DNA of 50,772 bases from Oscillospiraceae bacterium (GTDB lineage Bacteria; Bacillota; Clostridia; Oscillospirales; Oscillospiraceae), in the NCBI GenBank assembly GCA_017461585.1, contig JAFTYM010000036.1, positions 1-50,772 of the forward strand. Reading direction: 5' to 3'. The notes below the pieces were generated by a model. The model was not told the origin of the DNA and made no database searches. It saw only the letters and a list, made by a program, of their open reading frames with translations. Shown here piece by piece: positions 1 through 50,772 of the stretch (the stretch's first letter is position 1; each line of letters starts with the position of its first letter). A program made the translations under genes and the position numbers.

Positions 1-155
1 ATATTGGCAAAACTGCAAGCACTTAAAAAGATAGTTTTTGTTCGTAAACGAGGCAGAAAAGCGCTGTAATACTGTATGTCTTACGAGCTTTGATAACGAT
101 GTTTACGGGCAAAGGATTTCTTTTTAAGCTTATGTTTTCTTTTCGGGTACACCCT
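1..155 (-). mobile_element. MITE-like element, copy A (cut by window edge)
   Basis: This is the reverse-oriented, edge-truncated copy of an element also seen at 38374-38566 and 50519-50772. Its outer end, about 129-155, is the complement of the terminal inverted repeat that begins AGGGTGTACCC, and it is followed by TT at 156-157, matching the AA/TT flank of the other copies. The inner part (GCAAAACTGCAAGC near the window start) belongs to the longer variant found at the right window edge. It codes for nothing recognisable. It ends 18 bp from the stop codon of the last gene of the ubiquitin-like operon. Confidence 0.8.
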
Positions 156-173
156 TTGGTTCCCTGTTTAATA

Positions 174-851
174 TTACGTCAACAGTATAAATAATGAAAA
201 GACGCTTACCAAGGTGGTCAGCAGCAAAAGTCCCAGTCCTGCGTATAAAAGCGCAGAGGGCAGCGAAACTGTGCCTTTTTCTTTTGTCTGCTTTGCAGAA
301 GGCAGCTTTACGGGCTTTTTATTATCGTCATCGTAGATGAAAAAGCCGTCCAGCTGGGAAATTACGCCCTCTTTTTTTGCGAAAAATCCACGGCTATCCT
401 TCACGGGGTCAACCACATAAGCCGTCTGAAAAGGCAGGTCAAAAAAGTTTTCCTGAATGAACATGTCATAGCTTGAGAGAAAAACATCATACCCCGGATG
501 GGTGTGGTGCCAGCCTAAAATAATCTTTTCGGGGCATCGCTTTTCGTGGCGTGTGTGGACATAGTCCCATGTGTCGTGGGTGAAGGTAAGTGATGAGGCG
601 GTGGCGTCCGTATATTTCGCCTCGATATACTCCGAGATGATAATATGCATGCCGTTTTCATCCTCAAGGTGCTGACCCAAGAGAATGCTGCCTGCCTCGT
701 TGTGTATATCCAGCGCGGAGTACTCCTCAATATCCCTGTATACATCCTGCTTTATATAGACCTTGACGCTGCCTTCCGTATCGCCTACAGGCTGAATATT
801 CTTCGGCAGCTTAACTGCAGGCCCGGTCGATTTTTTGCGGAAAATTGCCAT
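174..851 (-). CDS. Membrane-anchored JAMM/MPN (JAB) isopeptidase, last gene of the Ubl operon
   Basis: This 225-residue protein has a JAB/MPN metalloprotease fold. The JAMM signature is complete: Glu52, His116-x-His118-Pro, then Ser126 and Asp129 (HTHPGYDVFLSSYD). Enzymes of this family cut the isopeptide or peptide bond after a ubiquitin-like protein. A hydrophobic segment at about 200-224 ends the protein, so the catalytic domain should be tethered to the inner face of the membrane. It lies 3 bp after the RING-like gene and is paralogous to the JAB gene two genes upstream, sharing the IISxxIEAKYTDAT and ENFF blocks. The likely role is maturing or removing the Ubl at 6613-6885. The fold and motif are seen; the substrate is inferred from context. 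Confidence 0.9.
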   Translation of the reverse strand: MAIFRKKSTGPAVKLPKNIQPVGDTEGSVKVYIKQDVYRDIEEYSALDIHNEAGSILLGQHLEDENGMHIIISEYIEAKYTDATASSLTFTHDTWDYVHTRHEKRCPEKIILGWHHTHPGYDVFLSSYDMFIQENFFDLPFQTAYVVDPVKDSRGFFAKKEGVISQLDGFFIYDDDNKKPVKLPSAKQTKEKGTVSLPSALLYAGLGLLLLTTLVSVFSLFILLT

Positions 852-854
852 AGC

Positions 855-1622
855 TTACAGACCTAAGAGAACGGCGATAACGCAGGCGATGAAGCTGATG
901 AGAGCAGCTTTGTTCATGTCTGCGCCTGTGCGTGCGGCAAGATATTTGCTCTTGGCGGGCTCAGAGACATGGCTTGCAAAATCCGTTACCTTTTTGAGAT
1001 AGTCGCGGTACAGGTGGTTTGCAAATACACCGAAAACTGCGTAGCCTGCCCAGCAGAGTACGGTTCCTATCCAGCCCAAAAGCCCTGAGAGCAGAGAAGC
1101 GGCGATAAAGAGGGCGGCAGCGTGGACATACATCTTTCTGTAGATGCACCAGAAGGGGGAAATGAGAAATGCAGCCCAGTTCCAGCTTGCCTTGGAGTTT
1201 CCTGTGTCCATGTCGCGGAATTTGCGGTTATAAAAGTCCGTGTTCTGCTGGATATATGCGTCATAGGGACCTGTCAGCGGCTGCTGTACAGGGGGAGTGT
1301 AGGTCTGATGTGTGGGGTAAGCAGGGGGGACGGGAGTGGGACGAACAGGGGCAGGTGTGCCGTTTAGGCTGTTGCCGCAGGTGCCGCAGAAGGAGTCGCC
1401 GACTGTGTGGGGAGTTCCGCAGTAGGGGCAGAATGCCATACCTGCATTTTTTGCAGATGTGCCCTGAATGGTACCTGTACAGCCGAAAGTGGTGCACTCC
1501 TGATTTTCAACCCAGCACTCCTTATGGTGGGGCATTTCGCATACGCTGCAGATAACAACGTCGTCACCTTCTTTAAAAGGTGTTTTGCAATAGGGACAGG
1601 TTTTGCCTAAAAATTCGCTCAT
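855..1622 (-). CDS. Prokaryotic RING-like / zinc-ribbon membrane protein, candidate E3
   Basis: This 255-residue protein has an N-terminal treble-clef RING-like module with ligands in the order C9xxC12, C25xxC28, H33xxC36, C43, C48, as in prokaryotic RING finger family 1. A classical zinc ribbon (C65xxC68, C79xxC82) and a Pro/Thr/Gln-rich linker follow. The C-terminal half resembles DUF2628, with WNWAAFLISPFW and several membrane segments (about 148-205 and 240-255). RING modules recruit E2 enzymes, and an E2-like gene lies two genes upstream, so a ligase (E3) role at the membrane is plausible but inferred. The start codon overlaps the stop of the upstream JAB gene (ATGA), showing translational coupling. 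It could instead be only a structural scaffold. Confidence 0.85.
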   Translation of the reverse strand: MSEFLGKTCPYCKTPFKEGDDVVICSVCEMPHHKECWVENQECTTFGCTGTIQGTSAKNAGMAFCPYCGTPHTVGDSFCGTCGNSLNGTPAPVRPTPVPPAYPTHQTYTPPVQQPLTGPYDAYIQQNTDFYNRKFRDMDTGNSKASWNWAAFLISPFWCIYRKMYVHAAALFIAASLLSGLLGWIGTVLCWAGYAVFGVFANHLYRDYLKKVTDFASHVSEPAKSKYLAARTGADMNKAALISFIACVIAVLLGL

Positions 1623-2521
1623 TCTGCAGGTTCTCCTTCCTGAGTGGTGGTGTCAGTATTCTCTGACTGGGTTGTGTCCGTGTCGGCTGCGCCGTCTGTC
1701 TCTTCTGCGGGAGTGAGAGCGTTTACCTGTGTCTGCAGAGAGCTGACCTGCTGGTCAAGAACGGCAAAGTTCTGATTATAGCTGTAGATCATGGATTCCG
1801 TTGTCTTTTCAAGCTTGGTTATTCTGCTGCCGAGACTCATTATGACAAACGCCATGACTACCATAACGACGCACATTGCGGCGATGATGACATTTTGTGT
1901 GTTAAAGGGTGAGCGCACAGAGGAGGGCGTGACGTTTTTGGAATCCTCGTCCACCTCTACGGTTATCTTCTTGCCCGTCTTGTCGTAAATGTAAAAGCCG
2001 GGGCACTTTGTAAGTACGCCGTTTATCCAGAAATAGAAGCCCTCTGTGTTCTGAATGGGGTCTACAACATAGGCGATGTCGTGTTCGTCGCTGAAGAAGT
2101 TCTCGTGAATAAACTTGTCATACTCGGACAGGAAGATGCCGAAGTTGGGATGTGTGTGTATCCAGCCTACGATCTTTTTGCCGGGGAAGCGCTCCGCCAT
2201 CTCCTTGTGGCAATGCTCCCATGTCTCGTGGGTGAACTTCAATGTTGTGGGAGTGGCATCGGTGTATTTAGCCTCGATAAAGCCGGAGATGATGATGTGC
2301 ATTTTGCCGAACTCCTGCACTACCTCACCGATGAGCATGCCGCCGCTCTCGTTTTCCGTCTTGTTTGCGGCAAAACGGCGAATTTTCTTATAGACGTTCT
2401 GAGCGATGTAGATGTTCTTGTCCTCAGTAACTCTCTCGCCTACGGCTACGATGTTCTGGGGAAGACCGCCAAGATCCTCCTGCGGTTTTGTTTTTGCTTT
2501 TTTTGTCTTTTTCTTAGCCAT
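1619..2521 (-). CDS. Membrane-anchored JAMM/MPN (JAB) isopeptidase with coiled-coil tail
   Basis: I chose the ATG at 2521 (MAKKKTKK) because a GGAG lies 8 bp before it; an in-frame GTG at 2530 is also possible. The 300-residue protein has a Lys-rich N-terminus and a JAB domain with intact JAMM residues Glu58, His122-x-His124-Pro, Ser132 and Asp135 (HTHPNFGIFLSEYD). One membrane span at about 210-230 is followed by a probable coiled coil and an acidic Thr/Glu-rich tail. The order implies a cytoplasmic protease domain and a tail on the far side of the membrane. It is a diverged paralogue of the JAB at 174-851; two such enzymes may split precursor processing from deconjugation (inference). It starts 5 bp after the serine protease stop and overlaps the RING gene. 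Confidence 0.9.
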   Translation of the reverse strand: MAKKKTKKAKTKPQEDLGGLPQNIVAVGERVTEDKNIYIAQNVYKKIRRFAANKTENESGGMLIGEVVQEFGKMHIIISGFIEAKYTDATPTTLKFTHETWEHCHKEMAERFPGKKIVGWIHTHPNFGIFLSEYDKFIHENFFSDEHDIAYVVDPIQNTEGFYFWINGVLTKCPGFYIYDKTGKKITVEVDEDSKNVTPSSVRSPFNTQNVIIAAMCVVMVVMAFVIMSLGSRITKLEKTTESMIYSYNQNFAVLDQQVSSLQTQVNALTPAEETDGAADTDTTQSENTDTTTQEGEPAE

Positions 2522-2526
2522 GAAAA

Positions 2527-3510
2527 TCACTCCATGAATTCGATTTCAAAGTCAGTTCTCTCTGTGGGGTCAACTGTTATTTCTATGGGCTCTTCCGTAA
2601 AGGGTTCGGGTGAGTGTCTGCGCTTTACGGTTATATATGTGATAAGACCGATGTTTGCAAGGAAGGATACGCCGAATAAAATGGCGAGAATTGCCACCTC
2701 GGTCCTGTTGTTCTCGATGATTACGTTCGGCTGTGCCTCAGGGGGAGTGTAGCCTTCTGAAGGGGTATCTCCGCCGGCAGAACCGTCAGGCGTTAAATTG
2801 TCAAAATCTGAAAAATCGGGCGCCTCATCTTCAGGCTCCGAAGGTACAGCGGGAGCTGTAACGGTGCTTTCAATGTTGCCCTTGTCGTTAAATTCAAGAC
2901 CGCAGGAAATGAGAAAATCAATGGCGGTGTCAATTGGGATGGCAAAGCCGATGCCCTCGCTGTTGGTGTATTTAAGGGTGTTTATGCCCAGAACCTCACC
3001 GTTGTCGTTGAGCAGAGGACCGCCTGAGTTGCCGCTGTTTATGGGGGCGTCTATCTGAATGTAATAGTAGCCGTCCATCTCGCGGTTTTTGGCTGAAATT
3101 GCGCCTGTTGTGAGCGTATAGCTTAAGCCGCGGGGAGCGCCGATGGTGTAGATATCCTCGCCTATTTTGGCGGAGTCAATGTCGCCTTTGGGCAGGGGTG
3201 TGAACTCAGCCCCGTCAACCACTAAAAGGGCAATGTCCAGATCATAGTCAGCTGCGCAGATATAGGCAGGGTAGCTGTTTCCGTCATAGGTGTCCACGGT
3301 TATGGTGCGCGCGCCCTCAATAACGTGGGCGTTTGTGATGACGGTGTTGGGACCTGCGGCAAAGCCTGAGCCTATAGCCTCGTCTGTGTAGATGACGAAT
3401 ACGGACTCGTAGACCTTTTCCGCGTCAAAGCCTATGGCATATACAAAGAAAGAGGAGGCAAACAGACACAGTAAAAGAACGGTAAGAATAATGGTCGTAA
3501 ACTTTTTCAT
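2527..3510 (-). CDS. Membrane trypsin-like serine protease of the Ubl operon
   Basis: This 327-residue protein has an N-terminal signal or anchor segment (6-25), a trypsin-like domain with His62 (NAHVIEGA), Asp92 (DYDLDIAL) and Ser162 in GNSGGP, a Pro/Glu-rich linker, and a membrane span at about 270-292 with a short charged cytoplasmic tail. No PDZ domain is visible, unlike HtrA. The protease domain should therefore lie outside the membrane while the conjugation enzymes lie inside. It sits between the E2-FHA and JAB genes with short gaps, so it is part of the same operon. It might act on the outer domains of the membrane partners or sense envelope stress; this is inference. The protease assignment itself is firm. 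Confidence 0.9.
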   Translation of the reverse strand: MKKFTTIILTVLLLCLFASSFFVYAIGFDAEKVYESVFVIYTDEAIGSGFAAGPNTVITNAHVIEGARTITVDTYDGNSYPAYICAADYDLDIALLVVDGAEFTPLPKGDIDSAKIGEDIYTIGAPRGLSYTLTTGAISAKNREMDGYYYIQIDAPINSGNSGGPLLNDNGEVLGINTLKYTNSEGIGFAIPIDTAIDFLISCGLEFNDKGNIESTVTAPAVPSEPEDEAPDFSDFDNLTPDGSAGGDTPSEGYTPPEAQPNVIIENNRTEVAILAILFGVSFLANIGLITYITVKRRHSPEPFTEEPIEITVDPTERTDFEIEFME

Positions 3511-3531
3511 AGCTGTTTGCCTCCGAAAATT

Positions 3532-5415
3532 TTATTTTGTATGGAATACCAGTACAGAGTTGCCGATGGCAATCGTGTCGCCCTGTCTTAAGATGCGGCG
3601 CTCTGACTTCATGCCGTTGACAACTGTGCCCATGGGAGTACCCTTGTCAACGATTACATATTTGCTGCCCTCCAGGACGATGTCGCAATGGTGAGGAGCC
3701 ACCAGCTTGTCCTTAAAGAGAACGATGGAGTTTTTGCTGTTGTTGCCGATGCTTGTTGTGCCTGCAAAGACCAGATATTCCTTGCCCTCAAACTCGCCTC
3801 GGATGACCTTGAGCCATGCCTGCTTTGCAAACTGCTCCAAAAGACCTACGCCAAGACCGATAAGCATGCCCATGATGACGATTGCAACACCGCGGGAGAC
3901 AACGTCGTTGGGTACGATCTCAAGAATGTAGTTAAACAGGAAGCCGCCCAAAAATGCACCGACGAGACCGCCGAGAGCGCAGAATACGATGCGCTTTACC
4001 TGAGGCTTGATAAGACCGATGGAAATTCCGACGCCAAGACCCATTATTGCCCAGCCGAGACCGCGGACGAACGCGGACATAAAGGCTGTGGGATCGTCAC
4101 CAAGAAGCTCAGCGTACATAAGCTGTGCCACATAGCCGCTGCCGAAGCCGATGACAAGGGAGATGACAGCGCCGATAGCGCCGTACATGGCTGCCTTGCT
4201 GCCTGAGCCGTAGAAGATACCTTCACCAAGACCCAAAAGCAGACCGATGAACAGGGCGATGACCGCAGACCACATGGCTGTGCTCATTCTTGTTACGGAT
4301 GAAACCTGCTCAAAGAACTCTTCATCTGAGCCTGCATAGTTGATGTATGCGTTGTAAAGAGCCTCGTCTGCCTTGTCGGAGAGCTCAAGGTATTTTTCGA
4401 CGGCAGTAAGCTCTGTCTCAGATGCCTGTGCAATCCAAACACCCATGTTGTTTGTATCCTCGGCGTTTAAACCGTTTATTCTGCAGTAGTCCTCGTAGTA
4501 TTCGTTTACCACTTCAAAGGCGTTGTTTGCCTGCTGGTCGTAGGAGTAATAGTCCACAAGCTCGGGATGTCCTGCAAGCTTTGCAGCCGTCGCATCGGAA
4601 AGGAGCGTTGAACCCAGAACTTCGGATACGATGAAGCCTAAAAATGCACCGATAATCGCCCAGAGAAGACCCTTTGTCAAAATGGTCTTGAAGTTGATTC
4701 GCTTACCCTTTGCAGCGGAAGATGCACCCTGAATACGCTGTGCCGTGGGGACAAATTCGATACCTGCCAGCTCTTCTGCGGTTATCTCAAAGTCGTTGCC
4801 GTCGTCCTCAGGGATTACGGGGACAGGCTCGGGAACGGGTTCGGGTTCGGGTTCGGGAGTGGGCTCCGGTGTCTCTGTGATGACTTCTTCTTCAGACTCA
4901 TCGTCAAAGAGGTCTATCTCGATCCTCTCGGGTACCTTGTCTGCCTCTGCCATGTATAGCTCGACATTTCCGATGGGGAAGAGGTGACGGTTGTCCATCG
5001 CCCACTGAGCTGCGTCTGCAGAAAGAGGGCTGTAGGAGTTCCAGGATTTATACTGGATCATGTCGCCGATATTTACGATGATATCGGAAAGAGACTCACC
5101 TGCTCCCCAAATATCGCCGATGCAGATCTGACCGTCGCGGAAGTTGGGGTGCCAGATAGGTGTGAGGATCTTGCAGATGGGTTTATAGCGGGGATAATCG
5201 GAGTGGAGGGTTATCTCCACCTCGTGACGGCTCAAAGTCTCTATCTTGCCGTCGGGCAGAAGATAGATGCCGTTTACAAAGTATGTAACGTGGTATTTCT
5301 CGGGAGGCTCGGTGCCTACAGGGGTGATGATAATATTCTTATGCCCCGTAAAGTCACGCTGGATCTGCTCCCAGTCAGATGCGATACGACGCATTCTTAC
5401 TGACATATTTGCCAT
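3532..5415 (-). CDS. E2-like (UBC fold) conjugating enzyme fused to six membrane segments and an FHA domain
   Basis: This 627-residue protein has an N-terminal E2/UBC-like domain (about 1-150) with His89-Pro90-Asn91 and a cysteine seven residues later (Cys98, in GQICIGD), the arrangement of a ubiquitin-conjugating enzyme active site. An acidic Pro/Glu-repeat linker (about 168-205) leads to membrane segments near 249-268, 379-397, 408-430, 451-468, 475-497 and 508-527, with a loop of about 110 residues after the first. The C-terminal 80 residues are an FHA domain (TSIGNNSKNSIVL to NG and GDTIAIGN). Six spans put both end domains in the cytoplasm. The FHA lacks the usual phosphothreonine-contacting Arg (Asn558) and Ser (Ala573). 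An AAAGGAG precedes the ATG. It follows the E1 gene by 12 bp. Confidence 0.9.
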   Translation of the reverse strand: MANMSVRMRRIASDWEQIQRDFTGHKNIIITPVGTEPPEKYHVTYFVNGIYLLPDGKIETLSRHEVEITLHSDYPRYKPICKILTPIWHPNFRDGQICIGDIWGAGESLSDIIVNIGDMIQYKSWNSYSPLSADAAQWAMDNRHLFPIGNVELYMAEADKVPERIEIDLFDDESEEEVITETPEPTPEPEPEPVPEPVPVIPEDDGNDFEITAEELAGIEFVPTAQRIQGASSAAKGKRINFKTILTKGLLWAIIGAFLGFIVSEVLGSTLLSDATAAKLAGHPELVDYYSYDQQANNAFEVVNEYYEDYCRINGLNAEDTNNMGVWIAQASETELTAVEKYLELSDKADEALYNAYINYAGSDEEFFEQVSSVTRMSTAMWSAVIALFIGLLLGLGEGIFYGSGSKAAMYGAIGAVISLVIGFGSGYVAQLMYAELLGDDPTAFMSAFVRGLGWAIMGLGVGISIGLIKPQVKRIVFCALGGLVGAFLGGFLFNYILEIVPNDVVSRGVAIVIMGMLIGLGVGLLEQFAKQAWLKVIRGEFEGKEYLVFAGTTSIGNNSKNSIVLFKDKLVAPHHCDIVLEGSKYVIVDKGTPMGTVVNGMKSERRILRQGDTIAIGNSVLVFHTK

Positions 5416-5427
5416 ATTTTTTCTCCT

Positions 5428-6612
5428 TTAAAGTCCCTCAAAGACTTCGTCAAAATCTGAGGTAAACTCAAAATAGCGCATCTCATAGCCCACTCTGCCG
5501 CTTATGATGTGCAGAAGGGGAATTCCGATTTCAAAAGGTGTCTTGTCGAGAAAATCTTCCGTGCCCGTGATGGAGTGTACGGTGTCGAAATTCATGGTCT
5601 TGCCGCAAATGGGGCAGACAATGTCCTGTCCGCGCAGTTTGTGCAGGGGCATGAAAATTTCCTTGTTTTCCGAGCATGAGCAGTGGGCTCTTGTTACTAT
5701 GTCGCGGTCAAAGTCTATGACGGCATTTTCTCCCATCTCGGCTTTTACTTCGGAAAGAAGCTGACCCAAAGTTATGCTTCTTGCGCTCCAAGGCTTTTCC
5801 TCGATGTTCTCGTAGGTGTCGTGGCTCATGCAGTCAGGCTTGCGCTGATACTCCACAACATAGGAGTCGTGAGTAAGCCCGTTGAAGACATAGCACTTGC
5901 CGGCGAGTGTGGGCAGACCGCGGTCTGCGTGCAGAAGCTTTAAAAGCTCCTGTACCTGTACACCTGCGATGACCGCAGAGGAGGTTGGAGTTGTGGGTAT
6001 TTTGCCCTCTGCCATCTGCTCGTGAGTTAAGAGCGCACAGGATTTGCGCTTGTTTATAAGCTTCCAGTCTAATTCTGTCATGGTGCACTCATAGCATGCT
6101 CCCTCAGGAGGAGTGAACACACGGGCAAAGCCGTTAAGTGCCTCGATCGCGCCGTCTATAAAGGGCTTATTCACCTTATAGCAGGACTGGTTTATGGCAA
6201 GGCGTGCCTCTCTGTTGTCAAGGCCGCCCAAAACCGCGTCCATGCGTCTGAAAACACCTAGACCAATATCGTCGATTATGTTGGAAATAAAAGCCTTTGC
6301 CTTGACATCAGGATTCATCTCAGAGGCTCTCTCGGCAGCAACCTCAGCCTTGTATCTGCCCACGTCATGTGCGCGGTAGAGTACGGATCTTGTGAGGTTG
6401 GTGTGCTCGATTTTGTCCATGTCGATGATGAGGATTCTGCCGATGCCAAGGAGCGTAAGATTCTTTATAAGCTCATTTCCTATGGCACCTGCGCCAACCA
6501 CCATGATGCATGCGTTTTTAAGTCTGTCCTGCTCCCACCAGGGGATAAGACGAAGACGGGAATATCTGTCCTCTTCAAATTCAGAGGAGTTAAGCTCTAA
6601 AACCTCAGCCAT
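5428..6612 (-). CDS. E1-like (ThiF/UBA fold) ubiquitin-like activating enzyme
   Basis: This 394-residue protein has a Rossmann ATP-binding core with GAGAIG at 40-45, an Asp-x-Asp segment (IDMDKIEHTNLTR, 63-75), Lys88 and DNR at 132-134, all typical of E1 adenylation domains. CYEC (173-176) is a likely metal site. KSCALLTHEQ followed by IPTTPTSSAVIAG matches the crossover loop of canonical E1s, so Cys192 is the best candidate for the thioester cysteine. A second metal site (C311, C313, C333, C336) and a short C-terminal domain follow. It should adenylate the C-terminus of the Ubl encoded directly upstream (stop and start are adjacent, TAAATG) and pass it to the E2-like Cys98. The E1 identity is firm; the order of transfer is known for the family. 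Confidence 0.92.
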   Translation of the reverse strand: MAEVLELNSSEFEEDRYSRLRLIPWWEQDRLKNACIMVVGAGAIGNELIKNLTLLGIGRILIIDMDKIEHTNLTRSVLYRAHDVGRYKAEVAAERASEMNPDVKAKAFISNIIDDIGLGVFRRMDAVLGGLDNREARLAINQSCYKVNKPFIDGAIEALNGFARVFTPPEGACYECTMTELDWKLINKRKSCALLTHEQMAEGKIPTTPTSSAVIAGVQVQELLKLLHADRGLPTLAGKCYVFNGLTHDSYVVEYQRKPDCMSHDTYENIEEKPWSARSITLGQLLSEVKAEMGENAVIDFDRDIVTRAHCSCSENKEIFMPLHKLRGQDIVCPICGKTMNFDTVHSITGTEDFLDKTPFEIGIPLLHIISGRVGYEMRYFEFTSDFDEVFEGL

Positions 6613-6885
6613 TTATGCACCTGCGGTGATCTCAGGCTGAAGGCGGAGAACGTCGCCGTCCTTTACGCCTGCCTCAGCAAATGTCTGAGATTCTAAAAGC
6701 TGGCGGCCGGATACCTTGTGGATGAACTTGTAGCTGATGGGGTTGCCGTCAGGACCCACAGAGGGGAGCTTTATCTTCTCAATGAGCTTTACCATGATGA
6801 TGCCGGACTTGATATCGTCGGGCAGACCGACCTTCTGCTCTTTGTTGCCTGTTGCGTCTACGATGATTACATTAAGTTTTCCCAT
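6613..6885 (-). CDS. Ubiquitin-like (YukD/EsaB-like beta-grasp) modifier protein
   Basis: This 90-residue protein has a beta-grasp pattern: the N-terminal strand LNVIIVDA, a helix near 24-38, a conserved SYKFIHKVSGRQL strand-turn region, and GVKDGDVLRL near the end, as in YukD-like Ubl proteins. The tail is EITAGA, so the last glycine is followed by one alanine; removal of that residue would expose a Gly end for E1 activation (inference). It is the first gene of the E1-E2-JAB operon, preceded by a strong GGAGG site and, 30 bp further up, by a terminator-like hairpin. The Ubl call rests on fold-like features plus context. A stand-alone YukD protein of a type VII secretion system is the alternative, but no secretion genes are nearby. 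Confidence 0.82.
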   Translation of the reverse strand: MGKLNVIIVDATGNKEQKVGLPDDIKSGIIMVKLIEKIKLPSVGPDGNPISYKFIHKVSGRQLLESQTFAEAGVKDGDVLRLQPEITAGA

Positions 6886-6906
6886 TTAATTTTTCCTCCT
6901 GTTTTG

Positions 6907-6942
6907 CTAAAAAAGCACGCCGCGAAAACTTTCGCGGCGTGC
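6907..6942 (-). terminator. Strong intrinsic terminator just upstream of the Ubl gene
   Basis: Perfect 13-bp arms GCACGCCGCGAAA (6915-6927) and TTTCGCGGCGTGC (6930-6942) are followed on the minus strand by a T run. The hairpin ends the zinc-ribbon transcript and leaves under 30 bp for a Ubl promoter, so the Ubl operon may be fed by read-through or by a promoter inside the upstream gene. Confidence 0.85.
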
Positions 6943-6969
6943 ATGCAGTTGCGTGTTAAGTGTGGTGTA

Positions 6970-7725
6970 TTAGTCCTTCCACTCGTACATGACTTCAAGA
7001 CCGCTGTCGGGATGATATGTCCAGCTTACCTCAACGTCACTTGTCTCGTCATACTGTCTGCCGTCCAGTGCGCGAGTCTCGCCCATCTTCTCATATGTGG
7101 AAGAGGGGAAGCCAAGCTCGGCATTGATGGACTCAAGAGTGTAGTATGCTGTGAGATCAATATAGTCGTCTTCGTCGTTGGGGTTTGTGTCGATGGTCAT
7201 ATAGCTGCCGTCGGAAGAAATGTTGCACCAGGAATTATACTTGATGTCGGAGAACATCTTGTTGAAGTCTTTCTTTCCGCCGCCGCCTGCGAGGATGATG
7301 ATGAGAATGATGACAACGACAGCAGCGCCGATGATGATAGGTACGATGGGCTTCTTTTTCTTCTTTGTGTCAATATTTGCGTTGAACTGGTTGATGGCAC
7401 CGGAAACGCCGGGAGCCATTGTAGCAGTAGCCTTTGTGCCGCATACGGGGCAGAAAGCCTGACCCTCATTAAGCTCTGTGCTGCAGTTAGCGCATACGGG
7501 AGTTGCGGGAGCCGCAGGTGCAGCAGGAGCAGGCATAGCGGGAGCGCCGCAGTTGCCGCAGAAAGCCTGACCGGGGTTGATGGAAGCGCCGCAGTTAGCG
7601 CAGTTAAAGGGCTGAGGAGCAGCGGGTTCTTCAACTACAGGGGGGACATACTTTGTGCCGCAGTTACCGCAGAAAGCCTGACCTTCGTTAAGCTCTGCAC
7701 CACAGCCGGAACAGATGATGCTCAT
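6970..7725 (-). CDS. Triple zinc-ribbon membrane protein
   Basis: The ATG at 7725 is chosen because a CGGAGGAAA site lies just before it; a longer frame to 7923 would overlap a promoter and the preceding gene. The 251-residue protein has three zinc ribbons (C5/C8/C19/C22, C42/C45/C56/C59, C78/C81/C92/C95) separated by Ala/Pro linkers, a Lys-rich stop, one membrane span at about 126-146, and an 85-residue outer domain without a recognised family. Zinc ribbons of this type bind protein partners or nucleic acid. It is codirectional with the Ubl operon and separated from it only by a terminator hairpin, so it may be an accessory component (inference). Confidence 0.85.
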   Translation of the reverse strand: MSIICSGCGAELNEGQAFCGNCGTKYVPPVVEEPAAPQPFNCANCGASINPGQAFCGNCGAPAMPAPAAPAAPATPVCANCSTELNEGQAFCPVCGTKATATMAPGVSGAINQFNANIDTKKKKKPIVPIIIGAAVVVIILIIILAGGGGKKDFNKMFSDIKYNSWCNISSDGSYMTIDTNPNDEDDYIDLTAYYTLESINAELGFPSSTYEKMGETRALDGRQYDETSDVEVSWTYHPDSGLEVMYEWKD

Positions 7726-7773
7726 TAAAATTTCCTCCGAATCTACGTGTTTATATAGTATACAATAAAGAAT

Positions 7774-7802
7774 ATTGTAGCTTTGAGTGCATATTTTGTC
7801 AA
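7774..7802 (-). promoter_or_regulatory. Sigma-70-type promoter for the zinc-ribbon gene and possibly the Ubl operon
   Basis: On the minus strand TTGACA (7797-7802) and TACAAT (7774-7779) are separated by exactly 17 bp, about 50 bp before the zinc-ribbon start. This is the best promoter visible upstream of the Ubl operon. Confidence 0.75.
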
Positions 7803-7855
7803 TATATGGTGGTGCAAAATTAGTGTGACAAAACATGGATATTTTAACGAAAAAA

Positions 7856-8482
7856 CTATGCCGCAGAGGAAATAAACGCAAAGGGAAGTGAAACAAAAAT
7901 AAGGCAGAGCGCCATAACTGCAAGGCTTACGATAAATATCACCTTGTTTGCCTTTTTTGCGTTTTCAAGGTCGTGGACACGCTTGGAACGCATTTTTTCA
8001 CATTTGGATATGATGTATGCGGGGAAGTCTGTATCGCCCGAGGGTTTAACGATGATGTATGATTTGCTGTGCAGATAGAGACAGTAAAGGCTGCCTGCCT
8101 TGAAGAGCTTTTTCACTTCGTTTAAGGAGTAGACCTTTTCACGTCCGTCACGCTTTACGCAGATGTTCTCTCCGAAGGTGATAAGGTATTCACGGCAGGG
8201 CTTTTCCCAATGCATGACCTCTTTTTCCGCCGCGGTTTTCATTCTCGAGCTGTTTACAAAGAAAACGATGACAGCAAAGACGATGCAGGCAATGTGGAAC
8301 AGGGGATTTACGGGAATAAAACCGTATCTGAAGATGTAGTAGAGAGTGAAGGCAATGTACAGCAGCAGGATATACAGGGAAATGCGCATGTGGTGCCTGT
8401 AGTTTACTGCGGAAAATTCCTCAAAATCCTTTTTGTCAAATTTAAACTCCGCGGTGTATTCAAAAGCTTTGGTGTTTTCCAT
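7856..8482 (-). CDS. YcxB-like membrane protein
   Basis: This 208-residue protein has two central membrane segments (about 33-50 and 58-76), then a soluble segment with a YcxB-like pattern (EKPCREYLITFGENICVKRDGREKVYSLNEVKKLF, shown here only as the region at about 92-128), and a third hydrophobic segment at 183-205. YcxB-family proteins are membrane proteins of unknown function with a PH-like soluble part. The gene is codirectional with its neighbours and lies between the terminator at about 8500 and the zinc-ribbon promoter. Family assignment is from the overall pattern. Confidence 0.7.
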   Translation of the reverse strand: MENTKAFEYTAEFKFDKKDFEEFSAVNYRHHMRISLYILLLYIAFTLYYIFRYGFIPVNPLFHIACIVFAVIVFFVNSSRMKTAAEKEVMHWEKPCREYLITFGENICVKRDGREKVYSLNEVKKLFKAGSLYCLYLHSKSYIIVKPSGDTDFPAYIISKCEKMRSKRVHDLENAKKANKVIFIVSLAVMALCLIFVSLPFAFISSAA

Positions 8483-8499
8483 TTTTTGCTCCTTAAAAC

Positions 8500-8525
8500 T
8501 AAGGGAAGACGAAGCGTCTTCCCTT
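8500..8525 (-). terminator. Hairpin after the two small membrane-protein genes
   Basis: Arms AAGGGAAGAC and GTCTTCCCTT (8501-8525) form a hairpin directly after the stop at 8531, but only a weak T run follows, so termination may be partial. Confidence 0.6.
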
Positions 8526-8530
8526 AAAAA

Positions 8531-9073
8531 CTATCTTATTATTGTTTCGCCGTCTGCCCAGTTCTGCTCTGTCTCGATGACTGTTTTCTGCTGCTCGGGC
8601 TCTTCCTTGGGGAAAACCTTGACCGCCTCTGTATGAACATTGCGGCTCATAAGCTTTTCAAAGAAGTTTGAAGGATTTTCAGCCAGATAAGCTCTGATGT
8701 CCTCCGCAGCTTTCGGGTTTTTCTCTTCTATGTACTTAAGACCGAAGGGGGTGGGATTGGAGCGGTAAGCCTGCCAGCAGAGCTCATAGTTTGCAGCAAG
8801 CTCATCTTCGATGCCTGCATTTTTAAGGCGTTTTTTCCACTTTCTGTGTTCTCTGTACTTGTCGTACAGGTGCGCCATGTACTGAATTGCAAAGCAGAGT
8901 ATAACGATGAGAATGCCGAGTATTATTTTGCCTGTGGCTTTTTCGTCTGTTGTGACGATGATGTAAACGGCGGAGAGGATATGGTACAGACCCCATACAA
9001 AAACCAGGCTGCCGATAAAGCTTATAACACCGGCGACGAAGGATCTTCTTTTAGGTTTCATGTAGTTTGCCAT
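8531..9073 (-). CDS. Hypothetical two-span membrane protein
   Basis: I do not recognise this family. The 180-residue protein starts after AAAGGATG and has two membrane segments (about 11-36 and 47-69), a basic stretch (KYREHRKWKKRLK), and a soluble C-terminal half rich in charged residues with the motif NPTPFGLKYIEEKNP. Both ends should lie in the cytoplasm. It is the second gene of a codirectional set of membrane proteins that leads toward the Ubl operon, 29 bp after the gene at 9103-9429. Confidence 0.75.
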   Translation of the reverse strand: MANYMKPKRRSFVAGVISFIGSLVFVWGLYHILSAVYIIVTTDEKATGKIILGILIVILCFAIQYMAHLYDKYREHRKWKKRLKNAGIEDELAANYELCWQAYRSNPTPFGLKYIEEKNPKAAEDIRAYLAENPSNFFEKLMSRNVHTEAVKVFPKEEPEQQKTVIETEQNWADGETIIR

Positions 9074-9102
9074 TTTAAATCATCCTTTCCGTAGAGAGAA
9101 TA

Positions 9103-9429
9103 TCACTTGCGTGAGGATTTTTTGTAGGGTTTTGGGGGAGCTGCCATCTCCTGCTTTATCTTAAAGCGGCTGTACAGTATCCATACGATGAGAAGAACAG
9201 GTGCGCCGAATACGAAAATGTAAGTCATGGAGCTGACAGATTCGGTTGCTGTGATGAAGCCGATAAGGTCAAGTCCCCAGAAGAAAATGATAACAGCCAT
9301 CATAATTGCGGTTACAATGTCGTTTGCGCCCTCTTCCTTGCGGTATTGAAGACCCTTTTTGCCGTAAGCTGCCAGCATAATGCCGACGGCGGCTGCAAGG
9401 GAGACGATTATCAGAATTACATATTTCAC
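9103..9429 (-). CDS. Small three-span membrane protein
   Basis: This 108-residue protein has three hydrophobic segments (about 3-20, 38-60 and 70-91) and a basic C-terminus (PPKPYKKSSRK). No family is recognised. It is the first gene after a good minus-strand promoter at 9466-9494 and is followed by other membrane-protein genes in the same direction. Confidence 0.7.
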   Translation of the reverse strand: MKYVILIIVSLAAAVGIMLAAYGKKGLQYRKEEGANDIVTAIMMAVIIFFWGLDLIGFITATESVSSMTYIFVFGAPVLLIVWILYSRFKIKQEMAAPPKPYKKSSRK

Positions 9430-9465
9430 AAATGTGCCTCCAAAAAATATTAGTGGTATCTTATT

Positions 9466-9494
9466 ATAGTAAACTGAGCCGAGGGGGTTGTCAA
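9466..9494 (-). promoter_or_regulatory. Promoter for the 9429-to-left gene set
   Basis: On the minus strand TTGACA (9489-9494) and TACTAT (9466-9471) have a 17-bp spacer. It lies about 35 bp before the start of the three-span membrane protein. Confidence 0.7.
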
Positions 9495-9545
9495 GAAATT
9501 TGTTGGTGGTATACTTTTCTTAGAAATATATTAAAGGTGAGAAAT

Positions 9546-10157
9546 ATGGAAAAACGCATTTCAAACTACGATATAACAAAAAAGCGCATGCAGCCTGAGT
9601 TTTTGAAGTATGACCAGAGCGAAATGATCAGAAAATTCTGCCTTGAAAACGATGCTGACAGTATATATATTACGCTGTTTTCAAGAAAATACCGAATCGA
9701 CCGAAAAAGCGGTGCTGTGTACCTGGAAAAAGAAGAGGCAGACCACAACGCTGCTATGACGATTTATGATATCCTCTGCTGGTCAAAGCCCGATTGTGCG
9801 CCTTCAGGCGAGCTTGTGAATATGCACAGCCTGTCCACGCTCCACAGCAGCAGCGTGACCCTCGGCGGAGGGCTGTTTGAGAATGTTGCCCGGTATTTTG
9901 ACGGGAAAGAGAGATCGCTTGAAAATGCCCTTGTGAGCCTTGGCGGAGAAAAATGGGGCAGGGGCGATGTGGCGTATAAGATCCCTATGTTCGGAAATCT
10001 TTGGGCAGGAGTCATGTTCTGGAGCGCCGATGATGAATTTCCCGCGTCCTTAAGCCTTATGGTGGATAAAAATCTCCTGCAGTATATGCATTTTGAGACC
10101 ATGTGGTATGTCCTGTCGCTTATGCTTGAGATAATAAAAGCGGAGATGGCGGGATAG
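9546..10157 (+). CDS. DUF3786-like protein
   Basis: The start at 9546 is preceded by AAAGGTG and gives a 203-residue soluble protein beginning MEKRISNYD. It resembles the DUF3786 family found in anaerobes, with the conserved middle part containing DILCWSKPDCAPSGELV and a later GRGDVAYKIPMFGNLW segment. The family is of unknown function; some members occur with corrinoid proteins, but nothing of that kind is seen here. It is transcribed away from the membrane-protein set on the other side of a 116-bp gap. Confidence 0.75.
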   Translation: MEKRISNYDITKKRMQPEFLKYDQSEMIRKFCLENDADSIYITLFSRKYRIDRKSGAVYLEKEEADHNAAMTIYDILCWSKPDCAPSGELVNMHSLSTLHSSSVTLGGGLFENVARYFDGKERSLENALVSLGGEKWGRGDVAYKIPMFGNLWAGVMFWSADDEFPASLSLMVDKNLLQYMHFETMWYVLSLMLEIIKAEMAG

Positions 10158-10281
10158 TCATTTTAATGAAAAATGAATGATGAATAATGAATAGTTTAAA
10201 ATGATTTCCGCTGGGGCGGATATATCTGTTCCGTTGTGAGATAATCCGTCAAATGATACGGTGAATTCAACTTTAAGTCGA

Positions 10282-10311
10282 TTGACCGCGCCTTATTATC
10301 GGGACTATACT
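10282..10311 (+). promoter_or_regulatory. Promoter of the XRE regulator gene
   Basis: TTGACC (10282-10287) and TATACT (10306-10311) are separated by 18 bp, about 23 bp before the GTG start. The rest of the 177-bp gap (10158-10334) holds an AT-rich stretch and one degenerate REP-like palindrome near 10210. Confidence 0.65.
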
Positions 10312-10334
10312 GCCTGCAAAGGAGCTGATGAACC

Positions 10335-11015
10335 GTGGATGCAAATTACACAGGTAAATTAATAGCCGACAGCAGAAGAAGCCTTAATATGACGCAAAAG
10401 GATATAGCGGAACGCCTTCATGTTTCCATTGCTGCTGTAAGTAAGTGGGAGCGTGGTATGAATTTTCCCGACCTTGCGCTGGTAGAGCCGCTGGCGGATA
10501 TTCTGGGCATTTCCGCGTCAAAGCTTTTGGGGATAAGTGAAGACGAAAAGGCGGAGAAGATAATCAGGGATGTGGCGCAGATATCCGCCCTGAGCGCTGC
10601 TGCAAGACAGCGCGAGATCATGCACAGAATTTTTGCTGTTGCCATAGCTGCCGCGTTGTTTATTGTGATGACAGTCGTCATCGGAAACGTGGGAAGAAGC
10701 GGCGTGCCGTTTTTTGCGGGATGGGCGTGGAATTCACTTCTGCCGCTTATTCTTGGACTTGCGGCGTGGGGCTTTGGAATATGTGCCGTAATGAGCGTGA
10801 AGTATCTGAAATATTCTGCCCTGAGCTTTGCCTTTTGCAGCGCTGCCCTTGTGTTTCCCGTTTTTCTTCTGGATATGGAGGTGCGTATGGGAGATTGGTC
10901 TGCTGTCGAGGACACAATATGGGCGTTTGACTTTGTGTCCGCTTCGCTGCTTACCGGGACTATTTTATTGAACGTATTTGCTTTTTTAATAAGCAGAAAA
11001 CGCAAAAAATATTGA
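10335..11015 (+). CDS. XRE-family regulator with membrane domain
   Basis: The start is a GTG with AAAGGAG 10 bp upstream. The N-terminal 65 residues are a typical helix-turn-helix (MTQKDIAERLHVSIAAVSKWE), followed by a short linker and about four hydrophobic segments between 96 and 222. Membrane-bound XRE proteins of this form often control a nearby gene in response to envelope signals. The stop codon overlaps the promoter of the downstream T-box transcript, so transcription of this gene could interfere with that promoter (inference). Confidence 0.85.
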   Translation: MDANYTGKLIADSRRSLNMTQKDIAERLHVSIAAVSKWERGMNFPDLALVEPLADILGISASKLLGISEDEKAEKIIRDVAQISALSAAARQREIMHRIFAVAIAAALFIVMTVVIGNVGRSGVPFFAGWAWNSLLPLILGLAAWGFGICAVMSVKYLKYSALSFAFCSAALVFPVFLLDMEVRMGDWSAVEDTIWAFDFVSASLLTGTILLNVFAFLISRKRKKY

Positions 11016-11040
11016 CAATTTAATGCGTTAGTGTTATACT
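11012..11040 (+). promoter_or_regulatory. Promoter of the T-box/ABC transporter transcript
   Basis: TTGACA (11012-11017) and TATACT (11035-11040) with a 17-bp spacer sit just before the T-box leader and overlap the last codons of the XRE gene. Confidence 0.8.
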
Positions 11041-11046
11041 CCAAAG

Positions 11047-11313
11047 AAATATTCCTAAAGGCGTTTGAGCAGAAAGAGTAGCCGGGCGAAAAGCTTCAGA
11101 GAATTGCCGGTCGGTGCGAGGCAACAGTAATAACCCTGTGAAGTTCATTCTGCAAGCCGTGTGTTGAAAATTGCAGTAGACACAACGGGTGCGACCGTTA
11201 CATCGCTAAGACTTTTAAGCCTATTGAGGTTTCGGCTGCAAGGCCGATACGAAAGCAGAGTGGTACCACGGTAAATTTATCGTCCCTGTTTAATAAAGCA
11301 GGGACGTTTTTTT
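11047..11313 (+). ncRNA. T-box riboswitch with a UUC (Phe) specifier candidate
   Basis: The leader has stem I closed by GCAGAA (11069-11074) and TTCTGC (11148-11153), the AGTA and GAA parts of the specifier-loop fold, the T-box sequence at 11257-11271 (AGAGTGGTACCACGG), and a terminator with arms CGTCCCTG (11281-11288) and CAGGGACG (11299-11306) plus T run. After the GAA at 11140-11142 comes G, then TTC (11144-11146), then A, the usual position of a specifier codon. Uncharged tRNA(Phe) would therefore favour expression of the transporter. The T-box call is firm; the specifier is read by eye. Confidence 0.9.
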
Positions 11314-11355
11314 ATTGTAAAAAAACCAGCGAAAAATTTCACAGGAGGAAAAATT

Positions 11356-12282
11356 ATGAAAAAAATCATCTCTATCGTACTGTCCGTCCTTCTTATCTGC
11401 ACCATGTGTCTTGCCTTTACAGGCTGCGGAAAGAACGACAAAATCACAATCGGCGTATGCCAGCTCATGGAGCATGAGTCCCTTGACCAGGCAACACAGG
11501 GCTTTGTTGATGCAGTTAATGAAGCAATGAAGGCAGCAGGCAAGGAAGTTGATATCGACGTTCAGGTAGCAGGCGACGCAAACCTCTGCACAACCGTCAT
11601 CAACACCTTCACATCCAAAAAGGTTGATCTTATCATGGCTAACGCAACTCCTGCTCTTCTTGCTGCAGCCAATGCGACAACTGAGATCCCCGTTCTGGGC
11701 ACATCCGTTACAGACTACTCCGATACATTCAGCGGCAGCATCCCCGCTAACGTCTCCGGCACATCCGATGCTGTTCCTTTCGCAGAGCAGGCTCAGATGA
11801 TGATCGACACTCTCGGTCTTCAGGCAGGCGATCAGGTCGGCGTTCTCTACTGCACAAACGAGTCCAACTCCCTCATCCAGTACGAGGCTGTTAAGGCGCT
11901 CTTTGAGGCAGAAGGCATCGTTGTTGTACCTTACACATTCTCCGAGACTACAGAGCTTCAGGGCGTTGTAACAAATATGGCAAGCCAGTGCAAGGCTGTT
12001 TACGTTCCCTCTGACAACACAGTTGCACAGAACGACTCCATCGTCGGCACTATCTGCGGCGACATGAACGTTCCCGTTTACACAAGCTACGGCGGCGCAG
12101 TCTGCTATGCAAGCCTTTCCATCGACTACTACCAGCTTGGCTACGAGACAGGCAAGATGGCAGCTGAGATCCTCTTAAACGGCAAGACACCTGCTGATTA
12201 CGAGATCATGACACTTGTTCCCACAGTTACATACAACGAGGAGCTTTGTGCACAGCTGGGCATCACAGTTCCCGAAAACTAA
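11356..12282 (+). CDS. ABC transporter substrate-binding lipoprotein, TrpX type
   Basis: This 308-residue protein begins with a lipoprotein signal peptide (hydrophobic 5-22, lipobox FTGC, so the lipid cysteine is about 24) after a GGAGGAAAA ribosome site. The remainder matches the ABC_sub_bind/TrpX family: paired Rossmann-like lobes with GVCQLMEHESLDQATQGF, MANATPALLAA and GTSVTDY. Members bind aromatic amino acids or related compounds outside the cell. It is first of three transporter genes behind a T-box with a Phe-type specifier, so phenylalanine or a precursor is the best substrate guess (inference). Confidence 0.9.
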   Translation: MKKIISIVLSVLLICTMCLAFTGCGKNDKITIGVCQLMEHESLDQATQGFVDAVNEAMKAAGKEVDIDVQVAGDANLCTTVINTFTSKKVDLIMANATPALLAAANATTEIPVLGTSVTDYSDTFSGSIPANVSGTSDAVPFAEQAQMMIDTLGLQAGDQVGVLYCTNESNSLIQYEAVKALFEAEGIVVVPYTFSETTELQGVVTNMASQCKAVYVPSDNTVAQNDSIVGTICGDMNVPVYTSYGGAVCYASLSIDYYQLGYETGKMAAEILLNGKTPADYEIMTLVPTVTYNEELCAQLGITVPEN

Positions 12283-12310
12283 ACGAATTTAAACATTTTT
12301 GAGGTAAGCT

Positions 12311-13228
12311 ATGAGTTTTCTTTACGCCTTGCCCGGCGCCGTTGCGGAAGGGCTTATATGGGGATTGATGGCCATGGGCGTATACATCTCCTACAAAATT
12401 CTTGATATTGCAGACCTGACCGTAGACGGCTCTATCTGCACAGGCGCATGTGTCTGCGCGGTTATGCTGGGAGCAGGTGTGCCCGTGTGGCTGTGCATCA
12501 TCGCTGCATTTATTGCAGGTGCGGCTTCCGGTGTGCTGACGGGTCTTTTGCACACAGCTCTGGGTATCCCGTCCATTCTCGCAGGTATTCTGACACAGCT
12601 TATACTGTACTCTGTAAACCTGTGCATCTTAGGCGGCAAATCCCTTATCGCCATAGACCACAGAACAAATAATCTGTGGGTACACATGAGCCGTAATCCT
12701 GTGTCCATCGCCGCTATGGTGGTCATAATTGCCGTTGTCATAATCTGCCTGTGGATGTTTTTCTACACCGAGGTAGGGCTTACACTTAAGTCCACAGGCG
12801 ACAATCCCGACATGAGCCGTGCTCAGGGTGTAAACGTAAAGCGCAACAAGGTCGTTGGTCTTGCAATTGCAAACGGCATCGTAGCGCTTGCCGGTGCAAT
12901 GCTGGCTCAGTATAAGGGTTCTGCAAATATTAACGACGGACGCGGCGCTATCGTTATAGCTCTTGCTGCCATATTTATCGGTCTGTCCGTTTCCATGAAA
13001 ATCAAGCCAAACTTCGTCGTCAGCCTTATCGGCGTTGTTGGCGGCGGAATCATCTACTACATAGTATATAACTTTGTAATTCTCATGGGCCTTAAGACAG
13101 ACTATCTCAAAATGCTCTCAGCTATCATCGTTGCGGTATTCCTGGCGGTGCCTTACTTAAAGGGTGAATATTTCCCAAAACACAAAAAGGCTGCTGCGGA
13201 GAAAAACGGAGGTGAGGTCGATGCTTAA
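12311..13228 (+). CDS. ABC transporter permease, TrpY type
   Basis: This 305-residue membrane protein belongs to the branched-chain amino acid/TrpY permease group, with eight or nine hydrophobic segments. Hallmarks are GLIWGLMAMGVYISYKILDI near the start, DLTVDGS, a TEVGLTLKSTGDNPDMSRAQG loop that should contact the ATPase, and ANGIVALAGAMLAQYKG. It lies 28 bp after the binding protein and overlaps the start of the ATPase gene, giving a complete importer with two fused-free subunits. Confidence 0.9.
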   Translation: MSFLYALPGAVAEGLIWGLMAMGVYISYKILDIADLTVDGSICTGACVCAVMLGAGVPVWLCIIAAFIAGAASGVLTGLLHTALGIPSILAGILTQLILYSVNLCILGGKSLIAIDHRTNNLWVHMSRNPVSIAAMVVIIAVVIICLWMFFYTEVGLTLKSTGDNPDMSRAQGVNVKRNKVVGLAIANGIVALAGAMLAQYKGSANINDGRGAIVIALAAIFIGLSVSMKIKPNFVVSLIGVVGGGIIYYIVYNFVILMGLKTDYLKMLSAIIVAVFLAVPYLKGEYFPKHKKAAAEKNGGEVDA

Positions 13229-14015
13229 AATCACAGGACTTCGAAAGACCTTCAACCCCGGCACCATAAATGCAAAGACCGCTCTTGACGGACTTGAGCT
13301 CCACCTGAAAGACGGAGATTTCGTAACTGTCATCGGCGGCAACGGCGCAGGTAAATCCACCCTTTTAAACGCCATTGCAGGTGTGTGGAAGCCCGATGAG
13401 GGCAAGATAGAAATTGACGGCGTGGATGTAACTGCCATGCCCGAGTACAAGCGCGCAAGCTTTTTGGGCAGAGTTTTTCAGGACCCCATGAAGGGCACAT
13501 CCCCCGATATGGAGATCGCCGAAAACCTTGCCATAGCATCAAAGCGCGGTATAAAGCGCAGATTTGTCCGCGGTGTAAGAAAGGCTGACAGGGAAAGGTT
13601 TAAAGAACTGCTGACACCCCTGGAGCTTGGACTTGAAAACCGCCTCTCCGCAAAGGTGGGACTTCTCTCAGGCGGACAGCGTCAGGCGCTGACCCTGCTC
13701 ATGGCGACAATGAACCGCCCGAAGCTTCTGCTGCTGGACGAGCACACCGCAGCTTTAGACCCCAAGACAGCGGCAAAGGTTCTTGAGCTGACAGATCAGA
13801 TAGTGAGCAGAAATAAGCTGACAACGCTGATGATAACCCACAACATGAAAGACGCCATTGCCCACGGCAACCGCCTTATCATGATGCACGAGGGCAGAAT
13901 TATCATCGACGTGTCGGGCGAGGAAAAGCAGAATCTCACAGTTGAGCAGCTCCTTGAGCTCTTTAACCGCGCCAGCGGCGGCGGTGCGGTAAACGACCGC
14001 ATGATTTTAGGTTAA
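13221..14015 (+). CDS. ABC transporter ATP-binding protein, TrpZ type
   Basis: The start at 13221 (MLKITGLRKTF) is chosen because a GGAGGTGAGG site precedes it and it overlaps the permease stop by 8 bp. The 264-residue protein has Walker A GGNGAGKST (about 38-46), signature LSGGQRQ (about 152), Walker B LLLLDEHTAALD, and the H-loop MITHNM. It energises the importer with the two preceding genes. A terminator follows directly. Confidence 0.92.
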   Translation: MLKITGLRKTFNPGTINAKTALDGLELHLKDGDFVTVIGGNGAGKSTLLNAIAGVWKPDEGKIEIDGVDVTAMPEYKRASFLGRVFQDPMKGTSPDMEIAENLAIASKRGIKRRFVRGVRKADRERFKELLTPLELGLENRLSAKVGLLSGGQRQALTLLMATMNRPKLLLLDEHTAALDPKTAAKVLELTDQIVSRNKLTTLMITHNMKDAIAHGNRLIMMHEGRIIIDVSGEEKQNLTVEQLLELFNRASGGGAVNDRMILG

Positions 14016-14020
14016 TAAGA

Positions 14021-14051
14021 AAAGACAGAGGTTTTTGCCTCTGTCTTTTTT
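14021..14051 (+). terminator. Terminator of the ABC transporter operon
   Basis: Arms AAAGACAGAGG (14021-14031) and CCTCTGTCTTT (14038-14048) with a T run follow the ATPase stop. Confidence 0.85.
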
Positions 14052-14110
14052 GTGTGCGTTAGATACATCGTCCCGTTTTATGAAATCACGCATAATGCTG
14101 TTGGCGTTTT

Positions 14111-14425
14111 GTAGGGGACGATGCCTTCATCGTCCCGTTTTACCTTGGCAGAAGATTTTACCCTGTCCTGCCTGCGGCGCCATACTTTCTTACTCGCCTA
14201 AGAAAGTATGCAAAGAACGGCGCATAGGGGATACCCCTATGTACCCTAAGCGGCTCAGACATGATGTGACGGGGTGTTCCCGTCACATAACTCGCCGCAT
14301 GCCTATCGTTTGTTATGCAGAGATGACCGCTATGCTTGTAGGGGGCAACTTTGCATCGTCCCGTGTACAAATTCGCATTGCAATAATTGGTATGTTGTAG
14401 GGGTAGGCGTCCTTAGGCGTACCCG
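14111..14425 (+). repeat. REP-like hairpins plus one copy of the ~190-bp multi-hairpin element
   Basis: This is the first repeat cluster of the window. It contains a GTAG-footed palindrome (14111-14137), a copy of the multi-hairpin element (about 14148-14335, with CATACTTTCTTA and TAAGAAAGTATG arms at 14181-14210 and a GTGACGGG/CCCGTCAC stem near 14266-14285), and two more REP-like units at about 14339 and 14397. No gene is seen. Confidence 0.8.
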
Positions 14426-14459
14426 TTGTGAAAATTTTCAATATTGCAAAAAATAGTTA

Positions 14460-14490
14460 TTGACCTTACACTAAACTGTAATGATACGCT
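14460..14490 (+). promoter_or_regulatory. MerR-type promoter with operator dyad
   Basis: TTGACC (14460-14465) is followed by a 19-bp spacer and TACGCT (14485-14490). The spacer carries the dyad TTACA (14466-14470) and TGTAA (14477-14481). A long spacer with a centred dyad is the hallmark of promoters twisted open by MerR proteins, so the gene downstream probably controls itself. Confidence 0.75.
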
Positions 14491-14513
14491 TTGGCTGTAA
14501 GGAGGTAAGAGAT

Positions 14514-15407
14514 ATGATGACGATCAAGGAGTTTTCACAGCTATGCAGATGTACTGCACAAACCCTGCGTTATTACGATAAAATCGATCTGCTCAAGCCA
14601 AGGCGCGTAGACTCGTGGACAGGCTATCGTTATTATGAAGCGGCACAGGCCATCGACTGTATCAAGATCAAAAATCTTCAGGCTGCAGACTTTTCCATTG
14701 AAGAGATCAAAGTGCTTCTGACAAAAAACGACCGTCAGCTATACGAAGCCTTTGAGCTTAAAATATCTGAGCACGAGCACAAGCTGGAACGCATCCGTGA
14801 AATACAGCGTTCATATCTCAAAGAGAAAACAGGTATGGAAAAAATTATTAAAAGCTTATCAGCGTTTTTGTTTAGTCAGCTGGAAAGCTATGAGGGACTT
14901 TCCGAATTCGGTCTTGAACCCAAAGACGGTTCCGCTATTGTGGAACTGGTCAGGTCATATCTTGAAAAGTGGATGACAGACACCGCGCCTGACGAAAAAG
15001 AGGTCTGTCTCGTTGTAAATGATGAGGTCTACCGTGGCACGGATGCTGTGTCTGAGAAAATCAGCACGTTTACTCAAGAAAATCTTGCAGACAAGATATT
15101 GCTTGGTGATGACAGCGTAGCCGAGGAGAAGGATTTTGACCCTGATGATTACATCTCCGTCTGGGAAGCGCATGACTGGGAGCATGTCCGTGATTTTCTC
15201 AATGATGTTCCGAATCTCGAAGACGGTGTTGACTACTGTTTCTGTTTTCATTTGAACAAGGACAGCTACAGGGATGATATATCCTTCCCGATATTTATGT
15301 TGGGAGCTATGCTTTTGAAAAACAAAGATTCAAAAGTCACCATGAGCTGTTCTGTTGATAAAAGCGCAGATTCTCAAAACCACTTTTCTTTACTGAAAAT
15401 GCGCTGA
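14514..15407 (+). CDS. MerR-family transcription regulator
   Basis: The ATG at 14514 follows GGAGGT by 8 bp and gives 297 residues. The first 70 residues are a MerR winged helix (IKEFSQLCRCTAQTLRYYDKI, with the WTGYRYYE wing), followed by a coiled coil around 80-115 that should form the dimer. The C-terminal 170 residues are acidic and resemble no effector domain I can name with certainty; they may be a GyrI-like or other ligand pocket. The upstream promoter has MerR geometry. Confidence 0.9.
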   Translation: MMTIKEFSQLCRCTAQTLRYYDKIDLLKPRRVDSWTGYRYYEAAQAIDCIKIKNLQAADFSIEEIKVLLTKNDRQLYEAFELKISEHEHKLERIREIQRSYLKEKTGMEKIIKSLSAFLFSQLESYEGLSEFGLEPKDGSAIVELVRSYLEKWMTDTAPDEKEVCLVVNDEVYRGTDAVSEKISTFTQENLADKILLGDDSVAEEKDFDPDDYISVWEAHDWEHVRDFLNDVPNLEDGVDYCFCFHLNKDSYRDDISFPIFMLGAMLLKNKDSKVTMSCSVDKSADSQNHFSLLKMR

Positions 15408-15457
15408 ATTACCGACGCCCCGTGTGTGAAAATCACGCACAATGTTTATGGTACATC

Positions 15458-15616
15458 GTAGGGAATGGATTTATCCATTCCGTGTAAAAACCCTCTCCGT
15501 CAAAACCTGCGGTTTTGCCACCTCCCCCAAAGTGGGAGGCGAGGAACGATCTTTCGGCGTGTCCACTTGGCTCGCCCTCAGGGAGAGCTGTCACCGTCAG
15601 GTGACTGAGAGGGTAT
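15458..15616 (+). repeat. REP-like hairpin and tripartite CCCTCTC element
   Basis: A GTAG-footed hairpin with arms GGAATGGAT and ATCCATTCC (15458-15482) is followed by a tripartite element (about 15490-15616): outer arms ACCCTCTC and GAGAGGGT, an inner AAAACC/GGTTTT hairpin, a CCTCCC/GGGAGG hairpin, and a TCACCG/AGGTGA hairpin. No gene is seen in this gap. Confidence 0.75.
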
Positions 15617-15626
15617 TTACCTGAAA

Positions 15627-15657
15627 AACCCCCGACAGATCAAATCCGTCGGGGGTT
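15627..15657. terminator. Terminator of the lipoprotein gene (works on either strand by structure)
   Basis: Arms AACCCCCGAC and GTCGGGGGTT flank a short loop, with T-rich sequence on the minus-strand side next to the stop at 15663. Confidence 0.8.
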
Positions 15658-15662
15658 AAAAA

Positions 15663-15854
15663 TTATTCAACCAAAGTGTCAAGACCCAGCTCTTTTTCGC
15701 AGTCAGAGCAGTAGATGAGCCAATCCTCATCCATCTTGTCGTCGCACTTTACCTCTTTTCCGCAGCCGTCACAATGAAGTGTGACCTTTCCACAGGCGCA
15801 AAGTGTGAAGACCATAAGGGCGATGAGCAGAAGGGCAAGAAATTTCTTTAACAT
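15663..15854 (-). CDS. Small zinc-binding lipoprotein
   Basis: I chose the ATG at 15854 with a GAGAG site upstream; it gives 63 residues. A lipoprotein signal (LKKFLALLLIALMVFTLCAC) ends at a lipid-modified cysteine, and the mature part carries two CxxC pairs (CDGC and CSDC), so it probably binds a metal outside the membrane. No family name is known to me. It lies 16 bp after the FUSC-like gene and may be cotranscribed with it. Confidence 0.7.
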   Translation of the reverse strand: MLKKFLALLLIALMVFTLCACGKVTLHCDGCGKEVKCDDKMDEDWLIYCSDCEKELGLDTLVE

Positions 15855-15870
15855 AAAAATCACTCTCTCT

Positions 15871-16449
15871 TTATTTTGTAATCAGTTCTTTTTCTTCTTC
15901 GGGAGCTTCAGCAAAAACCTCTTTTTTCTTCAGGTGCAGGGCACGCAGGATATTGTGCATGCGCTCACGGGGGAGAAGCAGGCTTATAAGTATGCCGACG
16001 GCAACGCCGATGCCTGTGTCTACGATACGGTTGATGCTGTAGGAGATGTAGCTCTCAACAGGTGTATTGAAAAGCAGGATGCACAGCACAACGCCGCCGG
16101 GCTGGATTGCGCCTACCCATTTGCAGAGGTTGCCGGCTAAGATAAGCAGCACAACGCCAACAAAGACGAAGAGCAGCATTAAAGGACGTGTTGCGCCGTC
16201 GGGGTAAATAAGCAGGTACAGGCGGAAGAGGATCATACCCAGTACACCGCCGATAATTGTGCCGAAAAAGCGGTTGCCGCCGTAGAGCTTGGAGCCTGCC
16301 ATGTCTCCGCCGACACCGAAAATGGCGCCGATGCAGGCGAAGGTGGGGTTGCGGTCAATAAGCAGATAAACAAGGGCGCAAAGGGTAGCTGCCAGAGCGC
16401 TTTTTATGTTCTGCTGACCGATATGAAAACGCCAGTTTGTTTTATTCAC
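15871..16449 (-). CDS. FUSC/aromatic acid exporter-like membrane protein
   Basis: This 192-residue protein has about six membrane segments and resembles the N-terminal half of FUSC/ArAE family proteins: IGQQNIKSALAATLCALVYLL at the start and GGNRFFGTIIGGVLG in the third segment. The C-terminus is a charged tail (KKKEVFAEAPEEEKELITK). Relatives export aromatic acids or are of unknown function. It is half the length of full FUSC proteins, which is normal for the short Firmicute form. Confidence 0.75.
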   Translation of the reverse strand: MNKTNWRFHIGQQNIKSALAATLCALVYLLIDRNPTFACIGAIFGVGGDMAGSKLYGGNRFFGTIIGGVLGMILFRLYLLIYPDGATRPLMLLFVFVGVVLLILAGNLCKWVGAIQPGGVVLCILLFNTPVESYISYSINRIVDTGIGVAVGILISLLLPRERMHNILRALHLKKKEVFAEAPEEEKELITK

Positions 16450-16523
16450 GGGAAAAACCTCGGTTCGTCATAAGATTTGTCGGTTTTTGATTATATCACT
16501 ATTCCCGTGCTTTACAAGTGGTT

Positions 16524-17042
16524 TTACAGCATAATTTCGTATAAAAGCTCGTATCGCGCCTCTTGAGAGGAGCGGTTTTTTCGACCGGGCGTACAGCTTA
16601 CCCTGTGCATGCCGATTTTCTCCATGACGCGGTATGACCCTGTGTTTTCACTGTCGCAGCAGGCAAAAACACACTCTATATCCCACACCCTCTTTGCATA
16701 TTCCAACATGGCTAAAGCTGCCTCGGTTGTGTAGCCGCGGTTCCAGTAGTCTCGGTGTATTACCCAGCCAAGCTCCGCTCTTTTGGGGTCGTCCACAAAA
16801 TAGAGAGTTATCTCGCCTATGTGCGTGTCCCCCAGCATTATGGCAAAGTGGCGGTAGGCGGGGTTCTTATCGTACCAGTTTTTGACAGACTGCTCTAAAA
16901 CCTCCCGCGTTTCCTCCAGCGAATCATAGGGCAGAAACATCATGAATTTTGTGTTTTCAGGATTGCCCGCATATTCAAATGTGGATTGCAGGTGGGACAT
17001 ATTTACCGGCGTAAGTGTAAGCCGCTTTGTTGTTAGTGTCAT
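16524..17042 (-). CDS. GNAT-family N-acetyltransferase (RimJ/RimL-like)
   Basis: The start at 17042 (MTLTTKRLTLTPV) has a GAGGTG site and gives 172 residues. The GNAT fold is visible from the RLTLTPV first strand, the HIGEITLYF strand, and the acetyl-CoA loop region ELGWVIHRDYWNRGYTTEAA. RimJ/RimL-like enzymes acetylate protein N-termini or small amines. Its ATG overlaps the stop of the RAYT gene (ATGA), so it is translationally coupled to the transposase, an odd pairing. Confidence 0.88.
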   Translation of the reverse strand: MTLTTKRLTLTPVNMSHLQSTFEYAGNPENTKFMMFLPYDSLEETREVLEQSVKNWYDKNPAYRHFAIMLGDTHIGEITLYFVDDPKRAELGWVIHRDYWNRGYTTEAALAMLEYAKRVWDIECVFACCDSENTGSYRVMEKIGMHRVSCTPGRKNRSSQEARYELLYEIML

Positions 17043-17560
17043 GGTGTCACCTCGGAAGGAATGTAAAAACAGTCTTGTGTCCATTTTTCGGGGTTTGTGT
17101 CAATATATTGCCATATTTCGCGAAAGTCTTTTTCTCCGCGTATAATGTGATCGTGGAAAGAAGTTTGCCATAACTTTGCGGAAGGCATAAATGCCTTCCC
17201 TACGTTGCGTGTTACGGCTGCTTTGAATTTTCCTACAACATTGGGAATATCGAATTTCGGCGCCGTAGGGAACGGATTTATCCGTTCCGTAATTCTGATG
17301 ATGATATGAATATGATTCGGCATTATAACATATTTATCTATGCTTATGTTTGTATAATGCTTTTCTATGTTCAAAATCTCATTTTCTGCTATTCTGCCAA
17401 TGTATGACAAATGCATTTCTGGTTTGTGATACACATCGCCATTTGATATGGTTCCGAAAATAGCTTGACGATTATGTGTACACAACGTGATAAAATACGC
17501 GCCCGGTGTACTGTAATCATAATCTTTTATGCGTGTTGCTTTACGGTTTGGGTAAATCAT
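17039..17560 (-). CDS. REP-associated tyrosine transposase (RAYT), with two in-frame REP copies
   Basis: The start at 17560 (MIYPNRKATRIKDYDY) has a GAGGA site and gives 173 residues. It belongs to the Y1/HUH transposases of the IS200-like RAYT group: YFITLCTHNR near 22-31, HUH motif His83-Ile-His85 in MPNHIHIII, and a C-terminal WQTSFHDHIIR plus YIDTNPEKW block whose Tyr152 is the likely catalytic tyrosine. RAYTs act on hairpins with a GTAG foot (known for the family). Two stretches of this gene are REP-like units themselves: residues about 91-99 from 17265-17289 and about 120-127 from 17179-17203. Both keep the frame and lengthen the protein compared with the usual RAYT pattern. Confidence 0.9.
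   Translation of the reverse strand: MIYPNRKATRIKDYDYSTPGAYFITLCTHNRQAIFGTISNGDVYHKPEMHLSYIGRIAENEILNIEKHYTNISIDKYVIMPNHIHIIIRITERINPFPTAPKFDIPNVVGKFKAAVTRNVGKAFMPSAKLWQTSFHDHIIRGEKDFREIWQYIDTNPEKWTQDCFYIPSEVTP
17179..17203 (-). repeat. REP unit inside the RAYT gene (second copy, opposite orientation)
   Basis: Arms GGAAGGCAT and ATGCCTTCC end in CTAC, the complement of the GTAG foot. It is read in frame as about GKAFMPSA. Confidence 0.8.
17265..17289 (+). repeat. REP unit inside the RAYT gene (first copy)
   Basis: GTAG foot, then arms GGAACGGAT and ATCCGTTCC, identical in form to intergenic copies such as those near 31369 and 40646. On the coding strand it is read as TERINPFPT. Confidence 0.85.
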
Positions 17561-17588
17561 AGGGCTGTTCCTCGAATACAATCTTCCG

Positions 17589-17618
17589 TTGACATACTTT
17601 TTTACATAATAGTATAAT
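17589..17618 (+). promoter_or_regulatory. Promoter of the cupin gene
   Basis: TTGACA (17589-17594) and TATAAT (17613-17618) with an 18-bp spacer, about 30 bp before the start codon. Confidence 0.75.
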
Positions 17619-17646
17619 TGAACAAACAATTCAAGGAGATGAAGCT

Positions 17647-18144
17647 ATGTCTGACAAGATGATCGTTATAAACTCCGAGGATGTGCCTCAGCAGGACTTT
17701 CGGGAAATCCCATGGATATGTAAATTCGACGGCGACCGGTACGGCACAAATAATTTCTACTCCGTGCATTGGAACATGCCCCAGCCGAGGGTAGAGGACA
17801 CGGACAATGTGGGGCATCCCCCTCACATGCACAAGGAAAATGAGATAATGATGCTCATCGGCATGGACCCCGAAAACCCCGATGATCTGGGGGCAGAGGT
17901 GCAGATGTGCATCGGCGAGGACATGGAAAAGCACATTTTCACCAAAAGCTGCACGGTGATCATCCCCGGCGGCACTCCCCACGGAAATTTCCGTATTATA
18001 GAGAGCAAAAAGCCGTGGATGTTCGTTCAGGTGCAGGAAGCTGCAGAAAGAACAGAAAAGTTTTTGTGGGATTATTTAACGCCCGAGCAGATAGCGGCGA
18101 TTCCCAATAAAGATTTTTGGAAAGACACAGGATATGATGACTAA
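17647..18144 (+). CDS. Cupin-like protein
   Basis: This 165-residue soluble protein has AAGGAG before its ATG. A likely cupin core is seen from PPHMHKENEIMMLIG (two His and one Glu in the metal-binding arrangement) to VIIPGGTPHGNFR (second motif with His). Cupins of this kind bind small acids or metals; the substrate is unknown. It is divergent from the RAYT/GNAT pair. Confidence 0.7.
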   Translation: MSDKMIVINSEDVPQQDFREIPWICKFDGDRYGTNNFYSVHWNMPQPRVEDTDNVGHPPHMHKENEIMMLIGMDPENPDDLGAEVQMCIGEDMEKHIFTKSCTVIIPGGTPHGNFRIIESKKPWMFVQVQEAAERTEKFLWDYLTPEQIAAIPNKDFWKDTGYDD

Positions 18145-18148
18145 TACG

Positions 18149-18180
18149 CAGGGACGGTTTTCCGTCCCTGTATTTTATTT
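18149..18180 (+). terminator. Terminator of the cupin gene
   Basis: Arms CAGGGACGG (18149-18157) and CCGTCCCTG (18162-18170), then a T-rich stretch. A REP unit in reverse orientation follows at 18183-18208. Confidence 0.8.
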
Positions 18181-18182
18181 TT

Positions 18183-18208
18183 CGGGACGTCGGGGCGCCG
18201 TCCCCTAC
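18183..18208 (-). repeat. REP-like hairpin
   Basis: Minus-orientation unit ending in CCCCTAC, with imperfect arms CGGGACG and CGTCCC. Confidence 0.7.
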
Positions 18209-18252
18209 AAACAAAAAACCTGCACAGGCTATGACCTGCGCAGGCATAAATT

Positions 18253-18444
18253 TTATTTACGGCAAATGGCTTCCTCATCAACGGGAATCTCGCCATTTTC
18301 AGCCTCATATTCTTTGACACAAAGCTGTGCAAGATACTCAAGCTGAGCGTTTAAAGAACGCTTGTTGTCTTTGGCAACGTATGTGATTTTATAAAGAAGC
18401 TCCGGCTCAAAGCGGATGCCTGTCTGAACTTTGTTTGTCGCCAC
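18253..18444 (-). CDS. Arc-type ribbon-helix-helix DNA-binding protein
   Basis: This 63-residue protein has an Arc/MetJ-like pattern: TGIRFEPELLYKITYVAK (strand then first helix) and NKRSLNAQLEYLAQLCVKEYE (second helix). Such proteins are dimeric regulators, common on mobile elements and in toxin-antitoxin loci, but no toxin gene is adjacent. A hairpin at about 18218-18245 (CCTGCACAGG and CCTGCGCAGG) follows it and should terminate it. Confidence 0.8.
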   Translation of the reverse strand: MATNKVQTGIRFEPELLYKITYVAKDNKRSLNAQLEYLAQLCVKEYEAENGEIPVDEEAICRK

Positions 18445-18463
18445 GATAACACCTCACAAATAT

Positions 18464-18520
18464 TGTGATAACAGTATAGCAACACCAATATTGAAATTAT
18501 ACAAACAGAGTGTTATCATA
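18464..18520. promoter_or_regulatory. Possible RHH operator repeats
   Basis: TGTGATAACA (18464-18473) and TGTTATCATA (18511-18520) are near-complementary and lie between the divergent RHH and small-protein genes; they could bind the RHH protein. Assignment is by position only. Confidence 0.4.
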
Positions 18521-18552
18521 TTGGCGTAATATTTTGAATATGATGTGATAAA

Positions 18553-18702
18553 ATGCCTGATTATCAGAAGCTGTATACTATGCTGTTTAACAGCATAACG
18601 GATGCATTAAAAATGCTTGACAGACTTGATATACTTACCGCGAAAGAAGTTTTGATTGAAGCACAGCAGAAAGCTGAAGAAGAATATATTGACGGGGAAT
18701 AA
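18553..18702 (+). CDS. 49-residue small protein
   Basis: A short gene starts at ATG 18553 (MPDYQKLYTMLFNSITDALK) and ends at TAA 18702. It is predicted to be helical: a first helix to about residue 25, then LTAKEVLIEAQQKAEEEYID. I recall similar 45-60-residue proteins as frequent in clostridial genomes and phage-like regions, with no known function. It is divergent from the RHH gene, sharing a 108-bp control region. No obvious strong ribosome site precedes it, which lowers confidence. Confidence 0.65.
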   Translation: MPDYQKLYTMLFNSITDALKMLDRLDILTAKEVLIEAQQKAEEEYIDGE

Positions 18703-18717
18703 TATGGTTGGCGTATC

Positions 18718-19003
18718 GTAGGGGCGACCTGTGGTCGCCCGTTTTTATATTGGTGCAGGCAACCGCTCTGTCAAGCCTGCGCCATTCTTTGCATACTTTC
18801 TTAGTCGAGTAAGAAAGTATGCCTGCGGAGCAATGACAAGGTAAAAAATTTGTGCCGTGGTAACGGGAGGGCACGGAGACCCTCCCCTACAACCAATGTT
18901 GCAAGATTATGCGTGATTTCACACACGGACCGTCGAGGACGCCATCCCCTACAACGCGAAACGTGAGATTTTTGTCGTAGGGGAGGGGGTCCATGCCCTC
19001 CCG
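18718..19003. repeat. REP cluster with a CATACTTTCTT hairpin
   Basis: GTAG-footed units occur at 18718-18741 (GGGCGACC/GGTCGCCC), 18864-18890 (reverse), 18926-18952 (reverse) and 18977-19003. A GCATACTTTCTTA/TAAGAAAGTATGC hairpin at 18791-18822 belongs to a degraded copy of the ~190-bp element. No gene is seen. Confidence 0.8.
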
Positions 19004-19043
19004 ATTTCGGGCGGATAATATCCCCCTGCTGACATGCCGCACA

Positions 19044-19082
19044 AAAGGAAAGACAGATGCATTACGCATCTGTCTTTCCTTT
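19044..19082. terminator. Very strong terminator of the rubrerythrin operon
   Basis: Perfect 17-bp arms (19044-19060 and 19066-19082; AAAGGAAAGACAGATGC and its complement) with a 5-nt loop. On the minus strand it follows the rubredoxin gene after a 49-bp gap. Confidence 0.75.
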
Positions 19083-19131
19083 ATCTATCAGCTTCTGTAC
19101 GGGTGGAGAACCGTATAGAATGTCAGCTGAA

Positions 19132-19266
19132 TTAGTTTACGGGAGAGAACTCGTCTTTTCCGACGGAGCAGAGCTCACACTCGAAATCATCTGGGAGATC
19201 TTCCCATTTTACGCCTGTCTCTTCTTCATCATAGATCCAGCCGCAAACATCACAAATATATTTCAT
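19132..19266 (-). CDS. Short rubredoxin-like protein
   Basis: This 44-residue protein starts MKYICDVCGWIYDEEE and has two CxxC pairs (C5xxC8 and C30xxC33), the iron site of rubredoxin. It is about eight residues shorter than classic rubredoxin and lacks the usual Pro after the first Cys of the second pair. Rubredoxins pass electrons to rubrerythrin-type peroxidases, and the rubrerythrin gene lies 14 bp upstream in the same direction, so it is the likely electron donor. Confidence 0.8.
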   Translation of the reverse strand: MKYICDVCGWIYDEEETGVKWEDLPDDFECELCSVGKDEFSPVN

Positions 19267-19280
19267 GGTCAAACTACCTC

Positions 19281-19826
19281 TTACTTACCGAAGTATCTCT
19301 TCAGAAGACCTGCAAATGCCTTACCGTGGCGAGCCTCGTCGCGTGCCATCTCGTGAACTGTGTCGTGGATAGCGTCCAGACCAAGCTCCTTTGCGCGCTT
19401 TGCAAGGTTTGTCTTGCCGAGAGTTGCACCGTTTTCAGCCTCAACGCGGACTGTCAGGTTCTTTTCTGTGCTGTCGTAAACAACTTCACCCAGAAGCTCA
19501 GCAAACTTTGCTGCATGCTCAGCCTCTTCCCAAGCTGCCTTTTCCCAGTACAGACCGATCTCGGGATATCCCTCGCGGTGAGCAACGCGAGCCATAGCAA
19601 GGTACATACCTACTTCGGAGCACTCAGCCTCAAAGTTGGATCTCAGATCCATGATAACATCTTCGGGAACACCGTTTGCAACACCGACAATGTGCTCGGA
19701 AGCCCATGTCATCTCTTCAGACTGCTCGATAAACTTGGAGCCGGGAACCTTGCAGAGGGGGCAAGCCTCGGGAGCTGTTTCGCCTTCGTGAACATAACCG
19801 CATACGGGACATACAAACTTCTTCAT
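19281..19826 (-). CDS. rbr: Reverse rubrerythrin (N-terminal rubredoxin domain)
   Basis: This 181-residue protein has a rubredoxin-like iron site at its N-terminus (C6xxC9, C22xxC25) and a ferritin-like diiron domain after it ([46 protein letters not shown]). The domain order is that of the reverse rubrerythrins of clostridia, which reduce hydrogen peroxide and oxygen with NADH via electron carriers. A rubredoxin gene follows and a PerR-like regulator precedes it, so the set is a peroxide-defence operon of an anaerobe. Confidence 0.92.
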
Positions 19827-19865
19827 AATTTTTTCCTCCTGATAGATAAATAAAATAAATTTTAA

Positions 19866-20255
19866 TTAGTTTTTGTTATTTGCACATGACGGACAAAGTC
19901 CATGATATGTTATATCGCAGTTTTCAACCTGAAAGCCCTCTTTTGAAAGCTGAGCCGCAGCCATACTGAAATCTACTGTGATGTCGTGTACTGTGCCGCA
20001 TTGTCTGCAGGCAAAATGGGGGTGGGGGAGTGTGTTGGCATCGTATCTCTCGGTGCCGTTTACTACTGTGACTACTCTCACCAGTCCGTCGTCTTTAAAA
20101 AGAGTCAGGTTTCTGTAGACCGTTCCGAGGCTGATATCAGGATATACCCCGCGGATCTTTTCGTAGATCCATTCTGCTGTGGGGTGGCTTGTTGTGCCGC
20201 GGATGACCGAGAGGATGGCGTCACGCTTTTTACTGTGGCGTCTTGTCTGTTCCAT
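19866..20255 (-). CDS. perR: Fur-family peroxide regulator (PerR-like)
   Basis: This 129-residue Fur-family protein has a winged helix (HPTAEWIYEKIRGVYPDISLGTVYRNL), the regulatory metal region (RYDANTLPHPHFACRQC) and a second CxxC near the C-terminus (CPSC), which with the first makes the structural Cys4 zinc site. Position next to rubrerythrin favours PerR over Fur or Zur. PerR senses peroxide by oxidation of metal-binding His. Its own promoter carries a dyad, consistent with self-control. Confidence 0.88.
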   Translation of the reverse strand: MEQTRRHSKKRDAILSVIRGTTSHPTAEWIYEKIRGVYPDISLGTVYRNLTLFKDDGLVRVVTVVNGTERYDANTLPHPHFACRQCGTVHDITVDFSMAAAQLSKEGFQVENCDITYHGLCPSCANNKN

Positions 20256-20289
20256 TTTGTCCTCTCCTTAATAATAATCGTTCTTGTTA

Positions 20290-20323
20290 CTGTTAATATA
20301 ACAGAGCTTTCAGGATTTGTAAA
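20290..20323 (-). promoter_or_regulatory. Promoter and dyad of the perR-like gene
   Basis: On the minus strand TTTACA (20318-20323) and TATATT (20295-20300) have a 17-bp spacer. The dyad CTGTTA/TAACAG (20290-20304) covers the -10 region, a suitable place for a repressor. Confidence 0.65.
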
Positions 20324-20378
20324 GAGTTTTTTGAAATTTTTTCGAAAAAATTTTTGGGGGTGCAGGGGGAATGATTAC

Positions 20379-20542
20379 GGACCGTCGGGGACGCCGGTCC
20401 CTACAACTTATTCCACCGCCGTAGGGCGTGGATTTATCCATGCCGCAAAAATGCCTCACGGATATGCGGAACGGATAAATCCGTTCCCTACAACGCATCC
20501 ATATTATGATTTCCGTTGTAGTGGACGGGTTTCACGTCCCGT
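20379..20542. repeat. Four REP-like hairpins
   Basis: Units at about 20379-20405 (reverse, CGGACCG/CGGTCC), 20419-20444 (GGCGTGGAT/ATCCATGCC), 20466-20491 (reverse, GGAACGGAT/ATCCGTTCC) and 20517-20542. No gene is seen in this gap. Confidence 0.8.
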
Positions 20543-20591
20543 GTGTAAAAACTATTTACAATGCTGCGGCATTATGCACCAACAAAAAACA

Positions 20592-20621
20592 ACAAAAACC
20601 CCTTCCCGAAGGAAGGGGTTT
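20592..20621. terminator. Terminator of the M3 peptidase operon
   Basis: Arms AAACCCCTTCC and GGAAGGGGTTT (20596-20621), with a T run on the minus strand, follow the stop at 20626. Confidence 0.8.
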
Positions 20622-20625
20622 AAGC

Positions 20626-22587
20626 TTATTCAAAATAATTCAGAATAGTATTAACAATTGCGTTTGCGCGCTCTACAGAGAAGGAGGCGTCAAGTCCGAT
20701 GTCCTCCATATTCTCAAGGTAGTTGAGCTCCCAATCGCGGTCGCACAGGGCAATGAAGGTGTCAACACCCTTGCCGGGTTCGTTAAGCTCCTGTTCGTAA
20801 ATCTGGAAGGCCGCGTCGTTGGAGATGATGTAGCTTACGATGTAGAAGGGATTTGTGAAGAAGTGGGGAATGTCTATCCACATATTGTCGTACATGGCAT
20901 CGTCACCGGGGACGATAAGTCCGTACTGCAGATATACATCGTGAGCGGTCTGACGGATACGTTCGGGAGTGAGCTCATTTGCGGGGATGGCGTAAACTGC
21001 CTCTTCAAAGGCATTGTATGCGCCCTGCTCTGCGTAGAGCGTTACAAGATCTGTCATCTTCATCTTCTTTATGTCCTCGCTGTCTGTTCCCAGATAAGAG
21101 GAGTAGATGACCGCCAGAAATTCCATAGACTGTGAGCATGACTCACTTGCGTCGGTGGTTATGTAGGAGTTGTAGTTGATATACGCATCAATAAAGTGAC
21201 CGAACTCGTGGGCAAAGCTTACATAGTCGTCCAGCGTGCCAGTGGCATCCAGCAGAATGTAGGGTGCCTGCCAGTCCTCAAAATATGTCTGGAAGCTCAT
21301 GTTTGCCTTAACGCCTGAGATCTCAATGTCGAAAAGTCCGTTTTTCTCCATATACTGGTAGATATCCCAGACTTTGCCGCCAATCTCACGGCAGCACTCG
21401 CGAAGTGCGTCCTGATTTTCCTCGGGAGTGAGGCTTCCGGGCATGTAGTAGTCATACAGCTCGCCGCTGTAGTACATGTCAAGGTAGAGTGGCACAACGC
21501 CGAGACAGACGGTGCTGATATACTCGCGTACATCGTCGGGAGCGTAGTCTCTTGCGTAGTCCTCATAGGCGTAGTCGATATATGAGTCGTAGCCCAGCAT
21601 ATCGGCTATCTGATGGCGTGTTTTGATGAGGTCGATGTAGATCTCACCTGCCAGAACGCCGTATTTCTCATAGTAAATCTCCAGCGCATTGTAGTATTTT
21701 GTGCTGTCGTCGGAGTACATGTCAAGGTAATCCTCGACGTAAACTGTCTCGCCGTCTATCTCGATGGTGGGTGCGCCCATGAGATTCTGGTATTCAAGGA
21801 TTAGCTCTGCCTCTCTCTGATAGAGGGCAACAAGCTCATCATTATATGTGGACTCGCCTGTATAATAAATAAGGTAGTCTCCGCCGTAATAGTCCTCGTC
21901 CAGCTGAGAGCTTAAGGGACATGCCGCCAGGGCAAAGAGCATATCATCCAGCTTGCGGTCAATGACAGGGGACTGGGCGTTTAAATATACGCACTCGTCA
22001 TAGTAATACTGATCGGTAACGTCAGCGCAGCTTTTTGTGTCTGCCAGCCAGTACATGGTGTCAAAGTGCCAGTAGTCTGTATAAACCTCGTCCAAAAGTT
22101 CCGTTATTTCATCGTAGGACAGGGTGAAGCAGACTTCGATGATATTGTCGATTTTGGCGAGCATGCCGTCAACGTCGGGACGCTCGTAAACCATGAAGGA
22201 GTAGTGGACGGTTCCACGGTCGTCGGGGTCGTTGGACATGACGGGGGAGTCATCCTCGTCGGAGGCGAGTATGAGCTTTGAGAGGGTAACACCGAAATTG
22301 TCGTCATCGTGTATTACGATGGTGGGAAGATGAAGATTTGAGCCAAGTCTGCCGATAAAGACGACTACTGCAAGGATAACCGCCAGAACAGGTCGTAAAT
22401 TAATACGCTTTTTCTGATTTTGGGGAACGGTATAGCCGTCGGTGTAAACGGTCTCTCCGTTTAATATATATGTGTGCTCGCGGGAAGGCTCATATTCCTG
22501 CTCGTCAGGCTCAAAAACCTCGTCCTCTGGCTCAATGGTCTCCTGCTCTTCGGGAGCGATATTTTCGTTCTGTGTATTAAGATCCAT
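20626..22587 (-). CDS. Membrane-anchored M3-type metallopeptidase
   Basis: This 653-residue protein has an acidic cytoplasmic N-terminus (1-60), one membrane span at about 65-82, and a long outer domain related to oligoendopeptidase F/M3 peptidases. The zinc motif HEFGH is at about residue 457 (SFAHEFGHFIDAY), followed about 25 residues later by a Glu-containing ESCSQSMEFLA helix that supplies the third ligand. Most M3 enzymes are soluble and cytoplasmic; an outer, tethered form is less usual and suggests degradation of peptides at the cell surface. It follows an XRE-TPR regulator by 18 bp and is probably cotranscribed. Confidence 0.88.
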   Translation of the reverse strand: MDLNTQNENIAPEEQETIEPEDEVFEPDEQEYEPSREHTYILNGETVYTDGYTVPQNQKKRINLRPVLAVILAVVVFIGRLGSNLHLPTIVIHDDDNFGVTLSKLILASDEDDSPVMSNDPDDRGTVHYSFMVYERPDVDGMLAKIDNIIEVCFTLSYDEITELLDEVYTDYWHFDTMYWLADTKSCADVTDQYYYDECVYLNAQSPVIDRKLDDMLFALAACPLSSQLDEDYYGGDYLIYYTGESTYNDELVALYQREAELILEYQNLMGAPTIEIDGETVYVEDYLDMYSDDSTKYYNALEIYYEKYGVLAGEIYIDLIKTRHQIADMLGYDSYIDYAYEDYARDYAPDDVREYISTVCLGVVPLYLDMYYSGELYDYYMPGSLTPEENQDALRECCREIGGKVWDIYQYMEKNGLFDIEISGVKANMSFQTYFEDWQAPYILLDATGTLDDYVSFAHEFGHFIDAYINYNSYITTDASESCSQSMEFLAVIYSSYLGTDSEDIKKMKMTDLVTLYAEQGAYNAFEEAVYAIPANELTPERIRQTAHDVYLQYGLIVPGDDAMYDNMWIDIPHFFTNPFYIVSYIISNDAAFQIYEQELNEPGKGVDTFIALCDRDWELNYLENMEDIGLDASFSVERANAIVNTILNYFE

Positions 22588-22605
22588 ATCTTTACCCCCA
22601 AGCCC

Positions 22606-23466
22606 TTATTTCTGCATGGTCGCATAGTGGTATGCAGATTTATAGTCCTCAAGCTCTTTAAAGCAGAGCTCCAGCGCGGTGAAAAGCGCAGCTGTTTTAA
22701 GACCCAGCTCCTCGGCCTTTAAAAGGTGAGGGCAGGCATCTGCATAGTTTTTATCTGTTTTGAAAATAAGACCGATAACATATTCTTTTTTTGCTGAAAG
22801 CTCGGCGGTGAGATCGCCGTTTACAGCGGTGATGACGGCCATTGCTTCTGCTGTTTTGCCTGTAAGGCAGAGATTCTCCGCTTTTGCTATCTCAAAACGG
22901 GCGGAAAAACTTATAGACTCAACGCTTCGCTTGTACTCTTTTGCGTTTTCCTCAAATTCCTCAGGAGCCAGCACGTTGGCGCACTCAGCCAGAATAAGGC
23001 TCATCTCGGCGTCAATTTCTGCGGAGTAGTAAAGTCCCTGCTTGTTGTAGTAATCAGCGGAGTCTGCAAAGTATTTTGCTTTTTCAAAGTCCAGAGCGGC
23101 AAGGTACTCTCTTGCGGCTGCAAGGTCAGCTAAAGAGCGGAGGAGATATCCTTCGTCTGTTGTGCCTGCTGTCTGAGAGTTCTGAAGAAGGTTGATGCAG
23201 TCTTCATATCTGCCCTCTTTGTATGCATTTCTCATCTCATCCAGACCATCGGGACTTGAGCCGTCGGAAAATGTCAGATCGGACATGAGGTAAGACGTGG
23301 TAAGTCCCAGTCTGCTTGCCAAGAACTCAAGAGTCTTGACGGAGGGAGTTGCACTGTCGTTTTCTATTTTGGAGAGCATGTTTCTTGTGATGTGGTCGCC
23401 GACCAGTTCTTTCTGGGTAACGCCCAGCTCCAGGCGCGCCTGTTTTATTTTCTGACCGAGAGTCAT
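22606..23466 (-). CDS. XRE regulator with TPR repeats
   Basis: This 286-residue protein has an N-terminal helix-turn-helix (TQKELVGDHITRNMLSKIEN) and a helical remainder of TPR-like repeats (about 75-280), the layout of Rgg/PlcR-like peptide-sensing regulators. Because the next gene in the operon is a surface peptidase, a link to extracellular peptide sensing is tempting but unproven. A dyad in its own promoter spacer suggests self-regulation. Confidence 0.85.
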   Translation of the reverse strand: MTLGQKIKQARLELGVTQKELVGDHITRNMLSKIENDSATPSVKTLEFLASRLGLTTSYLMSDLTFSDGSSPDGLDEMRNAYKEGRYEDCINLLQNSQTAGTTDEGYLLRSLADLAAAREYLAALDFEKAKYFADSADYYNKQGLYYSAEIDAEMSLILAECANVLAPEEFEENAKEYKRSVESISFSARFEIAKAENLCLTGKTAEAMAVITAVNGDLTAELSAKKEYVIGLIFKTDKNYADACPHLLKAEELGLKTAALFTALELCFKELEDYKSAYHYATMQK

Positions 23467-23494
23467 GTAAAAACACTCCTTTGGTGAAATGTTT

Positions 23495-23523
23495 ATAGTA
23501 AATATGATTTACATATAGTCTAA
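23495..23523 (-). promoter_or_regulatory. Promoter with dyad for the XRE-TPR/M3 operon
   Basis: On the minus strand TTAGAC (23518-23523) and TACTAT (23495-23500) have a 17-bp spacer. The dyad GTAAAT/ATTTAC (23498-23512) fills most of the spacer, a likely operator. Confidence 0.65.
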
Positions 23524-23527
23524 CAAA

Positions 23528-23562
23528 AAACCTGCTTGTAATCAAGCAGGTTTCTTACTTTT
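23528..23562. terminator. Terminator of the yabP-yabQ-divIC-S1 operon
   Basis: Arms AAACCTGCTTG (23528-23538) and CAAGCAGGTTT (23543-23553) follow the S1 gene on the minus strand, with a T run. Confidence 0.8.
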
Positions 23563-23567
23563 TTCAG

Positions 23568-24038
23568 TTATCTTCTGCGGCTTCTTGTCTTGCGCTCGGA
23601 ATACTGGCGGACACCTGCCATCTTGCTGTCAGAGTCCTGCATGAAGCGCTTGAGCTTATCCTCAAAAGATGCGTCAGAAGAGGGCTGGGGCACATATACC
23701 TGGGGCTGTGCCGACTCCTGCTGTGCGGGAGCGGGTGCTGCGGGTTTTGTGTAGCCTGTCTTTCCGGGACGTTCGCGGCGGGGCTCTTCCTTCTTTTCAC
23801 TCTGCGGGAGTGCCGCCTTTATGGAGAGATTAAGTCTGCCGTTGTCGTCTATGTTGATGATCTTTACCGTTACTTCCTGTCCTTCAGACAGAAACTCGTG
23901 GATGTCGCTGACGTATGTATTTGCGATCTCCGAAATGTGTACCAGACCCGATTTGCCGGGTGCAACGCTTACGAAAGCGCCGAATTTTGTGATACCTGTG
24001 ACTTTACCTGTTAAAATGCTTCCCGTTTCCAGCTTCAT
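23568..24038 (-). CDS. S1 RNA-binding domain protein (YabR-like)
   Basis: This 156-residue protein has an S1 domain in its first 75 residues (GSILTGKVTGITKFGAFVSV, GLVHISEI, GQEVTVKIINID, GRLNLSIK), then a Pro/Gln/Ala-rich segment and a basic end (RKTRSRRR). S1 proteins of the YabR/general stress protein 13 type bind RNA or ribosomes. Its place after divIC is conserved in Firmicutes. Confidence 0.88.
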   Translation of the reverse strand: MKLETGSILTGKVTGITKFGAFVSVAPGKSGLVHISEIANTYVSDIHEFLSEGQEVTVKIINIDDNGRLNLSIKAALPQSEKKEEPRRERPGKTGYTKPAAPAPAQQESAQPQVYVPQPSSDASFEDKLKRFMQDSDSKMAGVRQYSERKTRSRRR

Positions 24039-24095
24039 AACGAAATGAATTTCCCTCTATCTGTTAATAATTTATTTGTTTAAGACCCGAAAGCT

Positions 24096-24374
24096 TTAGT
24101 TGTCCGAGTCGTAAAACACTTTGTCGTCGGGGTCTACAAGACCCAGCTCGTCTCTTGCAATGTCTGAAATTACCTCGTCGTCTGTCGAGTGCTCAATGGC
24201 GTAGTCCAGCTCCGCATTGCGGATCTCCAGATCCTGAGCTTCCTGACGCAGCAGGTCCTTTTCAGCGTTTACATCGTTTATCTTGCCCATGAGAACTGCA
24301 AGGGTCACAAGACCGTATACCAAAAGGGCAATGACAACTATTTTAGTAATAATACTTGCCTTTTTCAGCTTCAT
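24096..24374 (-). CDS. divIC: Septum formation initiator DivIC-like protein
   Basis: This 92-residue protein has a short basic cytoplasmic start, a membrane span (about 10-28), a coiled coil (33-62) and a C-terminal DEVISDIARDELGLVDPDDKV block typical of FtsL/DivIC. It supports assembly of the division septum with FtsB/FtsL partners. It overlaps the end of yabQ by 32 bp, so the two genes are coupled. Confidence 0.88.
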   Translation of the reverse strand: MKLKKASIITKIVVIALLVYGLVTLAVLMGKINDVNAEKDLLRQEAQDLEIRNAELDYAIEHSTDDEVISDIARDELGLVDPDDKVFYDSDN

Positions 24375-24852
24375 TTGCGGTTCCTTTCTCCGGGGGTTCC
24401 TCGTCCTTGGCGCTTTTGCGCTTGCATTTCATTGTATACCAAAGTTTCGAAGAATAAAAGGAATTTTTTAAAATTTTGCAAAATTTTTTTGCTGTTTTTA
24501 AGAGAAATCGGAGGGGGAAGAGGATAAATGTAAAAAATTTCCTGAGAAGGTACACGGCTTTATCAAAAATACTGCGAAAAACAGCGGAAAGCGAGCAGAA
24601 GTAGAGGGCGCAGGAGGCGAGGGCGAACATGGGGGCATAGAGCCGCTGAATGCCCATTCCTGCGGTGTAGCCGATGAGAAAAAGGGAGACAAAAAATGCT
24701 GTTACAAGGATGACGTCAAACAGGGCGTTTATGAGCTTTGCACCTTTTTTCGGTCTGAACGCTCCCAAAAGGTCCCACAGTATTCCCGACAAAAAGCCGA
24801 AAACCACGCAGGACATTATAAGCTGCAGCTGAGATGCGGTATCTGCAAACAT
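24343..24852 (-). CDS. yabQ: Spore cortex biosynthesis protein YabQ
   Basis: This 169-residue protein has four or five hydrophobic segments and begins with the YabQ pattern QLQLIMSCVVFGFLSGILWDLL. YabQ is needed for the spore cortex in Bacillus (known). It stands 3 bp after yabP. A basic, charged C-terminal tail is seen and is variable in the family. Confidence 0.88.
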   Translation of the reverse strand: MFADTASQLQLIMSCVVFGFLSGILWDLLGAFRPKKGAKLINALFDVILVTAFFVSLFLIGYTAGMGIQRLYAPMFALASCALYFCSLSAVFRSIFDKAVYLLRKFFTFILFPLRFLLKTAKKFCKILKNSFYSSKLWYTMKCKRKSAKDEEPPEKGTANEAEKGKYYY

Positions 24853-24855
24853 ATA

Positions 24856-25143
24856 TCAGCGGAAAAGCTTTGCGAAAAAGCCGTCTTTCGGTGTGGGCGC
24901 CGTCTCGTATTTTAACAGGTCGATGCTCCCCGTCACCGTCACCTCGCCGCTGTCCAATGTGAGCCTGTCTAGGTGAAGCGCGCTGCCCTCAACTGTGAGT
25001 GCGCCGTCTGTTGTGTTCAGGATTATTTCATACTCATCAAAGCTCTCCACATCCGTTACACCTGTAACTTTTAGTTTCTTTCTGGAGTCTAAACTCACGC
25101 TGTGAGGAAAAACCGCGGTTCTTGTCCGTTCTTCATTTGCCAT
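24856..25143 (-). CDS. yabP: Sporulation protein YabP
   Basis: The start at 25143 ([20 protein letters not shown]) follows an AAAGGGGC site and gives 95 residues. It shows the YabP pattern: [24 protein letters not shown], then [29 protein letters not shown]. YabP acts in the mother cell during sporulation (known). In most Firmicutes an S4-domain gene and an HU gene come before yabP; here a divergent M23 peptidase is next. Confidence 0.88.
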
Positions 25144-25257
25144 GGAAAATGCCCCTTTCATAGTGTTATAAAACTAAATATATGATGCAAACAGGGCAAA
25201 AATTACTAAATATACGCATAAATTGCGAAAAACAGGGAAAAATGCGACCGAAAGGTG

Positions 25258-25286
25258 TTGACAATATTTGAAAACTATTGTATCTT
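25258..25286 (+). promoter_or_regulatory. Promoter of the M23 peptidase gene
   Basis: TTGACA (25258-25263) and TATCTT (25281-25286) with a 17-bp spacer, about 50 bp before the GTG start. Confidence 0.7.
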
Positions 25287-25335
25287 AACTGTAGCAATTT
25301 TGTAACGATTTGTAACCAATTAAGGAGATTTTATT

Positions 25336-26562
25336 GTGAGTAAACTGGTTTTAGTGTCAGCTTCCAAAAGTAAAGAGGACAGTAAAATTACCGTATCAAA
25401 GAGAAAACGCACCGCTGTTTTAACGGTGCTGTTAATAATCGCGTTCATCATGACAGGCACTCTTGTTTCCCAGACGGGCTATGCCGTCTCCATAGACGGA
25501 GAGGTGGTAGGCACCGTAAAGAGCGGTGAAGAGGTGGATGAGATCATCCGCAAGGTGGAAAATGACGTATCGGATATCCTGGGCTATGACTATGAGATAA
25601 CCACAGCGGTGGAGCTGACGGGTACCGTTGGCGGAGACGACAGCGAGATCGCCGATGCCTTCATGAACACCGTTGAAGAGATCGACATGATGTATATCCT
25701 GAGGATAGACGGCGAATACGCTGCCTGTGCATGGACAGAGGAAGTAATAACAGCTGCAGTTGAAGAGGTAACTGAAAGATACAAAATGGGCGAGGACAGC
25801 ACGGTCAGCTTCGATAATGAAGTTGCCGTGACCTACGACTACGCCCCCATAGCAGACGCTGTGGAGACAGACGAGCTGGCAGACATTCTTGACCCTGCAA
25901 AGGGCGGAGAATTTGCCCTTCGCATCCGAACTGTAGTACACGAGACTTACGAAAAGCCTGTTGCTTTTGAATATGACCTTATCGAAAACGACGAGCTTTA
26001 CGAGGGTACAACTGCGGTGCTGGTCGAAGGCGTTGACGGTACAGCCGATGTAACGGATAAGGTGGAGTATATCAACGGCACAGAGGTATCCCGTGTTGAG
26101 GTGCACAGAATCATAACTCAGCAGCCTGTAACGCAGGTGGTGTCCGTCGGCACTCTGTTCAGACCTGCGTGGGTCTCCTACGGCGAGTATATCTGGCCTG
26201 CAGAGGGCGTCATAACATCCTATTACGGTCCCCGCAACATATTCTACGGATACTCATTCCACGAGGGTATAGATATCGCTTCCGACCTGAACACTCCCAT
26301 AGTAGCAGCTGACGGCGGCGAGGTTATTTTCGCAGGGCGCTATTACGGCTACGGACTTATGATCGACATCAGACATGACAACGGCGAGGTCACTCGCTAC
26401 GGTCATTGCAACGAGCTCCTTGTTGAAGAGGGACAGAAGGTTGCACGCGGAGAGCTTATCGCATACATGGGAACCACAGGTGTCTCCTCAGGTGTGCATC
26501 TCCACTTTGAAATTCAGGTGGACGGCGAGCCCATCGACCCCATGACAAGACTTCCCGAATAA
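25336..26562 (+). CDS. Membrane-anchored M23 peptidoglycan endopeptidase
   Basis: The start is a GTG with AAGGAG 9 bp upstream. The 408-residue protein has a basic N-terminus, one membrane span (about 27-48), an extracellular middle part with a G5-like domain end (VEVHRIITQQPVTQVVSVGT), and a C-terminal M23 (LytM) domain with FHEGIDIASD and HLHFEI, whose His and Asp bind zinc. It should cut peptide cross-links in the cell wall. The related SpoIIQ also has an M23-like domain, but intact zinc ligands here favour an active enzyme. Confidence 0.9.
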   Translation: MSKLVLVSASKSKEDSKITVSKRKRTAVLTVLLIIAFIMTGTLVSQTGYAVSIDGEVVGTVKSGEEVDEIIRKVENDVSDILGYDYEITTAVELTGTVGGDDSEIADAFMNTVEEIDMMYILRIDGEYAACAWTEEVITAAVEEVTERYKMGEDSTVSFDNEVAVTYDYAPIADAVETDELADILDPAKGGEFALRIRTVVHETYEKPVAFEYDLIENDELYEGTTAVLVEGVDGTADVTDKVEYINGTEVSRVEVHRIITQQPVTQVVSVGTLFRPAWVSYGEYIWPAEGVITSYYGPRNIFYGYSFHEGIDIASDLNTPIVAADGGEVIFAGRYYGYGLMIDIRHDNGEVTRYGHCNELLVEEGQKVARGELIAYMGTTGVSSGVHLHFEIQVDGEPIDPMTRLPE

Positions 26563-26569
26563 AAAACTT

Positions 26570-26605
26570 ACCCCTTGAGAGAGTTCTCAAGGGGTTTTGT
26601 GTTTT
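26570..26605 (+). terminator. Terminator of the M23 gene
   Basis: Arms ACCCCTTGAGA and TCTCAAGGGGT (26570-26596), then a T-rich stretch. Confidence 0.8.
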
Positions 26606-26606
26606 T

Positions 26607-26812
26607 CGGGCGGATATGGAATCCGTCCCTACGAGATGATTTTTACGTGGATGCGTACATTTGAAAATCATGCACAGTTTTGCGGCATGGATAAATCCAT
26701 GCCCTACAACGGTAGTTTTACTACGGATTTATCCGTTCCGAAAACGTCTCTTGCCTCTCCCTCCGGGAGAGGTGGCACGGCATTAGCCGTGACGGAGAGG
26801 GTGGATTTGTGT
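26607..26812. repeat. REP hairpins and a tripartite CCTCTC element
   Basis: REP units at about 26607-26634 (reverse, GGGCGGAT/ATCCGTCC), 26683-26708 (reverse, GGCATGGAT/ATCCATGCC) and 26712-26736, then a tripartite element (about 26748-26812) with CTCTCCC/GGGAGAG and CACGGC/GCCGTG arms. No gene is seen. Confidence 0.75.
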
Positions 26813-26859
26813 GAATAGGTAGTTATAGGGGACTGTCTGTGTGCCGTTCCCTTTTGTAT

Positions 26860-28422
26860 TTACAGCAGCGGCGCGAAAATACGCACGACGGAGCGTATAA
26901 ACCGCTGTAGAAGGTTGGTTTTCATCATGTCAGGCGTTACGCGGACAGACTTGTCCAGCGTGTCAAGAATATCTGCTTTCAAATCGGGAATACAGCTGCA
27001 GCCGTACATCCACACTCCGTTTTCAAAGTGGTGGACGAGACTTCTGTAGTCTAAGTTTATGGTGCCCGTCATGGCGATGTCATCGTCGCACAGGTAGCTT
27101 TTCGCGTGGATAAAGCCCGGCTCATACTCATAAATCTCCACACCTGCATCTATAAGGCGCTTATAATAGCTTTTTGTCATGCCGAAAACAATTTTTTTGT
27201 CGGGAATATGTGGAACGATTATCTTCACGTCAACGCCGCGCATGGCTGTGTTTTCAATGTCGGTGCACAGGTCGTTGTCAATGATGAGATAGGGCGTGGT
27301 CATCCAGACGTAATCTTTTGCGCTGTAGAGCATATTCTGAATAACGCTTTTGCCCACGCGCCGTGTGAAAATTGGGTTGGGACCGTCGCCGAAGGGGACG
27401 ATGAAGCCGTCTGCCTTTGTGTCCGTATCGGGGTAGAGGGGCAGACAGGGCAGGATGAAGCTTTTTACATTTATGCCATAGTCGATTAAAAACAGCTTTG
27501 TCAGCTCGTGCACAGCATTTCCCTCAAGACGCAGTCCCGTGTCCTTCCAATGACCGAAGCGTATAGTCTCGCCGATGTATTCGTCAGCCAGATTGACGCC
27601 GCCCGTGTAGCCGATGCGTCCGTCAATGACCAGTATCTTGCGGTGGTTTCTGTTGTTGAACTCGTTGTCCGCGTGACCGCGCAGACGGGAAAAGGGCACA
27701 GCCTGTATGCCGTGTGATTTCAGGGTTTTTGCATAGTTTCCGGGGAGGGTTTTCATACAGCCGATGTCGTCGTAAACAACGCGGACATCCACTCCCTCGG
27801 ACACCTTCTGCTTTAAAATGTCCAGTATGGTGTTCCAGAATTTTCCCTCTTCGATGATAAAGAACTCTAGGAAAATAAAGTGCCTTGCGTTTTTAAGGTC
27901 TGCCGCCATTTTCTCAAACATAGAGGCTCCCGAGGGGAAGTATTCCTGCTTTGTGTCTGTGAAAAGGTGTGACTCCGATATGCTGCAGAGCATTTTTGCG
28001 TGGCGGTAAGCTGTGTGGGATTTTTCCTTGAGCTGTGCAAATTCTTCCGCGTCGTCTTTTGTGTAGCTGTTTTCCTTCAGTTCATTAAGCCGCTTTACAA
28101 ACTTGGGCTTCAGCTTTCGTGAGTAGAACATAAAATACAGCATAAAGCCCACAACAGGCAGAACCGTAACAAAGAGCAGCCACGGAACTTTGTAGTCGGG
28201 ATTGTCGTCCGAGGCGATGATGCGCACGATACATACAGCCTGTGTGATCATTGCTGCGGTATAAAACAGGGGGACCTTGATGCACAGGACGACCATGATT
28301 GCGAGAATGGCAAGAATTTCAAGGACGGTTATGGCTCCTGCTATGATGTAGCGGGTGGGGATGTAGGTGTATTCACGGGTTATTTTTTTCTTGTGTATGT
28401 AGTATGAGTATTTTACCTTCAT
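26860..28422 (-). CDS. cls: Cardiolipin synthase (phospholipase D family)
   Basis: This 520-residue protein has two N-terminal membrane segments (about 26-49 and 52-84), then two phospholipase D HxK motifs: HRKILVIDGRIGYTGG and HAKSYLCDDDIAMTG. It joins two phosphatidylglycerol molecules into cardiolipin at the membrane. Length and layout are those of bacterial ClsA. It stands alone between repeat clusters. Confidence 0.92.
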   Translation of the reverse strand: MKVKYSYYIHKKKITREYTYIPTRYIIAGAITVLEILAILAIMVVLCIKVPLFYTAAMITQAVCIVRIIASDDNPDYKVPWLLFVTVLPVVGFMLYFMFYSRKLKPKFVKRLNELKENSYTKDDAEEFAQLKEKSHTAYRHAKMLCSISESHLFTDTKQEYFPSGASMFEKMAADLKNARHFIFLEFFIIEEGKFWNTILDILKQKVSEGVDVRVVYDDIGCMKTLPGNYAKTLKSHGIQAVPFSRLRGHADNEFNNRNHRKILVIDGRIGYTGGVNLADEYIGETIRFGHWKDTGLRLEGNAVHELTKLFLIDYGINVKSFILPCLPLYPDTDTKADGFIVPFGDGPNPIFTRRVGKSVIQNMLYSAKDYVWMTTPYLIIDNDLCTDIENTAMRGVDVKIIVPHIPDKKIVFGMTKSYYKRLIDAGVEIYEYEPGFIHAKSYLCDDDIAMTGTINLDYRSLVHHFENGVWMYGCSCIPDLKADILDTLDKSVRVTPDMMKTNLLQRFIRSVVRIFAPLL

Positions 28423-28533
28423 GGTCTCACCTCCTGATGTTAAGGCCGTTTTAAGGTTATTATAGCCCCTTTTGATGCAGATTGCATCACGGTGAATGAT
28501 AAATTTTTGTTAAATATTAAAGCTTTCTCAAAG

Positions 28534-28738
28534 TAGGGGACGGCTTTCCCGTCACCTACGAAAATATTTTCCCATGGGTGCATTGTAGGGGGCGACGTCC
28601 TCGACGCCCCGCTTTGAAATTATGTACGGTTGTAGGGGAGGGTCTCCGCGCCCTCCCGTTTGCGGGCGATTCGTGAATCGTCCCTACTTGGCTATCCATC
28701 AGGGAGAGCTGTCACCGTCAGGTGACTGAGAGGGGGGC
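28534..28738. repeat. REP cluster and tripartite element
   Basis: Units at about 28534-28560, 28587-28613 (GGGGCG/CGCCCC), 28632-28659 (GGGAGGG/CCCTCCC), 28663-28686 (reverse) and a tripartite remainder with TCACCG/AGGTGA arms (28690-28736). No gene is seen. Confidence 0.75.
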
Positions 28739-28811
28739 GGCATCTTGTTTAAAATACTAATAGAAGATTGTTTTCAAAGTATTGGAAAAAGATTTAAGTT
28801 TTGTTAAACCA

Positions 28812-28845
28812 ACAAAAAAGACGCCTCATACGAGACGTCTTTTTC
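28812..28845. terminator. Terminator of the cupin gene
   Basis: Complementary ends AAAAAGACG and CGTCTTTTT (about 28814-28844) with an inner CTC/GAG pair follow the stop at 28859 on the minus strand. Confidence 0.7.
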
Positions 28846-28858
28846 AATATGCAATTTC

Positions 28859-29203
28859 TTACTTCTTGATCATTACAGTGATCATCTCAGCGCAGTCAAC
28901 GCCTGTGTTCTTGCAAGCGCGGCCTGTGCCGGGGCCGAAGTGAAGGCTGTCACCTGCATGGAGAACATAGGACTTCTCGTCATCCATGGTAACTGTCATT
29001 TCGCCCTTCTGTACATAGTAAACCATCTCGAACTTTGCGGGAGCCATGTTTGCGCCGCCGCCGGGAAGGAAGTGGGAAAGACCCATAACGATTGTGCCGT
29101 CGTTTACGTCGTCGGGATTGTGGAGACGTGTTGTCAGGCACTCAAAATGGCCGGGAGCCTCATATTTTGTAGCTTCATTCTTAAGTGTTACTTTGTAGCT
29201 CAT
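28859..29203 (-). CDS. Cupin domain protein without the usual metal ligands
   Basis: This 114-residue protein is a single cupin domain (LPGGGANMAPAKFEMVYYVQKGEMTVTMDD, LHAGDSLHFGPGTGR, quoted in parts). The first cupin motif normally has two His and a Glu; here the His positions are Met and Ala or Pro, so it may not hold a metal in the usual way. It may bind a small ligand or be a structural protein. It follows mobA on the same strand by 93 bp. Confidence 0.75.
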   Translation of the reverse strand: MSYKVTLKNEATKYEAPGHFECLTTRLHNPDDVNDGTIVMGLSHFLPGGGANMAPAKFEMVYYVQKGEMTVTMDDEKSYVLHAGDSLHFGPGTGRACKNTGVDCAEMITVMIKK

Positions 29204-29296
29204 TGTAAAAATTCCTTTCTATTAAAGCCCTTTTCAGGGGCAAATATTTACCACATAAAATTGTACTACCGACAGCGCAAAAGTGCAAGGGTTTCC

Positions 29297-29875
29297 TTAT
29301 AATTTACCTAAAAGTCGGTCGAAATCCTCGGGGAAATTCATGTTTTCAAAGCTTTCCGCACACCAATGCCCGCCCAACTCTTCGGGAGTGAGTATGAGCA
29401 CGCTGTGTTTTGCGTACAGCTCGGTCATCTTGTACACTCCGCTTTTTAAAAGTTCCTCGGCGGTGTCAAGGACTCTCCTGCTGTACCATCCGAAAAGGGG
29501 TTCAAATCTGCCTGATGTATCTGAGGTTATGCAGATGTCAAAGCTTTTGCCCTTTTCCATCATGAAAAGCGCAGTCTCAGGAGAGGAGAAAGGGAGGTCT
29601 GCCGCGGCTAAAAATACGCCGTCGCCCGAAGCTTCTGAAAGGGCGGCGTGAAGTCCTCCAAGAGGTCCGCAGCCTTTGAAAATATCCTCTATCTTAGGTA
29701 CGTCAATATCGGCGTAGCGGTTTTTATCGTCCACGCTTATGCAGACCTGTTCAAATTTTTCGGAAAATCTGTCCACAGCGGCTTTTAAAACGGTTGTACC
29801 GCCCTGAGGGAGCGCCAGCTTGTCTCTGCCCATACGGCGGCTTTTTCCGCCTGCAAGCAGTACTGCACATGCCAT
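29297..29875 (-). CDS. mobA: Molybdenum cofactor guanylyltransferase MobA
   Basis: This 192-residue protein starts with the nucleotidyltransferase signature LAGGKSRRMGRDKLAL and continues with GPLGGLHAAL and AADLPF, as in MobA. It adds GMP to molybdopterin to form the guanine dinucleotide cofactor used by DMSO-reductase-family enzymes. The large molybdopterin enzyme at 46164-48890 in this window is of that family and could be a client. Confidence 0.9.
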   Translation of the reverse strand: MACAVLLAGGKSRRMGRDKLALPQGGTTVLKAAVDRFSEKFEQVCISVDDKNRYADIDVPKIEDIFKGCGPLGGLHAALSEASGDGVFLAAADLPFSSPETALFMMEKGKSFDICITSDTSGRFEPLFGWYSRRVLDTAEELLKSGVYKMTELYAKHSVLILTPEELGGHWCAESFENMNFPEDFDRLLGKL

Positions 29876-29938
29876 AAATACCGCCTCCTTTTTGCCATTA
29901 TATCACAGGCTGAGGGAAAATAAAACTACCCATTTACA

Positions 29939-29967
29939 TTGACTTATGGGTGCGGCTGTATTATTAT
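29939..29967 (+). promoter_or_regulatory. Promoter of the first thiolase gene
   Basis: TTGACT (29939-29944) and TATTAT (29962-29967) with a 17-bp spacer, about 50 bp before the start. Confidence 0.7.
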
Positions 29968-30018
29968 AAGTAGTTGTAAAACTTGTGAAATATTTCCGAA
30001 AACAGGAGGTACATAATA

Positions 30019-31200
30019 ATGAAAGATGTTTATCTGGTAAGCTGCTGCAGAACTGCTATCGGTTCTTTCGGCGGCACACTTAAGGATGTTCCCGCTGCAA
30101 AGCTCGGCTCTATCGTAGCCAAGGCTGCTCTTGAGCGCGCAGGTCTTGCTCCCGAGAATCTTGACGAAGTTATGTTCGGCTGTGTTCTTACAGCAGCACA
30201 GGGTCAGAACGTTGCCCGTCAGGTTGCAATCGGCGCAGGCATCCCCATCGAGGTTCCCGCATACACAATCGGTATGGTCTGCGGCTCCGGTATGAAGGCT
30301 GTTATCGAAGGCGCACGCGCTATCAAGGCAGGCGACGCTGATGTTATCCTGGCAGGCGGTACAGAGAACATGTCCGCTGCTCCCTATGCAATGCCCGCTG
30401 CACGTTTCGGCGCTCGCATGAACAACACAAAGATGGTCGATACAATGGTAAACGACGGTCTGTGGGAAGCTTTCAACAACTACCACATGGGCATCACAGC
30501 TGAGAACGTCTGCGACCAGTGGGGCATCACACGTGAAGAGCTTGATGCATTTGCTCTCTCATCCCAGCTCAAGACTGAGGCTGCACAGAATGCAGGCAAG
30601 TTTGATGACGAGATCGTTCCCGTACCTGTTAAGGTAAAGAAGCAGGTAGTTGACTTCGTCAAGGATGAGTTCCCCAGAGCAGGCACAACAGCTGAAGCAC
30701 TGGCTAAGCTGAAGCCCGCATTCAAGCCCGACGGCAGAGTTACAGCAGGTAACTCCTCCGGTATCAACGACGGTGCTGCTGCTATTCTTCTCGCTTCCGG
30801 CGAAGCTGTTGAGAAGTACGGCCTCAAGCCCATCGCAAAGCTGGTTTCCTGGGGTCAGGGCGGCGTGGATCCCACAATCATGGGTGTTGGCCCTGTTGCA
30901 GCAACAAGAAACGCAATGGACAAGTGCGGTCTCACAGTTGCTGATATGGACCTCATCGAGGCTAACGAGGCATTTGCTGCTCAGTCTATCGCTGTTGCAC
31001 GCGACCTCGGCTTCGACATGGAGAAGGTAAACGTAAACGGCGGCGCAATCTCCCTCGGTCACCCCGTAGGCTGCTCCGGCGCACGTATCATCGTAACTCT
31101 CATCCACGAGATGTTAAAGCGCGACGACGCAAAGCGTGGTCTTGCTACACTCTGCATCGGCGGCGGTATGGGCGTTGCTACAGTTTGGGAAAAGTGCTAA
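30019..31200 (+). CDS. Acetyl-CoA C-acetyltransferase (thiolase)
   Basis: This 393-residue thiolase has the acyl-accepting Cys88 ([11 protein letters not shown]), His348 in [17 protein letters not shown], and Cys379 in TLCIGGGMG. It condenses two acetyl-CoA to acetoacetyl-CoA at the start of butyrate-type fermentation or ketone metabolism. It has its own promoter and terminator. Codon use is strongly biased, hinting at high expression. Other butyrate genes are not beside it. Confidence 0.93.
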
Positions 31201-31216
31201 TCGCTTTATAAACTAC

Positions 31217-31252
31217 AAGGACGGACATCTTTCGATGTCCGTCCTTTTTTGT
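31217..31252 (+). terminator. Terminator of the thiolase gene
   Basis: Perfect arms AAGGACGGACATC (31217-31229) and GATGTCCGTCCTT (31234-31246) with a T run. Confidence 0.88.
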
Positions 31253-31277
31253 TGTTGGTTATTTTGTGTATGGCATA

Positions 31278-32020
31278 TTGTAGGGACCGGCGTCCCCGAC
31301 GGTCCGCATTCGGGAGGGCACGGAGACCCTCCCCTACAACAGCGGTTTTTACGTCGTGCATCGTAGGGAACGGATTTATCCGTTCCGTGTTGCGGGCGGA
31401 TGTGGGCATCGTCCCCTACGAAATGGTTTTCACATGGGAACATGTGTTTATAAATATGCACAAACTTGCGTCATGTATATGTAGGGACCGGCGTCCCTGA
31501 CGGTCCGTTGTGAAATCACGCATAATCCTGCGGCGTGTCCGTAGGGGCGACCTGTGGTCGCCCGTTATACCACGGCAAAATGTTTTTACCTTGTCATGTC
31601 TCCGACGGCATACTTTCTTGCTTGTCCAAGAAAGTATGCAAAGAATGACACGGGGGCGAGCCCCTCGACCCCTGCGGCTCAGACATGGTGCGATAGGGTG
31701 TTCCCATCGCATAACTCGCCGCATTCCTATCATTTGTTATGCGTTTGTGACCGCAAGATTGTATGTAGGGACCGACGTCCCCGACGGTCCGCATTCGGGA
31801 GGGCACGGAGCCCCTCCCCTACAACAGCGGTTTTTACGTCGTGCATCGTAGGGAACGGATTCATCCGTTCCGTGTTGCGGGCGGATGTGGGCATCCGCCC
31901 CTACGAGATGATTTTTGCTTGGGTGCATCGTAGGGAACGGATTCATCCGTTCCGTGTTGCGCCCTCTCCGTAATTTGCTTGCGCAAATGCCACCTCTCCC
32001 AAAGGAAGAGGCAAGTCGCA
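31278..32020. repeat. Largest repeat cluster: duplicated REP block, ~190-bp element, tripartite element
   Basis: About eleven REP units in both orientations. A block of four units with fixed linkers occurs twice (about 31300-31425 and 31788-31910). Between them lies a good copy of the ~190-bp multi-hairpin element (about 31565-31745: CATACTTTCTTG/CAAGAAAGTATG, GGGG/CCCC and TGCGAT/ATCGCA stems). A tripartite element with ATTTGC/GCAAAT arms ends the cluster. Short open frames here are made of repeats and are not genes. Confidence 0.85.
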
Positions 32021-32036
32021 TTTACCTTTTTATACC

Positions 32037-32699
32037 TTACGCGCAGAACCTATGCTTGCCGATGGTCACGATATGGGGTCTTGACCATATCCAGCCGTTT
32101 GTGGCGGTGGATGGGTTAAAATAGTAGATCGCGCCGCCTGAGGGATCCCAGCCGTTTAGGGCATCTCTTGCCGCCCTGTAGGCACTCTCCGCCACAGGCT
32201 GGTCAAACTGACCGTCGTAAAGGCAGGAAAATGCCCCCGACTGGTAAATTACACCCGACAGCGTCCCGGGAAAGGAAGGATGCTCCATGCGGTTTAAAAC
32301 CACCGCACCGACCGCCACCTGACCGGAATAGGGCTCGCCCCTTGCCTCGGCGGAGATTAGCCGCGCAAGCAGGTTAACATCCACAGATTGACTTGTGGCG
32401 CTGTTGTCGGAAATTCCCAGCGCTTTGAGTGTGGCACTGCCTGCTATTCCGTCTGCCGTAAGCCCGTTTTTGCGCTGGAACTTCTTGACAGCCTCTTCCG
32501 TACGGCTTCCGTATATTCCGTCTATATTACCGAAATAATAACCCCAGTTTTTAAGCTTCTCCTGTATCTGCCGCACCGTAGATCCGTAAGAGCCGCGCTT
32601 GTATGCCGCCTGTGCCTCCTGTGCGAAAAATATCAGCGTTATATTGAGCAAAAATATGACAGCCAATGTAAGTATCAGCTTTTTTCTGTTTTGAGACAT
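32037..32699 (-). CDS. sleB: Spore cortex-lytic enzyme SleB
   Basis: This 220-residue protein has a signal segment (about 8-30), a peptidoglycan-binding domain (YGSTVRQIQEKLKNWGYY to GIAGSATLKAL, about 38-95), and a hydrolase domain (LARLISAEARGEPYSGQVAVGAVVLNR), the two-domain form of SleB. It degrades the spore cortex during germination. Its ribosome site AGGAG lies in one arm of the hairpin that ends thrS transcription, which should block translation from read-through messages. Confidence 0.9.
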   Translation of the reverse strand: MSQNRKKLILTLAVIFLLNITLIFFAQEAQAAYKRGSYGSTVRQIQEKLKNWGYYFGNIDGIYGSRTEEAVKKFQRKNGLTADGIAGSATLKALGISDNSATSQSVDVNLLARLISAEARGEPYSGQVAVGAVVLNRMEHPSFPGTLSGVIYQSGAFSCLYDGQFDQPVAESAYRAARDALNGWDPSGGAIYYFNPSTATNGWIWSRPHIVTIGKHRFCA

Positions 32700-32706
32700 A
32701 AAAACA

Positions 32707-32745
32707 CTCCTTCGCAGAATACTTTAAATATATTCTGCGAAGGAG
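32707..32745 (-). terminator. thrS terminator that also hides the sleB ribosome site
   Basis: Perfect 15-bp arms CTCCTTCGCAGAATA (32707-32721) and TATTCTGCGAAGGAG (32731-32745). On the minus strand the second arm read contains GAAGGAG, is followed by TGTTTTT, and then the sleB ATG. Confidence 0.85.
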
Positions 32746-32769
32746 CAAAAAAGTTATGTCTTGAAAATT

Positions 32770-34506
32770 TTAGCAGGAACGAGTGTCGCGCTCTGTGCGG
32801 ATCATTTCCATGAACTCATCAAAGTTCATTGTACCCTGATCGCCCACCATGCGCTTACGGAGAGAAATTGTTCCGTCCTCTGCTTCCTTGTCGCCTACAA
32901 CGATCATGTAGGGGATCTTGTTGGTCTGAGCTTCACGGAGCTTGTAGCCAAGCTTTTCGTTTCTGAAGTCAGTTTCAACACGGAAGCCCTCTGCATTGAG
33001 CTTGTCAGCGAGATCCTGTGCGTAATCCTTTGTTCTGTCTGTAATGGGGATGACCTTGACCTGAACAGGAGCGAGCCACAGGGGGAATGCGCCTGCAAAG
33101 TGCTCTGTGATAACGCCGATAAAGCGCTCGATAGAGCCGAAAACAACGCGGTGGATCATAACGGGACGGTGCTTTTCGCCGTCTGCGCCTGTGTACTCAA
33201 GCTCAAAACGCTCGGGCAGCTGGCTGTCAAGCTGGATTGTACCGCACTGCCATGTTCTGCCCAGACAGTCTTCAATGTGGAAGTCGAGCTTGGGACCGTA
33301 GAATGCGCCGTCACCCTCGTTGATGATGTAGCTCTTGCCCATAGCTGTGATGGCATCTTTCAGGATGTTCTGGTTCTCTTCCCACTCTTCGATTGTGCCG
33401 ATGTGATCCTCGGGCATTGTGGAAAGCTCGATCTCATATTTAAGACCGAAGAGGTTGTAGACCTCGTCGAAGAGCTTAACTGTGTTTGTGATCTCTTCCT
33501 TCATCTGGTCGCGTGTCATGAAGATGTGAGCATCGTCCTGTGTGAAGCATCTTACGCGGAAAAGACCGTGAAGAGCGCCGGAAAGCTCGTGGCGGTGTAC
33601 AAGACCAAGCTCGCCGCAGCGTAAGGGAAGGTCGCGGTAGGAGTGAGGCTCGGATGCGTAAACCAGCATGCCGCCGGGGCAGTTCATGGGCTTGATTGCA
33701 AAATCTTCATCGTCGATAACGGTTGTGTACATGTTCTCTTTGTAGTGAGACCAGTGACCGCTGCGCTCCCAGAGCTGACGGTTTAAGATCATGGGAGAGG
33801 ATACCTCAACGTAGCCGTACTTCTTGTGAACCTCGCGCCAGTAGTCGATGAGTGCGTTTCTCAGAACCATGCCCTTGGGCAGGAAGAAGGGGAAGCCGGG
33901 GCCTTCATCCATAAGGAGGAACAGACCGAGGTCCTTACCGATCTTTCTGTGGTCACGCTTTTTTGCCTCTTCGATCCTTGTGAGGTATGCATCCAGCTCT
34001 TCCTTCTTGGGGAAGCAGGTGCCGTATACACGCTGGAGCATCTTTCTGGAGGAGTCGCCTCTCCAGTATGCGCCTGTGCAGCTTGTGAGCTTAATTGCGT
34101 TGCCCTTTACTCTGCCTGTGGAGTCAAGGTGGGGACCTGCGCAAAGGTCAGTAAAGTCGCCCTGCTTGTAGAAGCTGATGATTGCATCTTCGGGCAGATC
34201 GTTAATAAGCTCTACCTTGTAGGGCTCGTCCTTCATGAGTTCAAGAGCTTCGGCGCGGGGCAGCTCAAAGCGCTCAAGCTTTATCTTCTCCTTGCAGATA
34301 GCGCGCATTTCGGCTTCGATCTTCTCCAGAACCTCAGGTGTGAAGGTTACTTCGCTGTCAAAGTCGTAGTAAAAGCCGTCTGCAATTGCAGGACCGATAG
34401 CCAGCTTTGTCTCGGGGTACAGGCGCTTTACTGCCTGTGCCAGAATGTGAGATGTGGTGTGGCGGTACATGTCGCGGTATTCTTTGTTCTCGAATGTGTA
34501 TTCCAT
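32770..34506 (-). CDS. thrS: Threonyl-tRNA synthetase (form without TGS domain)
   Basis: This 578-residue class II synthetase begins directly with the editing domain (HTTSHILAQAVKRLYPETKLAIGP), so the N-terminal TGS domain of about 60 residues is absent. The catalytic core has FPFFLPKGMVLRNALIDYWR, MNCPGGM, RVRCFTQDDAHIF and HRVVFGSIERF, followed by an anticodon-binding domain (VKVIPITDR). It attaches threonine to tRNA(Thr). A T-box leader lies more than 350 bp upstream, separated by inserted repeats. The ribosome site is GGGAGG. Confidence 0.93.
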   Translation of the reverse strand: MEYTFENKEYRDMYRHTTSHILAQAVKRLYPETKLAIGPAIADGFYYDFDSEVTFTPEVLEKIEAEMRAICKEKIKLERFELPRAEALELMKDEPYKVELINDLPEDAIISFYKQGDFTDLCAGPHLDSTGRVKGNAIKLTSCTGAYWRGDSSRKMLQRVYGTCFPKKEELDAYLTRIEEAKKRDHRKIGKDLGLFLLMDEGPGFPFFLPKGMVLRNALIDYWREVHKKYGYVEVSSPMILNRQLWERSGHWSHYKENMYTTVIDDEDFAIKPMNCPGGMLVYASEPHSYRDLPLRCGELGLVHRHELSGALHGLFRVRCFTQDDAHIFMTRDQMKEEITNTVKLFDEVYNLFGLKYEIELSTMPEDHIGTIEEWEENQNILKDAITAMGKSYIINEGDGAFYGPKLDFHIEDCLGRTWQCGTIQLDSQLPERFELEYTGADGEKHRPVMIHRVVFGSIERFIGVITEHFAGAFPLWLAPVQVKVIPITDRTKDYAQDLADKLNAEGFRVETDFRNEKLGYKLREAQTNKIPYMIVVGDKEAEDGTISLRKRMVGDQGTMNFDEFMEMIRTERDTRSC

Positions 34507-34540
34507 TAGGTTTTTCCTCCCTAAAATTAGTTTTTGAATT

Positions 34541-34858
34541 TTGTAGGGGGCGACGTCCTCGACGCCCCGTGTGTGAAATTTTGCACGATGCTGCTGGCAT
34601 TTCGTAGGGTTGGGGCTTAAGTCCCCTCCCGTTTTACCACGGCAAAATGTTTTACCTTGTCAAAGTCTTACGACGGCATACTTTCTTACTTGTCTAAGAA
34701 AGTATGCAAAGAATGACACGGGGGCAAGCCCCTCGACCCCGCGGCTCAAACAATCGCAACACCAGCTGCCGGGCTCGCCGCCGCGCTCAGGCAAGCAAGG
34801 TGCAAATAGCAAGGTTATTGTTCTGCGCGTTGTAGGGGACGGCGCCTCGACGTCCCGC
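34541..34858. repeat. Repeats inserted between the T-box and thrS
   Basis: Two or three REP units (34541-34568, about 34603-34635, 34833-34858) flank a shortened copy of the ~190-bp element (CATACTTTCTTA near 34677 and AAGAAAGTATG near 34698). The stretch is part of the thrS leader transcript. Confidence 0.8.
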
Positions 34859-34861
34859 ATA

Positions 34862-35106
34862 AAAACACAAAAACCCCTAAGCCACAATCGGCTCAGGGGT
34901 GCATTTACTATAAATACACGGTTCCACCCTAAGGTTTAACTCATTTACCCGTAACGCAGGTCAGGCGTCCGCAGATACTCCGTAAAGTTTCCCCGCGGCG
35001 GCTCGTAAGTGGTAAGAGAAAAGTCTGTTTCGCGGAAGCTTTCAGCAAATGTTCCCGTCTCTGTACAGCAGAGGTTTTTCTCCGTCTTAGTCGCAGCCTT
35101 TGCAAC
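34862..35106 (-). ncRNA. T-box riboswitch of thrS
   Basis: On the minus strand the T-box sequence AGGGTGGAACCGTG is at 34917-34930, and a terminator with arms ACCCCTAAGCC (34873-34883) and GGCTCAGGGGT (34890-34900) plus a T run follows. The leader begins just after a good promoter. I could not fix the specifier codon by eye; the downstream gene implies threonine. Confidence 0.9.
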
Positions 35107-35112
35107 AAGAGA

Positions 35113-35141
35113 AAGATAACACATTAATATTTATATGTCAA
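35113..35141 (-). promoter_or_regulatory. Promoter of the thrS T-box transcript
   Basis: On the minus strand TTGACA (35136-35141) and TATCTT (35113-35118) with a 17-bp spacer. Confidence 0.8.
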
Positions 35142-35202
35142 GTGATGAAAAAAGGCGAAAAATGCAAAATTTTCCTTTCTTTTATCCGCGCACTTGGTTA
35201 TA

Positions 35203-35395
35203 CTAAGTAAAGTTCCGCTCAATAAAATGCAAGCATTTTATTGAAATGGGCTGCAGCCGTCTGCAGCGCACCGCAAGCGGCACGTTTGACGGCTGAGAAG
35301 AGAAATTTCCGCTGCGCATGTCACCGGAAATTTCATTATTTGCCTTTATTCCGTTATCTGCGGATAACGGAACTCTGCGAGGCGTACTATTTATT
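35203..35395. repeat. Row of palindromes (GAAATTTCCG-type element, copy 1)
   Basis: Successive hairpins: CAATAAAATGC/GCATTTTATTG (35220-35243), GAAATTTCCG/CGGAAATTTC with GCATGT in the loop (about 35300-35333), and CCGTTATC/GATAACGG (about 35351-35370). A related hairpin is at 44010-44052. The 93-residue frame across this stretch is made of these palindromes and is not called. Confidence 0.6.
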
Positions 35396-35500
35396 TCCCA
35401 AATTATAAACAATTTATTTTTTCTTTGTTCATTCTTTATTAATATTGAACCGATATTATGAAAATGCAAATAAAATACTCCCAAACGGAGGTACAGAGAT

Positions 35501-37006
35501 ATGTATTACAACTATAACGACGAAAACGAAAACACCGTAAACGGCGAAGAGGAAGTTCCCGCTCCCGAGAAAGCGGAGGTAGGTGACGTACCTGAACAGG
35601 TGAACGACATTGAGCTGACAGCGGAGGAGTTTGCGGATGCAGAAGATGTCACTGCAGCGGAAGAACCCCAGCCCTATTACGAGCCCTGGCGCGACACTGA
35701 AGGCACAGAGCCTGAGGACATGGCAGGTGCTTATTCTCCCAACTATTACCGCACCTCCACAGCAGGCTATTCCACCCCTTCCTACGAAAAGCCCGTAAAA
35801 GAGAAAAAGCCCATGAGCTCAGGTGTCAAGTTCGCCATCCGCGCGATATGCCTTATCCTCGCATGCGGTATCGTCTCAGGTCTGGCAGCGGCAGCTGTCA
35901 CAAACCATATTATCGAAAACACAGATTTTACCGTTCGAAATCAGGTAGTTTTAGGCGCACAGACCACAGGCGGCGACGGCAGCAGCAATGCGGATGCAGA
36001 TAAACTTGTAGTGCCCGACGGCAGCGTTCTGGCGGCTGACGATATTTATGACCTTGCATGTCAGCAGGCGGTAGGTATCCAGCTTGTGGCAAACGGCACA
36101 AACATCTTCGGTCAGGCAACCACGACCGAGTCTGTTATCGGCTCAGGCTTTGTCATCTCTGAGGACGGCTACATCATCACAAACTACCATGTTGCAGAGC
36201 CCTATCTGGTATACGGCGCACAGGGCGGCTACGTTCTCCGCGTAGTCCTGTACGACGGCACAACTTACGACGCAACCGTTATCGGCTATGAAGAGCAGAA
36301 CGACATCGCAGTTCTGAAGATAAACGCATCAGGTCTTAACCCTGTGACCATCGGCGATATGACCGAGGTGAGAGTGGGCAACGAGGTATACGTTGTGGGC
36401 AACCCCTTGGGCGAGCTGACCTACACAATGACAACAGGCAGAGTAAGCGCCCTTGACCGTGTTATCTCCACAGAGGTATCCTCTTCCATCAACGTTTTCC
36501 AGATAGACGCAGCCGTTAACTCCGGCAACTCCGACGGTCCCGTTTACAACAACCGCGGTGAGGTTATCGGAATTGTTGACGCAAAGTATTCAGCATCGGG
36601 CGTTGAGGGCCTTGGCTTTGCAATTCCCATTGACGACGCCATGAACATCATCACCGACCTTATCGAGCACGGCTATGTAACAGGCAAGGCATACTTCGGC
36701 ATCGGTGTCCGTACTGTGGACTCTATGACAGCTCAGTATTACAACATGCGCGAGGGTGCATTTGTAAATAACGTTGAAACAGGCAGCTGTGCTGAAAAGG
36801 CAGGACTTAAGCCGGGCGATATCATCATCAAGCTGGGCGATGACGTTGTTAAGAGCACCGAAGATCTGCAGGCGGCTAAGAATGCCTACTCCGCAGGTGA
36901 TACGGTTGCGGTTACGGTTTACCGCAGCGGCGAGGAGCTTGTCCTCTACGTCACCTTTGACGAGCAGCCTGCGAACCCCCAGACAACTTATCCCACACTC
37001 CCGTAA
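35501..37006 (+). CDS. HtrA/DegP-like protease with PDZ domain and altered active-site motif
   Basis: This 501-residue protein has an acidic cytoplasmic N-terminus (1-100), one membrane span (about 110-134), a trypsin-like domain and a C-terminal PDZ domain (about 395-490, with GAFVNNVETGSCAEKAGLKPGDII). His230 (TNYHVAEP), Asp268 (NDIAVL) and Ser344 are in place, but the motif is GNSDGP, not GNSGGP: Asp345 replaces the glycine after the serine. Its effect on the oxyanion hole is uncertain; activity may be reduced. It would otherwise degrade misfolded surface proteins. Confidence 0.9.
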   Translation: MYYNYNDENENTVNGEEEVPAPEKAEVGDVPEQVNDIELTAEEFADAEDVTAAEEPQPYYEPWRDTEGTEPEDMAGAYSPNYYRTSTAGYSTPSYEKPVKEKKPMSSGVKFAIRAICLILACGIVSGLAAAAVTNHIIENTDFTVRNQVVLGAQTTGGDGSSNADADKLVVPDGSVLAADDIYDLACQQAVGIQLVANGTNIFGQATTTESVIGSGFVISEDGYIITNYHVAEPYLVYGAQGGYVLRVVLYDGTTYDATVIGYEEQNDIAVLKINASGLNPVTIGDMTEVRVGNEVYVVGNPLGELTYTMTTGRVSALDRVISTEVSSSINVFQIDAAVNSGNSDGPVYNNRGEVIGIVDAKYSASGVEGLGFAIPIDDAMNIITDLIEHGYVTGKAYFGIGVRTVDSMTAQYYNMREGAFVNNVETGSCAEKAGLKPGDIIIKLGDDVVKSTEDLQAAKNAYSAGDTVAVTVYRSGEELVLYVTFDEQPANPQTTYPTLP

Positions 37007-37012
37007 ATATTC

Positions 37013-37045
37013 AAAGCAGCAGGCTATTAAAACCTGCTGCTTTTT
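37013..37045 (+). terminator. Terminator of the HtrA-like gene
   Basis: Arms AAAGCAGCAGG (37013-37023) and CCTGCTGCTTT (37033-37043) with a T run. Confidence 0.85.
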
Positions 37046-37050
37046 GCATC

Positions 37051-37156
37051 GTGTAGGGAACGGATTTATCCGTTCCGCCAAGCGGCATGGATAAATCCAT
37101 GCCCTACGAAGATAGTTTATATGAGCGCTCTGTAGGGGACGGGGTTCCTGTCCCGC
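37051..37156. repeat. Three REP-like hairpins
   Basis: GGAACGGAT/ATCCGTTCC (about 37052-37078), a reverse GGCATGGAT/ATCCATGCC unit (about 37083-37107) and a GTAGGGGACGG/CCTGTCCC unit (about 37131-37156). Confidence 0.75.
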
Positions 37157-37203
37157 AAAAAGACCTCTTCCTAAAGGGTTCACCCTAACGGAAGAGGTCT
37201 TAT
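37157..37203. terminator. Terminator of the gene at 37207
   Basis: Arms AAAAGACCTCTTCC and GGAAGAGGTCTT with an inner AGGGT/ACCCT pair, placed right after the minus-strand stop. Confidence 0.75.
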
Positions 37204-37206
37204 CTT

Positions 37207-37653
37207 TTAATTAAACAAACTGCCCAAAATATTGGAAATATCTTCGGGGTCAAGCTCCTTCGACGGGTCAAAGCCCATTTTGGAGAGAAGCTCGGGAGTG
37301 TCAAGGGTGAGGGAAGCCAGGCTCTCCTCGATTCTGCGAGTCTCCTGAACATCCTCGGAAGAGATGATCTCCTCCAGCTCGTCATCGTTTGCAAAAACCT
37401 CGTTTAAAAGGTCGCAGAACTCACGCAGAGAGCGTCTGTCCTGTGAGTAGGCGCAGAACATGTTGCTGTCGCTGTCCAGCTCAAGAGGAAATTCCTCAAA
37501 CTCACGCACTTCCGCTATCTTCATTACAACAGACTCTATGATAGGGCCTGTTGAGGGAGTCTCGCACTTATCGAAAATGTCCTGTCTTGCGCCGTTGTCG
37601 CAACGCAGGATATAGCAGTCGTCATATTCTGATATCTTAAAATACTGTTCCAT
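37207..37653 (-). CDS. Acidic protein of unknown function
   Basis: I do not recognise this 148-residue protein. It is soluble, strongly acidic, and begins MEQYFKISEYDDCYILRCDNG, which suggests a small beta-rich N-terminal part. The C-terminal half is helical with Asp/Glu runs and ends LDPEDISNILGSLFN. It has a ribosome site (AAAGGAGATATATGC region) and a promoter overlapping that of the divergent gene. Confidence 0.7.
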   Translation of the reverse strand: MEQYFKISEYDDCYILRCDNGARQDIFDKCETPSTGPIIESVVMKIAEVREFEEFPLELDSDSNMFCAYSQDRRSLREFCDLLNEVFANDDELEEIISSEDVQETRRIEESLASLTLDTPELLSKMGFDPSKELDPEDISNILGSLFN

Positions 37654-37683
37654 AGCATATATCTCCTTTGTTTATCTCACAGT

Positions 37684-37734
37684 ATATTATCACTTTATCA
37701 AAAACTTGGCAACAGGCTCTTTAGGTGATATAAT
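37684..37734. promoter_or_regulatory. Overlapping divergent promoters sharing TTGGCAA
   Basis: Plus strand: TTGGCA (37706-37711) and TATAAT (37729-37734), 17-bp spacer. Minus strand: TTGCCA (37707-37712) and TAATAT (37684-37689), 17-bp spacer. The two -35 boxes lie on the same bases, so the promoters should compete. Confidence 0.65.
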
Positions 37735-37765
37735 TCATATATCCCCATGAAAAGGAGTTTTTGCC

Positions 37766-38167
37766 ATGAAACGTGTAAGAGTGAAGCCCAGCAGGTCCCA
37801 GTCCGTAATGGGCTTTGTTGTAGGACTTATTTTCTGCTGCATCGGCGCATTTGTGGTCATACCCACCTTTGGTGTGTTCGGTATTTTCTGGACACTTATC
37901 GCCGTTGTGATAACCGTTACAAATGCAATCAACGCCTTCGGTAAAAAGGGCGTTGCCACCAAGGAGATAATCATAGACGATGATGAGGGAACGGTACACA
38001 GTCGAGGTGTGTACGGATATGATATAGAAGTGGAAGACGATGCAAAGGATGTATCCGATGTGAAAAAGCGTATCGACAATCTTAAAGATCTCTATAGCGC
38101 CGGAATTATTTCTAAAGAAGAATTTGAACAGAGAAGAAATTCTATCATAGATGACGCGACGAAATAG
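37766..38167 (+). CDS. Membrane protein with C-terminal SHOCT-like motif
   Basis: This 133-residue protein has a basic N-terminus, two membrane segments (about 15-35 and 38-57), an acidic linker, and a C-terminal SHOCT-like helix pair (KKRIDNLKDLYSAGIISKEEFEQRRNSII, about 101-129). SHOCT motifs are short C-terminal oligomerisation or tethering elements. Function unknown. It has its own promoter. Confidence 0.75.
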   Translation: MKRVRVKPSRSQSVMGFVVGLIFCCIGAFVVIPTFGVFGIFWTLIAVVITVTNAINAFGKKGVATKEIIIDDDEGTVHSRGVYGYDIEVEDDAKDVSDVKKRIDNLKDLYSAGIISKEEFEQRRNSIIDDATK

Positions 38168-38202
38168 CCATTATTATATAGATAAATAAGTATAGTTCTT
38201 TT

Positions 38203-38853
38203 TTAGTTTAGATAATAATTAGTATAATTACCATTCAAAATTTGAATGTCAAGATCTGCAAAATCTGTAGGTCTTGACATTTCTTTTTGATATGTCTCAT
38301 ATTCGGTTTCCATAGGTCTTGTAAAGGAGGGAAGCTTCAGCCTGTTAAGATATATAAGGCACGGCTTTCCCAAAGGGTGTACCCGACAAGAAAACATAAG
38401 CTTAAAAAGAAATCCTTTGCCCGTAAACATCGTTATCAAAGCTAGTAAGACATACAGTATTACAGCGCTTTTCTGCCTCGTTTACGAACAAAATCTATCT
38501 TTTTAAGTTGCATTATAGCCGAATAGATAAAGGCAAAACCTTATGTTTTCTTATCGGGTACACCCTAAGCCCTGTCTCTTTTTTGTTATGTATTCATGCT
38601 GCACTAGTTCTGTAATAACATTTCCTGCTTTAACAACACCGCAGCCCAGCGCTTTTGCAGCCTCTTCAACTGTGAAATACACAAAAAGCTTGCCTTTTTT
38701 GTCGCGAAAATCATTTTTCAGCGACAGGGAAGTTCTGTCGATTATCAGCGTATACAGAACCTTTGCCTCCAAAGAAAGGGGACACGTCTCGGAAAAAAGC
38801 TGACGGGGCATCATGTAAAATCCGCCCTTTTCGTTGTATTCAGATTCAAACAT
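38203..38853 (-). pseudogene. RepA_N-type replication initiator gene split by a MITE
   Basis: The start at 38853 follows AGGAG and gives MFESEYNEKGGFYMMPRQLF, then LSLEAKVLYTLIIDRTSLSLKN and FTVEEAAKALGCG, the N-terminal domain of RepA_N initiators of plasmids and integrative elements. The frame reaches KKRQGL and then runs into a MITE (38374-38566). On the far side it continues exactly as GKPCLIYLNRLKLP to a stop at 38203. Removing the MITE and one copy of a 2-bp AA duplication restores the frame, giving about 150 residues, shorter than full RepA. It is a relic of a mobile element; no other plasmid genes are seen. Confidence 0.85.
38374..38566 (+). mobile_element. MITE-like element, copy B (193 bp, complete)
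   Basis: Near-perfect terminal inverted repeats (38374-38400 and 38540-38566; AGGGTGTACCCGAC at the left, one mismatch over about 26 bp) are flanked by AA on both sides (38372-38373, 38567-38568), a 2-bp target duplication. It encodes nothing and interrupts repA. It lacks about 87 bp present in the long variant at the right window edge. Confidence 0.9.
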
Positions 38854-38892
38854 TGCAATTACTCCTTTTATATATCGCCCCCAAAAAGGAAA

Positions 38893-38916
38893 AAGTTGCA
38901 CGAAAACGTGCAACTT
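38893..38916. repeat. Hairpin upstream of the repA relic
   Basis: Perfect arms AAGTTGCACG and CGTGCAACTT with an AAAA loop, 40 bp before the repA start. It could be a transcription stop, or a control or origin site of the old replicon. Confidence 0.6.
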
Positions 38917-39142
38917 CTGAGAAAAAATGTGCAAATTTAAAAAAACGGAGGTTTTGCTGCAAAAAAGCATTTGAAATTATGATGTGCGAAAATTGCAATG
39001 AGTTTTGATGAATATGCAAAATTTTGTATAATTTGCAAGTTTAGGGTTGCGCGTTATTCTTTGCTATGATAAACTTAATTCATCACACATAATACGACGG
39101 CATACCACCAAAGCCGACAAGATTATGGACGGAGGTAAAATT

Positions 39143-40399
39143 ATGGCAAAAACAAAGAAAAAACTGTCTTTGACGATTTGGATCGTCATCGGTCTTTTTG
39201 CAGGTATCATTGCAGGTCTTCTGCTTCAGGGACATGCTGATTTTGCAAACGGCTACATCAAGCCCCTCGGAACAATCTATCTTAACCTCATTAAGATGAT
39301 CGTTGTTCCCGTTGTAACCCTTTCCATCATGCAGGGCGTTATCTCTCTGCAGGACATCAGAAAGGTCGGTACAATCGGCGGACGTACAATTCTGTACTTC
39401 CTCTGCACAACCGCTCTTGCTGTTGTAATCGGTCTTATCTTTGCTAACATTCTCAATGTTGGCGCAGGTTATGTTCTGCCCGCAGGTGACATTGAATACA
39501 CAGCAAGCGAAGCTCCCAACTTCATGGACACAATCGTAAACATCTTCCCCTCCAACATCATCGCTCCCTTTGCCAACGCAACAATGCTTCAGGTTATCGT
39601 TGTTGCTCTGTTCTTCGGCTTCGGCATCATTATGGCAGGCGATCTTGGTAAGAAGGCAGCTGAAGTTGTTGACAGCTTTGCAGAAGTCAGCTTCAAAATC
39701 ATGGGCATGATCATCAAGATCTCTCCCATCGGTGTTTTCGCACTTATCACTCCCGTTGTTGCAGCACAGGGCGTTGAGATTCTTCTGCCCCTGCTCAAGG
39801 TCATCCTTGTCTGCTACGTAGGCTACATCGTACATGCTGTACTTACATACTCATCTTCCGTTGCAGCATTCGCAAAGATGAGCCCCCTGAAGTTCTTCAA
39901 GGAAATGTCCAAGCCCATGATCTTCGCTTTCTCCTCCGCTTCCAGCGTAGGCGTTCTGCCCTTCAACCTTGAGGCGAGTGAGAAGATGGGCGTTCGCAAG
40001 GAGATCGCAGGCTTCGTAATTCCTCTCGGCGCTACAATCAACATGGACGGTACTGCTATCTATCAGGGCGTATGTGCTATCTTCATCGCTCAGATCTTCG
40101 GCATTGACCTGACAATCGGTCAGCAGCTTACCGTTGTTCTCACAGCAGTTCTTGCTTCCATCGGTACAGCAGGCGTTCCCGGTTCCGGTATGATCATGCT
40201 GGCTATGGTTCTCCAGAGTGTTGGCCTTCCTGTTGAGGGTATTGCTCTTGTTGCAGGTATCGACCGTATCCTCGATATGGGCCGTACAGTTGTTAACATC
40301 ACAGGCGACGCAGCTTGCTCCGTTTGCGTTAACGCATGGGAAAACAAGCGCGAAGCAAAGCTCGCTGCTAAGGCAGCTGCAGCTCCCGCAGAAGAATAA
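39143..40399 (+). CDS. Sodium/proton:dicarboxylate (glutamate) symporter
   Basis: The start at 39143 (MAKTKKKLSLTIWIV) follows GGAGGT and gives 418 residues. It is a DAACS-family transporter with about eight membrane helices, the ASSVGVLPFNLEASEK serine-rich hairpin, the NMDGTA motif, and GVPGSGMIML hairpin 2 followed by DRILDMGRTVVNITGDA. It should import glutamate, aspartate or C4-dicarboxylates with sodium or protons. It is transcribed alone and ends in a clear terminator. Confidence 0.92.
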   Translation: MAKTKKKLSLTIWIVIGLFAGIIAGLLLQGHADFANGYIKPLGTIYLNLIKMIVVPVVTLSIMQGVISLQDIRKVGTIGGRTILYFLCTTALAVVIGLIFANILNVGAGYVLPAGDIEYTASEAPNFMDTIVNIFPSNIIAPFANATMLQVIVVALFFGFGIIMAGDLGKKAAEVVDSFAEVSFKIMGMIIKISPIGVFALITPVVAAQGVEILLPLLKVILVCYVGYIVHAVLTYSSSVAAFAKMSPLKFFKEMSKPMIFAFSSASSVGVLPFNLEASEKMGVRKEIAGFVIPLGATINMDGTAIYQGVCAIFIAQIFGIDLTIGQQLTVVLTAVLASIGTAGVPGSGMIMLAMVLQSVGLPVEGIALVAGIDRILDMGRTVVNITGDAACSVCVNAWENKREAKLAAKAAAAPAEE

Positions 40400-40417
40400 T
40401 TTAAAACCGCAATTTTT

Positions 40418-40450
40418 AAAGACCGAGGGGAAAACCCTCGGTCTTTTTTT
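40418..40450 (+). terminator. Terminator of the symporter gene
   Basis: Arms AAAGACCGAGGG and CCCTCGGTCTTT with a T run. Confidence 0.88.
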
Positions 40451-40493
40451 GTGTGGTTTTACACAAATGTGCACACCCATGTGAAAAATATTT

Positions 40494-40724
40494 TTGTAGG
40501 GGAGGGTCTCCGCACCCTCCCGAAAGCGGACGCCTAAGGACGTCGGTCCCTACAAACACGCCGCAAAATTGTGCGTGATTTTCAAAGGTACACGACCATG
40601 TAAAAAATCATATCGTAGGGGCGGATTCCATATCCGCCCGAAAACGGAACGGATAAATCCGTTCCCTACGATGCACGACGTAAAAACCGCTGTTGTAGGG
40701 GAGGGTCTCCGTGCCCTCCCGAAA
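40494..40724. repeat. REP cluster including a block shared with 31.3 kb
   Basis: Five REP units. The right part (about 40614-40722) repeats in reverse the linked block seen near 31.3 and 31.8 kb, with the same linker (GCACGACGTAAAAACCGC) between units. No gene is seen. Confidence 0.8.
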
Positions 40725-40812
40725 AGCATCCCATATACACATCACAATTTTATATTGCCCAAAACCAATGCTGCGTAGTATAATGAAGAAAATTAAACAA
40801 GGAGGAGATAAC

Positions 40813-41727
40813 ATGGCAAACGAAATCAAAATGATAACCGAAGCTGAACTTGCAAGAATGGCAAATCCCACAGACTTTGACACAGACAGAGTTAAAAACA
40901 AGGTGCTGGATGTGCAGTACGGCACTCTCCCCGAGCAGAAGCTGGACATCTATCTGCCCGATGAGGTGACAGCTCCCATCCCTGTTATCTTCTATGTACA
41001 CGGCGGTGGCTGGTGCCTTGGCACAAAGCGTCTCGGTGCGCTGGACTGCATTATAGATGCCATCAAATACGGCTACGCTGTTGTTGTGCCCGATTACCGC
41101 CTTGCTCCCGGTGTCACATACCCCGAGTTCATTTTCGACATCAAAACAGCCGTCCGCTGGGCAAGAGCGAATGCTGCGCAGTATGGCTTTGATCCCGAAA
41201 AGTTTGCGATGGTAGGCGACAGCGCAGGCGGACATATCACCCTTGTCATGGGCTTTACAGGCGGCTGGGTAGAGTATGAGGACGAGGAGTACGGCTGGGC
41301 AGGCTACTCCACAAAGCTTCAGGCTATATGCGACATGTACGGTCCCTCGATCATCTATGCAGATGAGGATCAGTGGTACAGAGAGTCAGGCGTGCCCTGC
41401 ATGAAGATCATGCCCGAAAACGGCGGAAAAGCCATATCCATGTATGAGCAGGCATTCGGCACGATGAATAAGTCGCTGCTGCGTGTTATCAGCCCCTATA
41501 ACATGGTTCATAAGGACATTCCGCCCACAATGATCCAGCAGGGAATGGCAGACGCCGTTGTTGCATATCAGCACAGCACTCTTTTGGCGGAAAAAATCGC
41601 AAAGGTCTGCGGTGAGGACCGCGTTGTGCTGAAAACCTATGCAGAACGCAACCACAGCGACAAGGACTTTATGACCGAGGAAAACTGCAAAGAGGTTCTG
41701 GAATTCTTTGATAAGTATCTGAAGTAA
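40813..41727 (+). CDS. Alpha/beta hydrolase, hormone-sensitive-lipase type
   Basis: The start at 40813 follows GGAGG and gives 304 residues. HGGGWCLG (oxyanion-hole motif) and GDSAGG (nucleophile elbow, Ser) mark it as an HSL-family esterase/lipase; the C-terminal part holds the likely acid (DAVVAYQ region) and the base His (ERNHSD). It should hydrolyse short acyl esters in the cytoplasm. The physiological substrate is unknown. The YbjQ-like gene starts 23 bp later. Confidence 0.88.
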   Translation: MANEIKMITEAELARMANPTDFDTDRVKNKVLDVQYGTLPEQKLDIYLPDEVTAPIPVIFYVHGGGWCLGTKRLGALDCIIDAIKYGYAVVVPDYRLAPGVTYPEFIFDIKTAVRWARANAAQYGFDPEKFAMVGDSAGGHITLVMGFTGGWVEYEDEEYGWAGYSTKLQAICDMYGPSIIYADEDQWYRESGVPCMKIMPENGGKAISMYEQAFGTMNKSLLRVISPYNMVHKDIPPTMIQQGMADAVVAYQHSTLLAEKIAKVCGEDRVVLKTYAERNHSDKDFMTEENCKEVLEFFDKYLK

Positions 41728-41749
41728 CGTGAAAGGCGGTTGAGCCAAT

Positions 41750-42406
41750 ATGTTAATGACAACGGGATATGATTTCCAGGGGTATTTTATAACGGAATAT
41801 ATCGATGTAGTTTTTGATGAAATTCTTGTAGGATTAGGATTTGGGAAATCTATCATGTCGGCATTTGATAATGTAATTTCTTCACTTACGGGAACAGAAG
41901 CGACCGAGATGATCGAAAAACTAAATAATGTAAAGTATGAATTGAGAAACCGAGTAATTCAAAAAGCAAAGTATTTAGGTGCAAATGCGTTAATAGGCAT
42001 TGATTTTGAAAGCAGTAAGTTGGGAGATCTGATAATGGTCTCTATGACTGCAACTGCTGTCAAAGTTGATAAAATCATAAGTCCGTTGCCTTATACGGTC
42101 GGAGAAAAAGAACGTGAAGAAAAGAAAGAAGAACGTGAGAAAAGGGCTAAAGAAAGAAAAGAACGTTTGGATAGTGTTGTCGATTATTTGAATGATATTT
42201 TTGCTGATTTAAAAGAACTGGAAAATGTAGCTGAGATGTTAGCGTGTATTGAGCCATTAAAAGAACTAATGCCAGATATATTTACGGAGGATGTAATGAA
42301 ACGACTGGAAGGTTGCACAACTGTTGCAAGAATATACGGAACTAAATCGGCGAAGAATAAAGTGCTTGGGATTATAAAAGAAATTATTGATAAACACCAA
42401 GAATAA
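41750..42406 (+). CDS. YbjQ-like protein with charged C-terminal extension
   Basis: The N-terminal 110 residues match the YbjQ/UPF0145 (heavy-metal-binding-like) family: TTGYDFQGYFITEYIDVVF, AKYLGANALIGIDFESS, VSMTATAV. A Lys/Glu/Arg-rich stretch (EREEKKEEREKRAKERKERL, 117-136) and an 80-residue helical tail follow, which standard YbjQ proteins lack. The gene is more AT-rich than its neighbours and may have been acquired (inference). YbjQ forms pentamers; function is unknown. Confidence 0.8.
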   Translation: MLMTTGYDFQGYFITEYIDVVFDEILVGLGFGKSIMSAFDNVISSLTGTEATEMIEKLNNVKYELRNRVIQKAKYLGANALIGIDFESSKLGDLIMVSMTATAVKVDKIISPLPYTVGEKEREEKKEEREKRAKERKERLDSVVDYLNDIFADLKELENVAEMLACIEPLKELMPDIFTEDVMKRLEGCTTVARIYGTKSAKNKVLGIIKEIIDKHQE

Positions 42407-42410
42407 CGCA

Positions 42411-42440
42411 AAAGACCGGGGATTTTCCTCGGTCTTTTTG
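42411..42440 (+). terminator. Terminator after the YbjQ-like gene
   Basis: AAAGACCGGG and CCTCGGTCTTT arms with a T run. Confidence 0.8.
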
Positions 42441-42464
42441 TGTGTTTTTCAGTTTTGCACAAAT

Positions 42465-43085
42465 TGACGCCTAAGGACGTTGCCCCCTACAGCGCAACCA
42501 TATAAAAATGTTTTCGTAGGGGAGGGTCTCCGTGCCCTCCTGAAAACGGACCGTCGAGGATGCCGGTTCCTACGATGCAGCGTAAATATCAACATCGCGG
42601 TCATAAACGATGACAAACGATAGGAATGCGGCGAGTTATGCGATTGGAACGCCCAATCGCATCATGTTTGAGCCGCAGGGGTCGAGGGGCTTGCCCTCGT
42701 GTCATTCTTTGCATACTTTCTTGGACAAGCAAGAAAGTATGGCGCCGCAGGCATGACAGAATAAATGTCTTTGCTATGATAAATATCCCTCCGTCAAAAC
42801 CTGCGGTTTTGCCGCCTCCCTCGTCAGAGGGAGGCTCTGCGGATACCCGAGGACAGGTGTCCCTACAAACACGCCGTGGGATTATGCGTGATTTTAACAT
42901 ACGCACCCATATAAAAACGTTTTCGTAGGGGAGGATTCCATATCCGCCCGCAAGCGGAACGGATAAATCCGTTCCCTACGATGCACGATGTAAAACCGTC
43001 GCTGTAGGGCATGGATTTATCCATGCCACGATATTGTGCGCGTTTTCACAACGGGAGGGCGCGGAGACCCTCCTCTACAGGATAC
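42465..43085. repeat. Long repeat cluster
   Basis: REP units of several stem types, a reverse copy of the ~190-bp element (about 42600-42760, with GCGATTGG/CCAATCGC and CATACTTTCTTG/CAAGAAAGTATG arms), a tripartite element (about 42785-42840, AAAACC/GGTTTT arms) and a linked REP block (about 42920-43080). No gene is seen in these 620 bp. Confidence 0.8.
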
Positions 43086-43115
43086 CAAAGGGACAATATC
43101 AATACACCAACAAGA

Positions 43116-43148
43116 AAACAGCCGCACATTTTCATGTGCGGCTGTTTT
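43116..43148. terminator. Terminator of the thiolase-SDR genes
   Basis: Arms AAACAGCCGCACAT and ATGTGCGGCTGTTT follow the SDR stop on the minus strand. Confidence 0.85.
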
Positions 43149-43161
43149 AATAATCTGCGGT

Positions 43162-43959
43162 TTAGCCGATAGCTGTGAGACCGCCGTCGGGGTAAAGGAT
43201 GTTACCTGTCAGGAAGTCAGAAGCGGGAGCAGCGAGGAACAGAGCTGTGCCTACGCAGTCCTCAGGATCGGACATACGGCGCATGGGCAGACCAGCGCCC
43301 TGCTGACGGAGGTACTCTTCAACTGTTACGCCGGCTTCATTAGCTCTCATCTCGAATACCTTTGTCATCATGGGTGTCTTCATGATGTTGGGACCGAATG
43401 CGTTAACTGTGATGCCGTAGGGGCCGAGCTCGGAAGCGAGCTGCTTTGTCAGCATGTCAACAGCACCCTTAGCTGCGCAGTAAGCTGCGTTGCCGGGGCC
43501 CTTTGTTGCGATCTTGCCGCGAACGGATGTAACGTTAACGATCTTGCCGTAGCCGTTCTCCTTCATGTAGCGGCCGAAGTGCTTGCATGTCATGAGGATG
43601 GAAGCAACGTCGTCATGCATAACCATGTCGAAAACGTCCATGGGGAACTCAAGAGCAGGGTGCTTCTTGTTTACGCCCTGGGAGTTTACGAGGATGTCAA
43701 TGTGACCGTAGTCAGCGTTAGCCTGCTTTGCAACAGCCTCAACCTGATCTTCCTTACCTGCGTCCATTACATAGTACTTGAACTCCTTGCCTGTCTGAGC
43801 CTTGAGCTCTTCGCAAGCTGCCTGGAGCTTGGACTCTGTACGGGAAGCGATGCATACGTTTGCGCCTGCTTCTGCAAATGCCTTAGCAACGAGCATACCG
43901 AGACCGCCAGCGCCGCCAACGATCATGGCGTTCTTGCCTGTGAGATCAAAAAGATTCAT
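43162..43959 (-). CDS. Short-chain dehydrogenase/reductase
   Basis: This 265-residue SDR has the nucleotide-binding GGAGGLG (about 15-21), NSQG (the NAG-type motif), catalytic Ser in NVTSVRG, and YCAAK (Tyr and Lys). It resembles 3-oxoacyl or gluconate-type oxidoreductases, but the substrate cannot be read. It follows a thiolase on the same strand; together they could make and reduce an acetoacetyl-CoA-like compound, though this reductase is not a typical 3-hydroxyacyl-CoA dehydrogenase. Confidence 0.88.
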   Translation of the reverse strand: MNLFDLTGKNAMIVGGAGGLGMLVAKAFAEAGANVCIASRTESKLQAACEELKAQTGKEFKYYVMDAGKEDQVEAVAKQANADYGHIDILVNSQGVNKKHPALEFPMDVFDMVMHDDVASILMTCKHFGRYMKENGYGKIVNVTSVRGKIATKGPGNAAYCAAKGAVDMLTKQLASELGPYGITVNAFGPNIMKTPMMTKVFEMRANEAGVTVEEYLRQQGAGLPMRRMSDPEDCVGTALFLAAPASDFLTGNILYPDGGLTAIG

Positions 43960-43984
43960 TGTGATGCGTCTCCTTTATAATAAA

Positions 43985-44100
43985 ATTTTTAATTCCGAAG
44001 GAATAGATTTATATATGAAATTTCCGGGAGCATGTATCGCGGAAATTTCAAACAACTTTAGCTCTCAAAATCGATGCCAACGAAGTGCATCGGTTTTGAA
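43985..44100. repeat. Palindrome row (GAAATTTCCG-type element, copy 2)
   Basis: GAAATTTCCG and CGGAAATTTC around a GCATGT loop (about 44017-44049), then AAAATCGATGC/GCATCGGTTTT (about 44075-44097), all between the thiolase and SDR genes. It resembles the row at 35.2-35.4 kb. Confidence 0.6.
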
Positions 44101-45342
44101 TTACATTAATTCTACTACGATTGCCTGACCCATACCGCCTGCGATGCAGAGGGAAGCGAGACCGTACTTTACGTTTCTCTTCTTCATCTCGTGTACGAGG
44201 GATACGATGATACGGCAGCCGGAAGAACCTACGGGGTGACCGAGAGCGATAGCACCGCCGTTTACGTTGATGATGTCCATCTTGTCTTCCCAGCCGAGCT
44301 GCTTGATGCAGCCGAGGGACTGAGCGGCAAATGCCTCGTTCAGCTCAACAAGACCGATATCAGCGTCTGTAAGACCTGCGTTCTTGATTGCCTTGGGAAT
44401 AGCATATACGGGGCCAAGACCCATAACCTTGGGATCGCAGCCTGCTGTGCCGATGCCCTTGATCTTTGCGAGGGGCTTGAGACCAAGCTCTTCAGCCTTC
44501 TCAGCGGACATAAGGAGCATTGCGGAAGCACCGTCGTTACGTCCGGAGGAAGTTGCAGCTGTAACTGTACCTGTGAGCTCAGAGGAGCCGAACAGTCTGC
44601 CTTCTTCGTCGTGCTCGATGTTGAAGCAGGGCTTAAGCTTAGCAAGGGACTCCATGGATGTCTCTCTGGGGAACTCGTCTGTGTCGAAAACAACAGGGGG
44701 CTTTTTTCTGCCCTGAGGAACTGTTACGGGAACGATCTCGTCCTTGAATCTGCCCTCAGCGATAGCTGCTGCTGCGCGTGTCTGAGAAGTGAGGGCGAAC
44801 TTGTCCTGCTCTTCTCTTGTGATGCCAAGCTGCTCAGCAACATTTTCAGCAGTTGCGCCCATGTTGTACTTACCGTACATCTCCTGGGGCTGGCTGCGGA
44901 ACTGACCTTCTGTAAGAGCGTCAACGAACTCTGTTGTGCCTGTACCAACGCCCCAACGTGCGTTACGTACATAGAAAACAGCGTTGGACATGCTCTCTGT
45001 ACCACCTGCGATGCAAACGTCGTTCTGACCGCACATGATGCTCATTGCAGCATTGGCAACAGCTGTCATACCGGATGCGCACTGACGCATAACTGTGTAA
45101 GCAGGTGTGGCCTCGGGAATGCCGACCTTGAGGGCAGCAACACGGGCAATATTGGGGTCGTCAGATGTCTGACGGCAGTGACCCATAACAACTTCGTCGA
45201 TCTCCTTTGGGTCGATTCCGCTTCTGTCAAGAACGCCCTTGAGAACTACGCAAGCGAGGTCATAAGCGCTTAAGGGACGGAGAGTGCCGCCCATTTTGCC
45301 AACGGCAGTACGGCAAGCCTCTACGATTACTACGTCTCTCAT
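44101..45342 (-). CDS. Acetyl-CoA C-acetyltransferase (thiolase), second copy
   Basis: This 413-residue thiolase has Cys88 in VMRQCASGMTA, His in NGGAIALGHPVGSSGCR and Cys in SLCIAGGMGQA, all catalytic positions kept. It is about 20 residues longer than the copy at 30019-31200, with an insert around 250 (FNIEHDEEGRLFGSSELTG, partly quoted), and clearly paralogous. Its promoter has MerR-type geometry, so it is probably induced, unlike the first copy. Confidence 0.92.
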   Translation of the reverse strand: MRDVVIVEACRTAVGKMGGTLRPLSAYDLACVVLKGVLDRSGIDPKEIDEVVMGHCRQTSDDPNIARVAALKVGIPEATPAYTVMRQCASGMTAVANAAMSIMCGQNDVCIAGGTESMSNAVFYVRNARWGVGTGTTEFVDALTEGQFRSQPQEMYGKYNMGATAENVAEQLGITREEQDKFALTSQTRAAAAIAEGRFKDEIVPVTVPQGRKKPPVVFDTDEFPRETSMESLAKLKPCFNIEHDEEGRLFGSSELTGTVTAATSSGRNDGASAMLLMSAEKAEELGLKPLAKIKGIGTAGCDPKVMGLGPVYAIPKAIKNAGLTDADIGLVELNEAFAAQSLGCIKQLGWEDKMDIINVNGGAIALGHPVGSSGCRIIVSLVHEMKKRNVKYGLASLCIAGGMGQAIVVELM

Positions 45343-45398
45343 TTTTAATTTACCTCCAAATCAGATTATCTGAGAGTAATTAAGCATACTACAGGGAA

Positions 45399-45429
45399 AT
45401 TATAAACCTTGGTATAGTACCAATGTCAA
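45399..45429 (-). promoter_or_regulatory. MerR-type promoter of the second thiolase
   Basis: On the minus strand TTGACA (45424-45429), a 19-bp spacer, and TATAAT (45399-45404). The spacer holds the dyad TTGGTA/TACCAA with a 3-bp centre. Both consensus boxes are perfect, and the 19-bp spacer is typical of MerR-controlled promoters. Confidence 0.75.
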
Positions 45430-45584
45430 GTGTGTTGGTGCTTGATTTATCGGCAATTTTGCCGATATGTATGTATATGGGGTGTAATGTGGGAAATTGG
45501 GCGTAAAAGGACGTGTCCGTTTGCGTAAATTACCCGCAATATCGCGGCGCGGTTTTCAAAATGTGCATCTATGTAAAAATGCTT

Positions 45585-45985
45585 TCGTAGGAGAGAGCCT
45601 CCGTGCCCTCCAGAAAAGCGGAACGGATAAATCCGTTCCCTACGATGCACGATGTAATAACCACTGTTGTAGGGCATGGATTTATCCATGCCGATATGCG
45701 GACCGTCGAGGACGCCGGTCCCTACAACCACTCAGCGAAATATTGCGACATTTTTGTAGGGGCGAACTGTGTTCGCCCGCGGGAGGGCGCGGCATCCGCC
45801 CTTACAACCACACCATGGGTGCGGTGCAAAGTTTCACAACGGGACGTCGAGGACGTCGTCCCCTACACAGAGCCCATGTGAAATTCCGAAAATAACACCC
45901 TTGTTGTCACCGCCGAATAACAAGGTTGTTGTTTGCAGAAATGCACAATGGGCGGATGTGGGCATCCGCCCCTACGAATAATCAA
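45585..45985. repeat. REP cluster, seven units
   Basis: GTAG-footed hairpins in both orientations with stems GGAACGGAT, GGCATGGAT, GGACCG, GGGCGAAC and others, including the linked block with GCACGATGTAATAACC linker. No gene is seen. Confidence 0.8.
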
Positions 45986-46017
45986 TGGGATTGTGCCGCG
46001 CGTACAAATCGCCCTAC

Positions 46018-46077
46018 TTGACAACCCTGCACTAAAAATCGTATACTAACCCATAGTTACAACCTATCGGTTGTTAC
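46018..46077 (+). promoter_or_regulatory. Promoter and downstream dyad of the molybdopterin enzyme gene
   Basis: TTGACA (46018-46023) and TATACT (46042-46047), 18-bp spacer. Just downstream is the dyad GTTACAACC (46056-46064) and GGTTGTTAC (46069-46077), one mismatch, located over the start site: a likely repressor operator. Confidence 0.7.
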
Positions 46078-46163
46078 CAAACGCATTTAATCTTCTTTCA
46101 AAAAAGTATTACCTATACTATAATGTAATCAGAATACAATTACTATTTTTGTGTGGTGTTTAT

Positions 46164-48890
46164 ATGAGCGCTAAGTTTACTCCCGATAAGTCCAATATCG
46201 TCAGCTTCAGCCTTATGGGACCCGAGTCCGGTGCGCCCTGTCAGGTTGACTCCAATGACGGAAAAATCACAAGAATCCGCCCTTATTTTTACGATAAGGA
46301 GTATACGGATAAAAACTGCAACCCCTGGAAGATAGAGGCTCGCGGCAGCACATTTTCTGCGCCTGACCGTGTAACCATTACTCCGTTTGGTTTGGGCTAT
46401 AAATCCCGTGTTTACTCTCCAAACCGCGTATCCTACCCTTTAAAGCGCGTTGACTGGGATCCCGACGGAGAGAGAAATCCTCAGAACCGCGGCAAGTCCA
46501 AGTATGTCCGCATTTCATGGGATGAGGCAACGGAAATCGTTGCAAAAGAGCTTAAGCGCATGAAGGAGAAGTACGGTCCCGAGGCTGTCCTCTGTCAGGC
46601 GGATATGCACGGCGAGGGCAAGAACGTATCTCCCAGCCACGGCTGCCCCAACAGACTCCTGTCCCTCATGGGCGGCTACACTCTGCAGATGAGAAACGCA
46701 GACTCATGGGAAGGCTGGTTCTGGGGCGCAAAGTACGTCTGGGGCTGTGAGCCCGTCGGTGAAATGGCACCGCAGACAAACCTCTATCCCGACATCGCCG
46801 AAAATTCCGACCTGCTTCTGTTCTGGGGCTGCGACCCCGAGACAACTCCTCTCGGTGTTGTAAGCCACATGCCCAGCCGCCTGTGTTACTGGCTGACCGA
46901 GATCGGTCTTAAGAGTGTTTACGTCTGTCCTGACTTAAACTACGGCGCAGCGGTACACGCAGACAAATGGATCCCCATTCTGCCCAACACAGACGCAGCG
47001 CTGCAGCTTGCGATAGCATATATCTGGCTCAAAGAGGGCACTTACGATAAGGAATATGTTGACACTCACACATACGGCTTTGACAAGTTTGTTGAATACG
47101 TAATGGGTGATGAGGACGGTATTCCCAAAACTCCCGAGTGGGCAAGCGAAAAGTGCGGCGTTCCTGTCTATACAATCAAGGCATTGGCGCGTAAGTGGGC
47201 AAAGGATACCACAAGTATCATCCACGGCAACGGCGGCTGCTACATCAGAGGACCTTACTCCTCCGAGCCTGCAAGACTTGAAGTCATGCTTTTAGGCATG
47301 CAGGGACTTGGCAAGCCCGGTGTCCATCAGGCAAAGATGATTGAATGGAGCCTTTGGAACCGCGACTATCCCGTACCTTATCAGGGACAGTTCACACCTC
47401 AGATGCCCCACATCTGCGATGCTCTCCGCCCTGTAGACGGTGACGTAGCCGAGCATATCAACATGAAGCGCTTTGTGCTTAACGATGCGCAGAAAAAGCG
47501 GGCTCCCGAGCTTATTGACCTCTTCAAGGTCCTGCCTGCACCCCAGCAGTTTATCCCCAGAACAATGATCCATACAGCGATCCTCGAGGGTCACGCAGAA
47601 TGGCGCGGACTTCAGTGCTTTTCATCCAGCCAGCAGCCGGATAAGAACAACTTCCGCCACCCCACACAGCAGTACCAGTTCGAGGAGATGAAATACCCCA
47701 GAGACGGTCTATCTCAGATTCACATGATCTGGACGGATGCCCCCTGTCAGGTAACCTGCTGGAACAACGGCAACCTGCACATGAAGGCATATCAGCATGA
47801 GTCTATCGAGTGTATCGTAGCTCAGCACCCATGGCTTGAAAATGACTGCTACTTTGCAGACATCATTTTCCCCGTTGCCACAAAGCACGAGATGTTTGAG
47901 CTGGGCAACGATCTTTCCAGCGGTAACTTTGTTTCCGTCTATAAGACAGACCCCTGCTGCCCGCCTGTAGGCGAGTCCGTTTCCGACTTTGACGTATGTG
48001 CAAGAGTTGCGGAAAAGTTGGGTCCCGAGTATTTTGCAGCTTATACGGGAAACCTCACCGAGGAAGAGCGCGTGCGCTTCTTCTATGCTGCCACAGGCTG
48101 TGAGGAGTATATGTCATGGGAAGAGTTTGACAAGAGAAAGATTTTCGTCGTCCCCTGTAAAACAGAGGAGGAGATAAAGGCAATGCCTGCAGGTCTTTAC
48201 GATTTCTACAAAGACCCTGATAACAATCCTCTCACAACGCCCACAGGCAAGCTGGAGTTCTACTCTACCGATATTGCAAACAACCTGCCCGACGATCCTG
48301 AGCGTCCTCCCGTACCCCATTGGATAGAAAAGGGAGAGAGCCACGACGAGCGCCTTTCCTCTGAGCGCGCAAAGGATTATCCGCTTCTCTGTATGTCCAA
48401 CCACGGCAGATGGCGTATGCACGCCCAGTGCGACGATATCGTCTGGAACCGCGAGGTCGAGACAATGAAGATTCGCGCAAAGGACGGCTACCAGTATGAG
48501 CCCTGCTGGATCCACACCTCCGAGGCTGAAAAGCGCGGAATCAAGCACGGCGATATCGTTAAGGTTTACAACGAGCGCGGCATCGTCCTCTGCGGTGCTT
48601 ACGTAACAGAGCGCCTTATTCCTCACACCTGTTACGTTGACCACGGCTCCCGTCTTGACCCCATCATCCCCGGCTGGCTTGACCGCGGCGGCGCGATCAA
48701 CACCATAACCCCCACCGCGAACCTGTCCAAAAACGCAACAGGTATGGCTGTTTCAGGCTTCCTGTGCGAGGTTGAGAAGGTCACCGATGAGGAAATGGCA
48801 GAATGGATGCGCGATTATCCCGAGGCATTTGCACGTAAGGTCGACCCTGCCGCAGGTGTCTGCCTTGAAGGCTGGCTTATTAACGAATAA
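46164..48890 (+). CDS. Molybdopterin oxidoreductase resembling pyrogallol transhydroxylase large subunit
   Basis: The start at 46164 (MSAKFTPDKSNIVSF) gives 908 residues; the ribosome site is weak. It is a DMSO-reductase-family protein without the N-terminal four-Cys iron-sulfur motif, like the large subunit of pyrogallol:phloroglucinol transhydroxylase. His149 (ADMHGEGKN), Asp180 and Ser181 (RNADSWEGW) have spacing close to the His, Asp and Mo-ligand Ser known for that enzyme. Further cofactor motifs are FWGCDPETTPLG and HGNGGCYIRGP. No gene for the iron-sulfur small subunit lies nearby, so electron partner or none is unclear. Substrates may be plant-derived aromatics (inference). Confidence 0.88.
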   Translation: MSAKFTPDKSNIVSFSLMGPESGAPCQVDSNDGKITRIRPYFYDKEYTDKNCNPWKIEARGSTFSAPDRVTITPFGLGYKSRVYSPNRVSYPLKRVDWDPDGERNPQNRGKSKYVRISWDEATEIVAKELKRMKEKYGPEAVLCQADMHGEGKNVSPSHGCPNRLLSLMGGYTLQMRNADSWEGWFWGAKYVWGCEPVGEMAPQTNLYPDIAENSDLLLFWGCDPETTPLGVVSHMPSRLCYWLTEIGLKSVYVCPDLNYGAAVHADKWIPILPNTDAALQLAIAYIWLKEGTYDKEYVDTHTYGFDKFVEYVMGDEDGIPKTPEWASEKCGVPVYTIKALARKWAKDTTSIIHGNGGCYIRGPYSSEPARLEVMLLGMQGLGKPGVHQAKMIEWSLWNRDYPVPYQGQFTPQMPHICDALRPVDGDVAEHINMKRFVLNDAQKKRAPELIDLFKVLPAPQQFIPRTMIHTAILEGHAEWRGLQCFSSSQQPDKNNFRHPTQQYQFEEMKYPRDGLSQIHMIWTDAPCQVTCWNNGNLHMKAYQHESIECIVAQHPWLENDCYFADIIFPVATKHEMFELGNDLSSGNFVSVYKTDPCCPPVGESVSDFDVCARVAEKLGPEYFAAYTGNLTEEERVRFFYAATGCEEYMSWEEFDKRKIFVVPCKTEEEIKAMPAGLYDFYKDPDNNPLTTPTGKLEFYSTDIANNLPDDPERPPVPHWIEKGESHDERLSSERAKDYPLLCMSNHGRWRMHAQCDDIVWNREVETMKIRAKDGYQYEPCWIHTSEAEKRGIKHGDIVKVYNERGIVLCGAYVTERLIPHTCYVDHGSRLDPIIPGWLDRGGAINTITPTANLSKNATGMAVSGFLCEVEKVTDEEMAEWMRDYPEAFARKVDPAAGVCLEGWLINE

Positions 48891-48897
48891 AGTATTA

Positions 48898-48931
48898 AAC
48901 ACCCGTACAAACCGTACGGGTGTTTTTTGTT
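48898..48931 (+). terminator. Terminator of the molybdopterin enzyme gene
   Basis: Arms AACACCCGTAC and GTACGGGTGTT with a T run. Confidence 0.88.
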
Positions 48932-48987
48932 GAATGATGAATAATTGTGCCGTATGTGCGAAATTATGCAGAATGTTGCGGCGTGTC

Positions 48988-49224
48988 CGTAGGGGACGAT
49001 GCCCACATCGTCCTGTTGTTGCGGTTTGCAACGCACTAATTGCGTGCTTGTAGGGGGGCGACGTTCTCGACGCCCCGTTGTTCAAATTATTGCAATGTCC
49101 TCACCTGATTGCGCTCCAGTAGGGCATGGATTTATCCATGCCGTTTTGCGGAACGGATGAATCCGTTCCCTGCAACGCACCCATATAAAAATCCTCTTGT
49201 AGGGGCGGATTCCATATCCGCCCG
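48988..49224. repeat. REP cluster, five units
   Basis: Units with stems GGACGATG/CATCGTCC, GGGGCG/CGCCCC, GGCATGGAT/ATCCATGCC, GGAACGGAT/ATCCGTTCC (reverse) and GGGCGGAT/ATCCGCCC. Confidence 0.8.
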
Positions 49225-49336
49225 AAAAACGTAAGCGACACACCCCGACATTGTGCGTGATTTGCGCACACTACTTGCAATTCCCGACAATTTATTCTAA
49301 AATTTAATAAAAGCTTCCTGAAAGTGAGGTATCTTT

Positions 49337-50167
49337 ATGATTTGGATCGCTCATTCGGTTTATCTGATAGTTTTTGTGGTATTTCTCTTTGCAAAAAGCC
49401 TGAACGTGCAGACCCGTGAAGAATTTGCCGTTCTGCCTGCTTACGAAAAGGATAAAATTTATAACAGACCGTGGACCTTTGTTATTTTGACCATTTGCTT
49501 TCTCATTATGGACTGCATCGTGCGTACACTTAAAGGCGGCACTCTCGGTAAAATTTTTGTTTCTGACCTGATTCCGGCTTTGCTTTTTATATGGATGCTG
49601 CTCCTGCGCACCAAGAAGGGATGCGGAATTAAAAAGCTGCGCTGGCTGCCTTACGTCTTGTTTTTCGTCTTTACTCTCATCAGAAATATTGTTGGTCACG
49701 AGCGCGTAATCGGCATTATTCTGACGGAAGTCAGATCACTTGCGCTTCTTGGCGCCTTTGCGTTTGTCTGTCAGATTGTCCTTGCAGACCCGCGTGATCT
49801 GCCGACTATGGAAGAAAAGGCGAAAAATGACGCAGAATACAAACAGCGGCAGGACGAAAAACAGCAGAGAGAGTACGAAAAGCAGCTGCGCGAGGAACAG
49901 GCGCGCATTCAGGCAGAAAAGGATGCCCGCACACATGAAGCATACGAGAGAATCGTTCTGGGCAAAAAGACTTCACGGTCATCTTACGGTTCGTCGTATA
50001 ACGATGACAGAGAAAGCAGCAGTTACAGAGAGTGGGATTTTAATTGTTCCGGCTGTTTGTTCTATGATATTTATGAAAATAGGTGTGAATGCAGCAGCTC
50101 TTTGCATTATTGGAATCATATATCAAATCCGAGTGGATATTCATGCAACCATTACAGGGGAAAATGA
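49337..50167 (+). CDS. Membrane protein with coiled coil and Cys-rich tail
   Basis: I do not recognise this 276-residue protein. It has four hydrophobic segments (about 4-20, 46-62, 75-90 and 103-150 as two), a long Glu/Gln/Lys-rich coiled coil (about 158-205), a Ser/Tyr-rich linker, and a C-terminal 45 residues with five cysteines (CSGC, CEC, CNH) and His that could bind zinc. A GTGAGG site precedes the ATG. It is monocistronic between repeat clusters. Confidence 0.75.
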   Translation: MIWIAHSVYLIVFVVFLFAKSLNVQTREEFAVLPAYEKDKIYNRPWTFVILTICFLIMDCIVRTLKGGTLGKIFVSDLIPALLFIWMLLLRTKKGCGIKKLRWLPYVLFFVFTLIRNIVGHERVIGIILTEVRSLALLGAFAFVCQIVLADPRDLPTMEEKAKNDAEYKQRQDEKQQREYEKQLREEQARIQAEKDARTHEAYERIVLGKKTSRSSYGSSYNDDRESSSYREWDFNCSGCLFYDIYENRCECSSSLHYWNHISNPSGYSCNHYRGK

Positions 50168-50170
50168 CGC

Positions 50171-50490
50171 AGGGCATGAGTTTATCCATGCCGCGTCACC
50201 ACGCCTTGCCTCCCACCTTGGGGGAGGTGGCATTTGCGTAAGCAAATGACGGAGAGGGCGAAAACGGAACGGATAAATCCGTTCCCTACAGTGCGCACAA
50301 TACAAAACACATCCCCGTAGGGCGTGGATTTATCCATGCCGTGAAAACCCTCTCAGTCACCTGTCGGTGACAGCTCTCCCTCCGGGAGAGCCAAGTGCGC
50401 GGGAGGGCATGGAAACCCTCCCCTACGAGATGACCGAACAATCTTGCGGTGTACTTGTAGGGGGCGACGTCCCCGACGCCCCGTTTGGGT
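50171..50490. repeat. REP and tripartite repeat cluster
   Basis: REP units (GGCATG, GGAACGGAT, GGCGTGGAT, GGGAGGG, GGGGCG stems) and two tripartite elements (about 50200-50260 with ATTTGC/GCAAAT arms, 50346-50396 with TCACCT/GGTGA arms). No gene is seen. Confidence 0.8.
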
Positions 50491-50518
50491 ACTCACACAC
50501 AAAAAAAGACCGAGGGAA

Positions 50519-50772
50519 AGGGTGTACCCGACAAGAAAACATAAGCTTAAAAAGAAATCCTTTGTCCGTAAACATCGTTATCAAAGCTCGTAAGACATAC
50601 AGTATTACAGCGCTTTTCTGCCTCGTTTACAAACAAAATCTATCTTTTTAAGTGCTTGCAGTTTTGCCAAAAGATATTCGAGATAGAATCAATTTACAAA
50701 AATCCGCCAATACTGGTATGTATTGGCGGATTTTTTAAGTTGCATTATAGCCGAATAGATAAAGGCAAAACC
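50519..50772 (+). mobile_element. MITE-like element, copy C (long form, cut by window edge)
   Basis: It starts with AGGGTGTACCC after an AA flank (50517-50518) and matches copy B except for an extra ~87 bp (about 50650-50737) between two TTTTTAAG repeats. The extra part carries a terminator-like hairpin, AAATCCGCCAATAC (50700-50713) and GTATTGGCGGATTT (50720-50733). The window ends about 26 bp before the expected right inverted repeat. Confidence 0.88.

Follow-up and report, generated by a model that had tools for sequence, protein, structure and literature searches.

Prokaryotic gene sets that combine E1, E2, RING, JAB and ubiquitin-like (Ubl) proteins were reportedly predicted by Burroughs, Iyer and Aravind in 2011, and in the same work they are said to have proposed a possible conjugation of YukD-like Ubls. 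To our knowledge, those Ubl pathways of bacteria that have been put to the test to date (Bil, Bub and CBASS Cap2) are all soluble. Eukaryotic membrane ubiquitylation (Ubc6, Doa10/MARCH) employs a membrane-anchored E2 and a C4HC3-type RING carried by a membrane protein. An archaeal E1/E2/RING/JAMM set has been reconstituted in vitro, with the JAMM enzyme cutting pro-ubiquitin, according to the available text of PMC5654768. Bil (BilABCD) and Bub bring together a Ubl, E1, E2 and specific protease (available text of PMC12687455), and the accessible portion of a review gives their components as Ubl, E1, E2 and protease, an E3 not being among them.

The window analysed here, meaning the whole stretch of DNA, is an entire contig of 50,772 bases from a genome that is 79% complete. 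Seven abutting genes, all on the minus strand and either 21 bases or less apart or overlapping by 4 bases, occupy positions 174–6885 and run, from 6885 down to 174, in the order Ubl, E1, E2, protease, JAB, RING, JAB. Each of the seven proteins scores above the curated Pfam cut-off, bearing out the coordinates and the domain set (Ubl, E1, E2, RING, two JAMM peptidases, serine protease) of the preliminary description; its count of five membrane-segment proteins agrees with a simple hydropathy scan, which places hydrophobic segments in the E2, protease, both JABs and the RING protein and finds none in the Ubl or E1. That description took the operon to be seven genes, all of which are present, but a zinc-ribbon membrane gene at 6970–7725 probably belongs to it too, as its first gene. 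The features are:

7774..7802, minus strand: sigma-70-like promoter (TTGACA-17-TACAAT, 11/12), upstream of the zinc-ribbon gene; a consensus match only
6970..7725, minus strand: zinc-ribbon – transmembrane – ectodomain protein, directly upstream of the Ubl; DZR zinc ribbons, 64.1 bits
6915..6942, minus strand: hairpin of 12 pairs with TTTTTT after it, in the interval that separates the zinc-ribbon gene from the Ubl
6613..6885, minus strand: YukD-type Ubl modifier of 90 aa; Pfam YukD 42.1 bits (cut-off 27)
5428..6612, minus strand: E1-like activating enzyme, 394 aa; Pfam ThiF 190.4 bits
3532..5415, minus strand: E2 fusion, 627 aa; Pfam UQ_con 34.6 bits and FHA 44.6 bits
2527..3510, minus strand: HtrA-type serine protease; Trypsin_2 111.2 bits
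1619..2530, minus strand: JAMM peptidase 1, with a single hydrophobic segment at the C-terminus; Pfam JAB 40.7 bits
855..1622, minus strand: C4HC3 RING, then a zinc ribbon and a pair of hydrophobic segments; Pfam Prok-RING_1 48.1 bits (cut-off 29.1)
174..851, minus strand: JAMM peptidase 2, tail hydrophobic segment; Pfam JAB 27.8 bits

We consider it fairly probable that these genes encode a complete set of machinery for reversible Ubl conjugation, housed in the cytoplasmic membrane. The window and other loci hold Ubl, E1, E2, JAB and RING together, as in the prokaryotic RING-containing Ubl systems; what is less familiar is a variant built into the membrane. A genome scan with two short E2 peptide patterns, in which every locus was chosen for having an E2, returned 68 further loci, mostly from Clostridia and Armatimonadota; because the scan relied on these two patterns, locus counts are lower bounds (L001, L020, L035 and L111 each correspond to the window, and L036/L043, L037/L076, L038/L082 and L039/L079 are duplicates). 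Within the clostridial-type group (L043–L086, which includes records labelled Roseiflexaceae (L078) and Synergistales/Synergistaceae (L063, L080)), all 21 sufficiently long loci carry Ubl, E1 and JAB, with the gene set on one strand, and 20 carry a RING gene. In 16 of the 21 the RING gene lies downstream of the E2, which is also its place in the window; 4 have their sole RING gene upstream, and 1 yielded none. HtrA was found in 17 and a second JAB in 12. The JAB1/JAB2 labels of the family HMMs, built from the same loci, are unreliable. L073 has a Ubl and E2 with no E1 found, and L088 an E2 alone. Wherever computable, dN/dS was 0.02–0.35, except for 0.62 in one large RING gene, with open reading frames taken stop to stop, so that leaders are counted in lengths and dN/dS. 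Co-occurrence in other genomes, proposed earlier as a check, is thus observed.

Close to home the operon is rare: of 250 genomes of the family a single one contained PF00179, and the operon was found in none of the 4 other genomes of the same genus. The latter count, together with a contig that stops at the operon (173 bases from operon edge to contig end), could mean that the contig was placed in the wrong genome, so that host and rarity are misjudged and the operon itself is real. We judge this very improbable, since the operon G+C of 0.49–0.51 falls inside the range of the remaining contig (0.46–0.52) and the neighbours look like ordinary chromosomal genes.

The E1 comprises a ThiF domain and a Cys-rich C-terminal part, and its closest solved-structure sequences are UBA7 and yeast-type UBA1 (E = 4.5 × 10^-30). 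Cys192 (codon 6037–6039) is retained in 41 of 41 aligned rows (the window's E1 and 40 of the 50 full-length ones; those left out are mostly near-copies). With C173/C176/C261-H264 and C311/C313/C333/C336 set aside as likely metal ligands, it is the sole invariant Cys and therefore the candidate thioester residue; the printed HMMER alignments to solved-structure E1s end near residue 180, leaving it unaligned with the eukaryotic catalytic Cys. The Pfam UFD domain had no match in the 41 E1 members. In the E1 tree, rows L058, L067 and L071, labelled as having a free E2, fall in the fused clade because the contig end cuts their E2. The E1 also matches ThiF and MoeB models, under their cut-offs, as a sulfur-carrier or cofactor pathway of MoeB/ThiF type with unrelated neighbours would have it; we give that account next to no weight, given that a UBC E2 with HPN and Cys, a RING and JAMM proteins share the operon across loci and that Cys192 is an additional invariant residue.

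In the E2, a UBC domain is followed by an acidic linker, approximately five hydrophobic helices and an FHA-like domain. Its solved-structure matches are ubiquitin-conjugating enzymes (best E = 2.8 × 10^-8, profile 10^-6). HPN (residues 89–91) and Cys98 (codon 5122–5124) are invariant in all 36 rows of an alignment of 35 of the 41 E2-FHA proteins plus the window, the rest being mostly near-copies; more broadly, HPN plus Cys was recognized by pattern in 69 of 73 E2 matches and by eye, at longer spacing, in the other 4. Conservation of Cys98 and Cys192, set beforehand as tests, accordingly holds. The FHA domain reported earlier stands as a Pfam match but has lost the phosphothreonine-binding Arg: at what we take to be the Arg and Ser positions of the pocket, read against an alignment to GarA, the 36 rows carry Asn (34) or Ser (2) in place of Arg, and Ser is kept in just 4. 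On this ground we reject canonical phosphothreonine reading by the FHA domains of fused E2s. Among separate FHA proteins of Armatimonadota-type loci, 3 of the 7 printed (L102, L103 and L104) retain the Arg.

The modifier contains a single YukD match (residues 12–82 of 90) and ends in a conserved PEITAG, whose Gly89 (codon 6619–6621) precedes a one-residue tail, Ala90. PEITAG recurs in 53 of 54 Ubl copies of other loci, of which 16 end bare, 32 bear tails of 1–10 residues and 5 are fusions, among them the L076 type. As 37 of the 53 thus carry residues beyond the glycine, processing by JAMM enzymes is likely, and the distribution of ends is probably the pattern of a processed modifier. The Caldiarchaeum subterraneum operon is alike in its E1, E2, small RING E3 and JAMM, which removes an extension of the modifier, and unlike in that its archaeal ubiquitin ends in diglycine and that membrane anchoring, FHA and HtrA go unmentioned for it in the available text of PMC5654768. 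No mature diglycine C-terminus was seen in the window or other loci, where the PEITAG end takes its place; in the window, a single Gly plus short tail closes the modifier. Compared with Bil, for which the available text of PMC11354881 describes two Ubl domains in BilA and a CEHH motif in BilB, the window has a single YukD domain and an E2 of HPN-Cys type; it further differs from Bil and Bub in its RING and hydrophobic anchors, and PADLOC returned no BilB match at E up to 0.05. The proposal of a membrane-based Ubl conjugation operon distinct from Bil is supported by the UBC HPN/Cys, E1 likeness, JAMM motifs, eight-ligand RING and recurrence.

Family membership alone would allow an accessory part of type VII (ESX) secretion, as YukD/EsaB, and FHA-like domains occur also in EssC. 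In one operon genome (G332), the contig bearing the operon also holds five WXG100 matches; across the 25 operon genomes (two of them entered under two handles, G361 and L043 for one, G444 and L082 for the other, and several incomplete), WXG100 exceeds the cut-off in only 2 and reaches E ≤ 0.001 in 4, and the window's genome (G000, 79% complete) has none. With 21 of the 25 lacking a match, this scarcity leads us to set a type VII role aside as extremely improbable; the strict Gly end and the E1 and E2 partners further separate this Ubl from YukD/EsaB. The family namesake, YukD of B. subtilis, is reported as not conjugated in the available text of PMC1779556, which speaks against conjugation of the Ubl here.

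The RING protein, an E3 candidate, has its ligands at Cys9, 12, 25, 28, His32 or 33, and Cys36, 43 and 48; all eight are invariant in 25 rows, and the ligand pattern occurs in 66 of 68. Of 37 clostridial-type loci, 25 have a gene similar to the zinc-ribbon gene at 6970–7725 upstream of their Ubl, at a distance below 400 bases. The JAMM motif, which in JAMM peptidase 1 reads HTHPNFGIFLSEYD at residue 125, is present in 97 of 97. The protease combines an N-terminal signal/anchor, His, Asp and Ser motifs, a C-terminal hydrophobic segment and a short tail; it matches degP_htrA_DO at E = 1.6 × 10^-47, under the curated cut-off of that model, has no Pfam PDZ match, and its protease domain should lie outside. 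A LysM domain occurs on 14 of 21 aligned downstream JABs. The window's JAMM peptidase 2 lacks it and the window's upstream gene lacks a RING, so the link to the envelope is weaker here than in relatives.

From this gene set, its motifs, their conservation and the predicted hydrophobic segments, we infer catalytic steps, topology, targets and purpose as follows. JAMM peptidases would trim the Ubl precursor past Gly89 and, in relatives, also release the Ubl from fused partners; the E1 would adenylate Gly89 and then hold the Ubl as a thioester on Cys192, from which the membrane-anchored E2 would take it onto Cys98. The membrane RING protein, in relatives joined by another membrane protein of RING/zinc-ribbon type that also has an ectodomain, would place the Ubl on targets at the membrane, and the JAMM enzymes, at the same membrane, would take it off. 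Outside, the HtrA-type protease, plus the LysM and receptor-like ectodomains of relatives, would probably couple tagging to the state of the envelope. The most likely purpose, as we see it, would be to regulate membrane proteins, or to safeguard their quality, when the envelope is under stress. A more far-reaching reading, which we hold to be less likely than not, is an envelope-sensing machine in which ectodomains, LysM anchors and extracytoplasmic HtrA sense, RING membrane proteins tag membrane or envelope proteins with a JAMM-removable YukD-type modifier, and in some species fusion cleavage frees a lipoprotein or membrane protein.

A membrane-anchored E2 and a C4HC3-type RING membrane protein recall Ubc6 and Doa10/MARCH, an analogy rather than membership: the operon, unlike those, comes without a proteasome or Cdc48 partner, and it holds no recognized segregase or cytosolic protease. 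If envelope sensing is correct, Clostridia would have a bacterial equivalent of MARCH/Doa10-type ubiquitylation, and Armatimonadota a related form of it. Occurring in cultured species, a RING-bearing, membrane-built system with ubiquitin-type E1 and E2 would make it possible to ask directly if reversible, ligase-guided tagging of proteins at membranes existed outside eukaryotes; a YukD-family protein would, if conjugated, gain a covalent role. Clostridium weizhouense YB-6 and Massiliimalia massiliensis are cultured carriers, and the Anoxynatronum locus (L106) has a set of five genes.

Neighbouring genes and patchy spread speak for a different account, in which the operon works as an inducible system for conflict or phage defence comparable to Bil/Bub, and membrane anchoring lets it act on phage entry or release or kill the cell. 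Beyond the single PF00179-bearing genome in 250, an upstream XRE gene accompanies 10 of 54 Ubl-bearing loci, an XRE plus M78 peptidase pair 7 and an integrase 5; in L048 Pfam confirms M78 and HTH_3, and the upstream zinc-ribbon protein carries Ltp lipoprotein repeats. The XRE and M78 pair resembles CapH+CapP, and HTH and peptidase regulators lie near some Bil/Bub copies as well. In the available text of PMC13373217, CapH+CapP or else CapW accompany 219 of 544 Bub operons, and protection against phage by Bub is not demonstrated. However, the window holds no relatives of those XRE, M78 and integrase proteins (E up to 1), and all three are absent from L087–L110, six of which have one neighbour gene in common, as expected of a settled chromosomal place. 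PADLOC matches (for E1, the best 25 of 33) are to E1-E2, E2, JAB, BilD (E = 3.6 × 10^-7) and protease models, that is, shared domains and no whole system. We regard an anti-phage role as unlikely. Carriage by phages or plasmids was likewise rejected: phages and viral contigs gave no match, and plasmids no near DNA match and one E2 only (Crinalium, 26.8% identity).

The hairpin at 6915–6942 (minimum free energy −25.2 kcal/mol, z = −3.98, a value that none of 200 shuffles equalled) is a candidate terminator or attenuator; since a strict pattern was matched in just 2 of 25 relatives, a terminator at this intergenic position was rejected as a general feature. Sigma-70-like sites number 16 in the window against 8.2 expected. 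The window's genome contains Spo0A_C, which is consistent with, rather than proof of, a spore former. The carrier is a gut-type bacterium.

The window carries a real, selected and complete gene set for Ubl conjugation in a membrane-built form, with conjugation itself and function inferred from sequence, and gene sets of this kind have been predicted previously. All seven abutting conjugation genes of the preliminary description are present, each above its Pfam curated cut-off (7/7).

Features of the window discussed in the text
174–6885, minus strand: abutting genes for Ubl, E1, E2-TM-FHA, HtrA-type protease, JAB (JAMM peptidase), RING and JAB, near one contig end
6915–6942: strong hairpin with T-run, between the upstream gene and the Ubl gene
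6970–7725, minus strand: upstream membrane gene, with zinc ribbons only
35501–37006: further HtrA-like protein, apart from the operon, recognized by reading the translation

The window spans a complete contig (50,772 bases) from a genome of 2.07 Mb (79% complete) that contains Spo0A_C; the contig's G+C is similar throughout its length, and its remaining genes read as ordinary chromosomal ones, such as threonyl-tRNA synthetase and thiolases, names taken from translations with no family search behind them. In earlier work, bacterial Ubl/E1/E2/JAB operons are catalogued and YukD is described as not conjugated (Iyer et al. 2006, PMC1779556), a complete ubiquitin toolkit is reported for none of the bacterial genomes analysed (Grau-Bove et al., PMC4327156) and some bacteria are mentioned as having complete operons (PMC5654768). 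Titles and abstract openings in the open literature, subscription literature lying mostly outside the search, yielded no experimental work on this operon architecture. The abstract of Burroughs et al. 2011 reportedly predicts RING E3s working with E1, E2, JAB and YukD-like Ubls, a prediction that the Pfam name Prok-RING_1 fits.

A profile of six E2 cores, scanned over 84,980 species represented by a single genome apiece, recovered 68 loci. Loci L043–L086 are clostridial in type; among them, the records of L078 (titled Roseiflexaceae) and of L063 and L080 (Synergistales/Synergistaceae) may reflect misplacement or transfer. Clostridiaceae/Tindallia account for L087, L089 and L106. The other loci mostly bear the titles Armatimonadota or Zipacnadia, with one record titled Abditibacteriota (L088). 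The operon genes co-occur elsewhere, as the proposal of the preliminary description required: by reading the locus list, all seven stand in the window's order at 14/68 loci, many of the rest being ended by contig edges and some being without a gene. The clostridial-type loci whose flanks are long enough number 21: all have Ubl, E1, JAB and the FHA domain, 20 have RING, 17 have HtrA and 12 have at least two JABs, on a single strand throughout (21/21); RING lies downstream of E2, the window arrangement, in 16/21 and was found solely upstream in 4/21. Ubl, E1, RING and JAB occur in 7/8 loci of other types and HtrA in 3/8, L088 having E2 alone. Wherever computable (six pairs), dN/dS was well below 1, the maximum (0.62) belonging to a large RING gene. 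At L073, where E1 was not found, two E2-FHA genes come after Ubl, together with a JAB. Close to the Clostridium weizhouense operon, the region L082:14385-20466 includes DUF4280 (one gene, 105 bits) and a protein whose match to a baseplate hub family (Phage_GPD) falls slightly under cut-off, neighbours that suggest a contractile-type cluster; in another genome, five WXG100 matches (G332:C89:27902-29495) share a contig with the operon, ~15 kb away.

E1, whose closest solved-structure sequences are UBA7 and UBA1, is 49–78% identical between the window and 40 relatives, and the G-x-G-x-x-G residues, Asp64, Asp66, Arg75, Lys88, Asp132 and the candidate thioester Cys192 are invariant (41/41). E2 cores share 47–83% identity with the window's (five relatives), and HPN plus the candidate catalytic Cys98 are retained in 36/36, so that both proposed cysteines are kept in homologues. 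The RING eight-ligand pattern occurs in 66/68 proteins (one miss is ended by a contig edge, one has no pattern fit), the JAMM motif in 97/97, and the HtrA Ser and His motifs in 39/39 and 35/39. At four Armatimonadota-type loci (L090, L094, L099, L105), an additional E2, whose HPN and Cys lie farther apart, precedes the HtrA gene. Large upstream RING ORFs of 700–820 aa occur at L045, L056, L059, L069 and L085; three of these were scanned, giving a TPR-like ANAPC3 match above cut-off at L069 and one below it at L056.

Ubl identity between the window and 26 relatives is 57–90%, and conservation ends at the glycine of PEITAG, present in 53/54 copies. The exception, a broken ORF (L066), and E1s divided between two ORFs (L068, L094) could represent decay or sequencing errors. 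After PEITAG, 16 of the 53 copies stop, 32 add 1–10 variable residues and five continue into other proteins. By reading, PEITAG is followed directly and in frame by a lipoprotein-signal-like stretch in four of these fusions (L061, L064, L067, L074) and, in L076, by a zinc ribbon with hydrophobic segments. A lipoprotein signal after a folded Ubl domain would need prior removal of that domain, which agrees with JAMM cleavage after the PEITAG glycine; an internal start codon is a possible alternative for the lipoprotein-like fusions. An archaeal JAMM enzyme makes such a cut in a pro-ubiquitin (PMC5654768).

Hydropathy gives hydrophobic segments in 5/7 operon proteins, in line with the five proposed initially. 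In E2 they sit between UBC and FHA; at Armatimonadota-type loci the hydrophobic and FHA part is a separate protein (six such, 4–6 segments each, that of L090 confirmed as FHA). In the E1 tree, the fused E2s fall together on a single side with strong support (100/100, 39 rows); this side includes three rows whose E2 is ended by a contig edge. The proposed FHA domain stands, but its pocket is altered. At the positions compared with GarA, presumably the residues that bind phosphothreonine, Arg is absent from 36/36 fused forms (Asn in 34/36, Ser in 2/36) and the pocket Ser is retained in 4/36; on this ground we read the fused FHA as a probable scaffold and not a phosphothreonine reader. At Armatimonadota-type loci, separate FHA proteins retain Arg in 3/7. 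The downstream JAB carries LysM in 14/21 members, the window's having none. A zinc-ribbon membrane gene lies immediately upstream of Ubl in 25/37 clostridial-type loci, and its product at L043 and L054 begins with a RING domain and so looks like a receptor-type E3.

Upstream neighbours at the 54 Ubl-bearing loci include XRE genes (10/54), XRE plus M78 peptidase pairs (7/54) and integrases (5/54). The XRE/M78 pair resembles CapH+CapP; CapW or CapH+CapP accompany 219/544 Bub operons, for which, the same paper states, protection against phage is not demonstrated (PMC13373217, EMBO J. 2026). Such neighbours make a defence role a live rival for some copies; the window holds no relative of the XRE, M78 or integrase proteins at E up to 1. 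At L048:5313-6146, a protein with Ltp lipoprotein repeats (PF07553, 122.6 bits) and a weak zinc-ribbon match directly precedes the XRE/M78 pair; phage Ltp proteins block superinfection.

The operon is scattered in distribution, as the low counts indicate. UQ_con matched 1/250 genomes of the family, the window's own; the whole E2 protein found a full-length match among 60 genomes only in the window's genome, partial matches in three others and none in four other same-genus genomes. In the phylum, E2 matched 5/398 genomes, the window's own counted and one of the five partial. Prok-RING_1 exceeded cut-off in 21/391 genomes of the class; seven of the 21, the window's included, have operon genes adjoining, and G226 is a contig stub. 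Thirteen of the 21, from one common order (L005–L017, 65–94 bits), have no further operon gene in the ~1.5 kb flanks of Prok-RING_1, which there perhaps represents a different use of RING.
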